Shown: piece by piece, positions 1 through 60,310 of the stretch
Position numbering within the stretch: the stretch's first letter is position 1
How the letters are laid out: each line of letters starts with the position of its first letter
Assembly: GCA_039801905.1 (NCBI GenBank)
Contig: JBDRVQ010000007.1
Location: 1-60,310 of the forward strand
From: a candidate division WOR-3 bacterium
GTDB taxonomy: Bacteria; Hydrothermota; Tepidihabitantia; Tepidihabitantales; JBDRVQ01
DNA: 60,310 bases
Reading direction: 5' to 3'
Program-made: the position numbers and the translations under genes
The notes under the pieces: model-generated
The model's input: the letters and a program-made list of their open reading frames with translations, nothing else
The model's database searches: none
What the model was told of the DNA's origin: nothing

Positions 1-68
1 ATTGGAGATAAAATCCCCCCTTAAATTAGGGATAAAATGCCGGATAAGAAGTGGGTAGGGGGGTGGTA
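1..68 (+). repeat. Degenerate 12-bp tandem repeat, locus A
   Basis: Successive 12-bp units begin with TAAA, TTAA, TAAA and TAAG at 9, 21, 33 and 45, with a more G-rich fifth unit at 57-68. The array continues off the left edge. Read in one frame (8-55) the units give I-K-S-P, L-K-L-G, I-K-C-R, I-R-S-G and then a stop, the same tetrapeptide logic as the arrays near 15.1 kb and 58.1 kb. It is followed by a G-rich tract. No convincing gene lies between 1 and 264. Confidence 0.5.
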
Positions 69-159
69 GGGGAGGCGGTGGTGGGGCTCACTTCAATTTA
101 ACCTAAAATAATTAAGTTATTGGAAATGCGAAACTTAAAAGAAAGACCCTTCTTTTAAT

Positions 160-179
160 AGGCGACTTTTATGTCGCCT
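160..179. other. Short perfect hairpin upstream of recG
   Basis: AGGCGAC and GTCGCCT form a 7-bp perfect stem with a 6-nt loop. A T-rich stretch follows about 10 nt later (190-197), so it might end a transcript entering from the left, but the T-tract is not adjacent and the call is weak. The rest of 88-264 shows nothing I can name. Confidence 0.3.
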
Positions 180-264
180 GAATAACATTCCTTTTTTCCC
201 GGGAGAAGGGGCAAAGAGAACTAATATACTTTCCCAAAGGAATATCCGAAGGTCAGAATTTTTC

Positions 265-292
265 TTGATTTATTGAGATTTGGGTCTATAAT
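265..292 (+). promoter_or_regulatory. Promoter of recG
   Basis: TTGATT (265-270), a 16-bp spacer, then TATAAT (287-292). The -10 box ends 6 nt before the ATG at 299, so transcription should begin at about the start codon (leaderless). Confidence 0.8.
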
Positions 293-298
293 GAAATG

Positions 299-2398
299 AT
301 GCCCCAACTTTCCGGCAAGTTCGCAAAATGGAAGGATGTAGAATTTGACCTCAATTCCCCGGTTCAGTATCTAAAAGGGGTCGGACCAAAAAGGGCATAC
401 TATTTTAAGAAGATTGGGATAGAAAAGATTAAAGACCTCATCTTCCTCCTCCCCCGAAGATATTTAGACCGAAAAAATCTCCGCCCCATCCGAGAATTGA
501 AAGTCGGCGAAGAAGGAACAGTGATCGGTAAGGTTTTAGCCAGTGGGGTAGAAAAGACCTTAAAGAAGGGAGAAGTGGTAAGAATCGCTGTTGGCGACCA
601 AACCGGTATTTTGTATGTCACCTGGTTCAACCGCCCCGATCTAAAAAACACCTTCCGGATAAATCAGGAAGTAATCCTTTCCGGACCAGTCTCCTATTTT
701 AGGGGGAAGTCAATGGTCAACCCCTATTACGAAATTATGGAAGAAGGAAAGGAAGAATATAACTACTGCGGCGCCATCATCCCCATCTATCCCTTAACCG
801 AAAACTTATCCCTCTGGGATATCCGCCGCACGATGCGCCAGGCACTCCAAATTGCCCAACCCCTATTAAGAGAAACCCTGCCCAAAAAGATTCTAAAAAA
901 TTATTCCTTCCCTTCCCTCCCTGCCACCCTAAATTCCCTCCACTTCCCAGAGACGATGGAAGAGACGATAAAGGCAAGGGAGAGGTTGGTTTATGAAGAG
1001 TTCTTCTATTTTGAATGCCTCTTGGCATTGAATAAGAAGCGAAAGAAAGAAGATGCCCCAATTCTTAGCAATCAGGAGAGATTGACCAAGAGTTTCCTCT
1101 CCCTCCTCCCTTTCCCCCTCACCCAATCCCAAAGGGAAGTGATTAAGGAGATTGAGGATGATTTACAAAAGGGGAAGAGTATGACCCGGCTTTTGCAGGG
1201 TGATGTCGGTTCCGGAAAGACGGTGGTTGCCCTTTACGCGATGGTCTTAGCCTGTGAGAATGAGACCCAAGCCTGCCTCATGGCACCAACCGAAATTTTG
1301 GCAGAGCAGCATTTCTTAAACTGGCATCCCCTTTTGGCGAAGATTGGTATAAAAAGCGCCTTACTCACCGGCAGCACAAAAAAGAAGGAGAAAATCTATG
1401 AAGGGTTGGCAAAGGGAGAGATTGGGATTGTCTTCGGCACCCACGCCCTGATTGAAGAAGATTGCCGGTTTAAGAATCTCGCCTTGGTGATTGTTGACGA
1501 ACAGCACCGGTTTGGGGTGATGCAGCGGGCAAAACTTCTAACGAAAGGGAAATCTCCCCACTTTTTGGTGATGACCGCTACCCCCATCCCCCGCACTTTG
1601 AGTTTAACCCTTTACGGCGACTTAGATATCTCAACCTTAAAGGAGAAACCTCCGGGAAGGAAAAGAATCGTTACCCGTTTAACGAGCGAAGGAAAGAGGG
1701 ATAAAGTCTATGATTTTATCAAAGGGAAGTTAAAGGAAGGGAGGCAGGTCTACATCCTCTGCCCCTTGATTGAAGAGTCGGAGAAGTTGGATTTGGCTTC
1801 GGCGAAGAAGACCTACGAAGAGGTGAAGATAATCTTTAATGATTTTTCGGTTGCCCTCCTCCACGGTCGGATGAGAAGTGAAGAGAGGATGAAGACGATG
1901 GAAGACTTCCGGAAAGGTTTAATCCAAATTTTAGTCACGACCACGGTGATTGAGGTTGGGGTTGATGTGCCCAATGCCACAATCATCTTAATTGAACATC
2001 CGGAGCGATTTGGTCTGGCGCAACTCCACCAGTTGCGGGGTCGGGTCGGTCGGGGGGAAGAAGTTTCTTATTGCATCTTATTGGCACCAGAAAATATCTC
2101 CCCGGAGGCAAAGGAGCGATTGACCCATTTTGAAAAGATGGATGATGGCTTCCTCTTAGCCGAAAAAGACTTGGAACTGAGAGGACCCGGACAATTCTTC
2201 GGTGTCCGCCAGCACGGCTTGCCCGATTTCAAAATCGGCGACCCGATAAAAGAGAAAGAGATCCTCTTCCGGGCAAGAGAGGATGCCTTCGCTATAATTG
2301 AAGAAGACCCAAACTTAGAAAAAGAAGAGAATTGGGTCATTCGGGAGAATATCCCGAAGAGATTTTTGGCGCGGGAGGATTTATTAAAGGTGATATGA
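299..2398 (+). CDS. recG: ATP-dependent DNA helicase RecG
   Basis: Full-length RecG (699 aa), a superfamily 2 helicase that remodels stalled replication forks and Holliday junctions. An N-terminal wedge/OB domain occupies roughly residues 15-150. The helicase core has Walker A GDVGSGKT (about 301-308), the DEQH box in VDEQHRFG, TATPIPRT (motif III) and QLRGRVGRG (motif VI). There are two adjacent ATGs, at 296 and 299. I chose 299 because the -10 box ends at 292 and there is no Shine-Dalgarno, so a leaderless start fits the second one better. Its stop overlaps the next start as ATGA, indicating translational coupling with the DUF4837 lipoprotein. Confidence 0.96.
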   Translation: MPQLSGKFAKWKDVEFDLNSPVQYLKGVGPKRAYYFKKIGIEKIKDLIFLLPRRYLDRKNLRPIRELKVGEEGTVIGKVLASGVEKTLKKGEVVRIAVGDQTGILYVTWFNRPDLKNTFRINQEVILSGPVSYFRGKSMVNPYYEIMEEGKEEYNYCGAIIPIYPLTENLSLWDIRRTMRQALQIAQPLLRETLPKKILKNYSFPSLPATLNSLHFPETMEETIKARERLVYEEFFYFECLLALNKKRKKEDAPILSNQERLTKSFLSLLPFPLTQSQREVIKEIEDDLQKGKSMTRLLQGDVGSGKTVVALYAMVLACENETQACLMAPTEILAEQHFLNWHPLLAKIGIKSALLTGSTKKKEKIYEGLAKGEIGIVFGTHALIEEDCRFKNLALVIVDEQHRFGVMQRAKLLTKGKSPHFLVMTATPIPRTLSLTLYGDLDISTLKEKPPGRKRIVTRLTSEGKRDKVYDFIKGKLKEGRQVYILCPLIEESEKLDLASAKKTYEEVKIIFNDFSVALLHGRMRSEERMKTMEDFRKGLIQILVTTTVIEVGVDVPNATIILIEHPERFGLAQLHQLRGRVGRGEEVSYCILLAPENISPEAKERLTHFEKMDDGFLLAEKDLELRGPGQFFGVRQHGLPDFKIGDPIKEKEILFRAREDAFAIIEEDPNLEKEENWVIRENIPKRFLAREDLLKVI

Positions 2399-3375
2399 GA
2401 AAGAGATTCGCTTCTCTTTTTATTCTTGCTTTTTTCTCCTGCACCCCCCTGCCCGAGGTGATTGGCAGGTTATTTGATGTCTATGTCTTAACCAACTATT
2501 CCGAGATGATAAAGGATACCCTATCCCTAATCTTAGAAGAAGAGATTCTCACCCCCCAACCGGAGAAAATCTTCCGCCTCCGCTATCGCCCCCTCTCCCA
2601 ATTCGCCGTCTATGCCCAATTCCCCAATCTCTTACTCATCGGCACCCCTTTTGATACCATCATCCGAGATTTCCTTGGGGAGAAAAGGGAGATTGTGGCG
2701 AAGGAGACCTTTGCCTTCTTCACCATAAAGGAAGAGAAGAAAGGGAAAAAACTCCACCAATTCTTCATCTTTGTCGCTGCGGATAAAGAGAAGTTGTGCC
2801 GGGGGCTTATTAGATATAAAGATAGGATAAGATATTCCTTGGAAGAAGAGATTAAAGAACGGATCTTCTCCCTCACCTATACCCGAGGGGAGAATGAAAA
2901 GATAAAAGAGAGGCTTGAGACCAATTACCATTTCTCCTTAAAGGTACCGAAGGGATTTCAATTGTCAGAAAAATATGCCGCCGGCAACTTCCTCTATCTC
3001 TTCACCCATTATCCGGACCGGAGCATCTTCATCTACTGGTCGGATGGGGAGAAGGAGTTAAACCCTTTTGATTTAATCACCCTCCGGGATAGCCTAACCT
3101 ACTTATATTACGATGGTGATTATGTTGCCCGAAAATATACTACCTACCAGGAGACAAAATTCTTTGGTCTTCCCGCGATTAAAATCCAGGGTGTCTGGCA
3201 GAATGATAAAGAGATAATCGGTGGTCCTTTTATCTCTTATGCCTTTAATTACAAGGGAAAGTTCTATCTCCTTGACGGCACCCTCTTCAATCCCGGAAAG
3301 AGAAAGTTAAATAACCTCTTCCAACTCTCGGTAATTCTTCTCACCTTCCAACCAGAAGGTGGAGAAAAGAATTAA
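2395..3375 (+). CDS. DUF4837 family lipoprotein
   Basis: 326-aa protein starting at the ATG that overlaps the recG stop by 4 nt; this start places a lipoprotein signal (hydrophobic FASLFILAFF followed by a Ser-Cys lipobox near residue 16) right at the N-terminus. The mature part resembles DUF4837: a conserved L-P-x-x-x-G start, a middle block ending in a YTRG segment, and a C-terminal block with GGPF...Y.F...YLLDG.LF.PGK. The family is known mainly from Bacteroidota and relatives, is anchored in the envelope, and has no established function. Family assignment is from memory of its pattern and is moderately sure; that it is a lipoprotein is well supported. Confidence 0.75.
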   Translation: MRKRFASLFILAFFSCTPLPEVIGRLFDVYVLTNYSEMIKDTLSLILEEEILTPQPEKIFRLRYRPLSQFAVYAQFPNLLLIGTPFDTIIRDFLGEKREIVAKETFAFFTIKEEKKGKKLHQFFIFVAADKEKLCRGLIRYKDRIRYSLEEEIKERIFSLTYTRGENEKIKERLETNYHFSLKVPKGFQLSEKYAAGNFLYLFTHYPDRSIFIYWSDGEKELNPFDLITLRDSLTYLYYDGDYVARKYTTYQETKFFGLPAIKIQGVWQNDKEIIGGPFISYAFNYKGKFYLLDGTLFNPGKRKLNNLFQLSVILLTFQPEGGEKN

Positions 3376-3420
3376 ACCTTTAAGACTTTAATCACCTACC
3401 TTCTTTGGAAAATAAAGAAA

Positions 3421-4533
3421 CTATATCTCTATCCCGTAGATGCGGGTCTTCTTGTATAATTTACAACCCCACATCTCAATCGGGCGGATGATTGCTAAGT
3501 TATCTTCTAAGATCTGGGAGACCTCTCCCCATTTATAACCCAACCTCTTTGCCCCTTCAAAGGTCTCATAGTATAATAAGGCATCAAGCCCTAAGTTATG
3601 AAACTTCTTCTTCACCCCCAATGCCCAGAGCCTTGCCGCATCAATTCTCTTCTTATAGATTAAGAACTTCAAAAAGCCAAAGGGAAAAAGCCTGCCGTTC
3701 AATCTTTTTAAGACCTGATTGTAATCCGGCAATGCCAAACTGACCCCCGCCGCTTCTCCATCAACTTCCACAATCGGCAACAATTCGGAAACGGCAATCG
3801 GCTTCAATTTCCTTCCCAAATACTTAAATTCGGCATCGGTCAGGGGGGCAAAGTCCCAATTTTCCGACCAGGCATCATTATAAATCTCTTTAATCAAATA
3901 AATCTCCTTATCCAATCTCTTCAAATCAATCCTTCGCACCCTGATATTCTTCTTCTCCTTTAAGTAGTTTAATACCCTCTTTAACTTCTCCGGGACCTCT
4001 TGGTCGGTGCGAATAGCGTAGGCATAAAAATCCTTCTCCTTTCTCATTCCGTACCTCTCGCAGAATTCCAAATAGTAAGGAGGGTTATAGGACATCTTTA
4101 AGACCGGTGGCGAATCAAAACCTTCCAGAAGAAATCCGCATTCGTCATAAAGACCGGGGTTAGCCGGACCGACCATCTTTTCCATCCCCTTCTTCTTCAG
4201 ATCTTCCCGCACTTGGTCAAAAAGGGCAGCGGCAATCTCGTAATCGGCAAAAGCCTCAAAGAAACCGAAATAGCCAACCTTTTTTTGATGATAGTCATTG
4301 TAATTATAGTCAATAATGGAGGCGACCCGCCCCACAACCTGCCCTCCCTTTTTCGCTAAGAAAAGTTCCCTCTCCGCATGGGAAAAGAACGGATTCTTCT
4401 TCACATCAAGCGTTTCCGCCATCTCCGAGATTAAAGGCGGAACCCAATTCTTATCCCCTTTATATAACTTAAAAGGGAGAAGGATAAATTCCCTTAATTC
4501 CTTTTTCGTCTCAACCCTTTTTACCTCAATCAT
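3421..4533 (-). CDS. GNAT-fold acyltransferase resembling bacterial ceramide synthase (bCerS/YghO-like)
   Basis: 370-aa soluble protein of the YghO/bCerS-like acyltransferase type: an N-terminal domain with a conserved W-V-P-P segment near residue 31, a GNAT-like core containing GRVASIIDYNYN, then GPANPGLYDECG, FDSPPVLKMSYNPPYY and YGMRKEKDFYAY. In Caulobacter a member of this group acylates the sphingoid base made by Spt. Its start overlaps the stop of the spt-like gene upstream as ATGA, so the two are almost certainly co-translated, which is the main reason to prefer the ceramide-synthase reading over a generic N-acetyltransferase. No ceramide reductase is in the window. The gene ends 45 nt from the convergent DUF4837 gene. 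Confidence 0.7.
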   Translation of the reverse strand: MIEVKRVETKKELREFILLPFKLYKGDKNWVPPLISEMAETLDVKKNPFFSHAERELFLAKKGGQVVGRVASIIDYNYNDYHQKKVGYFGFFEAFADYEIAAALFDQVREDLKKKGMEKMVGPANPGLYDECGFLLEGFDSPPVLKMSYNPPYYLEFCERYGMRKEKDFYAYAIRTDQEVPEKLKRVLNYLKEKKNIRVRRIDLKRLDKEIYLIKEIYNDAWSENWDFAPLTDAEFKYLGRKLKPIAVSELLPIVEVDGEAAGVSLALPDYNQVLKRLNGRLFPFGFLKFLIYKKRIDAARLWALGVKKKFHNLGLDALLYYETFEGAKRLGYKWGEVSQILEDNLAIIRPIEMWGCKLYKKTRIYGIEI

Positions 4534-5717
4534 CCAATTATCCCCATCTTCTTCCCAACCTTCTCAAAAATTTCCAATGCCCGGTCCAAATCCTCATCGG
4601 TGTGGGTTGCCATATAACTGGTGCGGATTAAGGAACGTCCGGAAGGAACCGCGGGCGGGATTACCGGATTGGTAAAAAGCCCCGCCTCATAAAGATTATG
4701 CCAAAATTGGATGGTCTTATAGTCGTCACCGATAATAATGGGGATGATTGGCGTGCAACTATTTCCAATATTATAACCCATCCCTTTTAACCCTTTAAGC
4801 ATCTTATTCGTATTCCGCCACAACCTTTCCCTCCTTTCCGGTTCGTTCTTTATTATCTCCAAGGCAGCAAGAACCGTCGCCACCGCCGGGGGCGGGATAC
4901 TGGCAGAAAAGATTAAAGAGCGGGCTTGGTGGCGGATAAAGGTGATCACCCTCTTTTCCCCAACGACAAAACCACCGATGGTGGCGAAGGACTTAGAGAA
5001 TGTGCCCATAATCAAATCTACTTCCTCCTCCAAACCAAAATGTTCCGCCGTGCCTCTTCCATTCTTCCCCAAGACCCCAACCGCATGGGCATCATCAACC
5101 ATCACCCGACAGTTATATTTCCTCGCTAACCGGCAAATCTCCGGCAGGTTGGCAATATCCCCTTCCATACTGAAAACCCCATCCACGATAATCAACTTCC
5201 CTTTCTCCTTCGGAATCCCTTTTAATACCTTTTCCAAGTCTTCCATATCATTATGAATAAATCTCTTCACCTGACCGAAGGATAATTGACAACCGTCAAC
5301 GATTGAGGCGTGGTCAAGTTTATCCGTAATGGCACAATCTCCCCTCCGCACCAAAGCCGAGATCACCCCTAAGTTAGTCTGAAAGCCGGTTGAGAAGACA
5401 ATACAATCCTCTTTCTTAAAAAATTCCGCCAGATTTCTCTCCAACTCCTCGTGTAAGTCTAAAGTGCCGTTTAAGAAACGAGAACCCGTGCAACCGGTGC
5501 CGTATTTCGCAATCGCCGCGATTGCCCTCTCTTTCAACTTTGGGTGGTTGGTGAGTCCCAAATAGTTATTGGAACCGAACATCAGAAGTCTCTTCCCTTT
5601 GATTACCACCTCCCGGTCGGGTTCGGATTGGATGGGTTGGAAATAGGGATAGAAACCAGTCTTCTTTGCCCTCTCTACAATTGGATAGTACTCATAACAC
5701 TTGTCAAATAAGTCCAT
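4530..5717 (-). CDS. spt: Serine palmitoyltransferase-like alpha-oxoamine synthase
   Basis: 395-aa PLP enzyme of the alpha-oxoamine synthase family (Spt, KBL, BioF, HemA), which condenses an amino acid with an acyl thioester. Visible: GSRFLNG (78-84), LDHAS with PLP-stacking His136, VDDAH (Asp209, His211), and the Schiff-base Lys242 in GTFSKSFA. The C-terminal IPPAVPSGRSLIRTSYM and ATHTDEDLD segments match bacterial Spt better than KBL or BioF, as I recall them. With the overlapping bCerS-like gene this predicts 3-ketodihydrosphingosine synthesis. The start is set at the ATG at 5717: a TTGACT-N16-TAAAAT promoter ends 5 nt before it, whereas an ATG at 5756 lies upstream of that promoter and has no ribosome site. 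KBL activity is the main alternative. Confidence 0.8.
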   Translation of the reverse strand: MDLFDKCYEYYPIVERAKKTGFYPYFQPIQSEPDREVVIKGKRLLMFGSNNYLGLTNHPKLKERAIAAIAKYGTGCTGSRFLNGTLDLHEELERNLAEFFKKEDCIVFSTGFQTNLGVISALVRRGDCAITDKLDHASIVDGCQLSFGQVKRFIHNDMEDLEKVLKGIPKEKGKLIIVDGVFSMEGDIANLPEICRLARKYNCRVMVDDAHAVGVLGKNGRGTAEHFGLEEEVDLIMGTFSKSFATIGGFVVGEKRVITFIRHQARSLIFSASIPPPAVATVLAALEIIKNEPERRERLWRNTNKMLKGLKGMGYNIGNSCTPIIPIIIGDDYKTIQFWHNLYEAGLFTNPVIPPAVPSGRSLIRTSYMATHTDEDLDRALEIFEKVGKKMGIIG

Positions 5718-5722
5718 AACCG

Positions 5723-5750
5723 ATTTTATCTTTTCAGTGAGAAAAGTCAA
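5723..5750 (-). promoter_or_regulatory. Promoter of the spt-bCerS operon
   Basis: On the minus strand, TTGACT (5750-5745), 16 bp, TAAAAT (5728-5723), then 5 nt to the ATG at 5717. It implies a leaderless message and rules out the ATG at 5756. It lies close beside the promoter of the divergent glycosyltransferase. Confidence 0.8.
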
Positions 5751-5758
5751 TATCATTC

Positions 5759-5786
5759 TTGAAAAGGAGCCTTTTTCTCTTATAAT
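5759..5786 (+). promoter_or_regulatory. Promoter of the GT-C glycosyltransferase gene
   Basis: TTGAAA (5759-5764), 16 bp, TATAAT (5781-5786), then 5 nt to the GTG start at 5792; leaderless geometry with a GTG codon. Confidence 0.75.
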
Positions 5787-5791
5787 TTTTC

Positions 5792-8065
5792 GTGCCGAAA
5801 GACTCCCCCAAAGAGAGAAAGATTATTATCTTTATTAGTCTTCTCCTTCTTTTCCTTTCTGGTTTCTTAAATTACTCTTCTCCCTACTTTTATGGGGAGA
5901 GTTGGCGAATCTTTCTTCACCTGCCAAAAATGAGCAAAGAAATCTCTTTTTCTGTTTGGTGGTTAATCATCGGCTTACCCTTACTTCTCTTCTTTTCCGC
6001 CCTACGCTTTCCCAATTTTAGAAAGATATTAAAGGCACTCCCCCGGCAAAAAAATCTCCCCCTCTTTCTATTTTTTACCCTTCTCTTCGCCTTCTCTCTT
6101 TTTCCCTGGGAATACTCTTGGGTCCGACCCAGTAAATCCCATCTTACCATCTATCTCATCTTGGGTAGTGTCGGCTTAATTTTTTTGCTCATTGGGATTT
6201 ATCCGAAACTAAAATTCTTAGAGGAATTTTCCAATAAATTCCTTCTCTGGTTAATGAACCTCAATCAAAAAACCTTTATCCTTCTCTCTTCCCTTCTCCT
6301 ATTTATTATCTCTAACCTCGTCTCTTTTCTAATCTTTAACCATATTCCCCACATCTCCGATTCCATCGCCCAACTCTTCCAAGGACGGATATTTGCTAAT
6401 GGCAGACTTTATCTCACTTCTCCCCCGTTCCCTGATTTCTTTGATTACGGTCATATTATCAATAATGGCCGCTGGTATTCCCAATACCAATTCCTCCATC
6501 CCCTCTTTTTAATGATTGGTGTGTTAATCAAAGCCCCTTGGCTTATTAATCCCGTTTTGGGCACTTTAACTATTCCCCTCGTCTATCTTCTGGGTAAAGA
6601 AATTTATGACGAAAAGACCGGTCGGTTGGCCGCTCTTTTTACTAGTATCAACCCGGTCATCTTTATGATGTCTGGGGAATATATGAATCATCCCACCTCC
6701 CTACTCTTTGCCACCATTTTCTTCCTTTTCTTTTTCCGCGCCCAAAGGGAAAAAAAATTATCCCAAGGTTTAATTGCTGGTATCGCCTTAGGTCTGGTTG
6801 CCAATTGCCGGGTCTACACCGCAATCCTAATCGGCATCCCTTTCTTCTTTTATGCCCTTTATCTAATAAAGAAAGAACCCCGTTCTCTCTTCACCTTTCT
6901 CATTATGCTCTTTTCCTTTCTCGGAGTTGCCGCTCTCAATCTCCTTTACAATTGGCTTACCAATGGCAATCCCTTCCTCTTTGGTTATGTTGTGCGCTGG
7001 GGTCCTGGCCATTCCATCGGCTTTGGTAAAAGTGGTTGGGGAATTAAACATACCCCACTCCGGGGACTAATCAATATTGGCCATGATGGGAACCTCTTAA
7101 ATAAGTTTCTCTTGGAAATTCCCTTTCCCGCCCTTTTTCTCGTCTTTTTCCCCTTCGCCTTGGGGAATAAAAATAGAAGCGATTGGCTTTTTCTTTTAAC
7201 CTTCCTCTCCCTCTGGTTTGGACATTTCTTCTATTGGTTTCACGGCATCGCCTTTGGTGCCCGATTTTTATACGAAGTGGTGCCGGTCTTAATTATCTTA
7301 TTAGTCCGGAGTGGAAAAAATTTAGGTAATCTCATCCGCCGGGCTTGGCACCTCAACATCCCCGATTCTACCATAAACCAATTCTTTGCCCGGACCTTAC
7401 CCCTTCTCTTTTTTCTCTTTCTCTTTATCGGCTTACCACCCCTTCTCCGGATGTATTATAAATATTGGGGGGTTGACCGGAATTTACTCCAAAGGGTGAA
7501 AAAGGAAAAGATTAAAAATGGACTCATCTTCTGTCAAGAATTGGGTGATGCCTTCAATGCCAACCCCATTCACTTAAAGGGTGAGATAATCTATGCCCAG
7601 GACCTGGGTATCTTAAATCCCGCCCTCACCCTTCTCTATCCTAACCGCCATTACTACCAAGGGACAAAAGAAGGGTTAAAACCGTTAAACCTGCCACCAT
7701 TTCCCCAATCGGCATTAAAGAAAATCTTAGATTCCCTCGCTTCCTATTTATCGGAAAGCCTCATTAATCAATACCGAACCGTCATCTGCCCCTTTAAAGA
7801 CCTGCCACCGGAAATTCTTAAAGGGAGCGATAAGTTAACCGACTTTCGGGAAGTGACAATTTCCGTAATGACCCAAAAAAGAACTCTTGACGATTATCTC
7901 CCCGCGCTCCTCTTATGGGTTGTGGGTGATTGCCGCCCCCACTTAGAAATCTTTCGCTACTTGGAAAAGTCTCCTTATTTTGTGGCCGGTCCTTATAAGG
8001 CGAAACGTCTCTGGCAGAGTAGTGACAATCGGGCACTAATCGCCGAAATCAACTTCGCGGAATAG
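5792..8065 (+). CDS. Polytopic GT-C (ArnT/PMT-like, GT39-type) glycosyltransferase
   Basis: 757-aa integral membrane protein with about a dozen hydrophobic segments in the first 560 residues and a soluble C-terminal domain of about 200 residues. After a membrane segment near residue 170 comes HIPHISDSIAQ, where an Asp in the first outer loop is the usual catalytic residue of GT-C enzymes that use polyprenyl-phosphate sugars; YSQYQFLHPLFL and the following helices also fit the PMT_2/ArnT pattern. The donor and acceptor cannot be read from sequence. The GTG start follows a promoter by only 5 nt. It is divergent from the spt-like gene, and glycosylation of a lipid head group is possible but only inference. 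Confidence 0.8.
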   Translation: MPKDSPKERKIIIFISLLLLFLSGFLNYSSPYFYGESWRIFLHLPKMSKEISFSVWWLIIGLPLLLFFSALRFPNFRKILKALPRQKNLPLFLFFTLLFAFSLFPWEYSWVRPSKSHLTIYLILGSVGLIFLLIGIYPKLKFLEEFSNKFLLWLMNLNQKTFILLSSLLLFIISNLVSFLIFNHIPHISDSIAQLFQGRIFANGRLYLTSPPFPDFFDYGHIINNGRWYSQYQFLHPLFLMIGVLIKAPWLINPVLGTLTIPLVYLLGKEIYDEKTGRLAALFTSINPVIFMMSGEYMNHPTSLLFATIFFLFFFRAQREKKLSQGLIAGIALGLVANCRVYTAILIGIPFFFYALYLIKKEPRSLFTFLIMLFSFLGVAALNLLYNWLTNGNPFLFGYVVRWGPGHSIGFGKSGWGIKHTPLRGLINIGHDGNLLNKFLLEIPFPALFLVFFPFALGNKNRSDWLFLLTFLSLWFGHFFYWFHGIAFGARFLYEVVPVLIILLVRSGKNLGNLIRRAWHLNIPDSTINQFFARTLPLLFFLFLFIGLPPLLRMYYKYWGVDRNLLQRVKKEKIKNGLIFCQELGDAFNANPIHLKGEIIYAQDLGILNPALTLLYPNRHYYQGTKEGLKPLNLPPFPQSALKKILDSLASYLSESLINQYRTVICPFKDLPPEILKGSDKLTDFREVTISVMTQKRTLDDYLPALLLWVVGDCRPHLEIFRYLEKSPYFVAGPYKAKRLWQSSDNRALIAEINFAE

Positions 8066-8079
8066 ATTTTTAAAGAAAT

Positions 8080-8616
8080 TTACCAAGTGATAGTAATATC
8101 TTCCTTCGGGAAAAAATTTTTCTTAGTGAAATAGACCTTCATCTCTCCTCCCTCTCTTTTTGTGCTGTCCGCCGAATAAGAGATCTTATAGGAAGAAAGA
8201 CTTTCTGGTAGTTCAATCAGAAAATGGGCTAACTTTAATGGTCTACGCCATTTCTGAGTTGTCTTCACAATATACCGTGCCTCCCTACCCCTTAATTTCT
8301 GCTCGTAATAGACAAAAAATGATTTCTCCTCTTGGGGTAAAAAGGAAATCGTCATCACGAGACCACTATCCCTTTTTTGAAAAGATAAGTCCGAAGAGAT
8401 ACTCTCGGGATAAGAATGGAAACTATCCAAAGGAAAGGGATAGAAAAGTTCCGCCCTTATTCTCTCCTTCTTTAAGTTTTTTAGGAAATATTGACCGAAA
8501 ACCGAAACCTTGCCGGGAAGGATTTTTATTCTGACCTCTTCTTGATAGAAATCAATCGGTGGTTTTTCAGTACAGGTAAAAAGAAGAATGGTTAAAGGAA
8601 ATAAGATTTTCTTTAT
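8080..8616 (-). CDS. Small predicted lipoprotein without a canonical start codon
   Basis: An open frame of 178 codons ends at 8080. Its N-terminus reads KKILFPLTILL followed by FTC, a lipoprotein-like signal, and the mature part looks like a secreted beta-rich domain (ELFYPFPLDSFH, MTISFLPQEEKSFF, LIELPESLSSYKI). There is no ATG, GTG or TTG in frame upstream of the signal: an in-frame stop lies at 8641-8643. The most natural start is ATA at 8616-8614, which would give M-K-K-I directly after GGGGGAGAA. Alternatives are a point mutation of ATG to ATA, or a lost G in the G5 run, since one extra G would bring a TTG into frame. It follows the lamin-tail gene by 16 nt. Function unknown. Confidence 0.55.
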   Translation of the reverse strand: MKKILFPLTILLFTCTEKPPIDFYQEEVRIKILPGKVSVFGQYFLKNLKKERIRAELFYPFPLDSFHSYPESISSDLSFQKRDSGLVMTISFLPQEEKSFFVYYEQKLRGREARYIVKTTQKWRRPLKLAHFLIELPESLSSYKISYSADSTKREGGEMKVYFTKKNFFPKEDITITW

Positions 8617-8632
8617 TTCTCCCCCAATTCTC

Positions 8633-9514
8633 TTAATAAATTACCAACTTCTTTACCCTTTCCCTTTCGGGTAAAAAGTAAATTCCCTTTCCCAATGTCC
8701 CTCTCTTTTCTACCTTTCGTCCCAGAGCATCGTAGAAGTCTATCCTTTGGGAAAAAGAAATTTTTTCCTCTCCCAGCCCGGAGTATCTGACAACAATATC
8801 AATCCCCGTGAGGTGCTGGTTATAACCAAGGTCAACGGAATCTTGGCGAACTGCCCAAACCCGATTAACCAAAAATGCTTTAATTTGATATTTTCCGGCA
8901 CCCAAACCCGGAAGGTAATATGGTTGATTAATTGGAAAACCCTCCCAATCATAAGAAATCTCTCCCATCGGACCGGAGGCAGAAATGAAAATATAAGGCA
9001 CCAGATTACCCAATTCGTCAATTACCCGACCGGCGATAGAACTCCAATCGTCATTTTCTTCACCAAAGGTGGGCGTGGAATCAATATACCAATTAAGGGG
9101 ACGAGAAGGAATATCAGGAATCCGATAAAGGGAAACCGACCCGTTATAAGGTGGTGCGGGACCCCTACCGTAAGATGCGGGGAGGGCTGGATATTTATAG
9201 CAGTCTGCGAAATAGCCCCGAGGGTCAAGTAAGGTAATAGAATCCGCCTCATCCCCTAAGGAGAAAGTCCCCGTAGTATTGCTCCGATCAATTACTACAT
9301 AACCATTGGGTGGCAAGATGACGCCAGAATTTATCACCGCCCTGCCCGCGGAACTGACAATCTGCCAGTTACTCAAATTCCATCCCCCTCCAAAGTGGTC
9401 ATGGATTTCAATGCGCTCTAAGGAATCGGGTGCGGATTGAATTTCATTAAAATAAGTAATAAGGAAAGGGTTGGCTAAAAGAATTGAGGGGAAAATTATT
9501 AAAAGATATTTCAT
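8633..9514 (-). CDS. Secreted lamin-tail-like domain protein with C-terminal sorting tail
   Basis: 293 aa from the ATG at 9514, chosen because it follows a GGAGAGAGGGAG ribosome site and begins a signal peptide (MKYLLIIFPSILLANP). Residues about 18-115 resemble a lamin-tail (LTD) beta-sandwich: an N-E-I opening, a W-x-L-S-N-W-x-I-V-S segment, V-I-L-P-P-N-G-Y-V-V-I-D and G-D-E-A-D-S-I-T-L-L-D. A second small beta domain (about 160-245) looks like a carboxypeptidase-regulatory fold. The end (YDALGRKVEKRG...GIYFL...KKLVIY) is a short type-A sorting tail. Probably exported to the surface; no enzymatic residues seen. Confidence 0.8.
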   Translation of the reverse strand: MKYLLIIFPSILLANPFLITYFNEIQSAPDSLERIEIHDHFGGGWNLSNWQIVSSAGRAVINSGVILPPNGYVVIDRSNTTGTFSLGDEADSITLLDPRGYFADCYKYPALPASYGRGPAPPYNGSVSLYRIPDIPSRPLNWYIDSTPTFGEENDDWSSIAGRVIDELGNLVPYIFISASGPMGEISYDWEGFPINQPYYLPGLGAGKYQIKAFLVNRVWAVRQDSVDLGYNQHLTGIDIVVRYSGLGEEKISFSQRIDFYDALGRKVEKRGTLGKGIYFLPERERVKKLVIY

Positions 9515-9533
9515 ACTCTCCCTCTCTCCTAAA

Positions 9534-9561
9534 ATTATATAGGCAAAAAGATAAATGTCAA
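9534..9561 (-). promoter_or_regulatory. Promoter of the lamin-tail protein gene
   Basis: Minus strand TTGACA (9561-9556), 16 bp, TATAAT (9539-9534); a leader of about 14 nt containing a purine-rich ribosome site precedes the ATG at 9514. Confidence 0.8.
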
Positions 9562-9579
9562 GGAAACGATTTTCTGGGA

Positions 9580-9607
9580 TTGACAAAAGGGATTTTTTGA
9601 GGAAAAT
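9580..9607 (+). promoter_or_regulatory. Promoter of the miaB operon
   Basis: TTGACA (9580-9585), 16 bp, GAAAAT (9602-9607), then 6 nt to the ATG at 9614. The -10 is weaker than in neighbours but position and spacing match the leaderless pattern. Confidence 0.65.
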
Positions 9608-9613
9608 AAGGAA

Positions 9614-10912
9614 ATGGCAAAAACCTTCTTCATTAAGACTTATGGCTGCCAGATGAACCTCTATGATGAGGGGATTGTGCGGGAAATCTTAAAAAGGGAA
9701 GGCTACAAACCAACAAGGGAGGAAGAAGCGAGCCTTCTTCTCATTTTAACCTGCGCGGTCCGGAGGCACGCCGAAAGGAGAGCCCTCGGCTTCCTCTCCT
9801 CTCTCAAAAAGTTAAAGAGGGAAAGACCGGAAAGGAAAATTGGGGTCTTGGGTTGTTTGGCAAAGGCATGGGGAGAAAAAATTCTCTCCTTTGGTGCCGA
9901 CTTCGCCTTAGGACCGGATAACTACCAAAAATTACCGGCGATGATAAAAGATTCTACGGTCGGGGTAGAAACGGCCGACTCCTCTATTGAGACCTATGAA
10001 GATCTTTTGCCCGAGCCAAAAGGGGTGAGCGCCTTTCTGGCGATTATGCGCGGTTGCGATAACTTCTGTACCTATTGTATTGTCCCTTATTGCCGGGGAA
10101 GGGAAAGGTCAAAGAAATTATTAAAGGTTTTGGCAGAAGCGGAAAGTTTGGTGAAGAAAGGAGTGAAAGAAATAATCGTCTTGGGACAGAATGTTTTAGC
10201 CTATAAAGATGGCGAAAGAGATTTCTTAACTCTCCTTAGGGAATTGAATTCCTTAGAAGGTTTGGTACGGATTCGCTTCTTAACCTCCCATCCGAAGGAT
10301 TTATCCCTTGCTCTGATAGAAGAAATTGCCCATCTCGTTAAACAAGGAAAAGTCTGCCCAGAGTTTCACTTACCTTTGCAATCCGGTTCCGATAAAATCC
10401 TCTCCCTGATGGGTCGGCGGTATACCCAGAAGGAATACCGAGAGAAGATAAATTACCTCCGCCAACTCCTTCCCGATTGTGCCCTCACCACTGACCTGAT
10501 GGTTGGCTTTCCCGGGGAGGAAGAGGAAGATTTCCAAGAGACCTTAAAAATGGTGGAGGAGATAAGATTTGACTTTGCCTATATGTTTAAGTATTCCGAA
10601 AGGCCCTTCACCAAGGCAAAAGAGATTGAACCGAAGGTCTCAGAAAAGGAAAAACAGGAGCGGCTCTCCCAATTGATTTCCCTCCAGAACCGGATCACCA
10701 AAGAAAAGAATGAGGAGATGATTGGCAAAATCTTTCCGGTTCTAATTGAAGGGATAAAAGAGGATGGGGCTTTTGGGAAAACGCCCCAGGGAAAACTTGT
10801 CATCATCCCTTCCCTTTCCCAAGAGGGAAGAAAGGGTGAGATTTATCAGATAAAGATTGAGAAGTTAGAAGGTTGGACCCCAATCGGTACTCTTTTTAAG
10901 GAGGAAAAATGA
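9614..10912 (+). CDS. miaB: tRNA methylthiotransferase MiaB
   Basis: 432-aa radical SAM methylthiotransferase that adds the 2-methylthio group to i6A37 of tRNAs. The N-terminal MTTase domain has Cys12 in TYGCQMN, Cys47 and Cys81 (ligands of the auxiliary Fe-S cluster). The radical SAM CxxxCxxC is Cys148/Cys152/Cys155 in RGCDNFCTYCIVPYCRGRE. A C-terminal TRAM-like domain follows (about 365-430). GCQMN and the GRERS context favour MiaB over RimO or MtaB. First gene of a miaB-lapA-lapB-mutS run; its stop overlaps the lapA start (ATGA). Confidence 0.93.
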   Translation: MAKTFFIKTYGCQMNLYDEGIVREILKREGYKPTREEEASLLLILTCAVRRHAERRALGFLSSLKKLKRERPERKIGVLGCLAKAWGEKILSFGADFALGPDNYQKLPAMIKDSTVGVETADSSIETYEDLLPEPKGVSAFLAIMRGCDNFCTYCIVPYCRGRERSKKLLKVLAEAESLVKKGVKEIIVLGQNVLAYKDGERDFLTLLRELNSLEGLVRIRFLTSHPKDLSLALIEEIAHLVKQGKVCPEFHLPLQSGSDKILSLMGRRYTQKEYREKINYLRQLLPDCALTTDLMVGFPGEEEEDFQETLKMVEEIRFDFAYMFKYSERPFTKAKEIEPKVSEKEKQERLSQLISLQNRITKEKNEEMIGKIFPVLIEGIKEDGAFGKTPQGKLVIIPSLSQEGRKGEIYQIKIEKLEGWTPIGTLFKEEK

Positions 10913-11202
10913 CCGCTTTGAGAATTGCCCTCATTATTCTCATCGTCATTGCTGGAAGTATTTTAGCCATCCTCAATACCCAAGTGGAAGTAAAAGAGGT
11001 TAAGGTCTTCTGGCAGTCTTACTACCGGGTCCCCTTAGCGGTGGTGATGCTCTATTCCTATGCCTTAGGACTCCTCACCGTTGGTATCTTTGCCGGTATC
11101 TCGGAAATTAAACTCCGTCGGGAAATCAGGAAAGAGAAGAAGGAGAAGGAAGCCCTCTTGGAAGAATTGCAGGCATTAAGAAATTTGCCCTTAGGCGAAT
11201 AG
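10909..11202 (+). CDS. lapA: LapA-domain (DUF1049) membrane protein
   Basis: 97-aa inner-membrane protein with two hydrophobic helices (about 5-20 and 43-65) and a charged, coiled-coil-prone tail of E/K-rich heptads. Size, the N-T-Q-V-E-V segment between the helices and the tail match the lipopolysaccharide assembly protein A domain. In Enterobacteria LapA works with LapB to control LPS synthesis through LpxC stability. It overlaps miaB by 4 nt and lies 8 nt before a LapB-like gene, so the pairing supports the call. Confidence 0.8.
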   Translation: MTALRIALIILIVIAGSILAILNTQVEVKEVKVFWQSYYRVPLAVVMLYSYALGLLTVGIFAGISEIKLRREIRKEKKEKEALLEELQALRNLPLGE

Positions 11203-11210
11203 GAGGCGAG

Positions 11211-12302
11211 ATGGCGCCCCTCATCATTATTTTTCTCATCATTATTTTTTTAGCAATCTATCCCTTAATCCGGGATGCCATCCGCAAAAGATACCAACCG
11301 GAATTAGACTTCTCTTTAGCCTTAGAACTGATCATTGCCGGAAAGAAGGAAGCGGCATTAGAAAAGTTGAAAGGGATTGTGAGAAGAAATAGTGAATTTA
11401 TTGATGCCTATCTCTACCTTTCTGACCTCTATTTAGAGAAGGGCGATTTCCATACGGCGATGGCGATTGGCGAAAGGCTCGCCTTACGGAGAAATCTGAC
11501 CAGAGAGAAAGAGAGGAAGATTCTTAAACACCTTGCCCGATTGTATGTCAAGGGGAAAAGATACCTCAAAGCCATTTCCATCTTAGAAGAACTGATAAAA
11601 ATTGAGAAAGACCCGGAAGCCCTCTCCACCCTCTTCGCCTTATACTTAAAGGAGGAAAATCTTCCGGCCGCGGAAAAAATCTGGGAAGACCTGGTAAAAA
11701 CGAATAAGAGTAAAATTCCTCTCTTCTATGCGGAACTGGGTAAAGCCTTTTTGAAAAAAGAGGAGAAGAAAGGGCTTGCCTACTTAGAAAAGGGGAAAAA
11801 TTCCGAAAACCCCATCCCTTCCCTTCTCTACCTGGCGGAATACTACGCCTCAATTAACGAACCGGAGAAGTCGCTTGCCCATTACGAAAAGGTGATTGAG
11901 AAGAATCCGAGTTCTTTCAAGAGGATTAAGGATAAGATGGAAGAACTCTATTACTCCTTAGGCCGCTACGAAGAATTGGAAGATATCTACCGCCGTTGGA
12001 TAAGATCCCATCCGGAGATTTTAGACTTCTTCTTAGCCCTTTCCCAGATTTACATAAAGAAAGAATTACCCGAAGAGGCGATTAAGGTTTTAGAGCAATA
12101 TAAGGGAAGAGAGAAAAATTACCTCCTCCATCTCCTCGCCGCCTATCTCTCCGCCGGAAAATTGGAGAAAAGTCGGATGGTCTTGGAAGATTTAATCAAA
12201 AGGGACGAGGTGAGAGGGAAGACCGGAACCTGCTCCTACTGCCAAACAGAATTAGAGGTCTTAGCCCTAATCTGTCCCAACTGCCTCTCTTGGTTTGAAT
12301 AA
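11211..12302 (+). CDS. lapB: LapB/YciM-like TPR protein with C-terminal rubredoxin-like zinc site
   Basis: 363 aa: one N-terminal membrane helix (about 2-19), a long array of tetratricopeptide-like helical hairpins (about 35-335), and a C-terminal metal knuckle with Cys341-x2-Cys344 and Cys355-x2-Cys358. That order, together with the adjoining LapA gene, is the LapB architecture; LapB links the LPS transport system to FtsH-driven turnover of LpxC. The start has an AGGAGG site 5 nt upstream. It supports a diderm cell with regulated LPS or a related lipid. The organism's LpxC is not in the window. Confidence 0.82.
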   Translation: MAPLIIIFLIIIFLAIYPLIRDAIRKRYQPELDFSLALELIIAGKKEAALEKLKGIVRRNSEFIDAYLYLSDLYLEKGDFHTAMAIGERLALRRNLTREKERKILKHLARLYVKGKRYLKAISILEELIKIEKDPEALSTLFALYLKEENLPAAEKIWEDLVKTNKSKIPLFYAELGKAFLKKEEKKGLAYLEKGKNSENPIPSLLYLAEYYASINEPEKSLAHYEKVIEKNPSSFKRIKDKMEELYYSLGRYEELEDIYRRWIRSHPEILDFFLALSQIYIKKELPEEAIKVLEQYKGREKNYLLHLLAAYLSAGKLEKSRMVLEDLIKRDEVRGKTGTCSYCQTELEVLALICPNCLSWFE

Positions 12303-12328
12303 TTGTTAAGGGGGAGAGACATCCAATC

Positions 12329-14869
12329 ATGACCACCCTAACCCCGCTCCTCTCCCAATACCACAAGATAAAGGAGAAATATAAAGACTGCCTCCTCCTC
12401 TTTCGGCTCGGTGATTTTTATGAGATGTTTTACGATGATGCCAAAATTGCCTCTCAGGTCTTAGGTCTCACTCTAACCGCTCGCTCTTATGGGGAAAGTC
12501 AAAAGATCCCCTTAGCCGGAATTCCCGTCAAATCCTTAGACAATTATCTCCGCCGCCTGGTGGAGAAGGGTTATAAGGTGGCAATCTGCGAACAATTGGA
12601 AGAAGCCTCCCCTTCCCGCAATCTCATTTTGCGCGATGTGGTGGAAGTGATTACCCCCGGCACCATCGTCTCCCCTTCCCTTTTAGAAGAGAAAAAGAAC
12701 AACTTCCTTCTCGCTATCGCTCCGGATGAGGATGAGACCTTGGGCATCGCCTATTGCGATATCTCAACCGGAGAATTCGCCACCGCCCTTTTGAAAAAGG
12801 AAGACCTCTGGGAAGAAATCCAGCGGATTGACCCAAAAGAAATCATCCACCCCCAATCCCTCACCTTAGAAGAGATAAAGATTGCCAAAACCCCTCTGCC
12901 CGACTACTACTTCTCCCTTGATTTTGCAGAAAATGAGATTAAAGGCTTCTTCGGCATTCTCAGTTTAACCCCATTCAATCTGGAAGAGAAAAGGGGGTGT
13001 ATCTCCGCCTCCGGTGCCATCCTCTACTACCTAAGAGAAACGCAAAAGGGCTGGGTGCGGAATATAAAGAAGATCACCTTCTATGAGGGAGATGAATATC
13101 TCATCTTGGATAAGGCGACAAGAAGAAATTTAGAACTGACCGAAAGGCTCCTTGATGGGAAAACCGAAGGGAGCCTCCTCTGGGCATTGGATGAGACTCA
13201 GACTCCCCTCGGGGCACGACTTTTAAGGAAATGGCTCCTCTTTCCTTTAAGGGATGAGAGGAGGATAAAAGAGAGGCAAAATTTGGTGAGAAAATTTTAT
13301 CAATCCCCTTATCTCCTAAATTCTCTCCTTGAAAGTTTAAGAAATATTGGGGACATAGAAAGGATTGGCACTCGGGTCGCCCAGGAAAGGGCAAATGCCC
13401 GGGAGCTACTCAATTTAGCCAAATGGTTGAGGGAGGCTAAGACAATAAAAGAAAATCTCCAAACCGAAATTCCAGAATTGGCTTCCCTCATCCCGGATTT
13501 TTCCGAAACTGTGAGTCTGATTGAAAATACCCTCCTCCCCGACCCGCCATTAAGTTTGACCGAAGGCGACTTGATTAAGGAAGGGGTAAATAAAGATTTG
13601 GACGAACTGCGAGATCTCTCCCTTAGAACCAAGGATTATTTAATGAAGATGGAAGAAGAAGAGAGGAAGAAGACCAATATCCCAAATCTGCGGATTGGTT
13701 ACAACTCGGTCTTCGGTTATTACATTGAAGTGACCAAATCCTATACCAAATATGTGCCGAAGAACTATTCAAGGAAACAGACCCTAACCAATTGTGAGAG
13801 ATTTATCACCTTGGAGTTGAAGGAATTGGAAAGGAAGATCCTCTCCGCCGAGGAGCGGAGGAAAAGATTGGAATACGAAATCTTCGCCGATTTAAGGAAA
13901 AGGGTTAGTGAAAGGAGGGAAGAGATTTTTCAATTCGCCCGGGTTTGTGCCGAGATTGATTGCTACGCCAATTTTGCCGCCATCGCCCAAAAATACAATT
14001 ACACCTGCCCGGAGGTCTTTTCCGGGGAAGGGATTTATATTAAAGAGGGAAGACATCCGGTTGTGGAAAGGCTCACCCCTTCCCCTTTCATCCCCAATGA
14101 TACCAACCTCACCCCTGAAGAGAGGATGATGATTATTACTGGGCCAAATATGTCTGGAAAATCTACCTATTTAAGACAGGTTGCCTTAATTGTCATAATG
14201 GCGCAGATGGGTTCTTTTGTGCCCGCAAGGGAAGCGAAGATCGGTATCGTTGACAAAATCTTCACCCGAATTGGTGCCTCGGATGATTTATCAAGAGGTG
14301 TCTCAACCTTTCTCGCGGAGATGCAAGAGACCGCCAACATCCTGAACAACGCCACACCGAAAAGCCTTGTCATTCTGGATGAAGTTGGTCGGGGAACGGC
14401 AACCTACGATGGTCTGGCGATCGCCTGGGCAACCTGCGAATACTTATATAAAAATCCAAGATTACGACCGAAGACCCTCTTTGCTACCCATTACCACGAA
14501 CTGACCGATATCACCGAATACCTAAAAGGGGTTAAAAATTACCACTTCTTAGTGAAAGAGACCGAAGAGGGGATGATATTTTTAAGAAAACTGACGGCAG
14601 GGAAAAGTTCTCGCAGTTATGGGATTGAGGTGGCAAAACTGGCTGGTTTGCCCGAAGAGGTTATCAGGAGGGCAAGGGAAGTTTTAAGAGATTTAGAAAA
14701 AGGGGAAGAGGTGAGCCTGAAAGGGATCTCCCCTTTCCCCTCTTTACCTGAAGAAGACCCAAAGGAGAGAGAAATCTTAAAGGAATTAAAAGAGAAGGAT
14801 ATTGATAGACTCACCCCCTTAGAAGCCCTCCTCCTTCTTGCCGAATGGAAGAAGAGATTAAATAAATAG
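12329..14869 (+). CDS. mutS: DNA mismatch repair protein MutS
   Basis: 846-aa MutS (MutS1 type), which recognises mismatches and recruits MutL. The N-terminal mismatch-binding domain has the Phe-x-Glu motif in GDFYEMF (about residues 31-37); connector, lever and clamp domains follow; the ATPase has Walker A in TGPNMSGKST, then ASDDLSRGVSTF, Walker B LDEVGRGTATYDG and the His switch ATHYHELT. Length is typical. A GGGGAG site lies about 12 nt before the ATG. Last gene of the miaB run. Confidence 0.96.
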   Translation: MTTLTPLLSQYHKIKEKYKDCLLLFRLGDFYEMFYDDAKIASQVLGLTLTARSYGESQKIPLAGIPVKSLDNYLRRLVEKGYKVAICEQLEEASPSRNLILRDVVEVITPGTIVSPSLLEEKKNNFLLAIAPDEDETLGIAYCDISTGEFATALLKKEDLWEEIQRIDPKEIIHPQSLTLEEIKIAKTPLPDYYFSLDFAENEIKGFFGILSLTPFNLEEKRGCISASGAILYYLRETQKGWVRNIKKITFYEGDEYLILDKATRRNLELTERLLDGKTEGSLLWALDETQTPLGARLLRKWLLFPLRDERRIKERQNLVRKFYQSPYLLNSLLESLRNIGDIERIGTRVAQERANARELLNLAKWLREAKTIKENLQTEIPELASLIPDFSETVSLIENTLLPDPPLSLTEGDLIKEGVNKDLDELRDLSLRTKDYLMKMEEEERKKTNIPNLRIGYNSVFGYYIEVTKSYTKYVPKNYSRKQTLTNCERFITLELKELERKILSAEERRKRLEYEIFADLRKRVSERREEIFQFARVCAEIDCYANFAAIAQKYNYTCPEVFSGEGIYIKEGRHPVVERLTPSPFIPNDTNLTPEERMMIITGPNMSGKSTYLRQVALIVIMAQMGSFVPAREAKIGIVDKIFTRIGASDDLSRGVSTFLAEMQETANILNNATPKSLVILDEVGRGTATYDGLAIAWATCEYLYKNPRLRPKTLFATHYHELTDITEYLKGVKNYHFLVKETEEGMIFLRKLTAGKSSRSYGIEVAKLAGLPEEVIRRAREVLRDLEKGEEVSLKGISPFPSLPEEDPKEREILKELKEKDIDRLTPLEALLLLAEWKKRLNK

Positions 14870-15044
14870 GAAAAATCGGCGAAAATTTAGTGTCAGAAAT
14901 TGGGGGATTTCCGTTTTTATTATATAGGGCTATGGAGAAGTTAAATAGGAAGGGTTTCCTAAGTGATTGGGTTCTAATCCCAACCCTTTTAGAAGAGAGA
15001 TTAAGGAGGGGTTATCGGATAATTAGGACTTAAATAAAAATGGT
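14870..15044. other. Non-coding stretch after mutS
   Basis: Convergent intergenic DNA between mutS and the DUF2284 gene, continuing into the 12-bp repeat array. A 33-codon frame at 14932-15033 (ATG after a TATATA at 14921-14926 in leaderless geometry, but with a poor -35) has several YTA leucine codons and may be a decayed start of the repeat array. I do not call it a gene. Confidence 0.4.
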
Positions 15045-15176
15045 CTTAAATCATAAATCATCGGCAATCTAATTAAAAGTCTAACTGAAAACTTAATCCC
15101 GAGCCTAATTAGAGTTTTAAATGAGAGCCTAATTTATAGTCTAATCAAAAGCCTAATTATCGGCTTAACAACCTTG
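15045..15176 (+). repeat. Degenerate 12-bp tandem repeat, locus B
   Basis: Eleven consecutive 12-bp units in phase, starting at 15045 and then 15057, 15069 and so on to 15165. Nine of these eleven share a TTAA/CTAA start, with consensus YTAATNNNRAGY (for example CTAATTAAAAGT, CTAATTAGAGTT, CTAATCAAAAGC). In one frame from 15057 the units read L-I-K-S, L-T-E-N, L-I-P-S, L-I-R-V, L-N-E-S, L-I-Y-S, L-I-K-S, L-I-I-G, open to a stop at about 15208. The frame is broken upstream by a TAA at about 15054-15056. Leucine codons are always YTA, suggesting DNA-level constraint. Confidence 0.7.
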
Positions 15177-15194
15177 ACGAGCAATATTAGGAAG

Positions 15195-15698
15195 TTATTC
15201 AATTAGGACCAAGCCATAGTAGTTGCCGGTAAGTTCCCTTTTCCTTAAAACTTCAATCGGAAACTTATTATTCCGAACCGTGGCGTAGACATCAATCCCG
15301 CATGCCTCCATTGAAGGTCTTGCCAATTCCGGAAACCGACAAAACCTACCACAACGCCGGCAGAGCCGACAGGGACCAGCCCCCATCCCGAATGCCTTAT
15401 AATAGCCATCAAGGAAAATTTCCCTTTCCAATTGGGCAACAATCCTACTAATCTCTCGCCATTTATCACTATGAATTAAGATCCCATATTGGTAATAGGT
15501 AAGCATCTTATTGGTATATTCCGGAGTTGGTGAATAAGGGGGGCAGGTGAATCTCTTACCGTACTCATCGCAACCGTATTGACACTTCAATCTCACCCAT
15601 TCCCCGGTGATAATAGTCTTGGTGGCGATAATTTTACAGTCTTTTGCCCCCAAATCCTTTCCTCTCTTCACATACCTCTCATAATCTTTTAAGGGCAT
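15195..15698 (-). CDS. DUF2284 family predicted metal-binding protein
   Basis: 167-aa cysteine-rich protein starting at the ATG at 15698, which follows AAGGAG at 7-nt spacing; it overlaps rsmA by 20 nt. Cysteines are arranged as C-x-C near residues 41-45 (KCQYGCDEY), FTCPPYSPTP, then a dense cluster CRLCRRCGRFCRFP and an ACGIDV segment, the signature of DUF2284, whose members are thought to bind metal or an Fe-S cluster. No function is established. Last gene of the oxygen-stress/rsmA operon. Confidence 0.85.
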   Translation of the reverse strand: MPLKDYERYVKRGKDLGAKDCKIIATKTIITGEWVRLKCQYGCDEYGKRFTCPPYSPTPEYTNKMLTYYQYGILIHSDKWREISRIVAQLEREIFLDGYYKAFGMGAGPCRLCRRCGRFCRFPELARPSMEACGIDVYATVRNNKFPIEVLRKRELTGNYYGLVLIE

Positions 15699-16470
15699 CG
15701 TAAATCTCCTTAAACTCATCCAAACTTAACTCCTCAGGTCTTATGTTTGGCGAAAAGCCTGCCTCCTTTAAGAAATCTTTCAATTCGGTAAGGGAGATCT
15801 CCCCCCGGAGATACTCACGAAGATTATTAGCCAATATCTTCCTCCGGTGCGAGAAAGAGATTTTAATGAAGTTGATAAAATCAGGGTCTAAGAAGATCGG
15901 CCTCTCCCTCCGGCATAAGATGATGGCTAAGGATTGAACCATTGGCTCGGGCTTAAAGAATTTTGCTGGGATGGGAAAGAGCCTTCTCTTCTCGGCATAG
16001 ATCTCAGAAATTAAAGTCAAGGCGGAATATTCCTTACTCTTCGGCTTGGCTAAAAGACGAGAGGCAAACTCTCTCTGTAAGGTTAAGACCGCAATCCGCC
16101 AACTCTCCCAATGAGAAAAGAGGTGAAAGAGCAGAGGGGAAGAGATAGAATAAGGGATATTACCGATTACCTTTAACCCCCTTTCCGGAAACTCGTATTT
16201 TAATATATCCCCTTCTCTAATCTCCAAATTCTCCACCCCCTTAAACTTCTCCTTTAAGAATAAGACCAATCGCTTATCAATCTCAATCGCGATCACCCGC
16301 ACCGGATATTTAATCAAGAATTCGGTCAAAATCCCTTTTCCCGGACCAATCTCTAAGACCAGTTCCCCTTCTTTTAAGTTTAAGGCGGAGACCAATCTCT
16401 CGGCAACCTTTTTTGATTTGAGAAATGATTGCCCCAGACTCCTTTTAGCAACGAAATATCCTTTTCCCAT
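15679..16470 (-). CDS. rsmA: 16S rRNA (adenine1518/1519-N6)-dimethyltransferase RsmA (KsgA)
   Basis: 263-aa class I SAM methyltransferase that dimethylates two adenines in helix 45 of 16S rRNA during 30S maturation. N-terminal K-R-S-L-G-Q-S-F-L, SAM motif I LEIGPGKGILTEF, motif II acidic residue in VIAIEID, and the adenine-binding motif NIPYSISSPLLF are all present, followed by the small C-terminal helical domain (about 190-263). The start overlaps tatD by 26 nt. KsgA/RsmA and Dim1 are the same family; the bacterial context makes RsmA certain. Confidence 0.95.
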   Translation of the reverse strand: MGKGYFVAKRSLGQSFLKSKKVAERLVSALNLKEGELVLEIGPGKGILTEFLIKYPVRVIAIEIDKRLVLFLKEKFKGVENLEIREGDILKYEFPERGLKVIGNIPYSISSPLLFHLFSHWESWRIAVLTLQREFASRLLAKPKSKEYSALTLISEIYAEKRRLFPIPAKFFKPEPMVQSLAIILCRRERPIFLDPDFINFIKISFSHRRKILANNLREYLRGEISLTELKDFLKEAGFSPNIRPEELSLDEFKEIYDALKRL

Positions 16471-17203
16471 TCTCCATTATCACCTCTGCCATCTTATTTT
16501 CTTCTAACCCTTTTATCTCGGCAATCGCCTTTAAGATATAGGAGAGATAGGAAGGCTCGTTTCTCTTCCCCCGAAAAGGAACCGGTGCTAAATAAGGGGC
16601 ATCGGTTTCAATCAAAATCCTCTCTTCGGGTATCTTCTTGATCACTTCCCTAAGTCTTGAGGCATCATAGGTGATAGAGCCGGAAAAAGAGATATAAAAT
16701 CCCAAATCTAAAATCAATTTTGCCATCTCCCAACTACCGGAAAAACAATGGAAGACCCCATTAAAATAACCAATTTCCTTTAAGACCGCTATCGTTTCCG
16801 AGAAGGCGGAACGGGAATGGATGGACATCGGTAAGTTATATTTCTGGGCAACTTTCACCAGGTTCTTAAAGACCTTTATCTGATTTTCCTTTCGGGAATA
16901 GTTCTTGTAGAAATCAAGGCCGATCTCACCCAGGCAATAGACCTTTTCTCTCTTAAGAATCTCTTCTATCTTAAATAAATCCCCTTCGGTAAATTCATCA
17001 GCAGAATGGGGATGGAAACCAACCCCGGATAGAATTAAAGGAGACCTCTTGGCTAAAGAGATAGTCTTAAAGTTATCCGGGGTATCAGTACCACAAGAAA
17101 GGATATATCTTACCCCTGCCTCTTCGGCTCGGACTAAAATAGATTCAACCTCTGAGAGTAAACGAGTATCAGTTAGATGGCAGTGGCTATCAAAAAGAGT
17201 AAT
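16445..17203 (-). CDS. tatD: TatD family metal-dependent hydrolase/DNase with apparent ATT start
   Basis: TIM-barrel nuclease of the TatD family: LFDSHCHL near the N-terminus (metal-binding H-x-H), GVGFHPH, LGEIGLDFYK (catalytic Glu), FHCFSGS, and ETDAPYLAP (metal Asp). Length of 252 aa is typical. No ATG, GTG or TTG lies in frame before the DSHCH motif; the frame reads back through F-I-T-L-F-D-S-H, and ATT at 17203-17201 gives T-L-F-D-S-H-C-H immediately after it, 4 nt after AGGGG. A GTG at 16858 would remove half the active site and cannot be the start. So either a rare ATT start is used or the annotated base is wrong. It follows the rubredoxin-cupin gene by 22 nt. Confidence 0.85.
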   Translation of the reverse strand: MTLFDSHCHLTDTRLLSEVESILVRAEEAGVRYILSCGTDTPDNFKTISLAKRSPLILSGVGFHPHSADEFTEGDLFKIEEILKREKVYCLGEIGLDFYKNYSRKENQIKVFKNLVKVAQKYNLPMSIHSRSAFSETIAVLKEIGYFNGVFHCFSGSWEMAKLILDLGFYISFSGSITYDASRLREVIKKIPEERILIETDAPYLAPVPFRGKRNEPSYLSYILKAIAEIKGLEENKMAEVIMENGKRIFRC

Positions 17204-17225
17204 AAATCCCCTCTTATCCTCCTTT

Positions 17226-17687
17226 TTATTCCAACCAGACCAAGTCCACCGGTTTGGGCGCCTTAACCGAAAGGAAGATCACCGGCTCCTCACTTATATT
17301 CTCAAAGGAATGGGGAATATCCATCGGACCTTTTACCAAATCCCCTTCTTTCGCGATGATCTCCTTTCCCGCCACCTGGAATTTAACCTTTCCCCGAATG
17401 ACAAAAAAGAGTTCATCGGTTGTCGGATGCTTATGTAATTTAACCTTCTTCCCAACCGGTAGATTATAGATATAAGGGGCAATTACGGAAAAATCGCCAA
17501 AGAAAGGGTTGACATCAACCTCTTTGCCGTAGGAGACCTTCTGTCCATAAAAGAGATGGAACTCTTCAAAATTCGGTTCCACCTCAATAAACTTCTCCTT
17601 CGGCGCCCCGCAATTCGGACATTTTTCCGGTGGTGCCAACCCTTTATGGATATAGCCGCAGACCGTGCAGCGCCAGAATCGGTTCAT
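17226..17687 (-). CDS. Rubredoxin-like/cupin fusion protein
   Basis: 153 aa with two parts. Residues 1-35 are a rubrerythrin-type rubredoxin knuckle (Cys7-x2-Cys10 ... Cys23-x2-Cys26) for one iron. Residues about 65-150 are a cupin barrel with [11 protein letters not shown] (metal ligands) and GPMDIPHSF. The gene lies directly behind the ferritin-like and flavodiiron genes, so an electron-transfer or metal-sensing role in oxygen defence is likely; the exact role is not established. Start has GAGGA upstream. Confidence 0.8.
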
Positions 17688-18106
17688 TAAAGTCCTCGCA
17701 AGAGACCGGTGAAGGTATCGTGGTGTTCTTCTTCGTCTGCTAAAATCTTCTTAAAGAGGTCGCAGGTAACATGGTCGTCTTCTTCGCAAGCGGTTTTAAT
17801 TATCTCCTTATAGAGTTTTATCGCGCCTTCCTCATCCTTCACATCCTGCTTCAGCATATCCCTTAAGGTTTTGCCGACAAAAATCGGTTCCGGTTTCGTA
17901 GTCGGTTCGCCGCCGAGATAGACCAGTCGCTCCGCAATCATCTCCGCATGTTTCATCTCGGTGATGGCAATCTTTTTTAACTCATCTTTCACCGCAAAGC
18001 CCGGCACCCCTTCCCAGAGGACATGTTGCCACATATACTGAATGGCAACCTGGAGTTCTCGGGCAATTGCCAGGTTTAAGGAAGTAAGTAGTTTTTTAGA
18101 AGCCAT
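17687..18106 (-). CDS. Ferritin-like diiron protein
   Basis: 139-aa four-helix-bundle protein of the ferritin/bacterioferritin superfamily. Diiron ligands can be placed at Glu17, Glu50 and His53 (TEMKH), Glu93 (DEEGA), Glu126 and His129 (ADEEEHHD). No methionine haem ligand of true bacterioferritin is obvious. It may act as a peroxidase or iron store next to the flavodiiron protein. A strong AGGAGGAG site precedes the ATG. Rubrerythrin-like is the main alternative name, since the rubredoxin part is encoded by the next gene. Confidence 0.85.
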
Positions 18107-18127
18107 AACTCCTCCTGTTTTTTATTT

Positions 18128-19306
18128 TCAACAAATTCCAATTTCTTTATGTTTTCTTAAAATCTCATCCGCCAATTTTTCCAAAGAAGAAAAATCTCCT
18201 TCCTTTGGATAACCCTTAACGAGCACTGGTTCCAGAAACTCAACCTTTAAGTTCCCCAGTGTCTCTTTAATCATCTCTACCATCTTGCCACCCCAACCAT
18301 AAGAACCAAAAACTCCGGCAAACCGCACCTTCGGCTTTAAGGCATTAGTTAAATAGACCGCATAGAAAACCAAAGGATGGGAACCAGCTAGGACCGTAGG
18401 GGAAGCGATAACCAACGTCGCACAATCAACTAATGCCATCGCCAATTCCCCGATATCGGTCACTGTCAGATTGAAAGGCTTGACCGTCAATCCCCGGCGC
18501 ATCAGAGCGGAAATAAAATAATCAACCAGCGCCTTGGTACTGTAATGCATTGAGACGTAAATTAAAACTACTTCGTTTGCCACTCGCTCGCTAACCCAAT
18601 CCTTGTAGAGATTAATAATAAAATCGGGCTTGGGATAGACCGGACCGTGACTGGGAGCAATCAGACTGACCTCATATTTTGCCAACTTTTCCAGATGTTT
18701 CTTAATCGCACTTCGAAAGGGCATCATAATCTCCGCATAATACCGCTTCGCCGCTTGCGCCACACGTGGCTCATCTTTCACATAAAAATCGCTCGTTGCC
18801 AGATGGGAACCAAAGAAATCGCAAGAGAAAAGAACCTTATCTTCCCTTAAATAACTGACAATCGTCTCGGGCCAGTGAACCCAAGGGGTAGAGAGAAACT
18901 CCAAAGTCTTCTCTCCCAAAGATAAGGTATCACCATCCTTTACCACTAAAAAACGCTCCTTGGGCACAGAGAGTAAATCAGAGAGCATCTCCTGGCACTT
19001 CTCACTCCCCACCACCTTTGCCTCGGGATATAAAGCCAAAATATCGGGAATTACTCCGGAATGGTCCTGTTCCGCATGGTGGGCGATAAGGTAATCAATC
19101 TTCTTGATCCCCAATTCTTTCAAATTACCAATTAACTCCTCTCTTTTTCTTGGGTCAACGGTGTCAATCAGGGCAATCTTCTTATCCCTAATCAAATAGG
19201 CATTATAACTTGTTCCCTCCGGTAAAGGGATTAACTCATCAAATAGCCTCCTATCCCAATCAATCGCACCCAAGCCGAAAATATTAGGCTTTAACTCCCA
19301 AACCAT
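18128..19306 (-). CDS. A-type flavodiiron protein (FprA family)
   Basis: 392-aa enzyme reducing O2 to water or NO to N2O. The metallo-beta-lactamase-like half has the diiron motif H77-x-E79-x-D81-H82 in HHAEQDHSG, HWPETIVSYL, a bridging Asp in FSCDFFGSH and a His in APSHGP. The flavodoxin half (about 245-390) has a phosphate-binding IYVSMHYSTKALVD and VFGSYGWGG for FMN. No fused rubredoxin or flavin reductase is present; separate neighbouring genes supply those. Starts immediately after the flavin reductase stop with GGGAGG at 4 nt. Confidence 0.93.
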   Translation of the reverse strand: MVWELKPNIFGLGAIDWDRRLFDELIPLPEGTSYNAYLIRDKKIALIDTVDPRKREELIGNLKELGIKKIDYLIAHHAEQDHSGVIPDILALYPEAKVVGSEKCQEMLSDLLSVPKERFLVVKDGDTLSLGEKTLEFLSTPWVHWPETIVSYLREDKVLFSCDFFGSHLATSDFYVKDEPRVAQAAKRYYAEIMMPFRSAIKKHLEKLAKYEVSLIAPSHGPVYPKPDFIINLYKDWVSERVANEVVLIYVSMHYSTKALVDYFISALMRRGLTVKPFNLTVTDIGELAMALVDCATLVIASPTVLAGSHPLVFYAVYLTNALKPKVRFAGVFGSYGWGGKMVEMIKETLGNLKVEFLEPVLVKGYPKEGDFSSLEKLADEILRKHKEIGIC

Positions 19307-19813
19307 TTAACCTCCCGTATAAGTTGGTGCGGTCTTTGGTGATTTCCCTTTCTTCACCTTATAGTAATAGGCATAGGTCAAAGGTTCTCCTTCCTTAATT
19401 ATCTCACCTTCAATCACTTTCCCAAGAAAAAGGGTATGGGTTCCGCAGTCAAAACTATTGACCACTTCTGCTTCTAAATAGGCAAGGGTATTTTCCAAAA
19501 CGATCGGTGCCCCGGTCTTCCCTAATTGATAAGAGACTCCAGAAAACTTATCAACATCCCGGCCGGACTTAAAACCGAACTTACCGATGAAAGGGAAGGG
19601 GGTCTCTTGTGCCAAAACCGAGACCGTAAAGACCGAACTCTCCCTAATATACTGGTGGGTCAGGTTCTCCTTATTGATACTCACCGCAATCGTTGGTGGT
19701 TGGGCAGTTATCTGAAATACGGTATTGGCAATCTGCCCATTAATCCTTTCCCCTTTCTTAGAACCGATAATATACATCCCGTAACTAATCTGGAAAAGGG
19801 CTTGTAAATTCAT
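19307..19813 (-). CDS. Flavin reductase-like FMN-binding protein
   Basis: 168-aa split-barrel flavoprotein of the flavin-reductase domain family: SYGMYIIGSKKGERING, ANTVFQITAQPPTIAVSINK, then SVFTVSVLAQETP and a KFSGV...GAPIV segment are typical. It likely delivers electrons to the flavodiiron protein whose gene abuts it. In cyanobacterial FDPs this domain is fused to the same protein, which supports the pairing. First gene of the operon; the -10 box ends 7 nt before the ATG and there is no ribosome site. Confidence 0.88.
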   Translation of the reverse strand: MNLQALFQISYGMYIIGSKKGERINGQIANTVFQITAQPPTIAVSINKENLTHQYIRESSVFTVSVLAQETPFPFIGKFGFKSGRDVDKFSGVSYQLGKTGAPIVLENTLAYLEAEVVNSFDCGTHTLFLGKVIEGEIIKEGEPLTYAYYYKVKKGKSPKTAPTYTGG

Positions 19814-19820
19814 AAAGAGA

Positions 19821-19848
19821 ATTATAAAAGATTTAAGAAGTTTGTCAA
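19821..19848 (-). promoter_or_regulatory. Promoter of the oxygen-defence operon
   Basis: Minus strand TTGACA (19848-19843), 16 bp, TATAAT (19826-19821), a consensus match; 7 nt to the ATG at 19813, so leaderless. Confidence 0.85.
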
Positions 19849-19864
19849 CGAAAATTCCCCTATT

Positions 19865-20278
19865 TTATTCCTTTTTAATCTTATTCTTCCCCAACCAATT
19901 GTGAACCGCATCAAGCCCCGCTTTAATAATCAGCACCGAAGGGATTATTTCGTATTCCTCTTTTTCCACTTTGATTGTCCGACACTCCTCCGTTCCGCAA
20001 ACCTCACAGCAAGAACTTTGCCCAACCTCCCCTTTAAGATAATCTTCTATCGGTCGGTTATTAATCCATAAGCGATTTGACTTAAGGGGATTCTTTTTGA
20101 ACTCTGCTAAGGAAAGCCCCTCCTTCTTTAAGGAAACTTTAACCCCCAAGGGTATGAGCAATTTTCGGAGAGTGGCGATTGCCTTATTAATCTCCTTCTC
20201 CGTCCCTTTACATCTCGGGCAAGTTTTCCCTTTAACGACTAATCTCTGCCATTTAATATTTAAGATTTTCTTCTTCAT
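19865..20278 (-). CDS. DUF2703 family protein
   Basis: 137 aa. N-terminus I-K-W-Q-R-L-V followed by T-C-P-R-C (Cys pair) matches DUF2703, a thioredoxin-like small protein; a second cluster SSCCEVCGTEECRT lies at about 90-103. The thiol-rich layout suggests metal or redox chemistry, but the family has no defined role. It overlaps the acetyltransferase gene upstream as ATGA. Confidence 0.75.
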   Translation of the reverse strand: MKKKILNIKWQRLVVKGKTCPRCKGTEKEINKAIATLRKLLIPLGVKVSLKKEGLSLAEFKKNPLKSNRLWINNRPIEDYLKGEVGQSSCCEVCGTEECRTIKVEKEEYEIIPSVLIIKAGLDAVHNWLGKNKIKKE

Positions 20279-20844
20279 AGATCTAATTTCAAAAGGGGAA
20301 ATTCTTTATCATCTTTATATATCCGAAATCCGTTCCTCAAATAAAACTCAACTGGTCCGGAAGGGTTCTCTTCCTTTCCCTTTCGGGCAAAGGCTTCTAA
20401 TGCCTTCACCTTTCTTTTCTCCAAATCGGCAATTATTCTTTTAAGGATTTCTCTGCCGATTCCCAACCGCCTATACTCCTTTTGGGGAATAAAAAGGCAA
20501 GAGAGCAATACCGCATCCTTACTCGGTTTTATTGGATAACTAAACGCCTGGGGTAAAAATTCCGGTGGGGCGTATTGGGCATAGCCTACTGGTTTTTCAT
20601 TTAGATAGGCAATCATTCCGCAGTTGCCAAAGACCATTCTTGTCTCTCTTAGCCAATTTAACTTCTTTTCTCTCATCTCTTCCTTCTTCTCTTTCTTCGG
20701 GTCAAGACATCCTTTAGGAAACTCCCAATAGAGACAATACTGACCACTGAAAGGATGACTAGGCCATTCTGGGCCATTGCTTAAATTCTTTTCCTTAAGT
20801 TCGGCAATTTCCAGCGACATCCCTATCTTCATCCACAAAAACAA
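20275..20844 (-). CDS. GNAT family N-acetyltransferase
   Basis: Up to 189 aa, GNAT fold: MIAYLNEKPVGYAQYAP (beta2-beta4), then LLSCLFIPQKEYRRLGIGRE with the acetyl-CoA pyrophosphate loop, and a C-terminal GPVEFYLRNGF motif typical of the family. Internal ATGs at 20832 and 20820 are possible starts; the latter begins M-S-L-E-I and would give 181 aa. Co-translated with the DUF2703 gene. Substrate unknown. Confidence 0.8.
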   Translation of the reverse strand: MFLWMKIGMSLEIAELKEKNLSNGPEWPSHPFSGQYCLYWEFPKGCLDPKKEKKEEMREKKLNWLRETRMVFGNCGMIAYLNEKPVGYAQYAPPEFLPQAFSYPIKPSKDAVLLSCLFIPQKEYRRLGIGREILKRIIADLEKRKVKALEAFARKGKEENPSGPVEFYLRNGFRIYKDDKEFPLLKLDL

Positions 20845-20871
20845 AAATCCTCAAAAGATATCGCCAAGGAA

Positions 20872-23442
20872 CTATTTGTAGATTACCTTCTCCCTAACAA
20901 TTGATTCCTTTTCTCCACTCCTAACGATTAATAGATAGACACCAGAAGATAATCCTTCTTCCTTTCCATCCCAGATAACTTTCTCCCCCGATTCTAAATT
21001 GAACTCTTTAACCTTTCTTCCTAATGGGTTATAAACAATAACTTCTCCTTTCTCCCTTCCCCACCAAGAGATAGAGAAATAATTACCAACTGTTGGAAAG
21101 ACCTTAAAAATTTCCCTTCTTTGACCAAAGGCTCCTTCTTCTATCCCCGGAATTTCATCCCTTATCACCAACAATTTGCTTTTCTCGTATACCTTCACAT
21201 AAAGCCGGTTTAACTCTGGATACCACACCTTAGTATCCAACTCTATATTCTCGCTATATCCTTGGGGATATTCCCAAATTATTTTGTTTGTCCGACAGTC
21301 TAAAGCCTTTATTCCAAACAACCCGTAATATAGTTTGTTATTTATCGGATTCCAAAAGAGGCCAACAATTATACTGCTTTCAATCCTTCCTATCACCCGA
21401 TTACTCTCTAAATCAAAAATCTTTATCGTGTCTTCTGACTCATAAGTGGCGAGGTAAATTCGGTTGTCAATTGTATCCAAGGCAAGGAAAAGACCATGGG
21501 CGCCTCGGATGTAACGGATTATGCTATCCTGAAAGCCGTCAATGATGAAGAGACCGCGGAATAGACGAGCGGTATCAACCCTCATCGGTTCTATTCTCCT
21601 TGCTTGGAATAAATCGCAAGTCGGCAAACCATCCGAGATATAAATTCTTTCATTCCTTGGGTCATACCCAATATCACCCTGGATATTCTCAAACACCTTT
21701 ATCACTTGATGAGTAACCCCATCAATAACCCGAGTCCTCCCTCGTTCGCCACCACTAACCCCCATATATACCTTATTTGTCGCAGGACTATAACTAATGC
21801 TAAAGGTTCGGTAACCGGTAAAAATCTGGTCAATCACCATATCGGTTGAACAATCTATCACATAAGTATAAGGGTCACCAGTAGGAGCAGGGGGTGGGTA
21901 GGCAAAAATTTTATTTAAGCCATCCAAATAGAGAAGTCTCCGAAAAGTGGGGATACCGGTGATTACTGTTAAGAGGCTATCGGTATTCCCATCCAGCACA
22001 ATTATCGGTCCCCCACCACAAGAGAGATAAACTTTATTCATTCGGGTAGAAACTCCTCCGTAACCAATCCCCCGGGGTCCAACATAATCCCGAAAGTTGG
22101 CGTATCCCAAAGAGCGATTTCTCTGCACATCAAATACCGAAACTATGGGAAAGGATGGATCAGTAGCATAAAGTTTTCTTGTTAGGGGGTTAAGTATCAA
22201 ATCATAGGGACCACCTTGACTCACCCCCAAATAAATCTCTTTTATATGTTCTTGGGATTGGCAATCAATAATTCCTAAAAGTTGGTTCACAAAATATACC
22301 TTATCCCGGAGAGGATGGTAGAAACAGGGGCGTCCTACATAAGAATCAGCATTACTGGGAATCCTTATGTAACCAATAATCTGGTTTGTTGCCCCATCAA
22401 TAATCACCACCGAAGAATCATAATTGACAAAACAATACAGGACATTATGACGGGAGATATACTTTATTGATGTTAAACCCATCTGAAAAGGGATTATATC
22501 AACTTGAAGGGTGGTGAGGTCAACAACCTTCACTCGGTCATCGCGCTCCAGCCCACCACACATCAGATATAGTTTATTATTGGTCTGGTTATATTCTACA
22601 AGCGCCCCGGCTGGGCACAAATATGGCCCAAGACTAACCTCACCAATTATCTGATTCCTCTCACAGTCAAAAATCAATAGGAAGAACTCGTGGGGATTAG
22701 GGAAAGAATCACCGGCTGGGATGTAAATTCTATCACACCTCTCGTTCATAATAATATCCGGGAGGAGGAAGCGAGTTGGAGATATGGAATCTTCAATCCT
22801 TCCCGTGGCACCATCCAGAATATAAATTTTATTACGTGAGCTAGCAGTTAAGAAATAGTAAATCTTATTATTGATGGGATTCCATAAGAAAGGGGACCGC
22901 TCTAATTTCCACCACCCGCTCCAAATTTTGGTCTTGTATAAAACTTCATGGGTCGCCCCATCAATCACAAAAAAGGTAGTATCTAGTTCCGTCCGACCGA
23001 TAGAGAGATAGACCTTATTTTCCCTTGGATTAAGGTCGAATGCCGCATAACCCCATGCCTCAAATGGTAATGGTATCTCCCTCACCAATCGCCGAGTAGC
23101 GCAGTCAATGATAGCAATAATATTTTTGGGGTGTTGATAAGCCGCATAGAGGCAATTATTGAGCGGATTATAAAAAATCCCCTCGCAGCAGGAGTAACGC
23201 CCCCGAACGACTTCAATTGGTGGTAACTTCTCATCACGCCCACAATCCAGAACCAATATCCGGTCACTAATGGTCCCATGGATGTAAAGTCTATCCCGAA
23301 TGGAATCCCAAACCATCTGAGTGGCGAAATAGAAACCGCTAAAACTATCAGGAATGAATAACTCGGCCTCCCGGTATTGGGAGAATAAAGAAAAGGGGAG
23401 GGCAAAGAAGAGAAAATAAAAGAGAAGACCGCTTCTCTTCAT
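20872..23442 (-). CDS. Secreted YncE-like beta-propeller protein with C-terminal sorting domain
   Basis: 856 aa with a signal peptide (SGLLFYFLFFALPFSLFS). Most of the protein is repeating 40-50-residue blades of the YncE/YVTN type, each with a V-I-D-G-A-T or I-x-D-C turn followed by NK-[IV/L]-Y, for example IIDCATRRLVREI, IDGATHEVLYK and ILDGATGRIEDS. Two propellers could be formed. Residues about 775-856 are a type-A sorting domain (FKVFPTVGNYFSI ... YNPLGRKVKEF ... GLSSGVYLLIVRS). Likely a surface binding protein. It lies 15 nt downstream of the phase-variable gene, so its transcription should be shared. Confidence 0.85.
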   Translation of the reverse strand: MKRSGLLFYFLFFALPFSLFSQYREAELFIPDSFSGFYFATQMVWDSIRDRLYIHGTISDRILVLDCGRDEKLPPIEVVRGRYSCCEGIFYNPLNNCLYAAYQHPKNIIAIIDCATRRLVREIPLPFEAWGYAAFDLNPRENKVYLSIGRTELDTTFFVIDGATHEVLYKTKIWSGWWKLERSPFLWNPINNKIYYFLTASSRNKIYILDGATGRIEDSISPTRFLLPDIIMNERCDRIYIPAGDSFPNPHEFFLLIFDCERNQIIGEVSLGPYLCPAGALVEYNQTNNKLYLMCGGLERDDRVKVVDLTTLQVDIIPFQMGLTSIKYISRHNVLYCFVNYDSSVVIIDGATNQIIGYIRIPSNADSYVGRPCFYHPLRDKVYFVNQLLGIIDCQSQEHIKEIYLGVSQGGPYDLILNPLTRKLYATDPSFPIVSVFDVQRNRSLGYANFRDYVGPRGIGYGGVSTRMNKVYLSCGGGPIIVLDGNTDSLLTVITGIPTFRRLLYLDGLNKIFAYPPPAPTGDPYTYVIDCSTDMVIDQIFTGYRTFSISYSPATNKVYMGVSGGERGRTRVIDGVTHQVIKVFENIQGDIGYDPRNERIYISDGLPTCDLFQARRIEPMRVDTARLFRGLFIIDGFQDSIIRYIRGAHGLFLALDTIDNRIYLATYESEDTIKIFDLESNRVIGRIESSIIVGLFWNPINNKLYYGLFGIKALDCRTNKIIWEYPQGYSENIELDTKVWYPELNRLYVKVYEKSKLLVIRDEIPGIEEGAFGQRREIFKVFPTVGNYFSISWWGREKGEVIVYNPLGRKVKEFNLESGEKVIWDGKEEGLSSGVYLLIVRSGEKESIVREKVIYK

Positions 23443-23457
23443 CCCTACCCCCTTCCT

Positions 23458-24781
23458 TTAACGATAAATTGCTATTTTACCGGTCCGAGAGAAACCAGTT
23501 GATTTCAGTTTATAGAAATAGAGACCAGAAGGAAAGTTCCGATAATCCCATTTCCCCTCACCAATCACCGAAGTTCGGTATATAACCTCTCCCAGGCTGT
23601 TATAAATCTCTAATTGAGAATTGGGGTGGAAGAATTTCACCCACCTCGCCTTTTGGTCGCAAAGGACTAAAAATGATTTTTCCTCCCTTTTGTCAAAGGA
23701 CGACTGGCCACCGCCAAAACCTTCTCCCTCCGGATAGAAGAAACCAAAGGTATCGGTATTATCGCCAAAAAATGCCCACATCCCTTCCATTAAATATCCG
23801 TAATACCTTAATGAACCATAGGCGAGACCAGAACCTAAATAAACCTTTTTTAATGGGTCGCTCGGGCGTGGACTCCAGGTGGTATCTCGTGTGAGATAGT
23901 CGTCAAAATCCTTAGTAGCATCTCCGCGAAGATAGTAAAGGGTCTCTACCTCGGTATTAGAAGGAAACCTTTCCGCACCAACCACACCTCGTGCTGCCAG
24001 TTGTAGACCAAAACCGGTACGATATCCCCACCGAGGTCTATTGACCCATTTATTATCTGAGATAATATATTCCTTCAAATTCGCTCCGTTCACTGTTGCG
24101 CTGACAATAACATACATTGATTTCCGGCCTGGGTCGTATGCCATTTGGGAAGGAGACTGAGATGGACTCCCACTTGGTTTTAACCTTTCCCACCAAGTGA
24201 TTGGAGTTTGAATGAGTGGGATATAAGGGTAATGATATCGCCAGAATTGGTCGTCAGGATTATCCCGAAGATAGACCGAAACACAAGGATAGTCATTCCA
24301 AAATGTGTAGCCACCTGCTTCCAGAGAAACATAGTTGCTTGGATTAATTGGGATATCTTCTAAACGTTTCCAAAACTCACCATCTATATTGTAGACCCAA
24401 AACTCCCTATTGTTCTCTCCCTTTATCACAAAGATGAGATTTTGCCAGGAGGCAGGAATTGAGTGGAAAGCAAGGCTCACTCCGGTATTTATCGGACTTC
24501 CCGGAAGAGAAGGCAATTCAATCCACCTTGGGAACGGTTGGTTATAAATAATATTGCAGTCCAAGTAATAAAATCGGTTCCTATTGGTCTGCTCGTCGTA
24601 GAATAGGGCATAAATCCTTCTGTAAGGATGGATGGCTGTTGACTCAGTGGCAATCATCGCACTTCGGAAGGTTTGGCGATGTGGGGTTGGTTCAAAATAG
24701 TACCACTCTCCATAGCCTAAGAGGCTGACTGGGATTAAAAAGAAAAAGATTGTATGTATGTATGTATGTATATTTACTCAT
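23458..24781 (-). CDS. Secreted propeller protein, phase-variable (OFF: start codon out of frame)
   Basis: A good promoter, an AGAGGAGG site and an ATG (24781-24779) precede this gene, but that ATG reads into a stop at 24692. The gene's own frame is open from 24777 and encodes a signal peptide (IFFFLIPVSLLG, ending near 24718), then a roughly 400-residue propeller-like domain and a type-A sorting tail (IYNSLGEVIYRTS ... NFPSGLYFYKL). It contains no ATG, GTG or TTG before 24657, which lies inside the mature protein. Between the ATG and the signal peptide are five TACA copies; removing one copy, or adding two, joins ATG and signal peptide in frame. Hence I read it as an intact, slipped-strand-regulated gene, here OFF. 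An assembly error in the repeat is the alternative. Confidence 0.75.
24751..24770 (-). repeat. Tetranucleotide tract (TACA)5 at the start of a secreted-protein gene
   Basis: Five perfect copies of TGTA on the plus strand (TACA on the coding strand), 9 nt after the start of the ATG codon and directly before the signal peptide. Length changes of 4 nt shift the frame. Confidence 0.95.
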
Positions 24782-24810
24782 AGTATCCTCCTCTTTCCAT
24801 AAGATAAAAT

Positions 24811-24838
24811 ATTATACAGGGAAAATTTTATTTGTCAA
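24811..24838 (-). promoter_or_regulatory. Promoter of the phase-variable gene
   Basis: Minus strand TTGACA (24838-24833), 16 bp, TATAAT (24816-24811). Predicted start near 24804 gives a leader of about 23 nt with AGAGGAGG (around 24793-24786) placed 5 nt before the ATG. Confidence 0.88.
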
Positions 24839-24879
24839 GTATCCGGTTTTCATCAAAAATAATCTTAAAGATCGAGCAC

Positions 24880-24907
24880 TTGATTTATTCCCTTAATCCC
24901 TTAAAAT
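24880..24907 (+). promoter_or_regulatory. Promoter of the DUF763 gene
   Basis: TTGATT (24880-24885), 16 bp, TAAAAT (24902-24907), then 5 nt to the ATG at 24913; leaderless geometry. Confidence 0.75.
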
Positions 24908-24912
24908 AAACT

Positions 24913-25974
24913 ATGCGGCAGGTATTGGAACTTCCCCTCCATTACGGTAGCGCCCCTCCCTGGTTATTTGAGCGGATGAAAAGATTAGCCTCCGCCATCT
25001 TAGAGGTTATGGTAAGGGAATTCGGTCCTGAGGAAGTGATTAGGCGCCTTGCCGACCCTTTCTGGTTTCAAAGTCTTGGCTGCCTTTTAGGTTTTGATTG
25101 GCACTCTTCTGGTTTAACAACCACAGTCTGCGCCGCCTTAAAAGAGGCGGTCAAGGGCAAAGAGAAGGATTTCGGAATTATCATTGCTGGTGGTAAAGGG
25201 AAGACTTCCCGCAAGACCCCTGAGGAATTGAGAGGGTATGGAGAAAGGTTTGGCATGAAAGCGGATGAATTAATCTTTGCTTCCAAAATCTCCGCCAAAG
25301 TAGATTCTGCTGCTTTGCAAGATGGTTATAACTTATACCACCACACATTCATCTCTACCCTAAAAAATCAATGGGCGGTAATCCAACAGGGGATGAACGA
25401 AGAGACAAGAAAGGCGAGGAGATACCATTGGCTAAAAGAAGACCTAAAAGACTTTGTTTGCGAACCCCATAAGGCAATAATCTCCGAGGCGAAGGGTTCT
25501 GCTTTGAATATGGTTGCCCAAGAGAGTGAAAACGCAAGAAAGGTTTCAACCTTAATCGCTTGCGACAATCCAGAAAGAACAATTAAGGAATTGAGTAAAA
25601 TTCTCCAATTACCAGACAGGCATTTCTTAACTAAAGAAGATATTTCACCAAATAGAATAAAGAAGATTTTATTAAAGACCTATAACAATCCCCCGAAGGA
25701 TTTTCTCCAATTATTAAAGACCGAAGGGGTTGGTCCAAAAACGATTCGCGCCTTAGCCTTAATCTCCGATGTCATTTATGGCGCCAAACCAAGTTATACC
25801 GACCCCTTTGTCTATTCCTTTGCCCACGGGGGCAAGGATGGTTATCCCTATCGGATAAAAAAAGAAGATTATGATAAGTCAATCAAAATCTGGGAAAGTG
25901 CCATAAAATTAGCCAAATTAGGCAGAGAAGAAAAACTCTTAGCCCTTCGCCGTTTAAGCCGGATGTTTCGTTAA
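24913..25974 (+). CDS. DUF763 family protein
   Basis: 353 aa, recognised as DUF763 by its N-terminus (LPLHYGSAPPWLFERM) and by FDWHSSGLTTTVCAALKEA, AGGKGKTSRKTPEEL and YNLYHHTFI. The C-terminal part (about 235-300) has a helix-hairpin-helix-like GVGPKTIRALALI, as in DNA glycosylases and other nucleic-acid proteins, followed by SYTDPFVYSFAHGGKDG. The family occurs in Archaea and thermophilic bacteria; the HhH suggests DNA or RNA binding, but no activity is established. A single-gene unit with its own promoter, inserted between two large secreted-protein genes on the other strand. Confidence 0.85.
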   Translation: MRQVLELPLHYGSAPPWLFERMKRLASAILEVMVREFGPEEVIRRLADPFWFQSLGCLLGFDWHSSGLTTTVCAALKEAVKGKEKDFGIIIAGGKGKTSRKTPEELRGYGERFGMKADELIFASKISAKVDSAALQDGYNLYHHTFISTLKNQWAVIQQGMNEETRKARRYHWLKEDLKDFVCEPHKAIISEAKGSALNMVAQESENARKVSTLIACDNPERTIKELSKILQLPDRHFLTKEDISPNRIKKILLKTYNNPPKDFLQLLKTEGVGPKTIRALALISDVIYGAKPSYTDPFVYSFAHGGKDGYPYRIKKEDYDKSIKIWESAIKLAKLGREEKLLALRRLSRMFR

Positions 25975-26001
25975 AAAAAACCCCGCCCGAAAAGGGCGGG
26001 G
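25972..26001 (-). terminator. Rho-independent terminator of the 1618-aa protein gene
   Basis: CCCCGCCC (25981-25988) and GGGCGGGG (25994-26001) form a perfect 8-bp GC stem with a 5-nt loop. Read on the minus strand the stem is followed by a run of nine T, ideal for the gene ending at 26021. It immediately abuts the DUF763 stop. Confidence 0.9.
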
Positions 26002-26020
26002 TCTACTATTAAGGGAAGAC

Positions 26021-29000
26021 TCACATCTTTATCACCTTTTTGGTGATTTTCTCTTTTCCGCTCTCCCACTGGAATAGATAAATTCCGGAAGGCAAAATTC
26101 TTCCTTCTTTTGTTCGCCAGTTCCAAACGAGATTTCCGTCTTTCGGTACCGAAATGGTAGTAATTAACCGACCATCTGTGGTAAAGAGTTTAACCTTATT
26201 TACCTCTTTACCGGTGGATGATAACTTAATTCGGATAAACTTACCCGCCGGATTGGGCGAAATCTCTAAGGCGAAAGGTTTCTTCACAATCTTCACCTCT
26301 TCTTCCATAATCCCCTTCGTCAGAAGTTCGAGTTGTAAATCAATATAGGCACCATAAGACCAGAATTCGGTTCTATTGCCACCCTTAAAGAGATAGACAA
26401 TAGAATCAGAAGCGGTAAGGGCAGCTCCGGGTTTAACCTTCCTATTGTAAGGACCTTTCGGTATAGAATCTCTTGTGAGCCAGGTATCACGGATAATCTC
26501 ATAAGAGAGAAATTCTAAGGAGTTGCCACCAAGGGCTAAATAGAGTTTATCAGAGAAGGCGGTAAGGCAGGCACCGGACCGAACCCGTTTGAAAGCGGGA
26601 TAACCAACAACCTCTAAGGTCCGCCAGATATTATCCGCTACCACATAGCCATAAAACTCCTGGGTATTTCTTCCCTTCACTCCATAAATAATACCATCCT
26701 TTGCCGCCAGAGCCGAGCCGTAGCCAAGTCTTTTGAGATAACCACCAGCTGGAAAATCAGGCTTTGCCTCCCAATTGTCGGTTAAGGGATTATAAGACCA
26801 GAACTCAAGGGTATTCTCACCTTTTATCGCAAAGAGATGTTGTGATGTCTGGTCGTAAACTAAACTGGCACCTTTCCCTGGTCCTTTACCACTTGCCCCT
26901 TTCGGAATTGTGCAACACTCAACCCAACTCGTCTCGGTCGGGATACTATCGGTGAGGTCAAAGTAGTAGAAGTCCTGCCTTCTTCCTCCCTTAAAGGCAT
27001 AAATCCTTCGCAAATTGGCATCGTAGGCTAAGGCGCAACCAAATTTTGTCTTGGTCCGACGCTTTAAGTATTTTGAGGAATCGGGCAGGGAAGGCATCAT
27101 CAGCCAACTATCTTTTCTCGGGTCATATTTCCAGAACTCATTTGTATTATGCCCTTTTAAGGCATAGACATTACCTTCCGCATAAACCAGAGCCCCGGAC
27201 TTCACCCTTCTCCCGGTATAGCCTCTTGGAATATCCGCTTCCTGTCGCCATTTCCGCAAAGTGAAGACTAAAGAGGCGGTATCATTCCGGAAGTTATAGT
27301 CCTCAGTGGAATAGGTAGAGCATCTCAAAAGATAATTCCCGGAGATTAAATTAAAGGAAGGAAAACTAATGGTTAAGGTCTCCCCGGGGAGAAGTTGGGT
27401 AGAAAGTGATTCCGCATAGTAGCGTTGTGTTGTATCCAGAGAGAAGATTTGAACTTTTGTCCAGAAGGTATCCGGAAGGGTTCCGAAATTTCCAACCCGC
27501 ACCTTGGGCACTAAATTCCCAGGATAATCTTCTTTCCGCGGGGAAATAATTTTGGCAATTCCCGCATCCTGGAAGAGCCGATAGAACCTAACCGCCCGAC
27601 CATTAGTTAATAGATTCCCCGGATATTTATGTCTCCCTTCACCGTAGAGATATTCTAAGGCAACGCCACCGGTCGTATCTTCAATCCCCACTGTGGCGCT
27701 CCTCCCTTGGTCATACCTTTTCTCACCGGTTAGGACATCAAGATACTGGAAGGTGATGGTCCCGTTCTCATCTAAGATAACTTCAAAGGAGATACCCGCT
27801 TCTGGGTCAGAATAATTTGTTCCTTTTCTCTTCACCCGGTCCCAGATAATTACCACTTTACGCAGTGGCGCTTCACCTATTACCTTATAACCAATCCGAC
27901 CACCACCAAAATCCCGGCCGATGATTAAATCATCCCAATAGGGATAGATGGCACCGTTCGGGGAAGAAGGACTGGGAATACCGGAATTATTCGGGGCTAA
28001 AACCGCACCGGGTAAGAAAGAAAGCCAGCCATCAACTGAGACCCGGAGATAAGTATAGGAAGTGTCATAAAATCTAAAGGGGAAAGGTAAACCACCGGGT
28101 AAGTCAACACTTGCCCCATCACCTTCGCTGATTAAGGTGAACATATCGGTTGTGTCAATCCAAGAAAAGACCGGTCCCTCGGTCGTATCGGAATCAATCC
28201 AGAAATGGCGATAAATCCCATGGTCGGGACCACCGGTAAAGTAGGCGGGATAAATATAAATTTCTTTCGTTGTGGTATCATTTTCCAAAACCATATCCGC
28301 CGGGAGAATTGTCCTCACTCGGATAAAATACCTTCCCGGTGCCGGAGGGATAAATGGACTAAACTCCACCATCTCCCCACTAAAAGTGGGAAGGCTTTCC
28401 GAAACTAAAGACTTATTCTCAGACATAATCACATTTCCTAAGACATCATAGACCGTACAGGCAACAACCACTGGGTCGGGTAAGAGGGCAGGATATAAAG
28501 TCAGATTCCCATAATTCTCAATCCGGGCGGAGATGGGAAACTCCTTTCCTAAGGGTCTCAAAACCAATTCTCCTCTTGGCTTAAAGACAAAGACCGCCTT
28601 AAGGTCGGAATCTGCCAGAACCGGTTCCTGGAAATCAACCGTTGCCCTGATCATCCAATCACCCGGTGTGGTATCTTTATTATAGAGAGAATCCGAGAAT
28701 AAGAAATAGTAGCGATTCCGGGCAATCGGATTCCGGGCGATATCCCGATAGAGTTGGGGACCAGAAGGATAATCTCGTGCCAAGAGATAAAAGAGATAAA
28801 AGCCACCTTCCTTAATCGTTAAGTTTTTATCTCGCAAATCAATCACATTCCAACCCGGGGAAACCCCAAACTCTTCGGATTCGTAAAGGATTGTCCCCGG
28901 AGAAGAATCAATCCCGTCATCGGCTAAGATGCGAACCTTAAACCGATTGGGTAAAGTGTCATCTGCCCGGAAATAGAAATGGGCATAGGAAATTTTATAG

Positions 29001-30877
29001 GGGAAGTATTCCGGGATAAAACGAACCCCAATTCCCTCATCGGCAAAATAGAAGAAAGTGTCCCGCACCGGAACCGAATCGTCATAGAGATAGGTCGCAA
29101 GATAATTGACTGTAAAGTTACGGGCAATGGAATCGTTCGTTGGATTCTCATCAACCGTATCTACCAGAGCGGTCCAGAATCTCACCCCGTATTCGCCACC
29201 AGTGGTAGCAAATCCCGGAAAAGTAAGTCTCAAAGTCTCAAGTGGCGGCAAAGGGTCAACTGGTAGAATACTTTCTAAGTAGACCTCAGTTCCTAAGGTA
29301 TCGCCTTCATAAATGCCGCAATAGACCTTAACCATTTGGGAATCTAAACCGAAATTCTTCACTAAGACCTCCGGATAAACCATATCCGGTAATTCTAAGG
29401 GTTTTGGTCTTATAATCTCACTAATCCCAACATCATTGGGGAATACCTCATCACCATAAATCATCACATTATCCAGACACCACCAGTAGATTCCCCGGAC
29501 ATCACCTTCAAAGACCCAAGCAAACTTCACATCTTCCTTATAATCTGCCCAATCCAAACGAAATACCTCTACCCCGGGACCGAAAGGTTCTTTATATTCC
29601 CGAATTAGATAGGTATCCGGACCAGCAAAACCGATAATCTTTGCCTTGTATCTCGTTGTATCATCGGGTCGGAAATAAGTGGAACACCTTAAAAAGAGGT
29701 TAGACATATCAGAAAAATCAAAGGTTGGTGAGATTAGAGAATCCGGGGCATCATCCGAGGTGTAATAGACAATCGCCGCATAGGGCGTAGAATTTGCGGT
29801 CCAGGGAGAAGAAGCCCCATCCCTTCTGTGCCAATCCGAAGTTGAGGTATCGCCGGTCCAAGTGATCCGCCAGCCTGGTGGCGGAGAAACGGTTGACCAG
29901 GGGATATTGAAATCCTCCCGATACCGACGGTAAACACCAAACTTCTTTCTTTTTCGGTTATTACTCTCGTTTTGGTCAAGACTATAAAGGGTGGAACAAA
30001 TCCCTCTAAACCAACCCCGCAAAGATAATTCAAGCGGGGCAAACTCTTGAAGGAGCGAATCACCGGCATTAAGACTTATATCCTGAGTATCTAAGTAGAT
30101 AATAGAATCATAAGAGATACTCCTCACCCGGAAGAGGACGCGGAAATTGGCATCTTCGGTGCCATAATTTTTAATCCAAGCCTGAGGGGTAACAATAGTT
30201 CCGGAATCAAGAATTCCGGTCGGTGCCACGATTGACTTCACCCCGACATCATGAAGGGTATAATAAATTCTTAATACCGGTGGTCTTGTGCTCTCTCGGG
30301 GACGAAAACGGATATAATCGCCAATTAAAACCTCGCCCACCTCCAGTCGGTTTGGGTTATTTTCCGGTAAGGAAGGGGGAACGACAAAAGTCGGGTCATC
30401 CGGGTCCTTTAACTTAAAAGAAACAAATTGATTTCCCACGCTGTGGTCAACCAAGACGATATCCTTCACATCAACCGATTTTGTCCAGTCATTTGCCACC
30501 ATCCCGAAACCTGAGGTCTGGTCAATCTGATTAGAAGTTGGGATATTCCAGATGTGATGAGCAGAATCGTCTTCGGTCCAGGTCTGGGAATTGACATTCC
30601 AGAAGGTAATATCCCCATCCCAAGTCCCAAGAACATTAGTAACATAAACCAAAAGGAAGGCGGAATCAATCAGGCAATTTTCCGGTAGGGGGGAGATATC
30701 AAACTTCAAAAAGGCATTTGCCCCTTCCCCACCACCATAGGAGATAATGTGGACATCATCGGTTGGGTTCAATTCTAAAAGGTAAGAAGTATTGCCTTTT
30801 ATCGGTAAAAAGAGAAAGGCGAAAGATAAAAAGAAAAGAGAAAACTTTTTCCAACTAAAAGAAAAAAGGTTAGCCAT
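26021..30877 (-). CDS. Giant secreted protein: DNRLRE-like, CARDB-like, adhesin and propeller modules with C-terminal sorting domain
   Basis: 1618 aa with a signal peptide (LFLPIKG near residue 27). Residues about 30-205 resemble a DNRLRE/CBM-like beta-sandwich (FLKFDISPLP, W-T-E-D-D). A CARDB-type DVGVKSIVAPTG block follows, then a cleaved-adhesin/MAM-like domain (about 310-470), further CARDB-like blocks (DVGISEIIRPKP, IAKIISPRKE), a nidogen-like segment (GLPFPFRFYDTSY), and about 300 residues of propeller blades carrying K-G-x-N-T-x-E-F-W-x-Y. The end (LEISPNPAGKFIRI ... LPSGIYLFQWESG) is a type-A sorting domain. Probably a surface adhesin or scaffold. AAGGAGG precedes the ATG. Confidence 0.88.
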   Translation of the reverse strand: MANLFSFSWKKFSLFFLSFAFLFLPIKGNTSYLLELNPTDDVHIISYGGGEGANAFLKFDISPLPENCLIDSAFLLVYVTNVLGTWDGDITFWNVNSQTWTEDDSAHHIWNIPTSNQIDQTSGFGMVANDWTKSVDVKDIVLVDHSVGNQFVSFKLKDPDDPTFVVPPSLPENNPNRLEVGEVLIGDYIRFRPRESTRPPVLRIYYTLHDVGVKSIVAPTGILDSGTIVTPQAWIKNYGTEDANFRVLFRVRSISYDSIIYLDTQDISLNAGDSLLQEFAPLELSLRGWFRGICSTLYSLDQNESNNRKRKKFGVYRRYREDFNIPWSTVSPPPGWRITWTGDTSTSDWHRRDGASSPWTANSTPYAAIVYYTSDDAPDSLISPTFDFSDMSNLFLRCSTYFRPDDTTRYKAKIIGFAGPDTYLIREYKEPFGPGVEVFRLDWADYKEDVKFAWVFEGDVRGIYWWCLDNVMIYGDEVFPNDVGISEIIRPKPLELPDMVYPEVLVKNFGLDSQMVKVYCGIYEGDTLGTEVYLESILPVDPLPPLETLRLTFPGFATTGGEYGVRFWTALVDTVDENPTNDSIARNFTVNYLATYLYDDSVPVRDTFFYFADEGIGVRFIPEYFPYKISYAHFYFRADDTLPNRFKVRILADDGIDSSPGTILYESEEFGVSPGWNVIDLRDKNLTIKEGGFYLFYLLARDYPSGPQLYRDIARNPIARNRYYFLFSDSLYNKDTTPGDWMIRATVDFQEPVLADSDLKAVFVFKPRGELVLRPLGKEFPISARIENYGNLTLYPALLPDPVVVACTVYDVLGNVIMSENKSLVSESLPTFSGEMVEFSPFIPPAPGRYFIRVRTILPADMVLENDTTTKEIYIYPAYFTGGPDHGIYRHFWIDSDTTEGPVFSWIDTTDMFTLISEGDGASVDLPGGLPFPFRFYDTSYTYLRVSVDGWLSFLPGAVLAPNNSGIPSPSSPNGAIYPYWDDLIIGRDFGGGRIGYKVIGEAPLRKVVIIWDRVKRKGTNYSDPEAGISFEVILDENGTITFQYLDVLTGEKRYDQGRSATVGIEDTTGGVALEYLYGEGRHKYPGNLLTNGRAVRFYRLFQDAGIAKIISPRKEDYPGNLVPKVRVGNFGTLPDTFWTKVQIFSLDTTQRYYAESLSTQLLPGETLTISFPSFNLISGNYLLRCSTYSTEDYNFRNDTASLVFTLRKWRQEADIPRGYTGRRVKSGALVYAEGNVYALKGHNTNEFWKYDPRKDSWLMMPSLPDSSKYLKRRTKTKFGCALAYDANLRRIYAFKGGRRQDFYYFDLTDSIPTETSWVECCTIPKGASGKGPGKGASLVYDQTSQHLFAIKGENTLEFWSYNPLTDNWEAKPDFPAGGYLKRLGYGSALAAKDGIIYGVKGRNTQEFYGYVVADNIWRTLEVVGYPAFKRVRSGACLTAFSDKLYLALGGNSLEFLSYEIIRDTWLTRDSIPKGPYNRKVKPGAALTASDSIVYLFKGGNRTEFWSYGAYIDLQLELLTKGIMEEEVKIVKKPFALEISPNPAGKFIRIKLSSTGKEVNKVKLFTTDGRLITTISVPKDGNLVWNWRTKEGRILPSGIYLFQWESGKEKITKKVIKM

Positions 30878-30943
30878 TTTTCCTCCTTAAACAACTATGC
30901 ACTTCGCTATCCATCTTTTTCCAAAAAGCGAATCGCACCAATA

Positions 30944-30971
30944 ATTATAAGATAAAATCCTATTTTGTCAA
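30944..30971 (-). promoter_or_regulatory. Promoter of the 1618-aa secreted protein gene
   Basis: Minus strand TTGACA (30971-30966), 16 bp, TATAAT (30949-30944). The leader of about 60 nt has a small CTTTTT/AAAAAG hairpin and AAGGAGG before the ATG. It begins 3 bp beyond the stop of the upstream gene. Confidence 0.88.
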
Positions 30972-30973
30972 CT

Positions 30974-33900
30974 TTATTTCACCACAATCAATTTTCGCTC
31001 TTCCCTTCTCTTATTATCTTTATCGCGGAGTCGGAGCAAATAGACACCCGCCGGCAATTTTTCCACTCGGAACTCCCCCCTCTCCGTCTCTTCTTTATAA
31101 AGAAGTGCGCCGAAGGTATTATAAACTTCCAAAATGACCTTCTCCCCTCTTGGGAGATGGTAATAAACCTTAATCGAACCTTTTGTCGGATTCGGGAAAA
31201 TCCGAATTATCTCCTTTTGATTTAGAGAGATCGCTTCCGAACTTCCTTCTCTGGAATACCATTCCTCTTTCCCACCAATATACTTCCAGATGGAACTGGT
31301 ATTATTTCCCTTCAATGCCCAGATCTCTTCTCCTGAGGCGACTAGCGCCCCACCACCTTTAACCCTCTTTCTCTCATCCGCCCTCGGAATTGTCTCCAAA
31401 CCAACCCAAGAATCTTGGGTTAAATCATACATCCAGAACTCACCGGTATTGCCACCCTTGAAGGCAAAGATTTTATCACCCTTTGCCGTAAGTGCTGCCC
31501 CTTCCTTCACTTTCTTCTTCTTATTCACCTGCGGGTGATATAGAGGCATTGGTTTCAGAGTATCCCAGGAATTAGCACTTGGCGAATAGCGATAGAAGTT
31601 ATTATAGTTATTTCCTAAGAGATAAATCTTTCCCTGATGTGCCAAGAGACAGGAACCGTCCTTAAAGCCTTTACTTCTTGGTGGCGAAGACAATTGCTCC
31701 CAATTTCTATTGGCGAGATTGAACCGATAGAACTCTGTGGTATTGGAACCCTTTAAGAGATAAATAAAATCCGAGAGATGGCAAACACCGGTTCCGCCTT
31801 TCAGACCCTTCTCCCCCAAAACCGGTGGCAACTCCTGCCAGATTGTCTCCCTTTGGCAATCGTAGCGGAAGAATTCCTTTGTGCCAGAACCCTTAAAGAT
31901 ATAAAGGAAACGCTCCCCATCCGAAGTGATACCACTTCCCTTCTTCACCTTCTTATTAGAATTACCAAGGGGTAGAGAATCTTCATAAATTGCCGAAGCC
32001 GAACCCGGAAGATAAGAGTAAAGACTTCTCGTATTATTCCCCTTTAAGATATATAATTTCCCGGCGCATTCGGTCATTCCCCCACCCGATTTTATCCTCT
32101 TTCCATCCGGATTAAGTGGCACCTGGCCCACCAAAACCCAACCCTGGGTTGGCACTCTCACCCGGAAGGAGACTATCTGTTTATCATTCAAATGATTCTG
32201 GTCAGTGGCAAGAGCGGTTGAGCATTGCCCGGTATATTCTCCAACTTGGGCATTCCATTCGTCAAATAAAACATCCCTTGCCTCATTGGGATAAATATCT
32301 GAGACATAGGAGGAATCATAATAGACCAACTCCTTCCCGGAATAAATCTTAAAATAGGTAAAGAAACTCTCCGGATAATGACCATAATTATAGACCTTTG
32401 CCTTTGGTCTTATTGGACCTGGAGAAATCTCGCCCCTCGGTCGGCTAATCTCCAAGACCCCAACATCATAAACCTGCGCCTCAACCAGAAAGATTCTCCC
32501 CTTAGCATCATTTTCCGGATTATTATCCCCAAAAAGGGCGGTGGAACATTTCGCCTGATAGAGAATTGGTCCGGTCGCATACCATTCGGAAAACTCCACC
32601 TCTAAGGTAGAATCCGGGAGAAGGGAGACCAATTGGGAATCAGAATAGACAAGATTACCAAGATGGATATTAATCGTGAAATAAACCCAAAACTCTTCTT
32701 GCGTCTCGCCGTAATTCTTGACCAAAGCCTTCGGTCGCAAAGGTCCTTGGGACTCGTAGACATAAGGTCTAATGATTGATTCCACACCAACATCTTTCAC
32801 TAAACGGAGCACTTCTACGGAATCGGTCTTCTTATCATTTCCCCTTATCATATCCCGAGCCAGTTCCGTAGAACAAGAGACCGAATGAGCCCCAACTTCC
32901 CTTGCCTCCCAATTCGGAAAGAAAATCTCTTGGTAAGTTCCAGGTAAATGACCAGAGACCGAAGCGCTTTCGTTATAGAAATTACCAATCTTCAACCGAA
33001 TTGAGTAATTTTCACTCCGGTTCCCATAATTATAAACCGAACATCGGGGCGTCACCACAACTCCGGAATCAATCTCTCCGGTTGGGGCAATAATCTTACT
33101 CACCCCAACATCCGAGACATAGACCATTAGAGAACCGGTGAGCCGGTTATTGGTTGGATTCAGATCGTAGGTGAATTCTGTTGAGCAACTAACTGGGTGA
33201 TTTCCCCTGGGCAAATTACTGATTGAAGGAAAGGTAAGATATAATTTTTCTTGTGGATTATGGCTATTGACAATTCCCACCTGATTATAGAAATCACCAA
33301 TTTTTAATCGGACCAAATAGGGACCTTCGGAAGTTGTGCCAAAATTATAAACGGTGCAGGCCGGAGTAAGAGAAGTTCCGGAGTCAATCTCTGGTGGGAG
33401 AACAAGAGAAAGAACACCAACATCCCGCACCCGAACCGAAAAAGAACCGGTCTTCTTATCATTTGTCCAATTCATATCCGTAGATAGTTCCGTAGAGCAG
33501 GAGACCGGATAACTTCCCCTTTGCCAATTGGCATTGGTTTGGGGAAAGGTGACATAAACCAACTGATTCGGACTATGGGAAGAGACATTAGCGGTTTGGT
33601 TATAGAAATTACCAATCTTCATCCGGACATTATAACTCACCGTATTTGTCCCATAATTAAAGACCGAGCAGGCAGGAGTGAAAACAGTTCCCGAATCAAT
33701 AGTTCCTGCGGGTGCCACAATCTTTGTCACCCCAACATCATAAGGCAGAGAATAGTCAACAATCAGTTGAGGAGAATAAGGGGAATAAGTGTGATGGGCA
33801 AAACCAATCTCCCAAGTCAAAACCCCACTCGTCGGACCAGTGCCGCTATAACCAATCGCAAACCAATTGTCGCTTAAATGGTTCTGAAGGTCGGTCCGTG

Positions 33901-34474
33901 CCTGGGTACTAAGAGTTGCGGTATTCCAACCAGAAACCGTTGGCGTATACCCCCCATACAAAGGTCCGCTTCCGGCATCATTGTAAAGGGTGAGGGCATC
34001 CGCGGAACCAGAAGGGCGATTGGTCATCTGGTAAAGGTTAACATTTGGATAACTTCCTGTAATTTCCGTCCGGTAGGTGCGGCAGATAACATTATTAATT
34101 ATCGCCCCATCAGGAATGGAACTGATATCCCACTCTACCCAACCCCGCTCTAATTCATAAGCGTCGGGATAATATTCTCCCCAATAGCCGCAGAAAAAGG
34201 CATTACGTACCGGTGTCGTCCATTTTATTGCTTGGTAAAGACTTCCCCAAAGGTAAGCTAGTTCCGAGAAACCACTAAAATTTGGTAAAAGGGTATCAGC
34301 TTCAGAGAGAAAACTTGGCTCGGCTTCAATCACTGCCCTGATTGTCCCATCGCCATTAGCATAATGCCGGGCATTGGCAGTTCTTATAATCTCCGTCCCT
34401 TTTGGTAAGTAGCCAGGATTAATTCCAGCAAAAACGAGACCAAAGAAAAAACTTAAAACTATTAACCTCTTCAT
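30974..34474 (-). CDS. Large secreted CARDB-repeat/propeller protein with C-terminal sorting domain
   Basis: 1166 aa with a signal peptide (LIVLSFFFGLVFAG). Residues about 30-245 form a DNRLRE/CBM-like domain (GWVEWDISSIPDGAIINNV). At least five CARDB-like repeats of about 85 residues follow, each opening with D-V-G-V-x-x-I-x-x-P-x-G-x-I-D-S-G and containing V-x-N-Y-G. Residues about 790-1085 are propeller blades with L-K-G-N-N-T or L-K-G-S-N-T turns. The last 80 residues are a type-A sorting domain (IRIFPNPTKGSIKVYYHLP ... LPAGVYLLRLRD). Paralogue of the proteins at 40210 and 58443. GGAGG lies 5 nt before the ATG. Confidence 0.88.
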   Translation of the reverse strand: MKRLIVLSFFFGLVFAGINPGYLPKGTEIIRTANARHYANGDGTIRAVIEAEPSFLSEADTLLPNFSGFSELAYLWGSLYQAIKWTTPVRNAFFCGYWGEYYPDAYELERGWVEWDISSIPDGAIINNVICRTYRTEITGSYPNVNLYQMTNRPSGSADALTLYNDAGSGPLYGGYTPTVSGWNTATLSTQARTDLQNHLSDNWFAIGYSGTGPTSGVLTWEIGFAHHTYSPYSPQLIVDYSLPYDVGVTKIVAPAGTIDSGTVFTPACSVFNYGTNTVSYNVRMKIGNFYNQTANVSSHSPNQLVYVTFPQTNANWQRGSYPVSCSTELSTDMNWTNDKKTGSFSVRVRDVGVLSLVLPPEIDSGTSLTPACTVYNFGTTSEGPYLVRLKIGDFYNQVGIVNSHNPQEKLYLTFPSISNLPRGNHPVSCSTEFTYDLNPTNNRLTGSLMVYVSDVGVSKIIAPTGEIDSGVVVTPRCSVYNYGNRSENYSIRLKIGNFYNESASVSGHLPGTYQEIFFPNWEAREVGAHSVSCSTELARDMIRGNDKKTDSVEVLRLVKDVGVESIIRPYVYESQGPLRPKALVKNYGETQEEFWVYFTINIHLGNLVYSDSQLVSLLPDSTLEVEFSEWYATGPILYQAKCSTALFGDNNPENDAKGRIFLVEAQVYDVGVLEISRPRGEISPGPIRPKAKVYNYGHYPESFFTYFKIYSGKELVYYDSSYVSDIYPNEARDVLFDEWNAQVGEYTGQCSTALATDQNHLNDKQIVSFRVRVPTQGWVLVGQVPLNPDGKRIKSGGGMTECAGKLYILKGNNTRSLYSYLPGSASAIYEDSLPLGNSNKKVKKGSGITSDGERFLYIFKGSGTKEFFRYDCQRETIWQELPPVLGEKGLKGGTGVCHLSDFIYLLKGSNTTEFYRFNLANRNWEQLSSPPRSKGFKDGSCLLAHQGKIYLLGNNYNNFYRYSPSANSWDTLKPMPLYHPQVNKKKKVKEGAALTAKGDKIFAFKGGNTGEFWMYDLTQDSWVGLETIPRADERKRVKGGGALVASGEEIWALKGNNTSSIWKYIGGKEEWYSREGSSEAISLNQKEIIRIFPNPTKGSIKVYYHLPRGEKVILEVYNTFGALLYKEETERGEFRVEKLPAGVYLLRLRDKDNKRREERKLIVVK

Positions 34475-34512
34475 AAATCCTCCAAACTAACCATTTATCT
34501 CTCCAATTATCT

Positions 34513-34540
34513 ATTATACTAAAAAAAAGAAAAAAGTCAA
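34513..34540 (-). promoter_or_regulatory. Promoter of the 1166-aa secreted protein gene
   Basis: Minus strand TTGACT (34540-34535), 16-bp T-rich spacer, TATAAT (34518-34513); a leader of about 32 nt carries GGAGG. Confidence 0.88.
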
Positions 34541-35040
34541 GGATTTTTATAAAATGGAGTCAATCCGTAAGGGTTTTATTAAAACGGCTTCACAAAAGCC
34601 GAAGTCCTAAGTCCAAATTTTTACAAAATTCTTAGGAATTAACTCCTAATCTTTCTCCCCCCATTACGAGACCTTTCACGGGAAGGAAAAGGAGAGAAGA
34701 GGTCAGCCTCTAAAACAGCCATTTGAAGAAACCTTTCTCCCGAGAAGGAATTGGGAAGGAGACTATGAGAGGAACCAGGGAAGAGACTGGGGAAAGAAGC
34801 CCTATGAAAAATGGGGGGAAAATTAGAGAAGAAAATGCCCTTTTCTACCCCCAAGGGATGCCGTAGGGGGAACTGACCCCTATCTTTTTGGCAAAATACC
34901 TATAAGTTATTAAAAATCAATAACTTAAAAGATTTTAGACCCCGTAAAAAAGTTATCTCATCAGATAATTTTTTCTCAAAAAATTTCCTTCGCCAAAATC
35001 TTTTGCCGGGCGAATAAAAGAGGTTTTTGGAGGCAAAGGG
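34541..35040. other. Intergenic region with several small hairpins
   Basis: About 500 nt between divergent genes. Visible: a GGCTT/AAGCC hairpin near 34585, TAGGGG/CCCCTA around 34864-34881, a perfect AAGTTATT/AATAACTT inverted repeat (34904-34911, 34919-34926), and TTATCT/AGATAA near 34954-34969. The purine-rich middle (34630-34850) has no convincing gene on either strand. Confidence 0.5.
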
Positions 35041-35068
35041 TTGACTTGGAAGGGATATTTAGTAAAAT
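35041..35068 (+). promoter_or_regulatory. Promoter of the ftsE operon
   Basis: TTGACT (35041-35046), 16 bp, TAAAAT (35063-35068), then 5 nt to the ATG at 35074. The TTG here belongs to the -35 box, not to a start codon. Confidence 0.8.
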
Positions 35069-35073
35069 GGAGA

Positions 35074-35742
35074 ATGATTTCTTTTCAGGATGTAACGAAG
35101 GTCTATAGCAATTCCTGGGTGGCATTAAGGGATATTAATCTCCAAATCAATAAAGGGGAGTTCGTGTTCATCCAGGGTCCAACCGGAGCGGGAAAGACAA
35201 CCATCCTCAAACTCATCTATCGGGAAGAACTACCAACCAGAGGGGAAGTCATGATCCAAAACCGAAAATTGAGAGAACTTTCCCCAAAGGAAATCCCCCA
35301 CCTGAGACGCCATATCGGTATCGTCTTCCAGGATTTCAAATTGCTCTCCGACCGAACAGTTTACGAAAACTTAGAATTTGCCTTAGCGGCAATTAATTTC
35401 CCCAGGACGAGAATGGAGGAGGTAATTATTAAAACCCTCACCCAGTTGGGCATTGGAAATAAGATAGAAAATTATCCCCACCAACTCTCGGGTGGCGAAC
35501 AGCAGAAGGTGGCGATTGCCCGGGCATTAGCCAAAGACCCCGAGATAATTTTAGCCGATGAGCCAACCGGTAATATTGACCCGGAATCAGCCGAAGAGAT
35601 TATTAAAATCTTCTTAGAACTAGCCAATCAGGGAAAGACGGTAATTATGGCAACCCATAATACCGAATGGCCCAAGGTCTTAAAGAAGAGAACCGTAAAG
35701 TTAGTGGCTGGAAGAATCGTTGAAGATTTGATCCCCGGTTAA
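35074..35742 (+). CDS. ftsE: Cell-division ABC transporter ATP-binding protein FtsE
   Basis: 222-aa ABC ATPase starting M-I-S-F-Q-D-V. Walker [11 protein letters not shown]-loop VFQDFKLL, signature [15 protein letters not shown], Walker B ILADEPTG and the H-loop ATHN are present. The [16 protein letters not shown] and DEPTGNIDP contexts are typical of FtsE. With FtsX it drives EnvC-type activation of peptidoglycan amidases at the septum. Start at 35074 fits a leaderless message; a TTG 33 nt upstream in the same frame is the -35 box. Confidence 0.93.
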
Positions 35743-35743
35743 A

Positions 35744-36604
35744 ATGGCTTTCCAATTTATTTGGAAAGAGACCTTACGGACAATAAAAACCTCCCGGCTC
35801 AACTTCTTCCTCTCGGCAATCGTCCAGGCCCTCTGCCTCCTTGTCTTTTTAATCTTCTTCCTCATCACCCTCAACCTCCTCTCTTTAGTCCGAAAGACCT
35901 ACAACCGGATAGAGATTTACGCCTTCTTGGAAGATAACACTTCCTATCCAGAAGTGGCGGATAAGGTGTTCTTAATCGCCGGTGTGAAAGAGGTGCGTTA
36001 TGTGTCAAAGGAGGAGGCACTTGAGGAATTGAAAGAGGACTTGGGGGATGAGGCCGGTATCTTATCCGGTTTGGAGAAAAACCCCCTCCCCAATTCCATC
36101 CGGATTAAATTGGAACAGACCTACCACTCCCGCCAAGCCTTAAAAGAGATAGAAGAGAAACTCTCCCGCATCCCCGGGATTAGGGAAGTCTGGTCGGGAA
36201 AAGAAGTTCTGGGGAAACTGGAAAGGTTCTTGCGCATCACTCTCATTTCCGACTTTGCCCTCTTAATCATCATTGGCATCGCTGTGATATTCATCATCTT
36301 CCAAAATATTGAAGCCACCTATCTCCAGCGCCGGCGGGAGGTTGAGATAATGCGGTTAGTGGGAGCGAGCGCCTCTTTAGTCTCGGCACCATTTTACTGT
36401 CAAGGTTTTCTCCAGGGGACATTGGGTGGTCTATTTGCCTTTCTCGCTCTTGCCCTTTTGGCTTACCTCCTCTCTTCTAATCTTTCCCTCTCTTTCTCTT
36501 TCCCTCTCTTACCGCTTCTCCTCCTCTCGCTCTTCCTCGGCGCCTTCTTGGGTATTGCCGGCTCTTATACCGCCCTCTCTCGGATGGGAGAAACCAGTAA
36601 GTGA
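35744..36604 (+). CDS. ftsX: Cell-division permease FtsX
   Basis: 286 aa with the FtsX plan: cytoplasmic N-terminus, first membrane helix at about 20-45, a periplasmic domain of about 120 residues (IEIYAFLEDNTSYPEVADKV ... GIREVWSGKEVL), then three helices (about 167-190, 217-243, 250-280) with the conserved RRREVEIMRLVGAS loop between them. It passes ATP-driven change in FtsE to a periplasmic activator. One nucleotide separates it from ftsE, and envC follows by one nucleotide. Confidence 0.92.
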   Translation: MAFQFIWKETLRTIKTSRLNFFLSAIVQALCLLVFLIFFLITLNLLSLVRKTYNRIEIYAFLEDNTSYPEVADKVFLIAGVKEVRYVSKEEALEELKEDLGDEAGILSGLEKNPLPNSIRIKLEQTYHSRQALKEIEEKLSRIPGIREVWSGKEVLGKLERFLRITLISDFALLIIIGIAVIFIIFQNIEATYLQRRREVEIMRLVGASASLVSAPFYCQGFLQGTLGGLFAFLALALLAYLLSSNLSLSFSFPLLPLLLLSLFLGAFLGIAGSYTALSRMGETSK

Positions 36605-36605
36605 T

Positions 36606-37733
36606 ATGAAATCTCTAACCTTCCTCTTTTTCTCCTTTTGGTTGATTACTGCTTTTTCCCAGGAGGTTGAGGAGTTTGAAAAAAAGAAGAGGGAATTGGA
36701 AGAGACGAAGCGAAAATTAGCCGAGATTGAAGGGAAGATCAAAACTTTGGAGAAGGAAGAGAAGAGTGTCTTAAAAAGAATTGAAGCGGTAGACGAAAAA
36801 ATTTCGGTCACCCGAAAATATCTCCAGCAACTATCCAGTTTAATCAACTTAAAGGAAAAGGAGATTGCCGGGGTGAAAAGGGAAATCGTTCTCACGCAGA
36901 GGAAAATTAAGCAAAGCAAGGAAAATCTTTCTCAGCTCCTCTTTCTCTTCTATAAGATCAACCGCTTCCTCCCCTTAGAATTTTATCTGGAAGGAAAAAG
37001 TCTTCCGGCGATTTACCGGAAGGTAATCAACTTAAAATATCTGGGACGGGAGGGGAAGAGAAGTATTGAAGAACTCTCCCAATTAAAAAAGGAACTGGAG
37101 GTAAAAGAGAAGAAATTGCTCACCGCCCATCAGGAGTTGGCAAAGATGAAACAAGAAAAAGTGGCGGAGGAAAACTCCTTGAAAGGGACCAAAGAATTAG
37201 AGAAAAAGATTCTCTCCCGGGTGCGGATGGAGAAGGAGAAACAGGCGAGGATGGAAAAGGACTTGAAAGAGGCAAAAGCCCGATTAGAAAAAATAATTGC
37301 CGAATTGGAAAAACGCCGCCAGGCACGCCGTTTAGCCCCGGGCGCTCACTATTTAGAAATTATGAAAGGGAACCTCCCCTGGCCGGTAAAAGGAAGGGTA
37401 GTCTCTTACTTCGGCAGCCAATTACATCCCAAATATAAGACCCGGACCAAAAATACCGGGATTGATATTGAATGTGCGGTCGGCTCTCCGGTAAAGGTAA
37501 TCGCCAAGGGACGGGTGGTTTATGCGGAACGATTTATGGGTTATGGGAATATGGTAATTGTTGACCATCGGGAAGGTTATTACACAATCTATTCTGACCT
37601 TTCCGAAATTCTGGTGACGGTTGGTCAGGAATTAGAAGGGGGCAATGTTTTAGGGAAGGCGAGCGAAAACCTCCATTTTGAAATTAGAAGGGAAGGAAAA
37701 CCGGTTGACCCTTTGGAATGGTTAGGGAAATGA
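36606..37733 (+). CDS. envC: EnvC-like periplasmic protein: coiled coil plus degenerate LytM domain
   Basis: 375 aa from the ATG at 36606, which begins a signal peptide (LTFLFFSFWLITAFS); an extension to 36426 would read through ftsX. Residues about 20-255 are a long E/K-rich coiled coil, and about 265-375 a LytM/M23 domain. Two of the zinc ligands are altered: the usual H-x-G-x-D is N-T-G-I-D-I and the middle H-x-H region reads IYSDLSEIL, while LHFEIRREG is kept. Loss of the zinc site is what makes E. coli EnvC an activator rather than a hydrolase, so the ftsEX context and the domain agree on an amidase activator. Confidence 0.87.
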   Translation: MKSLTFLFFSFWLITAFSQEVEEFEKKKRELEETKRKLAEIEGKIKTLEKEEKSVLKRIEAVDEKISVTRKYLQQLSSLINLKEKEIAGVKREIVLTQRKIKQSKENLSQLLFLFYKINRFLPLEFYLEGKSLPAIYRKVINLKYLGREGKRSIEELSQLKKELEVKEKKLLTAHQELAKMKQEKVAEENSLKGTKELEKKILSRVRMEKEKQARMEKDLKEAKARLEKIIAELEKRRQARRLAPGAHYLEIMKGNLPWPVKGRVVSYFGSQLHPKYKTRTKNTGIDIECAVGSPVKVIAKGRVVYAERFMGYGNMVIVDHREGYYTIYSDLSEILVTVGQELEGGNVLGKASENLHFEIRREGKPVDPLEWLGK

Positions 37734-37734
37734 G

Positions 37735-38766
37735 ATGGTCTTTGAAAATCTCTTAGGGAGTGAGAAGGTCTTTGCCCAGTTGAGAAGGTTGGGGGCAAAA
37801 CCGTCTTTTCCTCCCCTCCTCTTCTGGGGAAGACCGGGGATTGGCAAGAGAACGACCGCCCTCTTATTCGCCCGGAGTTTAATCTGCGAAGAAGGGGGAT
37901 GTGGCAAGTGTCGTTCTTGTCAAGAATTCAACCGCCTGGGCCATCCCGACCTCTTTTTAATTTTTCCCGCGCCCCCAAAAGGGAATGAGGACGAAAAATA
38001 CCAAGAGACGATTCAACTTCTGAGGCGGCGTTATTCCCTTTACGAGAAAAGACCTAATCTCCCCCGAAACTATCTCATCCATTTAGAGGAGATTCATAAT
38101 CTTTCGGCGGAGATGCGCTTTCCACCCCGGCGGGCAAAAAGGAGGGTGGTCTTGATAATTGATGCGGAGCGGTTGACTCAAGAAGCCGCCAACGCCTTAC
38201 TCAAAACCTTAGAAGAGCCCCAACCGGCAACCCGCTTCATCCTCCTCACATCCCGTTTCTCCCTCCTACCCGCCACCATCCGTTCCCGCTGCCTCAGTAT
38301 CTATTTCCCTCCTCTTTCCGACGAACTGATTGCTCGTCACTTATTGGAGATGGGTTACGAGGAGATTTTTGTCAAGAGGGCATTAGCCTTCGCCTACGGC
38401 AGCCTGCGCCGGGCTTTAGATTTTTTAGCCAACCCCTTCCCCATCCCCGAAGAGATTCTTGACCTTGCCCTCGCGCCCTCCCTTCCTGCTCTCTTAACCC
38501 TGATTGATGAAATTCGCCTTACCAACTGGGAAGAGACGGTCCAGAATCTCATCTTACTCTTCCATTCCCAACTATTAAAAAAGATTGGGCTGAAAGACTA
38601 CGAAATCTACTATCCCGAGGGTTTCACAACGGAAGAATTACTCACCCGGATTGAAGCCCTCTTAAAACTGCAACCCGATTTGGAATATAACCTCAACCGA
38701 CGCCTCTTTCTCTTTTCCTTCCTCAGTCTCCTTTTGAAAAAGAAGCGGGAGACGAATGAGAGGTGA
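37735..38766 (+). CDS. holB: DNA polymerase III subunit delta-prime
   Basis: 343-aa clamp-loader AAA+ protein. Walker A is GRPGIGKRT, a Cys zinc knuckle (GGCGKCRSC) follows, then a sensor-1-like LTSRFSLLPATIRSRC and NALLKTLEEPQP, the delta-prime/gamma hallmark. The zinc knuckle is retained as in gamma/tau proteins, so a tau-like paralogue is a weak alternative, but length and lack of a C-terminal extension fit HolB. Starts 1 nt after envC; its stop overlaps the next GTG start. Confidence 0.82.
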   Translation: MVFENLLGSEKVFAQLRRLGAKPSFPPLLFWGRPGIGKRTTALLFARSLICEEGGCGKCRSCQEFNRLGHPDLFLIFPAPPKGNEDEKYQETIQLLRRRYSLYEKRPNLPRNYLIHLEEIHNLSAEMRFPPRRAKRRVVLIIDAERLTQEAANALLKTLEEPQPATRFILLTSRFSLLPATIRSRCLSIYFPPLSDELIARHLLEMGYEEIFVKRALAFAYGSLRRALDFLANPFPIPEEILDLALAPSLPALLTLIDEIRLTNWEETVQNLILLFHSQLLKKIGLKDYEIYYPEGFTTEELLTRIEALLKLQPDLEYNLNRRLFLFSFLSLLLKKKRETNER

Positions 38767-40058
38767 AGAAGGCTCTCCTCGTCAACCCCTGGATTTATGA
38801 CTTCAAGGCATTTGACTTCTTCCTGAAACCCCTCGGCCTTTTATACCTCGCTTCCTATTTAAGAAAGTTTAATTTCCAAATCTCCTTCCTTGATTGTCTT
38901 GACCGTTACCATCCCTTCCTTTCCGAAGGGAAAAAGCCGAAGGTTGATAGTTTTGGGCGAGGGAAATTTATCTCCCGTTTTATTCCGAAGCCTGTAATCT
39001 ATCAAAACATCCCCCGGCGGTATAAAAGGTATGGGTTGCCGATTGAAGATTTGGAACGCACCCTTAACGAGATAGAGAGACCCGACTACATATTCCTCAC
39101 CTCCATTATGACCTACTGGTATCCCGGGGTGATTGCTACCATTACCCTGCTGCGAAAGTATTTTCCCAAGACGCCCATCATCCTGGGTGGGATTTATGCC
39201 ACCCTCTGCTTCTCCCACGCCCAAAAATTTTCCGGTGCCAACTTGGTAATTTCCGGTCCTTTTGAAACCGAACTCTATAAGTATCTCCCCGGACTGAAAC
39301 CGATTCCCTTCTCAGAACTCCCTTTCCCCGCCTACGACCTATATAAAAAACTTGACTATGTCTCAATCTTAACCTCGCGGGGTTGTCCCTTCCGCTGCAC
39401 CTATTGTGCGGTGCCGAGATTATTCCCCGAATTCCAATTTCGGAAAAAAGAGGAAGTGATCGCCGAGATTGATTACTACCGGGAATTGGGAATAAAAAAT
39501 ATCGCCTTCACCGATGATGCCTTATTATGTCATCCTGAGATAAAGACCCTCTTAAAAGAGTTAGCAAAGAAAAATTGGCCAATAAACTTCCACACCCCAA
39601 ATGGCCTCCATCCCCGATTCCTTGACCGAGAGATTGCCCATCTCCTCTTTTCCGCCAACTTTAAGACCGTTTATCTCAGTTTAGAAACCGCTTCCCCTTC
39701 TTTACAGAAGAGAACCGGAGATAAGGTGAGAACCGAAGAATTTATCCGGGCAGTCCAATTTTTGCGAGAGGCAGGTTTTGACAAAGAGATTCATACCTAT
39801 CTTATCTTCGGTTTGCCCGAGCAGACCCTTTCCGATATTAAAGAGAGCATTGACCTTGTCCTCTCCTTAGGGATTAAATGCCATCTGGCGGAATTTTCAC
39901 CCATCCCCGGAACAGAAGAGTATAAAAAAATTGGTTTTGATGAAAAGACCGATCCCTTATATCACAATAACACTGCCCTTTTTTATCTCACAAAAAAGGA
40001 AGAATTCTTAAAGATGAAAACCTACCTCCAACAAAGAGACCGCTCAATCTCTTCTTAG
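38763..40058 (+). CDS. B12-binding-domain radical SAM protein
   Basis: 431 aa. The N-terminal part (about 1-170) has a cobalamin-binding-like Rossmann layout (LLVNPWIYD, FLTSIMTYWYPGVIATITLL, PIILGGIYATL). The radical SAM core starts SRGCPFRCTYCAVPRLF (CxxxCxxC) and continues with IAFTDDALL, FHTPNGLHPRF and YLIFGLPEQT. This arrangement is common to enzymes acting on hopanoids, lipids, peptides or tetrapyrroles; I cannot assign the substrate. GTG start overlaps holB by 4 nt, closing the ftsE operon. Confidence 0.8.
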   Translation: MKKALLVNPWIYDFKAFDFFLKPLGLLYLASYLRKFNFQISFLDCLDRYHPFLSEGKKPKVDSFGRGKFISRFIPKPVIYQNIPRRYKRYGLPIEDLERTLNEIERPDYIFLTSIMTYWYPGVIATITLLRKYFPKTPIILGGIYATLCFSHAQKFSGANLVISGPFETELYKYLPGLKPIPFSELPFPAYDLYKKLDYVSILTSRGCPFRCTYCAVPRLFPEFQFRKKEEVIAEIDYYRELGIKNIAFTDDALLCHPEIKTLLKELAKKNWPINFHTPNGLHPRFLDREIAHLLFSANFKTVYLSLETASPSLQKRTGDKVRTEEFIRAVQFLREAGFDKEIHTYLIFGLPEQTLSDIKESIDLVLSLGIKCHLAEFSPIPGTEEYKKIGFDEKTDPLYHNNTALFYLTKKEEFLKMKTYLQQRDRSISS

Positions 40059-40078
40059 GATTTTATATATTAAAGAAA

Positions 40079-40104
40079 AACGCCCCCGGAAAATCCGGGG
40101 GCGT
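40079..40104 (-). terminator. Terminator of the 1392-aa surface protein gene
   Basis: CGCCCCCGGA (40081-40090) and TCCGGGGGCG (40094-40103) form a perfect 10-bp stem with an AAA loop; on the minus strand it is followed by TTTTT. The same hairpin recurs at 58396-58418 behind the paralogue. Confidence 0.88.
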
Positions 40105-40112
40105 CTCCTCTT

Positions 40113-40207
40113 AATTTTCCCCCAAGCCCCGCTCAATAGGGGTTCTCACCCCTCTTGCGGGAAAAAGCCCCGTGGTTTTTTCCCTGTCACCCCGTTGGGG
40201 GAAAATT
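40113..40207. repeat. 95-bp element bounded by 13-bp perfect inverted repeats
   Basis: AATTTTCCCCCAA (40113-40125) and TTGGGGGAAAATT (40195-40207) are exact inverted repeats enclosing a sequence with further short stems (AGGGG/CCCCT, GCCCCG and CACCCCG blocks). It sits between the stop codon of the 1392-aa gene and its terminator. The paralogue at 58443 has the same flanks (same terminator, same GAAAATTGGCTACTTCACC) but without this insert, so the element looks inserted. No target duplication is evident. Confidence 0.6.
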
Positions 40208-40209
40208 GG

Positions 40210-43200
40210 CTACTTCACCACGATTAACTTCCTATCTTCCTTGTAGCCCTTGGACTCAAACCGTAAGAGATAGATTCCCACCGGTAGTCTCTTGATTGTA
40301 AACTCACCCTTATCGCTTCTCGCAAGATAAACCAGACTTCCTAAGGTATTATAGATTTTGAGAGTGGCAACTTCTTTCTTCGGCAGGTTGTAATAAACCT
40401 TGGCCAAACCCTTGGTCGGATTGGGCACAATCCGAATACCAAGTTCCTTACCAGTCAGATATTCCATCGTCGCGGTATTCGGTAAGGTAGCAGCCAATGG
40501 CAGATATTCACCGGTATACTTCCAGATGGAAGTTGTATTATTTCCTTTCAGAGCATAGATTGTACCATCGGTCCAGAGGCAAAGTCCACCACCACCCTTC
40601 ACATACTTCTTATCCGGCATCTTCGGTATCGTATCCAAACCAACCCAACCTCCAGGCGGTGTCAAGCCCCAGAACTCCTTCGTATTATTCCCCTTGAAGG
40701 CATAAATCTTTCCTTCCTTCACAACCATTGAGGCACCTTCGCCAACCTTCTTCTTCTTATTCCACATCGGATGAGTGAAAGGCATTCCAGAATCAGATGT
40801 CCAGGTCTTATTCGGGATGTCATACTTGTAGAACTCATTATACTTACCCCTTAAAGCATAGAGCGTATTCTCATCATAGGCAACTAAGCAAGAACCATCA
40901 CCATAACCCTTATCTCCCGGAGCAGATGGTAAAGTCTCAATCCAAGTGTTATTGGCGCAGTCAAAGGCATAGAACTCATTGGTCTTGGAACCCTTTAAGA
41001 GATAGACAAAACCATTAACATAAGCCATTCCCGTGCCACCTTTCAGAGCCTTGCCACCACCAGTCGGAATATCCGGTAAGGCGACCCAACCGGATTCACC
41101 CTGGGTATCATACTTCCAGAATTGTAAGGTATTGGTACCAGAAGCGAAATAGAGCCATCTTGTGCCATCATAGACCATACCGGTTCCCTTCTTGACACCC
41201 TTCTTTCCCGTAACTGGGACGGAATCAAGTGGTGTTGGGGCAGTTTCCGGAACGAAGGCATAGAAGTCTTTCGTATTATTTCCCTTGACGATATAGATCT
41301 TATCGCCACCGTAAACAATCAGACCACCGCTCTTTATCTTCTTGCCCGAAGGTGTAAGTGGCACTTCCACTGATAGTTTCTCCCAGGCACCCGGTGGCGG
41401 TGGTGGGGTACCAACGGTCACATCCCGTTTCATCGTATCATTCGCTGGGTTCATATCCAGGGAGTAGACTGTAAAGGCGGAGAGGTGATAGACGCCTTCG
41501 GTGGCAATCCATGGTGTGAGAACAACGGAGAGAACTTCTTCAGGATTGATCATGCTATACTCACGGAAGTCGTTATAGACCTCATTACCGAGGTTATCGT
41601 TAATTATCACTTGGGCGCGGATATTGTAGGCTGGGACATTGCCGAGGTTAGAAATCTTAATATTCACCGGTATCGCAGCAGCGGGTGGTTCAACCGCATT
41701 CGGCCGGACAATTTCTACAACCGTCAGGTCGCGGAACCGGATAAAGGTAGAACCAGTCTGGCCATCGTTATCCGGATTCATATCGTTCGCGAGTTCGGTC
41801 CAGGCATTCAGTTGATATTCACCGGGTTCGGTTGGTGTCCATTCCTCAAAGGTCACATTTTGGGAAGAGTTGCCCTCCATCGTCAATTCCGCGGTATCGG
41901 CATAGACAACCGCTTTGCCATTGCTAATCTGGAAGATCACATTAAAGGTCCTGTCAAAGTAGCCATAGTTCCAGACTGTTGCCTGCGGTTGAACTGATGT
42001 GCCAAAGTCAACTGTATCACCAGGAGCAAGAATCGCGCTGACACCGGCATCAATACCCGGGACAGCAAAGACCAGACGCATCATCCAATCATGACCAGTC
42101 CAGAGGTTCCAAGTTCCCGGTGGCGGAGTCATGGACCAGTAAGAACGACTATTGGGAGCGCTGGCATCAGCCGAGACATAAGGACCGGAAGAAGAGCCGG
42201 TTGGCCAGTGGACCACTAAAAAGACATCATTGGGATTACCGGAAACCGCAACATCGCCAAAGTCAACAGTTTTCCAATCGGTTGTCGGAATTACGGTCGT
42301 TGCCGTTGGCTGGTTGGGAACCGAAACAATTGGCGAAGAGAGTCTTGGGATATTAGCGGATTCGGGATAGACGCCACAGTCCGCGAAGGAAAGGGGCACA
42401 GTGGAAGCGGAGATATTGAAACGACCCCTTCTGATTAGATAATTGGCAGCCGGTGGGGTAATCTTTACCGCAAACCGGTCATCGGGACCAGAAGGATACT
42501 GAACCCAGTAGTAGGCTTCTGGCACTCCATCATCATAGCCAACTTCAATCTCTGCCCAGTTGGAGAAACTATGGCTCATCACCTTGGCATCATTCTCGGG
42601 TTTCTCATCCCCTGCCAGTAAGGTGCGCATCGTATCAAGATAGACCCCTTCGCTCGGTGTGAATTCTGGAAATTCCACTTCCCGTTCTTCCCCACTTATT
42701 AGGTCATAGATAATAACGGTCTCGTTGTAAACCTCAACCCCAGTGTTATCCCGGATGACGCACTGAACATCAACTTGGGGTTGGTCATTGACACCATAAT
42801 TCTTAACCTTAGCCTTCGGAATTACTGGTTCTGGGGGCCAGTTCGCAGGTGGACTAACAATCTCTGAGACACCAACATCATTCGCTGGGACCCAGACCTT
42901 CACATCATCCAGATAGTATCCCTCATAGTTGACTGAGGCATCGGATAAAAATCTCCACATAAACCGCATCTTATCCGAAGTGGGGAGAGTCTGGGAGAAA
43001 GCCTGCCAGGCACTAAGATAGTTCCCTTCGCATTTCATCAATCTCGTCCAAGTGGGGTTGGGATTATCAAAGTCCGCTTCGGTCGTATAGTAGATGATGA
43101 CCGAATCATAACTGGCTTCAAGATACCAGCGGTGATAGAATTCAAAGAAGCATTCCGACATAGCGGACATATCAACAATTGGTGATAAGAGGATGTCATT

Positions 43201-44388
43201 AGAATTGTTTTCATAATAAGTTGCCCCATCCGCGGTATTCCGGCAACTATAGGTTCCGGTGTGGGCGTAGTTATCGGATTGGGACCAGGTATAACCGCCA
43301 TTGATATTCTGGACGACCCAACCAGTCGGTGGGAAACTCCCTTCAAAACTCTCATCAATCCCGGTCACAACATAAGTGGCACCTTCAACCCGGGTTAAGG
43401 TATCATTTGCCCGGTTCTGGTCCGTAGAAAGGTCGGTGAAGAACTTTAAGGTATAAGTGCCAGCGGATGGTGGGGTCCAGGCAAAGAAGGTATCAAGATA
43501 AGTCCCAGAATTGAGCGAAGGAATGGTGATTGTCTGTTCCACTGTCCCATTGACCATTAACTTCACTGGGATATCGGTCTCATCATTTTCACCAGAGTTT
43601 ACCACCCTAAACCAGAACTCATCTTCATCACCGGCGACCACTGGATAATTTACAACATTGTAAGGGGTAGTGGCACTAACATCGTGGGCAACTGGAAAGC
43701 CAAGTCGGATATTGGGCCGGTTATAGGAAGTAGATAAGGACGTTGGCTGGGAATAATCAGAATAACCCCTCCTCACCCGATAATTTGGAGAAGTTGAGTG
43801 GTAATACCAGTAGGGATAAGGAGAAGTCCAGGCTTCATAACCTTTAACGATCAGGATGATGAGGTTTTGAGTATTAGAATAAGCGAAAGGAGTTGTAAAG
43901 GTGACATATTGCCAGCCGGTCTGGGTATTGGGCCAACTTCCCTGCCAGACCAAGACCCAGGGTGAAGGTGGCGGAATCGTTACAATACCAGAAGTTAAGG
44001 TTGTAGCGGTTGTCTCGCGCATATAGATTGAGACATTCTGAATCGTAATTCCACCGGTGGAATAGTTATTAAATCCCATCGCGACGATATTCCCGGCGGT
44101 ATTAATCTCGGTCTGAAGGTAGATTCCCTGCCAGGTGGAATAGTTAAAGAACCGATACATTGGCCAGCCTTCATAAGAAGTTCCGGTGCCGATCTCAATC
44201 CACATCTGGTCGGTTGGTGGCGCAATCGGTTCTTCCCCGGGCTTATTGCCAATCTCTACCCAGTTCATCTCTTCGGGTTTCGCCTTCTTCGCCGGTTCCG
44301 GATTGAGGACGGACTGCGCGGGCACGCTCGCCAGGATAAAGCCGAATGCTCCCAAAAGGAGCATTAAGAGAGCGAGTCTCTTAAACAT
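40210..44388 (-). CDS. Major secreted surface protein: adhesin, CARDB and propeller modules with C-terminal sorting domain
   Basis: 1392 aa with a signal peptide (LALLMLLLGAFGFILASVPA). Order: N-terminal beta-sandwich (about 60-230), CARDB-like repeats, a cleaved-adhesin/MAM-like domain (about 345-500; EGSFPPTGWVVQN, YYLDDVKVWVP), more CARDB-like blocks (DVGVSEIVSPP, DAGVSAILAPGD), a propeller region (about 1020-1310) with K-G-N-N-T, K-G-S-K-T and R-G-K-Y-N-E turns, and a type-A sorting tail (IRIVPNPTKGLAKVYYNLP ... LPVGIYLLRFES). Three tandem promoters and a structured leader suggest high, controlled expression, as for an S-layer-like protein; that role is inference. Confidence 0.88.
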   Translation of the reverse strand: MFKRLALLMLLLGAFGFILASVPAQSVLNPEPAKKAKPEEMNWVEIGNKPGEEPIAPPTDQMWIEIGTGTSYEGWPMYRFFNYSTWQGIYLQTEINTAGNIVAMGFNNYSTGGITIQNVSIYMRETTATTLTSGIVTIPPPSPWVLVWQGSWPNTQTGWQYVTFTTPFAYSNTQNLIILIVKGYEAWTSPYPYWYYHSTSPNYRVRRGYSDYSQPTSLSTSYNRPNIRLGFPVAHDVSATTPYNVVNYPVVAGDEDEFWFRVVNSGENDETDIPVKLMVNGTVEQTITIPSLNSGTYLDTFFAWTPPSAGTYTLKFFTDLSTDQNRANDTLTRVEGATYVVTGIDESFEGSFPPTGWVVQNINGGYTWSQSDNYAHTGTYSCRNTADGATYYENNSNDILLSPIVDMSAMSECFFEFYHRWYLEASYDSVIIYYTTEADFDNPNPTWTRLMKCEGNYLSAWQAFSQTLPTSDKMRFMWRFLSDASVNYEGYYLDDVKVWVPANDVGVSEIVSPPANWPPEPVIPKAKVKNYGVNDQPQVDVQCVIRDNTGVEVYNETVIIYDLISGEEREVEFPEFTPSEGVYLDTMRTLLAGDEKPENDAKVMSHSFSNWAEIEVGYDDGVPEAYYWVQYPSGPDDRFAVKITPPAANYLIRRGRFNISASTVPLSFADCGVYPESANIPRLSSPIVSVPNQPTATTVIPTTDWKTVDFGDVAVSGNPNDVFLVVHWPTGSSSGPYVSADASAPNSRSYWSMTPPPGTWNLWTGHDWMMRLVFAVPGIDAGVSAILAPGDTVDFGTSVQPQATVWNYGYFDRTFNVIFQISNGKAVVYADTAELTMEGNSSQNVTFEEWTPTEPGEYQLNAWTELANDMNPDNDGQTGSTFIRFRDLTVVEIVRPNAVEPPAAAIPVNIKISNLGNVPAYNIRAQVIINDNLGNEVYNDFREYSMINPEEVLSVVLTPWIATEGVYHLSAFTVYSLDMNPANDTMKRDVTVGTPPPPPGAWEKLSVEVPLTPSGKKIKSGGLIVYGGDKIYIVKGNNTKDFYAFVPETAPTPLDSVPVTGKKGVKKGTGMVYDGTRWLYFASGTNTLQFWKYDTQGESGWVALPDIPTGGGKALKGGTGMAYVNGFVYLLKGSKTNEFYAFDCANNTWIETLPSAPGDKGYGDGSCLVAYDENTLYALRGKYNEFYKYDIPNKTWTSDSGMPFTHPMWNKKKKVGEGASMVVKEGKIYAFKGNNTKEFWGLTPPGGWVGLDTIPKMPDKKYVKGGGGLCLWTDGTIYALKGNNTTSIWKYTGEYLPLAATLPNTATMEYLTGKELGIRIVPNPTKGLAKVYYNLPKKEVATLKIYNTLGSLVYLARSDKGEFTIKRLPVGIYLLRFESKGYKEDRKLIVVK

Positions 44389-44393
44389 AATTA

Positions 44394-44446
44394 CCTCCTC
44401 GTGGCGGGATAAATTTTCGCTTTCTTTCCCCGCCCAAAAGAAAGCG
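44394..44446 (-). promoter_or_regulatory. Predicted H-type pseudoknot abutting the ribosome-binding site
   Basis: In the minus-strand leader, CGCTTTCTTT (44446-44437) pairs with AAAGAAAGCG (44427-44418) in a 10-bp stem. Its 9-nt loop contains GGCGGG (within 44436-44428), complementary to CCCGCC (44408-44403), which lies directly before the GGAGG site (44398-44394). Loop-to-downstream pairing makes an H-type pseudoknot. This is read by eye; no folding was computed. Confidence 0.6.
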
Positions 44447-44590
44447 TTGGGGTAAAAAATCTAACCAGTAGACCAAGACCCCAAAACTGGTCTCTGGGGC
44501 AGAAAAGAAGATGGGCTTCTCTCTTCTCTTTCCCATTTCCCTTTCCGCCATCTTCTTCATCTTACCTTTCCACCAAGTTTAACCTTGGCT

Positions 44591-44641
44591 TATTTATTAT
44601 AACAACCTTTTTTAGAAAGTCAAGCATTTTTTTCCGGTCCT
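44591..44641 (-). repeat. 51-bp promoter-bearing direct repeat, copy 1
   Basis: 50 of 51 positions match the copy at 44740-44789 (one A is missing there). Each copy carries one complete promoter for the surface protein gene. Confidence 0.95.
44596..44623 (-). promoter_or_regulatory. Surface protein gene promoter P1 (proximal)
   Basis: Minus strand TTGACT (44623-44618), 16 bp, TATAAT (44601-44596). It would give a leader of about 200 nt. Confidence 0.85.
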
Positions 44642-44648
44642 ATAATTT

Positions 44649-44676
44649 ATTATAATAAATAAAGGGGAAAAGTCAA
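44649..44676 (-). promoter_or_regulatory. Surface protein gene promoter P2 (middle)
   Basis: Minus strand TTGACT (44676-44671), 16 bp, TATAAT (44654-44649), preceded by a further TTGACC. Confidence 0.8.
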
Positions 44677-44739
44677 GGGTCAATTTAACCTTCCTTCTGC
44701 TCATCATCTCTCTCATCTTATCCCTTCACCAAATCACTT

Positions 44740-44789
44740 TATTTATTATAACAACCTTTTTTAGAAAGTCAAGCTTTTTTTCCGGTCCT
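44740..44789 (-). repeat. 50-bp promoter-bearing direct repeat, copy 2
   Basis: Near-identical to 44591-44641; sequence just outside it on the gene-proximal side is also related (CATCTTA...CACCAA in both). Confidence 0.95.
44745..44772 (-). promoter_or_regulatory. Surface protein gene promoter P3 (distal)
   Basis: Minus strand TTGACT (44772-44767), 16 bp, TATAAT (44750-44745). Confidence 0.8.
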
Positions 44790-44940
44790 TAGGTTTTTAT
44801 TTTCTTCTTTACCTTCTCTCTCTTTTCTCAAAACGAAATTGTATCTTATTTATTAATAGGTCTTATATTAATAATTCTTATATCTACCCTAAAATTTATC
44901 TCCACGCCTTGTCTGAGAATGCCGGGCGTAATTTTTCAGA

Positions 44941-45003
44941 TGTATCGCCCAAGATACTATGTTGTATCACTAAGAATACAGGGTTGTATCAGAAAAGATA
45001 CAA
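44941..45003. promoter_or_regulatory. Three consecutive TGTATC-type palindromes
   Basis: GTATC/GATAC (44942-44957), TGTAT/ATACA (44963-44980) and TTGTATC/GATACAA (44984-45003), with arms 5-7 bp, loops of 6-8 nt and centres about 22 bp apart. They lie between the divergent promoters of the surface protein and the C25 peptidase, so they could be operator sites for a dimeric regulator. The remaining DNA from 44790 to 45234 shows no gene. Confidence 0.5.
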
Positions 45004-45234
45004 GATTTTTAAGGTTATCCCCCATACCGCCTTCCCGACCCCATTTGATTCGGACTAAAAGGGAAAAATCGGCAACGGAAAATAGGAAGGAAGAAAGGTC
45101 CCGTCTCTTTTGGGGAATTGGGAGAAAGGAAAAAGGGGAGAGAAGAAAGAAAGAAGATAGGGAAAGGATTTCCCGTCTCCCGCCTAACAAAAAGTGAAGC
45201 CTTCTTCCGAAAGATAGGGGAAGGAAGATAAGGC

Positions 45235-45262
45235 TTGATTTTTTAGGAAAAAGTAATAGAAT
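45235..45262 (+). promoter_or_regulatory. Promoter of the C25 peptidase gene
   Basis: TTGATT (45235-45240), 16 bp, TAGAAT (45257-45262); a leader of about 25 nt contains AGGAGG before the ATG at 45294. Confidence 0.7.
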
Positions 45263-45293
45263 CCCTTATGCGCTTAAAATTTAGGAGGAAAGA

Positions 45294-47810
45294 ATGAGTA
45301 TTCTCTTTCTCATCTTTTTATTAGAAATTTTAAGACCCATCCCCTATTATGACCCAGAGGGGAGACTCCCTTCCCATTTTGAAGATTATCAATCTTCTAT
45401 TAGTGAACCCTATAACGAAGTCGTCCTCTACAGCGCGCCCAAGGAGTTAATCCGTAAGGATTCTATAAAAGTCTTACAACTTAACTCCCTGGCGATTATT
45501 TTTATCAACTCCGGATTGTATCCGGAAATCCAAAGCGAACTACAAGTTTATCTCCAAGACTTACAAAACGAAGGCTACCGGCCAAAGGTTATTTTAATCA
45601 CGGGTGGTCGGGCACAAAATTTACGCCAAACCCTTCAAGCCCATCGCGACTCCGGCTTGGTGGGAAGTGTAATGATTGGTAGTCTACCGGTCGCCTGGTG
45701 GGAAGATAGTAACTCCGGAGAAGATTACCCGATTGACCTCTTCTTTTCTGACTTAGATGGGGTATTTGCCGATAATGATGGTGATGGTAAATACGATTCC
45801 CATACCGGAAGTGCGGCACCCGATATCTGGGTGGGAAGAATTCATCCCGGTTCTTTAACTTATGATGGGGAAGCCAATCTGGTAAAAAGTTATCTGCAAA
45901 GGAATCACCTCTACCGCACCGGTCAACTACCAGTTCCTTCCCGCGGCTTAGTTTATAACGAAGTGACCTGGTATCCCAATAACCACGGAATGAATTATCT
46001 CTATTCCGATATCACAATGTTCAATGATGAGAATACAACAACCGCCTATCATTATAAGAATCAACTGCGGCTCGGTTATGAGTTTGTCCATCTCATCGCC
46101 CATTCTTCTCCCTGGGCTCATACCTTCTTTTTAGCCAATGACCAATTTGGTGGTGGTTCGGTCTTCAATTTTGAAATTCCCGCTTTAGCCCCCAATGCCT
46201 GTTTTTATTTCTTAAACGCCTGTATGTGTACCCGTTTCTTAGAGAAGGATAATTTAGGCAACTGGTACCTCTTTGCCCAACCCTGGGGTTTAGTGGTAAT
46301 GGGGTCAACCCAACTGATGTACGGGATTAGTGACCTCTCAACTATCTATCGGGCATTGGGTAGAGATTCTTCTTTTGGTGATGCCTTCCTCAAATGGCAC
46401 CGCTCAACCTACTCTTCCTTTCGGGGAACCGGGATTTTAGGCGACCCGACCTTAAAGGTAAATCGGAAGAAAGAACCTCTCGTCCAAGTAAACCCGCCAT
46501 CTTACAGAAAAGGGGAAATCTTAAACTGGACCGAATATGTGGTTGATACCGTCCCCTTCGTTAATGGCAATCCGGCAATCGGCTACTCTCAGGGAAGAAT
46601 CAGGATTGTCTTTGACTCCGGTCGGATTGTCCGTTCTGACAATTACTTCTCCTCTTTTGATGGCAGCCGTTTCACCCGTCCGGAATCAATCGCCTGGCAC
46701 GAATACTATGACTTCTTTCCCGCCTGTGCCACTGACCGGACCGGCCGCTTTTGGGTTGTCTGGCAGAGTTTCCGGGACTATAATAGTGGCTATGACCATT
46801 TCCAGTTATTCAGTTGCTATTATCACAATGGCAGTTGGTCAGGTGTCAGTCGGGTTGGACCACTGGCTGGTCATCACGATGTCCAGCCCGCCTTAGCCAG
46901 TGCCGGCGATACAATTTGGTGTGCCTTCAAATCCTGGCGGGCAGGTCAGGGTGATATCTGGTTATCCTATGAAGTAGGTGGCAGTAATTGGTCAAACCCG
47001 GCCCGATTGACTACCGACTCCTTAGACCAAATTGACCCAACCATCACCGTTGACCGGAATAATTACCCCTGGATATTCTGGACTTCCCAAAGGAATGGTA
47101 AATGGTGCCTCCAAGGGAGAAGATACGAGCCCGGCTCCCCAATCTTTAATCTTGACACCATTGGTAATAACTCTTCACCCAAGGCGATAACTGATAACTC
47201 AGGAAGGATCTGGGTCATCTGGCACAAGTTTCTCAATAACCAGGCGGATATCTATTACTCTTATTACGATGGCACCAATTGGCTTTCACCGCAACCGGTT
47301 ACCAATACACCCTTTAACGAAATCCTACCGGATATTACCCCAACTCCTGATGGCCGAGTTTGGGCAACCTGGCAGGGAGATAATAATGGCTACTGGGATA
47401 TCTATATTTCTTATTATCAGGATGGTTGGTCTTATCCCCAACCGATAACCAATGACCCAGCGAATGATTACGACCCGGTCATCACCACTGATGCCTCTGG
47501 TAATATCTGGGTTGCCTGGGCATCGGACCGAAGGAATTATTGGCATATCTATGCCGCGGTCAGCCCCCCAACCGGTATCGCTTCCAAAAAAGAGGATAAC
47601 TTCCCAATCCAAATTTTACCCAACCCCTTTTCCCAAAAGGGAAGATTTTCTCTCCCCAAAGGTTTCGTCTTAGAGATTTATTCACCCACCGGTCAAAGAG
47701 TAGCCACCCTCTCTCAAAAGGAGATAGGCAATCTGCCAAGTGGTGTCTATTTGGTAAAAATTAAAGGGAAAAATTATCTAAAAGCCCAAAAGATTGTCGT
47801 GGTTGATTAA
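45294..47810 (+). CDS. Secreted C25 (gingipain-type) cysteine peptidase with C-terminal sorting domain
   Basis: 838 aa with a short N-terminal hydrophobic signal (SILFLIFLLEIL). Residues about 60-390 fit the caspase-like C25 fold: VILITGGRAQNLR, DLFFSDLDGVFADNDGDGKYD (calcium-like loop), APDIWVGRI, the catalytic His in VHLIAHSSPWAH and the catalytic Cys in FLNACMCTRF. Residues about 420-765 contain repeated D-x-x-G-x-x-W-V-x-W blades of a second propeller. The end (IQILPNPFSQKGRF ... LPSGVYLVKIKG) is a type-A sorting domain. Having its own sorting tail it is more like a gingipain substrate than the PorU sortase, which is also C25. Confidence 0.82.
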   Translation: MSILFLIFLLEILRPIPYYDPEGRLPSHFEDYQSSISEPYNEVVLYSAPKELIRKDSIKVLQLNSLAIIFINSGLYPEIQSELQVYLQDLQNEGYRPKVILITGGRAQNLRQTLQAHRDSGLVGSVMIGSLPVAWWEDSNSGEDYPIDLFFSDLDGVFADNDGDGKYDSHTGSAAPDIWVGRIHPGSLTYDGEANLVKSYLQRNHLYRTGQLPVPSRGLVYNEVTWYPNNHGMNYLYSDITMFNDENTTTAYHYKNQLRLGYEFVHLIAHSSPWAHTFFLANDQFGGGSVFNFEIPALAPNACFYFLNACMCTRFLEKDNLGNWYLFAQPWGLVVMGSTQLMYGISDLSTIYRALGRDSSFGDAFLKWHRSTYSSFRGTGILGDPTLKVNRKKEPLVQVNPPSYRKGEILNWTEYVVDTVPFVNGNPAIGYSQGRIRIVFDSGRIVRSDNYFSSFDGSRFTRPESIAWHEYYDFFPACATDRTGRFWVVWQSFRDYNSGYDHFQLFSCYYHNGSWSGVSRVGPLAGHHDVQPALASAGDTIWCAFKSWRAGQGDIWLSYEVGGSNWSNPARLTTDSLDQIDPTITVDRNNYPWIFWTSQRNGKWCLQGRRYEPGSPIFNLDTIGNNSSPKAITDNSGRIWVIWHKFLNNQADIYYSYYDGTNWLSPQPVTNTPFNEILPDITPTPDGRVWATWQGDNNGYWDIYISYYQDGWSYPQPITNDPANDYDPVITTDASGNIWVAWASDRRNYWHIYAAVSPPTGIASKKEDNFPIQILPNPFSQKGRFSLPKGFVLEIYSPTGQRVATLSQKEIGNLPSGVYLVKIKGKNYLKAQKIVVVD

Positions 47811-49958
47811 GTGAAGCCGAAAAAGAAACCTCCCCAACCAAAACCAAAAAAATTAAGTGAAAAGAAAAAGATTTATCTTATCCTTTTTGCCATCGCCTTT
47901 ATCGCTTCCCTCTCCTTTGTTGCCCGGGGTTATCCCACCGCCGGTGATGTCTGGCCCCACTTGGCTCGGGTGAAGATGGTCCAAGAATGGCTAAAAACCG
48001 GTAGTTTTCCTTTCTTCTCTTTCTTCTTCTATTCCGGTTATCCGGCACTGAGATTTTATAGTCCCCTCTTCTTTCTCCTGGCTGGGGTCTTATCCCTTAT
48101 CTTTGGTATCTTTTGGGCAACAAAAATCTCTCTCTTTCTCACCAATATCCTCTCCGGTTTTGCCTTCTTCCTCTTCTTAAAAGAGATAAAAAAGGATATT
48201 AAATTTGCCCTCTTCGGTAGCCTCGTCTATCTCTTAGTTCCCTGGCGGATAATGTATGTGGGTGGGGTTGCCACCTATCCCTTAAATTTAACCTTCCTCT
48301 TCCTCCCTTTAGCCTTTCTCGCCTTAGAAAAAATTTTTCAGAACCCTTCCTTCAAAAACTCTCTCCTTTTGAGCCTTACCATCTCTTGCCTCATCCTCTC
48401 CCACTTCGTTTATGCCCTCTGGTCCTTTCTCTTCCTCTTACTATACTTTCTCTTCCGACGCCAATTTGCGAAAAAAGTATTCCTTTACGGCTTTCTCGGT
48501 TTAATCTTTTCTTTCCTCCAATCTTCTTTCTTTTTGCTCCCCTTCTTAATAAAATTCTCCTCCCATAGTTTCCCCCAACCTTACCAGAAACTACCTTCGC
48601 CCAACCCGATTGTCCTCTTTGGTTTGCGCTCCGAGATTGGTGGTTATACCGGTGCCTATCTCGGTTGGAGTGTCATCTTCCTTTTAATCTTTGCCTTCCT
48701 CTACCAAAAGAAAAATAAAATTTTATTAAAAGATGGTGTCTTCTTTAGCCTTCTCCTCTCCCTCTTTTTAACCTTCTTCCCAACCTTTTTGAAAAAAGGT
48801 GACCCAATCCTCACCGCTGGTTTACCACCCCAACGCTTTTTGGCTTTCTTTGTCTTCTTTTCCGGAATAGCGGTTCTGGATGGGATAAAGTTTCTTCAGG
48901 AGAGACTTTTTAAGTTGGGAATGGATTACCATCCCACCTTCCTTCTCCTCTTTCTAATTTTAATTTTTGACTGCCTACCCCGTTCCTTCTATCCCCTCTA
49001 TTCTAAGAGAGAAGAACTCTTGGGACTGAGGGAAGAGATTTACGAAATCTTAAAAAGGGAGAATGTGGTGAAGTTAGTAGATATTGACATCCCAACCGAA
49101 GGGATTGATATCTTCAAAAGAACCTGCCGTTATCCAGCGCTGGGGTATATCTTTGCGGACCTACCAACGGTTTATGGCCCACCCTATCACCAGTTTGCTT
49201 CCAAGAATATGCTTTACATCTATCCCTGGATGAATCGTTTAGCGGTTGACCTGGGTGATTCCACCACCCAAACCCTTTCCGAAAACTCCTTAAAAATTAT
49301 GAGACTGGCTGGAATTAGTAACATCATCAGCCTGCCCACTTTAATCGGGGGGACTGTCGACCAAACCTTCCTCCTATTAAAAAAGGGTATCTGGTGGGAT
49401 GACCGGTTCATCCTGGCGGAAAGGAAACCACCCTTGGCGATTGGTAAATACCCTTATCTCTCACTCTTCCTCGCCTCCAACCGGATAAAACCCTTGCCCT
49501 TAGAGAAAATAATTCCGGAGAAGTCTTTCTGTATCGCCGAAGATTGGCAAGATTTATTGGAAAAAATCTCTATTGACCATGAGAAAGGCAATTGCTCTTT
49601 TATCCCCCTCCGCTTTGGCCAAAGAGAAGACTCGCTATTGGGGGAAGAACCAACAATCAATCTCCATCACCTCAACCTTGACCACAACCTAATCTCCGCA
49701 GAAATCTCCGCCAGTAAAGATTGTTTTTTGCGCGCGGCGGTCAGTTTCTATCCGGAGATTAAAGTTTTAGTTGACGAAAGGGAATTAGAAATCTTTGAGA
49801 CCAAAGACCATTTTCTCGCCTTTCCCTTTCCCGCCGGCAAGCATCAGATTAAAATCTTTACCGAGAAAACTCCGATTGACATCTATCCCTTCTACCTTTC
49901 CCTTTTGACCCTTCTCTTCTCCTTTCTCTTTCTCATTATTCGGAGAAAAGATGGATAA
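47811..49958 (+). CDS. Polytopic membrane protein, GT-C/YfhO-like
   Basis: 715 aa, GTG start immediately after the C25 stop. A Lys/Pro-rich cytoplasmic tail, then a membrane helix (about 20-40), a first outer loop with TAGDVWPHLARVKMVQEW (acidic residue as in GT-C enzymes) and FYSGYPALRFYSPLFFL, about ten further helices, a soluble domain (about 400-690) and one C-terminal helix. This resembles bacterial 6-pyruvoyl-tetrahydropterin-synthase-related membrane proteins and YfhO. Likely a polyprenyl-phosphate-sugar-dependent transferase modifying surface proteins or lipids, but the substrate is unknown. Confidence 0.7.
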   Translation: MKPKKKPPQPKPKKLSEKKKIYLILFAIAFIASLSFVARGYPTAGDVWPHLARVKMVQEWLKTGSFPFFSFFFYSGYPALRFYSPLFFLLAGVLSLIFGIFWATKISLFLTNILSGFAFFLFLKEIKKDIKFALFGSLVYLLVPWRIMYVGGVATYPLNLTFLFLPLAFLALEKIFQNPSFKNSLLLSLTISCLILSHFVYALWSFLFLLLYFLFRRQFAKKVFLYGFLGLIFSFLQSSFFLLPFLIKFSSHSFPQPYQKLPSPNPIVLFGLRSEIGGYTGAYLGWSVIFLLIFAFLYQKKNKILLKDGVFFSLLLSLFLTFFPTFLKKGDPILTAGLPPQRFLAFFVFFSGIAVLDGIKFLQERLFKLGMDYHPTFLLLFLILIFDCLPRSFYPLYSKREELLGLREEIYEILKRENVVKLVDIDIPTEGIDIFKRTCRYPALGYIFADLPTVYGPPYHQFASKNMLYIYPWMNRLAVDLGDSTTQTLSENSLKIMRLAGISNIISLPTLIGGTVDQTFLLLKKGIWWDDRFILAERKPPLAIGKYPYLSLFLASNRIKPLPLEKIIPEKSFCIAEDWQDLLEKISIDHEKGNCSFIPLRFGQREDSLLGEEPTINLHHLNLDHNLISAEISASKDCFLRAAVSFYPEIKVLVDERELEIFETKDHFLAFPFPAGKHQIKIFTEKTPIDIYPFYLSLLTLLFSFLFLIIRRKDG

Positions 49959-51468
49959 AAAGACCTTCACCATTTTCTTTTTTATCTTCTCCCTAATTTT
50001 TACCCTGCCGGTTTGGCTCTTTCCCCTCCTACCATTTGTTGACCTACCCCAACACCTAAACTTCGCCTTCGTCTTAAAAAACTATTCCCAACTGGGCTAT
50101 GGGAAGTTCTATTCCCTTCGGCTCTTCCCGATGCATAATACCCTACATCTTTTCTTTAATTATCTCCTCTCTTTCCTCTTTCCCTTGGAAGTGAGTAATA
50201 AAATTTATGTCACCATTTCTCTTTTACTCTTTCCCCTGGCTTTACTCTTCTTCCTAAAAGTGATCGGCGGGAACGAAAATTTTAGCCTCCTCGGTTTTCT
50301 CATCTCCTATAACTATAACCTCTTTTGGGGTTTTATGGGAATTAATCTGGGAATTGCCTTAACCCTTTTCTTAATTGGCTACGAGATTAAATGCTTAAAA
50401 GAGAGAGGAAAGATAAAGTACCTTGCCATTATGGTCTTCCTCTTTTCCCTTATCTTCCTTGGCCATTCTCTTATCTATCTCTTCTCTTTTGTCACTTATC
50501 TCCTGCTCTTAATTTTTATTCCGGCAAAGGGGAAAAAGATTTATCTTTTCCTCCCTTTAATTATCCCCTTTCTTGTCTTCTTCCTACCCTGGCAGATTGG
50601 GCAATTCCGAGGTGAAGGGAGTGAACTTCAGGCACAATTCAAAGAATATATCTCCCCTTCCGCCCTTTATAATAACCTCTGGGATTTTTTGCGCCGGGTG
50701 GGGATGAAGACCGATGAGAGTTATATCTTCATCTTAAAAATCATTTTCGCCGCCTCCCTGCTCACTACCTTCTACCAATTGAAAAAGAAAGGGTTCGGTT
50801 ATCTCCTTTCGGAAATCTATCGTCCCCTTTCCTTCTTTTTCCTTGTCACCCTTCTCTTTTATGCCTTCTTCCCCGGCACCTATACCGAAGCGGTATTTTT
50901 GAACGAAAGGTTTGCCCCACTTCTCTTTCTTTTGATAATTGCCTTTTTAGCCTTAAACCTAAAAGAGTTTAACCACCCAATCCTTAAATATCTCTTTATT
51001 ATAATTATTATCTATACCGGTCTCAATATCGGTATCCGGATCGCCATCTTCAACTATGAGGCAAAACCGGCAAAGGAGATGCTTTTAAGACTGCCCGAAG
51101 GGAAAAAACTGGCAGGTTTAATCTATCAGAAGAGGCAAAAGGCAGACCTCTTCGGTTATGATGTCTTCTTACACTTCCCCGCCTATTACTCAATCTCTAA
51201 GAAAGGTTTAGTCGGTTTCACCTTCGCCCATATCCGCTACTCCCCAATTGTTTATACCGATTCCTTCCCCTTATTCCGGATTGACGAATGGGAGACCTGG
51301 TATTCGGTCTTTCCCGAAGGTTGGGAAGAATATGATTACTTTCTCGTTACCGGAGAACCGAGACCCTCCGACCAACCGATTATTGAAAAATGGCGCCTCT
51401 TGGAGAAGAAAGGCATCTGGTCTTTATACGAAGTGCCGCCGGAGATAAAGCCCCCCAAAGAAGAATAA
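49951..51468 (+). CDS. Polytopic membrane protein, GT-C-like
   Basis: 505 aa, overlapping the preceding gene by 8 nt. About eleven hydrophobic helices; the first outer loop reads LPFVDLPQHLNFAFVLKNY, with the Asp and following His in the position of GT-C catalytic residues. The C-terminal 120 residues are soluble (LPEGKKLAGLIY ... YFLVTGEPRPSDQPII). I do not recognise a named family; pairing with the preceding gene suggests two related glycosyltransferases working on the same substrate. Confidence 0.6.
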   Translation: MDKKTFTIFFFIFSLIFTLPVWLFPLLPFVDLPQHLNFAFVLKNYSQLGYGKFYSLRLFPMHNTLHLFFNYLLSFLFPLEVSNKIYVTISLLLFPLALLFFLKVIGGNENFSLLGFLISYNYNLFWGFMGINLGIALTLFLIGYEIKCLKERGKIKYLAIMVFLFSLIFLGHSLIYLFSFVTYLLLLIFIPAKGKKIYLFLPLIIPFLVFFLPWQIGQFRGEGSELQAQFKEYISPSALYNNLWDFLRRVGMKTDESYIFILKIIFAASLLTTFYQLKKKGFGYLLSEIYRPLSFFFLVTLLFYAFFPGTYTEAVFLNERFAPLLFLLIIAFLALNLKEFNHPILKYLFIIIIIYTGLNIGIRIAIFNYEAKPAKEMLLRLPEGKKLAGLIYQKRQKADLFGYDVFLHFPAYYSISKKGLVGFTFAHIRYSPIVYTDSFPLFRIDEWETWYSVFPEGWEEYDYFLVTGEPRPSDQPIIEKWRLLEKKGIWSLYEVPPEIKPPKEE

Positions 51469-51496
51469 TTGACAAGAGAAAAATCGGGGTTATTAT
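51469..51496 (+). promoter_or_regulatory. Promoter of purL
   Basis: TTGACA (51469-51474), 16 bp, TATTAT (51491-51496), then 5 nt to the ATG at 51502. The TTG at 51469 is part of the -35 box. Confidence 0.8.
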
Positions 51497-51501
51497 GGAA
51501 A

Positions 51502-54342
51502 ATGCTCTTCCGGGTAGAAATCAAGAAGAAGTTGGAAGATAAAGAAGGGATTGCCCTCTTAAATCAGGTAAGGGAATTTTTTCCTAAAGGGATTGAAAAA
51601 ATTTCTATAATTGACCTCTATTTCGTTGAAGGGGAGATTGAGAAGAAATTATTTGAAAAGATTGCTAAGAAAATCTTTTGCGACCCGGTGAAGGAAGAGA
51701 TAACCCTGGGCCGCTTTCCTTTACCGGGAATAAGTATTGAGATTTTATACAATCCCGGCGTCTCCGACCCCAAAGAGGAGAGTCTGAAAAAGACCTTCGC
51801 TGACTTTGGCCTTTCCGAGATTAAAATCAAAACCGGAAAGAGGTATGTCTTTAAGGTCTCGGGGAAGAAAAAAGACTGGGAAAAGAAGATAAGAAAGATT
51901 GCCGAAGAGTTCCTCTACAACCCTTTAATTCAGCATATCGCCCAGCCTAAGGAGAAGATTTTCTTAAAAGGGAAAGAATATACCTTCTATTTAATAGAAA
52001 TCCCAATCCGAAAGGCAAGCGGTAGAGAGTTAAAAAGAATTTCCCAAGAACGTCTCCTCGCCCTCTCCCTTCCCGAGATGCGCGCCATTCAGAGGTATTA
52101 CCAGAAGTTAAAAAGGGAGCCCACCGATATTGAGTTGGAAACCTTTGCCCAGACCTGGTCCGAACACTGTAAGCATAAGACATTGCGCGGGGATGTCATT
52201 TATCAAGAGAACGGGAAAGAGATTTTTATCAGAGACCTCCTCGCTTCTACCATCTTTAAGGTGACAAAAAAATTGAATAAACCATTCTGCCTTTCGGTCT
52301 TTAAGGATAACTCCGGGGTGATTGAATTGGATGAAAATTACGGCATTACTTTTAAGGTTGAGACCCATAACCACCCTTCGGCATTAGAACCTTATGGTGG
52401 TGCGGCAACCGGCATTGGCGGTGTGATTCGGGATTGTTTAGGAACCGGGAAAGGGGCAAAGCCCATCTTAAATACCGATATCTTCTGTTTTGCTCCCCCG
52501 GACTTTCCAAAGAGAAAGGTCCCCAAAGGGGTTCTCCACCCCAAGAGAATCTTAAAAGGGGTGGTGGCGGGGGTGCGGGATTATGGCAACCGGATGGGAA
52601 TCCCAACCGCCAATGGCGCCTTATATTTCCATAAGGATTTCTTAGGTAACCCTCTGGTCTTCTGCGGCACGGTTGGGTTAATCCCAAAGGATAAGATAGA
52701 GAAAGAGATTTCCCCCGGCGATGTGATCATCCTCTGTGGGGCAAAGACCGGTCGGGACGGGATTCACGGTGTCACCTTCGCCTCCTTGGAATTATCCGAA
52801 GAGATCTCTTCCTCGGTCGTCCAGATCGGGAATCCGATTGAAGAGAAGAAGTTGACCGATGCCATCTTATTAGCCCGGGATAAAAATTTAATTAAGGCAA
52901 TTACCGATTGCGGGGGTGGTGGTTTATCCAGTGCCGTCGGGGAGTTGGCAAAGGATTTCGGCTGTGAGGTCTTCTTAGAGAAAGTCCCCTTAAAATATTC
53001 CGGTTTGAGTTATACCGAAATCTGGATTTCGGAATCTCAGGAGCGAATGGTGATCTTTGCTGACCCGGAAAAGGTAGAGGAACTGATAAGATTATTTAAT
53101 GATTACGATTGCCCAGCAGTACCCATCGGTAGGGTGACCAATGATAAGAAACTGAAACTCTTTTACCAAGGTCATAAGGTGGGAGAGATTGCTATGGAAT
53201 TTTTACATAAGGGAAATCCCAAAGTAATAAGAAGGGCAGAAATAAAAATCCCAAAACCAATAAAGGTAAAAGATTTCCCCGAACCAAGAGATTACAATGA
53301 GACCCTCTTAAAACTTTTATCTTCCTTCAACATCGCCAGTAAGGAATGGGTTGTGCGCCAGTATGACTTTGAAGTTCAGGGAAGGACAATTGTGAAACCA
53401 ATCACCAGTGACGGCTGTGTCTTAAAACCCCTTTACGAGAAAGAGTTGGGGATAGTTATCAGCAATGGTCTCTGCCCCCGTTACGGACTCCTTGACCCTT
53501 ATTGGATGGCGGCTTCGGCGATTGATGAGGCATTAAGGAATGCCGTCGCCTGCGGTGGTGATATCAATAAGACGGCAATTTTGGATAACTTCTGTTTTGG
53601 CAACCCGGAGCGGAAAAAGGTTATGGGAGATATCGTTAGAGCCTGTCTCGGTGCCTACAAGACCGCTCTTGGTTATCAAGTCCCCTTCATCTCGGGAAAA
53701 GACTCTTTATACAACGAGTTTAAGGTGAAAGGGAAAAAGACCATCTCTATCCCTCCCACCCTCTTAATCTCTGCGGTCTCAGTTATCCCAGATATCAAAT
53801 TGGCTTTAACCCCTGAGTTTAAGAAAGAAGGCTCACCCATCTATATCATTGGTGAAACCAAGGAAGAGTTGGGTGGTTCGGAATACTTTGCCCTTTTGGG
53901 AAAATTGGCTGGGGAAGTGCCAAGGGTTAATCCCAAATTGGGAAGGGAAATTTTCCAAAACCTCTTTTTCGCCAATCAAAAGGGTTATCTCCTCTCCCTC
54001 CATGATATCTCGGAAGGGGGGATTGGCATAGCAATTGCCGAGATGTGTATCTGGGGGAAGATTGGTGCCGAGATTTCCCTTTCTGAGATTCCGGGGAGAG
54101 AGAAGATTAAGCGGAAAGACTTTCTCCTCTTTGCCGAATCCAATACCCGCTTTCTCTGCGAGGTGAAGAGAGAGAAGGAGGAGGATTTTAAGAAATTATT
54201 TGCCCATCTGCCCTTTGCCCAAATTGGTCGGGTGGGTGGTGATAAACTCTCCATCAATGATAATAAGAATCTCATCTCCCTGCCCGTGGCAAAACTTGCT
54301 CCTGTTTGGAGTGATTCTCTAACCCGCCTCCTGAGGTATTGA
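51502..54342 (+). CDS. purL: Phosphoribosylformylglycinamidine synthase PurL with fused PurS-like N-terminus
   Basis: 946 aa; FGAM synthase catalyses the fourth step of de novo purine synthesis. Residues about 1-75 and 80-150 resemble PurS (MLFRVEIKKKLEDKEG), and the PurL core follows with TWSEHCKHKT, the ATP/Mg motif VETHNHPSALEPYGGAATGIGGVIRD, GDVIILCGAKTGRDGIHG and FISGKDSLYNEF. No glutaminase (PurQ) domain is attached, so a separate PurQ must supply ammonia. It is not encoded in the window. Start at 51502 fits a leaderless message. Confidence 0.92.
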   Translation: MLFRVEIKKKLEDKEGIALLNQVREFFPKGIEKISIIDLYFVEGEIEKKLFEKIAKKIFCDPVKEEITLGRFPLPGISIEILYNPGVSDPKEESLKKTFADFGLSEIKIKTGKRYVFKVSGKKKDWEKKIRKIAEEFLYNPLIQHIAQPKEKIFLKGKEYTFYLIEIPIRKASGRELKRISQERLLALSLPEMRAIQRYYQKLKREPTDIELETFAQTWSEHCKHKTLRGDVIYQENGKEIFIRDLLASTIFKVTKKLNKPFCLSVFKDNSGVIELDENYGITFKVETHNHPSALEPYGGAATGIGGVIRDCLGTGKGAKPILNTDIFCFAPPDFPKRKVPKGVLHPKRILKGVVAGVRDYGNRMGIPTANGALYFHKDFLGNPLVFCGTVGLIPKDKIEKEISPGDVIILCGAKTGRDGIHGVTFASLELSEEISSSVVQIGNPIEEKKLTDAILLARDKNLIKAITDCGGGGLSSAVGELAKDFGCEVFLEKVPLKYSGLSYTEIWISESQERMVIFADPEKVEELIRLFNDYDCPAVPIGRVTNDKKLKLFYQGHKVGEIAMEFLHKGNPKVIRRAEIKIPKPIKVKDFPEPRDYNETLLKLLSSFNIASKEWVVRQYDFEVQGRTIVKPITSDGCVLKPLYEKELGIVISNGLCPRYGLLDPYWMAASAIDEALRNAVACGGDINKTAILDNFCFGNPERKKVMGDIVRACLGAYKTALGYQVPFISGKDSLYNEFKVKGKKTISIPPTLLISAVSVIPDIKLALTPEFKKEGSPIYIIGETKEELGGSEYFALLGKLAGEVPRVNPKLGREIFQNLFFANQKGYLLSLHDISEGGIGIAIAEMCIWGKIGAEISLSEIPGREKIKRKDFLLFAESNTRFLCEVKREKEEDFKKLFAHLPFAQIGRVGGDKLSINDNKNLISLPVAKLAPVWSDSLTRLLRY

Positions 54343-54366
54343 CAAATTAAAAAATTATTGTATAAT
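54339..54366 (+). promoter_or_regulatory. Consensus promoter upstream of the candidate structured RNA
   Basis: TTGACA (54339-54344), 16 bp, TATAAT (54361-54366). It lies at the end of purL (stop at 54340-54342), about 150 nt before ridA, which has its own promoter. Confidence 0.8.
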
Positions 54367-54372
54367 AATATA

Positions 54373-54503
54373 ATAAATAAAAAGTGGAAAAGAGAAAGAG
54401 GGTCCCGGTCAGGATGAATTTCTTCCTTCCTCCTTCCGTCAAGCATCCTCCCGAAATTCTCCGGCCGGGACCATTCCCTATTGCTCTTCGGAAAATTTTT
54501 TTT
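54373..54503 (+). ncRNA. Candidate structured RNA (sRNA or leader) before ridA
   Basis: Downstream of a consensus promoter, GGTCCCGG (54401-54408) and CCGGGACC (54465-54472) form a closing stem. Inside, AGGATG (54411-54416) can pair with CATCCT (54444-54449), and GAATTTC (54416-54422) with GAAATTC (54453-54459); the two inner pairings cross, so they are a pseudoknot or mutually exclusive. Eight T at 54496-54503 follow. No open frame of note. I cannot match it to SRP RNA, 6S RNA or a known riboswitch. The 3' end is a guess. Confidence 0.4.
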
Positions 54504-54508
54504 ATAAT
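54481..54508 (+). promoter_or_regulatory. Promoter of ridA
   Basis: TTGCTC (54481-54486), 16 bp, TATAAT (54503-54508), then 5 nt to the ATG at 54514; the -35 is imperfect but the geometry is that of the other leaderless genes. Confidence 0.65.
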
Positions 54509-54513
54509 CATCT

Positions 54514-54900
54514 ATGAGTGAAAATAAGAAGATTATTTTTAGCGAAGATGCCCCAAAACCAATCGGACCCTATAGTCAGGGGATAAAGATCGGAAACTTC
54601 CTCTTTACCGCCGGTCAGATTGCTATTGACCCAAAAACGAACGAACTGATAAAGGGTGATATTAAAGAGGAGACGCGGCGGGTCTTAGAAAACTTAAAGG
54701 CGATTTTGACCCAAGAGGGATTTTCCTTAAAGGATGTGATTAAGGTCAATATCTATTTGGTTGATCTCTCTCACTTCCCCCAGGTGAATGAAGTATATAG
54801 TGAATACTTTAAGGAAGATTTCCCCGTGCGCACCACGGTTGGCGTCGCCTCCCTACCAAAAGGGGCAAGAATTGAGATTGACCTCCTCGCCTATCGCTAA
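54514..54900 (+). CDS. ridA: Enamine/imine deaminase RidA
   Basis: 128-aa YjgF/YER057c/UK114 protein that hydrolyses reactive enamines and imines from PLP enzymes. Typical blocks: [51 protein letters not shown] and the active-site Arg in [21 protein letters not shown]. Length standard. The protease gene follows after 2 nt. Confidence 0.95.
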
Positions 54901-54902
54901 CT

Positions 54903-55346
54903 ATGGAGACTTTGATTTTGGGGGTTGGTAATCCTTTAAGGGGAGATGACGGGATTGGCAGTGAGATTGCCAAAGAACTGATCCGCTTGGGGTTTAAGAA
55001 TGTGATAGACAGCGAAGATGCGCCGGAGAATTTTATCCTAAAAATTATTGACTTAAAACCGAAGAGGTTAATTGTGATTGATGCCTGCGATTTTTCCGGA
55101 AAGGTTGGGGAATTTCGCCTCTTTACCAAAGAGGAGTGGCAAAAGATTCTCCCCACTTCTTTTTCCACTCATACCCTTCCCCTCTCCCTTTTCCTCTCCC
55201 TCATTGCCCGGGAGGTTTCCTGTGAAGTCTATCTTTTAGGCATCCAAGTGAAAAATTTAGAAATGTCTTCGGAAATCAGCCCGGAATTAAGAGAAAAGAA
55301 AAGCGAAATCGTCAATTATCTTCTTAATCTTCTTTCGGGTAAATAA
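54903..55346 (+). CDS. Hydrogenase maturation protease-like (HycI/HyaD family)
   Basis: 147 aa with the family's nickel-binding layout: LGVGNPLRGDDGIG (Asp and Glu nearby), LIVIDACDFSGKVG (Asp), and a His in FSTHTLPLSLFLSLI. These endopeptidases remove the C-terminal peptide of NiFe-hydrogenase large subunits after Ni insertion. No hydrogenase genes are in the window. F420-reducing-type and group 4 (HycI) proteases are the likeliest subgroups. Its 3' end overlaps rfbB on the other strand by 31 nt. Confidence 0.82.
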   Translation: METLILGVGNPLRGDDGIGSEIAKELIRLGFKNVIDSEDAPENFILKIIDLKPKRLIVIDACDFSGKVGEFRLFTKEEWQKILPTSFSTHTLPLSLFLSLIAREVSCEVYLLGIQVKNLEMSSEISPELREKKSEIVNYLLNLLSGK

Positions 55347-56329
55347 AACTTAGAAAACCGGCGAAAATAGGCTCTCTCTTCTTTAATCTTCTCCTCCACC
55401 CAGGAGAAATTTTCTAAATACCAATCAACAGTCTTTCGCAAACCTTCGGCAAACCTTGTCTTTGCCCGCCAGCCCAATTCTCTTCTTACTTTCTTAGTAG
55501 AGAGGGCATAGCGGAAGTCATGTCCTGGTCTATCGCGGACGAATTGAATCAGACTAAAAGGTTTCTCTAAGAGGGAAAGGATACTTTTCACAACATCAAT
55601 ATTTTTCTTCTCTTCCCCACTGGCGATATTATAGGCTTCACCAATCCGTCCTTTTTCTAAGACTTGAAAGATCCCTTCCGCACAGTCTGCCACATAAAAC
55701 CACTCTCGGACATTTTCCCCCTTTCCATAAACCGGAACCTTCTTATTCTTTAAGGCAGAGTAGATAACAAGGGGAATAAGTTTCTCCGGATATTGGTAAG
55801 GACCATAGGTATTAGAAGGCCGGACGATTAAAATCGGCAAGTTATAGGTGCGATAATAAGCCTTCGCCAGCATATCGGAAGCCGCCTTACTCACCGCATA
55901 AGGAGAATTGGGAAGGAAGGGAGATTCCTCGGTGAACTTCCCTTTTTTTATTTCGCCGTAGACCTCATCGGTTGAAACCTGTAAGAACTTCTCCACTCCA
56001 TAAGTCCGAATCGCTTCCAAAAGGGTATGGGTTCCTTTAACATTGGTTTCTAAAAAGAGCGAGGGGTCAAAAATACTCCGGTCAACATGGGTCTCGGCGG
56101 CAAAATTGACGAGATAATCCGGTCTTTCTCTTCTCAAGATCCTTCTCACCGCATCCCGGTCGGCGATATCCCCTTTATAAAACTTAACTTCTCCTTTCGG
56201 AATTCTTCGTAAATCACCAGCGTAGGTCAACTTATCTAAGACAATAATCTCGTAATTTCTTTCTAAGCCCTGCCGGACAAACTCACTACCAATGAAACCA
56301 CAACCACCCGTTACCAATATCTTCTTCAT
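55316..56329 (-). CDS. rfbB: dTDP-glucose 4,6-dehydratase (RmlB)
   Basis: 337-aa extended SDR. NAD-binding GGCGFIGSEFV at the N-terminus, FAAETHVDRS, STDEVYGEIKKG with the catalytic Thr-Asp-Glu, YAVSKAASD with Tyr and Lys, and RPSNTYGPYQYPEKL are diagnostic. Converts dTDP-glucose to dTDP-4-keto-6-deoxyglucose. Start overlaps rfbC as ATGA. The convergent hydrogenase-type protease gene overlaps its last 31 nt. Confidence 0.94.
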   Translation of the reverse strand: MKKILVTGGCGFIGSEFVRQGLERNYEIIVLDKLTYAGDLRRIPKGEVKFYKGDIADRDAVRRILRRERPDYLVNFAAETHVDRSIFDPSLFLETNVKGTHTLLEAIRTYGVEKFLQVSTDEVYGEIKKGKFTEESPFLPNSPYAVSKAASDMLAKAYYRTYNLPILIVRPSNTYGPYQYPEKLIPLVIYSALKNKKVPVYGKGENVREWFYVADCAEGIFQVLEKGRIGEAYNIASGEEKKNIDVVKSILSLLEKPFSLIQFVRDRPGHDFRYALSTKKVRRELGWRAKTRFAEGLRKTVDWYLENFSWVEEKIKEERAYFRRFSKFYLPERRLRR

Positions 56330-56805
56330 AAATCAAATTGAAAAGGGGAAGGTTGGTTCTCATAGCGAATTTCGTCCACCGCCTCTTTCCTTCCCCATCC
56401 TTTATAGAGGCGGTTCGGAAAGTTTATGATGTAAGCCGGACTATCTCCGATATTCACATAGCCGTGAACCACCCCCGGAGGAACAATCACCCTTTTCAAC
56501 TCCCCTTCCCCAAAGGTTAAAACTAACTTATTTTGATAGGTTGGGGAGTGAGGTCGGTTATCCCAGAGATAGAGGCGGAAGGTGCCAATTCCCAAAAAGC
56601 AGAAATAGTCGGTCTGCTCTTTATGTTCGTGGGGACCCCGACTCTTTTTGGGATAGGTTAAAGAGATATAGGACATCACCGGATAAATCCCTTCTTCCAT
56701 CTCATCCTGCCGGAATAATTCGGCAAGCCAACCCCGTTCGTCAGAATTCTTTTTCAAATCCGTAATCACCACATCGGCAATCGGACCAATCTTAAATTCC
56801 CTCAT
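56326..56805 (-). CDS. rfbC: dTDP-4-dehydrorhamnose 3,5-epimerase-like cupin (RmlC family)
   Basis: 159-aa cupin resembling RmlC: VVITDLKKNSDERGWLAELFR opening, SRGPHEHKEQTDYFCFLGIG with the metal-like/catalytic His, and IVPPGVVHGYVNIGDSPAYIIN. It is shorter than typical RmlC (about 180 aa). Situated between rmlA and rmlB, so it very probably supplies the epimerase step. RmlD is not present in the window, leaving the end sugar open. Confidence 0.82.
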   Translation of the reverse strand: MREFKIGPIADVVITDLKKNSDERGWLAELFRQDEMEEGIYPVMSYISLTYPKKSRGPHEHKEQTDYFCFLGIGTFRLYLWDNRPHSPTYQNKLVLTFGEGELKRVIVPPGVVHGYVNIGDSPAYIINFPNRLYKGWGRKEAVDEIRYENQPSPFQFDL

Positions 56806-57881
56806 ACCTCAATCTCGGAATCGTCAGAGATTAAAAGGCGGAGACATTGGTGAGTTTTCTGATTCTTTTCAATCCGCACATTCCGGCCGATAAGCGATTC
56901 CGCCATCCGATTAATCTCCTTAATTTTCGTTCCTTTCAAGATGATAGAATATTCAATCGTTGAATCTTCAATTACACAATCCTCAGCAATCGCCGTAAAA
57001 GGACCAATTTGGGAATTGATAATCTTCGTATTCTGCCCAATCACCACCGGTCCGTTAATCTCACTATTTCTCACCTCTCCCCCTTTCCCAATCTCCACTT
57101 TACCCGAGATTTGGGATTGAAAAACATCTCCTTCAATCTTCCTTTCAATCAATTGTTCAAGAATTGTTCGGTTCGCCTCCAAAAGGGAATCCTTCTTTCC
57201 GGTATCCAGCCACCATTTATCTAAGATATGGGCGTGCACCTTCCTTTTGTCTTCTAACAACCGGGCGATGGCATCGGTAATCTCCAACTCTCCCCGGGCG
57301 GATGGTTTTATCATCTCAATCGCCTGATGGATCGCCGGGGAAAAGAGGTAAACACCAACCAATGCTAAATTTGATTTCGGCATTTGCGGTTTCTCTACCA
57401 ATTCCACAATCTCCCCTTTTTGATTAAGGGTGGCGATACCAAATTGGCTGGGATTAGAAACTTCCTTCAAAAGGAGCAAGGCATCAACCCCCAACTGATT
57501 AAACCTCCTAATAAACTCCTTCAAATCCTCACCGATGAGATTATCCCCGAGATACATCAAGAAAGGTTCATCTGCCAAGAAATCCCTTGCCACCTTTACT
57601 GCATGGGCAAGCCCCTTCGGCTCTTCTTGAATTATGAAGGTAAAACTCACCCTTTGCTCACCTAAAATCTTCCTCTCGTAATCAGCAACGCTCTCCTTAA
57701 TCAAATCGCCGGTCTCCGGAGCGATGATGATACCAATATTAGAAAGTCCGCTTTTGATGATATTGTCTAAGACGAAATGGAGAATGGGCCGGTTCGCCAC
57801 CGGCACCAGTTGTTTCGGGATGGTAAAGGTCAAAGGCTTTAACCTCGTCCCCTTACCACCGCAGAGGACCAGGCATTTCAT
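56802..57881 (-). CDS. rfbA: Glucose-1-phosphate thymidylyltransferase, long form (RmlA)
   Basis: 359 aa. Nucleotidyltransferase motif LCGGKGTRLKPLT, PKQLVPVANRPI, MYLGDNLI with the metal Asp, and EKPQMPKSNLALVGVYLF. Residues about 245-359 form a left-handed beta-helix extension (IGKGGEVRNSEINGPVVIG), giving the long form. First gene of rmlA-rmlC-rmlB, all overlapping by 4 nt. A GlmU-type uridylyltransferase is a weaker alternative. Confidence 0.85.
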   Translation of the reverse strand: MKCLVLCGGKGTRLKPLTFTIPKQLVPVANRPILHFVLDNIIKSGLSNIGIIIAPETGDLIKESVADYERKILGEQRVSFTFIIQEEPKGLAHAVKVARDFLADEPFLMYLGDNLIGEDLKEFIRRFNQLGVDALLLLKEVSNPSQFGIATLNQKGEIVELVEKPQMPKSNLALVGVYLFSPAIHQAIEMIKPSARGELEITDAIARLLEDKRKVHAHILDKWWLDTGKKDSLLEANRTILEQLIERKIEGDVFQSQISGKVEIGKGGEVRNSEINGPVVIGQNTKIINSQIGPFTAIAEDCVIEDSTIEYSIILKGTKIKEINRMAESLIGRNVRIEKNQKTHQCLRLLISDDSEIEV

Positions 57882-57896
57882 AAATTTTTAAGTTCT

Positions 57897-57924
57897 ATTT
57901 TAATAAGGAATTAGTAAAAGTCAA
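57897..57924 (-). promoter_or_regulatory. Promoter of the rml operon
   Basis: Minus strand TTGACT (57924-57919), 16 bp, TAAAAT (57902-57897); a leader of about 8 nt. Confidence 0.75.
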
Positions 57925-57962
57925 CCCTCCGGTTCCCAACCTGAGTGGTAAAACTCTGGGAA

Positions 57963-57980
57963 GGCTAAACTTTTTTAGCC
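57963..57980 (-). other. GGCTAAA/TTTAGCC hairpin at the end of the 12-bp array
   Basis: A 7-bp perfect inverted repeat with a 4-nt loop, just past the last 12-bp unit in the transcribed direction and before the rml promoter; no T-tract. Confidence 0.4.
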
Positions 57981-58201
57981 TTTCCATTATCATCTCAATT
58001 AATCTCCTGATTAGGTTCTCCTTTATCTCCCCTATTAAAACCCCGATCATCTCTTCCCTTATCATTCCCATTATACTATCAATTATACCTTTTCTAAGAC
58101 CCCCAACTATCCCTTCTTTTACCTCTTATATTATCTCTCCGATTAAACTCTTTCTTAATCCACCTTTTAGACTCTAAATTAAGTCTCCGATACCATCCCC
58201 T
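57974..58201 (-). repeat. Degenerate 12-bp tandem repeat, locus C (19 units)
   Basis: Nineteen 12-bp units in unbroken phase starting at 57974, 57986, 57998 and so on to 58190; on the plus strand most begin ATTA, TTTA or CTTA and are then pyrimidine-rich (ATTAATCTCCTG, ATTATCTCTCCG, ATTAAGTCTCCG). On the minus strand the core is TAATNNRRAGNN, as in locus B. In one minus-strand frame it gives tetrapeptides G-D-L-I, x-S-L-K, G-G-L-R, K-S-L-I, G-E-I-I and so on to R-L-K-K, with a TAG and a TAA at first positions, so it is not a functional ORF as it stands. Confidence 0.8.
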
Positions 58202-58280
58202 GTATGCTACATCCCTTTTTATAAAAATAAATCCCTCCCTTTTTGGAGATCAAAGTTTTATTTAGTAATTAGTTTATTGT

Positions 58281-58308
58281 ATTATAAGGTATCTTTAGAA
58301 GATGTCAA
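58281..58308 (-). promoter_or_regulatory. Promoter directed into the 12-bp repeat array
   Basis: Minus strand TTGACA (58308-58303), 16 bp, TATAAT (58286-58281). Transcription would start near 58274 and run through the whole array towards rml. Confidence 0.75.
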
Positions 58309-58326
58309 CCCTGGAGTTAAGTCGCC

Positions 58327-58381
58327 CGCCACCCGCGAAGCGGGGTGGCGAAGTCTCGCCTCGTAAAGGCGGATAAGACTT
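58327..58381. other. Two adjacent hairpins downstream of a secreted-protein gene
   Basis: CGCCACCCGC (58327-58336) with GCGGGGTGGCG (58340-58350), one bulge; then AAGTC/GACTT enclosing CGCCT/AGGCG (58351-58381). They lie just past the terminator of the minus-strand paralogue and may be a second stop or a small structured RNA. Confidence 0.45.
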
Positions 58382-58390
58382 TTATAAAAT

Positions 58391-58419
58391 AAAAACGCCC
58401 CCGGAAAATCCGGGGGCGT
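58391..58419 (-). terminator. Terminator of the fifth propeller/CARDB protein gene
   Basis: CGCCCCCGGA (58396-58405), AAA loop, TCCGGGGGCG (58409-58418), T-tract on the minus strand; identical to the hairpin at 40081-40103. Confidence 0.88.
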
Positions 58420-58442
58420 CTCCTATTATTAGGGAAAATTGG

Positions 58443-60310
58443 CTACTTCACCACGATTAACTTCCTATCTTCTTTGTAGCCCGTTGATTCAAGCCGCAAG
58501 AGATAGATTCCCGCTGGTAGTTTCTTGATCGTAAACTCACCCTTATCGCTTCTTGCGGAATAGACCATGCTTCCTAAGGTGTTATAGATTTTGAGAGTCG
58601 CAATCTCTTTCTTCGGTAAGTTGTAATAAACCTTGGTTAAGCCTTTGGTCGGATTGGGGACAATATTTATAAAAGTCTCACGACTTAACTCCTTAGTGAA
58701 CTCTTGGGCTCCGGTATTTGGTAAAGTCACAAGGCAAGTAGCGCTACCGGTATATTTCCAGATAGAAGTGGTATTATTTCCCTTTAAGGCATAGATTGTG
58801 CCATCGGTCCAAGTGCAGAGTCCACCACCACCCTTCACATACTTCTTATCCGGCATCTTGGGGATTGTCTCTAAGCCTGCCCACTTGGTCGTTGGGTCAA
58901 ATGACCAGAACTCCTTCGTATTATTTCCCTTGAAGGCACAAATCTTGCCACCCTTTAAGACCATTGCCGCACCTTCGCCAACCTTCTTCTTCTTATTCCA
59001 CATTGGATGAGTGAAAGGCATTCCAGAATCTTTTTCCCAGGTATTAGCCGAGATGTCATACTTGTAGAACTCATTATACTTACCCCTTAAAGCGTAGAGC
59101 GTATTATTATCATAGGCAATAAGGCAGGAGCCATCACCATAACCTTTACCGGTATAAGAACCTTCTGGTGCCTTTGGTAAGGTTTCAATCCAGGTGTTAT
59201 TGGCACAGTCAAAGGCATAGAACTCATTGGTCTTGGAGCCTTTTAAGAGATAGACTTTTCCATTAACATAAGTTATTCCAGTACCACCTTTCAAATTTTT
59301 GCCAGCACCAATCGGCACCAAAGGCAAAGAATCCCAAACTTTATTCTGAGTGTCATAACGCCAAAACTCTCTGGTATTTGAACCCTTTGTAATGTAGAGG
59401 AATCGCTCGCCATCCGAAGTTATCGCCCCTCCTTTCTTCACCTTTTTTCCAAAACCAAAAGGAACCGTATCCTCAAATACCGCGCTCATTTCCCCTGGAA
59501 TATAAGAATAAAGACTTCGGGTATTATTCCCCTTTAAGATGTATAACTTATCGCCACACCTCGTAATCCCGCCACCAGATTTTATCCGCTTCCGGTCCGG
59601 TTCTAAGGGAACCTCACCAACCTTAAACCAACCACCATAAGAAATCCCACCCTTTACAAATACTTGACCTTCTTCCTTATCGTTGGTGTTATTCATATCA
59701 CCGCTCAATTGAGTAGTACACTTGGTAGTAAAACTCCCAACTGAATCAGCAATCCAAGAGTCAAATTCTATTATCCTCTCTTCATTGGGTGTTAGGTCAA
59801 TTACCGGTTTGGTGGAAGACCACTTGACACCTTCAATAAAGAATGTGGCATCAAAGGTTACTGTGGTATTGCCGAAGTTTTTAACCTTTGCCTGGGGGAG
59901 AATTATTGCTCCGGAATCAACGGTATCAGTGGGCGCGATAATCTCAATTACCCCAACATCCAAAAATCTAACGAATACCTCTCCTTCCTGCTGATCATTA
60001 GCATTATTTAGATCGCCATTAAGTTTTGTTGTGCATCTTATCTCTAAACTACCAATCGGTTCTGCCACCCATTCGGCAAAGGTGAGTTGCTCCTCTTCAT
60101 TAGGACCTAAGGTGATACTTCTTGTATCCTCATATTTACTTCCTTCAATCCAGAAGGTGACATCAAAGGTCTTCTCTGTATTACTATTATTCCGAATTGT
60201 TGCCTTCGGATAGATTATCTCACCGTAATTCACCGTTCCTATTGGCTCATCAATAGAGAGACACTGGGCATCAAGGTATTGGACAAATACCGAGCCGGTA
60301 GATTTATCGT
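58443..60310 (-). CDS. Secreted CARDB/propeller protein with C-terminal sorting domain (5' end beyond window)
   Basis: The frame is open to the right edge (at least 621 aa), so the true start is outside; the internal GTG at 60233 is not a start. CARDB-like repeats (DVGVIEIIAPTDTVDSG) precede a propeller region with L-K-G-N-N-T, T-K-G-S-N-T and L-R-G-K-Y-N turns, then a type-A sorting tail (INIVPNPTKGLTKVYYNLP). It is closely related to the 1392-aa protein ending at 40210: long stretches such as GMPFTHPMWNKKKKVGEGA and the last 25 residues are nearly identical, and the terminator is the same. Duplication or gene conversion is likely. Confidence 0.88.
   Translation of the reverse strand, partial: DKSTGSVFVQYLDAQCLSIDEPIGTVNYGEIIYPKATIRNNSNTEKTFDVTFWIEGSKYEDTRSITLGPNEEEQLTFAEWVAEPIGSLEIRCTTKLNGDLNNANDQQEGEVFVRFLDVGVIEIIAPTDTVDSGAIILPQAKVKNFGNTTVTFDATFFIEGVKWSSTKPVIDLTPNEERIIEFDSWIADSVGSFTTKCTTQLSGDMNNTNDKEEGQVFVKGGISYGGWFKVGEVPLEPDRKRIKSGGGITRCGDKLYILKGNNTRSLYSYIPGEMSAVFEDTVPFGFGKKVKKGGAITSDGERFLYITKGSNTREFWRYDTQNKVWDSLPLVPIGAGKNLKGGTGITYVNGKVYLLKGSKTNEFYAFDCANNTWIETLPKAPEGSYTGKGYGDGSCLIAYDNNTLYALRGKYNEFYKYDISANTWEKDSGMPFTHPMWNKKKKVGEGAAMVLKGGKICAFKGNNTKEFWSFDPTTKWAGLETIPKMPDKKYVKGGGGLCTWTDGTIYALKGNNTTSIWKYTGSATCLVTLPNTGAQEFTKELSRETFINIVPNPTKGLTKVYYNLPKKEIATLKIYNTLGSMVYSARSDKGEFTIKKLPAGIYLLRLESTGYKEDRKLIVVK

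Follow-up and report, generated by a model that had tools for sequence, protein, structure and literature searches.

We found that a secreted-protein gene in this uncultivated bacterium has a tract of five TACA repeats between its start codon and its signal peptide, and that the assembled tract length leaves the two out of frame. In our judgement this is very probably a phase-variable (contingency) gene. Slipped-strand phase variation had been proposed in an earlier note on the basis of this single locus; two further genes and a near-copy in the same genome share the arrangement, as does a leader family in another genus, and the whole-unit length differences among these homologous leaders reinforce this proposal. 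Throughout, "the window" is the whole stretch of DNA that was analysed, 60,310 nucleotides of contig C7.

A TACA tract separates the start codon from an intact signal-peptide frame

The gene is encoded on the minus strand and has a frame of 430 codons. Its features, and those on either side, are the following.

24843 to 24867, minus strand: remnant of an insertion sequence (IS) end, 5 nt upstream of the -35 hexamer
24811 to 24838, minus strand: sigma-70 type promoter, TTGACA-N16-TATAAT, 12 of 12 consensus matches; similar hexamers and spacer stand before the paralogues
24787 to 24794, minus strand: Shine-Dalgarno AGAGGAGG, read from the sequence
24692 to 24781, minus strand: ATG reading frame as assembled (OFF product), 29 codons, TGA at 24694-24692
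24751 to 24771, minus strand: tetranucleotide tract, TACA on the coding strand, 21 nt, 5.25 copies, 100% match
23458 to 24777, minus strand: intact secreted-protein frame, +1 relative to the ATG, with a signal-peptide core, weak Kelch-like repeats and a C-terminal type IX-like sorting domain
20872 to 23442, minus strand: downstream secreted protein gene, 856 aa, starting 15 nt past the switched gene

The promoter, Shine-Dalgarno (SD) site, ATG at 24781, five TACA copies and stop at 24692 described in the earlier note were all recovered from the sequence at those coordinates. The -35 hexamer TTGACA (24838-24833) and the -10 hexamer TATAAT (24816-24811) are separated by a 16-nt spacer, the start codon occupies 24781-24779 on the minus strand, and the tract, which is single-copy genome-wide, sits within the signal-peptide DNA. 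As assembled, the ATG frame encodes MSKYTYIHTYNLFLFNPSQPLRLWRVVLF. The +1 frame opens just behind a TGA overlapping the ATG. It reads ...IFFFLIPVSLLGYGEWYYFEPTPHRQT... and is stop-free to 23460-23458. It had been said to have no usable start, and indeed no ATG, GTG or TTG occurs in it upstream of 24657, where the mechanical ORF call begins and which is already beyond the signal peptide, in the mature protein. About 400 residues follow the signal-peptide core, among them the peptide EFWVYNIDGEFWK. The frame arithmetic also holds: loss of one unit or gain of two fuses the ATG frame with the signal-peptide frame.

The switched gene and the 856-aa gene probably form one operon, since the pair is also adjacent in a relative, G006. 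The divergent neighbour (24913-25974, plus strand) encodes a DUF763 protein (E 2e-134). On the minus strand, 26021-30877, 30974-34474 and 40210-44388 encode three more secreted proteins of very large size that have Kelch repeats as well as C-terminal sorting domains, making the window rich in exported proteins. Searches of the window returned no Rfam family and no tRNA.

The IS-like end (...AAGATTATTTTTGATGAAAACCG), or its relic, is not confined to this promoter. In a loose motif search it stood exactly 5 nt upstream of a TTGAC-like -35 in 15 of 19 places; a sixteenth place with 5-nt spacing, on the minus strand of C9, looks like a chance match. The contigs of G000 that carry such ends are C2, C7, C9, C13, C14, C18, C20, C30, C32, C34, C39, C52, C55, C56 and C58, and the genes behind the pairs read like gyrA, tmRNA, yebC, mreB and others. 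This spacing suggests that the element inserts beside promoters, or else that the motif is part of an extended promoter.

Tetranucleotide tracts are rare and lie behind start codons

We scanned the whole assembly (58 contigs, 1,695,716 bases) and found just three tetranucleotide tracts of at least 15 nt in this 1.7-Mb genome, namely those on C7 (21 nt), C9 (19 nt, 57055-57073) and C20 (17 nt, 627-643). The chance expectation is about 0.33 tracts of at least 17 nt per genome (30 genomes simulated with a third-order Markov model). Each of them is found no more than about 20 nt behind an SD and ATG, inside the signal-peptide DNA of related secreted genes. Only 2.0% of the genome is 47 nt or less from such a site, and the probability that all three tracts would fall there by chance is about 8e-6. 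At C7 the unit, whose length is not a multiple of three, stands behind a functional-looking start, as in a 5' tandem repeat.

One might argue that the hydrophobic codons of a signal peptide simply happen to repeat: YLSI-like repeats are compatible with a signal peptide, and (TTTG)4 forms an in-frame lipoprotein start in G126. However, the lengths and positions of the tracts are far from random expectation, and codon choice does not account for the out-of-frame state of most copies. We regard such chance low complexity as extremely improbable.

Other repeats in the genome (A10, G9, TTTCT, CTTCG, GCTTCC, CTATCTCT and AAAG) were checked by position and gave no comparable start-codon switch; TTTCT3.6 on C2 is near a gene start, in an open frame. 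Degenerate-unit patterns were considered as further switches and set aside, most being ordinary hydrophobic starts.

Related genes in the same genome carry other repeat numbers

The paralogue on C20 is 48% identical to the C7 gene over 202 aligned codons and has the same hexamers and 16-nt spacer, as well as AAAAGAGGAGG and ATGAGTAAGTAT. Both genes begin with ATGAGTAA(A/G)TAT and then diverge in their repeat unit, TACA on C7 versus TATC on C20. The C20 tract, (TATC)4, is in frame, so that this gene is ON and reads MSKYLSIYLIFLLLPLSLFGYGVWYYFEPTPHRQT.

On C9, a TTGACA-N16-TATACT promoter, AAAGGAGGGG and ATGTGGTTTAATAAAAGGG are followed by TATC repeats. The gene is OFF: its ATG frame stops after 18 codons and its signal-peptide frame (YLSIYLYIFLLISTIALGQMGWVQKANSPHPVNEGGALT) is in +1. 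Its kinship with the C7 and C20 genes is less certain, because about 60 codons are assembled and the comparison covers the N-terminal part only. C55 has the same gene start as C9, whereas the sequence upstream of it has diverged but keeps the TATACT -10 and 16-nt spacer; this copy is likewise OFF in +1. Apart from one substitution, its repeat region is shorter than that of C9 by exactly 12 nt, or three TATC units. Therefore, near-identical gene starts within one genome differ by whole repeat units.

Contig ends interrupt three of these four genes (C9:57244, C20:1 and C55:1), and consequently the rest of each, along with any further copies, is missing from the assembly. Such fragmentation, with three of the 58 contigs ending within switched genes, could be taken to mean that the OFF lengths are assembly errors and the true tract is in frame. 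Nevertheless, a 21-nt tract fits easily within a short read, and OFF lengths arise independently, in whole-unit steps, in several genes and in other genomes. An assembly error is thus highly improbable.

A leader family in another genus differs by whole units

The nearest orthologue of the switched gene, in G006 of the same order, shares 33% identity with it and is followed by a homologue of the 856-aa gene (BLASTP E = 1e-19). An in-frame ATG elsewhere in a repeat-free relative had been named in advance as speaking against a switch. Instead, the G006 gene has its SD and in-frame ATG at the same place, and the repeat is absent; the tract is thus lineage-specific. This is most simply explained by an ancestral start behind which the repeat was inserted on the source-genome lineage, since the G006 ATG is in frame with no repeat. 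Searches of IMG/VR for relatives gave nothing useful, and one of GTDB contigs gave one match, of 35 residues.

We then scanned 147 genomes of the phylum for an SD and ATG followed by TAYM units. The same arrangement recurs in the distant genus g20, from a different family within the class, where several large secreted proteins have a leader of the form GGAGGTAAAGATGCTACGCGC-(unit)n-GGACTATTGAGTATTCTCTTTGCTCAAGG in front of them. Most of these proteins share a similar short N-terminal segment and then diverge. Between the fixed flanks we counted 2, 3, 3, 3, 4, 5 and 5 units, all lengths being exact multiples of 4 bases, which set the frames to +1, +2, +2, +2, 0, +1 and +1, respectively. All three frames are therefore represented and only four units give ON; whole-unit steps place the coding region in every frame, here between homologous leaders rather than alleles. 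The units are TATC, TACT or TGTC. One three-unit tract is TGTC and another has one substituted unit, while the four-unit tract of the sole ON gene of this leader family is TACT.

This spread of frames bears on whether the gene is always on, with its frame restored by programmed ribosomal frameshifting or transcriptional slippage. All three OFF copies in the source genome would need the same +1 shift, and T-rich sequence lies just after the tract, as recoding would have it. On the other hand, the homologous leaders need 0, +1 or +2, so that no single event fits all, and the T runs are just 5 long. We consider recoding very unlikely.

The 147 genomes contain five perfect (TATC)4 tracts, four of them just behind the SD and ATG of a secreted protein gene. 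The fifth, on G010:C12, is intergenic, and the long TATC array there (24735-24770) was rejected as a switch for its intergenic position and odd composition. This array and a second intergenic one at G010:C16:2300 (long TATC and TA arrays) are unlike the rest of the order, and both contigs are possibly contaminants.

OFF frames are otherwise intact

Two of the 13 leaders examined are ON, which is below the one-third expected without selection, albeit not significantly (binomial P about 0.14). Another OFF example is provided by G122, in a lipoprotein gene. The frames of the OFF copies are otherwise intact over 430 to 1456 codons, with two exceptions, G035:C17 and G033:C5. In g20 they are open for 961, 1127, 1354, 1456 and at least 816 codons (the last running into a contig end), with just 132 in G035:C17; G033:C5 combines a related leader with a short remaining frame. 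Two OFF paralogues in G035, 63% identical in amino-acid sequence over 786 codons, have a dN of 0.29 and a dS of 2.2 (dN/dS about 0.13), which indicates that they are under purifying selection and, given the excess of dS over dN, that both were probably translated for most of their history. Between the C7 and C20 genes, differences are likewise most frequent at third codon positions (119, vs 82 and 69 at the others), with dS saturated.

These data weigh on the possibility that the C7 gene is a pseudogene, its frame broken by repeat expansion and further decay still to come. That most copies are OFF, and that some relatives' copies have short frames, would agree with this. However, the 430-codon frame shows no other lesion, other OFF copies stay open for 961-1456 codons, and the two G035 paralogues appear constrained while OFF. 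Moreover, decay would not be expected to put independent units at one and the same position in several genes. We therefore judge a pseudogene to be unlikely, even though some individual copies may be dead, given the short frames of G035:C17 and G033:C5 and an ON gene in G060 with no obvious C-terminal sorting domain.

The product is a putative exported protein, at the surface or released

The gene had been taken to encode a surface propeller protein. We favour a type IX-exported protein, at the surface or released, because the C-terminus matches sorting domains (E 1.5e-4 and 2.8e-4, below the Pfam cut-off) and a SprA homologue is encoded on C6 (SprA_N above cut-off). Together with the signal peptide, these matches lead us to infer surface exposure. 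As to the propeller, Kelch matches are mostly below cut-off (Kelch_6 at 19.8 bits against 25.3), the orthologue passes narrowly for Kelch_1 (20.5 against 20.1), and a single-sequence fold has low confidence (pLDDT 38), so that a Kelch-type beta-propeller is weakly supported.

Discussion

Our data are best accounted for by a switch in which RNA polymerase would initiate at the TTGACA/TATAAT promoter and ribosomes at ATG 24781, the number of TACA units behind the ATG setting entry into the signal-peptide frame. With the five units assembled here, translation would yield a 29-residue peptide and then stop (OFF); four or seven units would give the full secreted protein (ON). Slipped-strand mispairing at replication may gain or lose units, so that a population would mix ON and OFF cells, and independent switching of the C7, C20, C9 and C55 genes would vary the exported surface proteins. 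This model assumes expression of the gene in the ON state, tract changes within a population and slippage frequent enough to matter; the OFF state may also lower the downstream gene by polarity. Counting against it, the tracts are short (4-5 units here, 2-3 in some relatives), and slippage in such tracts is expected to be rare.

Tetranucleotide on/off switching is known from the hgp and lic genes of Haemophilus and from autA and autB of Neisseria. In N. meningitidis, autB carries 2-10 AAGC repeats in its signal-sequence DNA, and switching has been shown across isolates; the gene is OFF in nearly all of them and otherwise intact in most (PMC5118866). As in autB and autA, the tract described here directly follows the start codon, within the signal-sequence DNA of an exported surface protein, and unit numbers are low. 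The mostly OFF yet intact state of autB is also the closest parallel to the OFF excess we observed. Unlike autB, which encodes an autotransporter of a pathogen, our genes have a type IX-like C-terminus and belong to an uncultivated phylum, and their switching is predicted.

In H. influenzae, nearly all tetranucleotide tracts adjoin the start or sit just downstream of it (hgp CCAA, lic CAAT and others), with 12-21 such loci per genome and tracts that are commonly longer, e.g., 14, 21 or 32 units; interrupted tracts are taken as signs of paralogue recombination (PMC2651432). The genes studied here resemble these loci in having tracts at or after the start, paralogous families, different units in one genome and interrupted tracts, but differ in number and length (three loci, 4-5 units each). 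A hypervariable gene of a gracilibacterium has 9-nt in-frame repeats with synonymous variation and no frame switch (PMC6851277). In common with our gene, it belongs to an uncultivated lineage and encodes a surface protein whose variation is based on repeats; the predicted on/off frame switch sets ours apart.

The mechanism is thus of a known kind. Its novelty appears to lie in the lineage, in cargo of a type IX-like kind, in a single leader serving different proteins, in repeat units that turn over, and in a putative multigene, mostly-OFF set in an uncultivated phylum with type IX secretion. No report for the lineage was known to the earlier note, and our literature search (open-licence papers; lineage term guessed as WOR-3) likewise found none of such switching. 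A broader idea, which we advance tentatively and think somewhat doubtful, is a modular switch in the phylum: the leader (SD, ATG, tetranucleotide tract and signal peptide) would be shared or copied among different type IX cargo genes, with unit turnover among TATC, TACA, TACT and TGTC, and would maintain a default-OFF surface repertoire.

Such genes are missed by automatic annotation or, as with the ORF start at 24657, called only from a point beyond the signal peptide. The best-documented cases of on/off switching by repeats come from pathogens and commensals adapted to a host. If a phylum known from metagenomes also has several such genes, most of them OFF, this would imply shifting selection on the surface, by phages, grazers, hosts or partners. 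The reads with which to test this idea are present in metagenomes, so that no cultivation is required.
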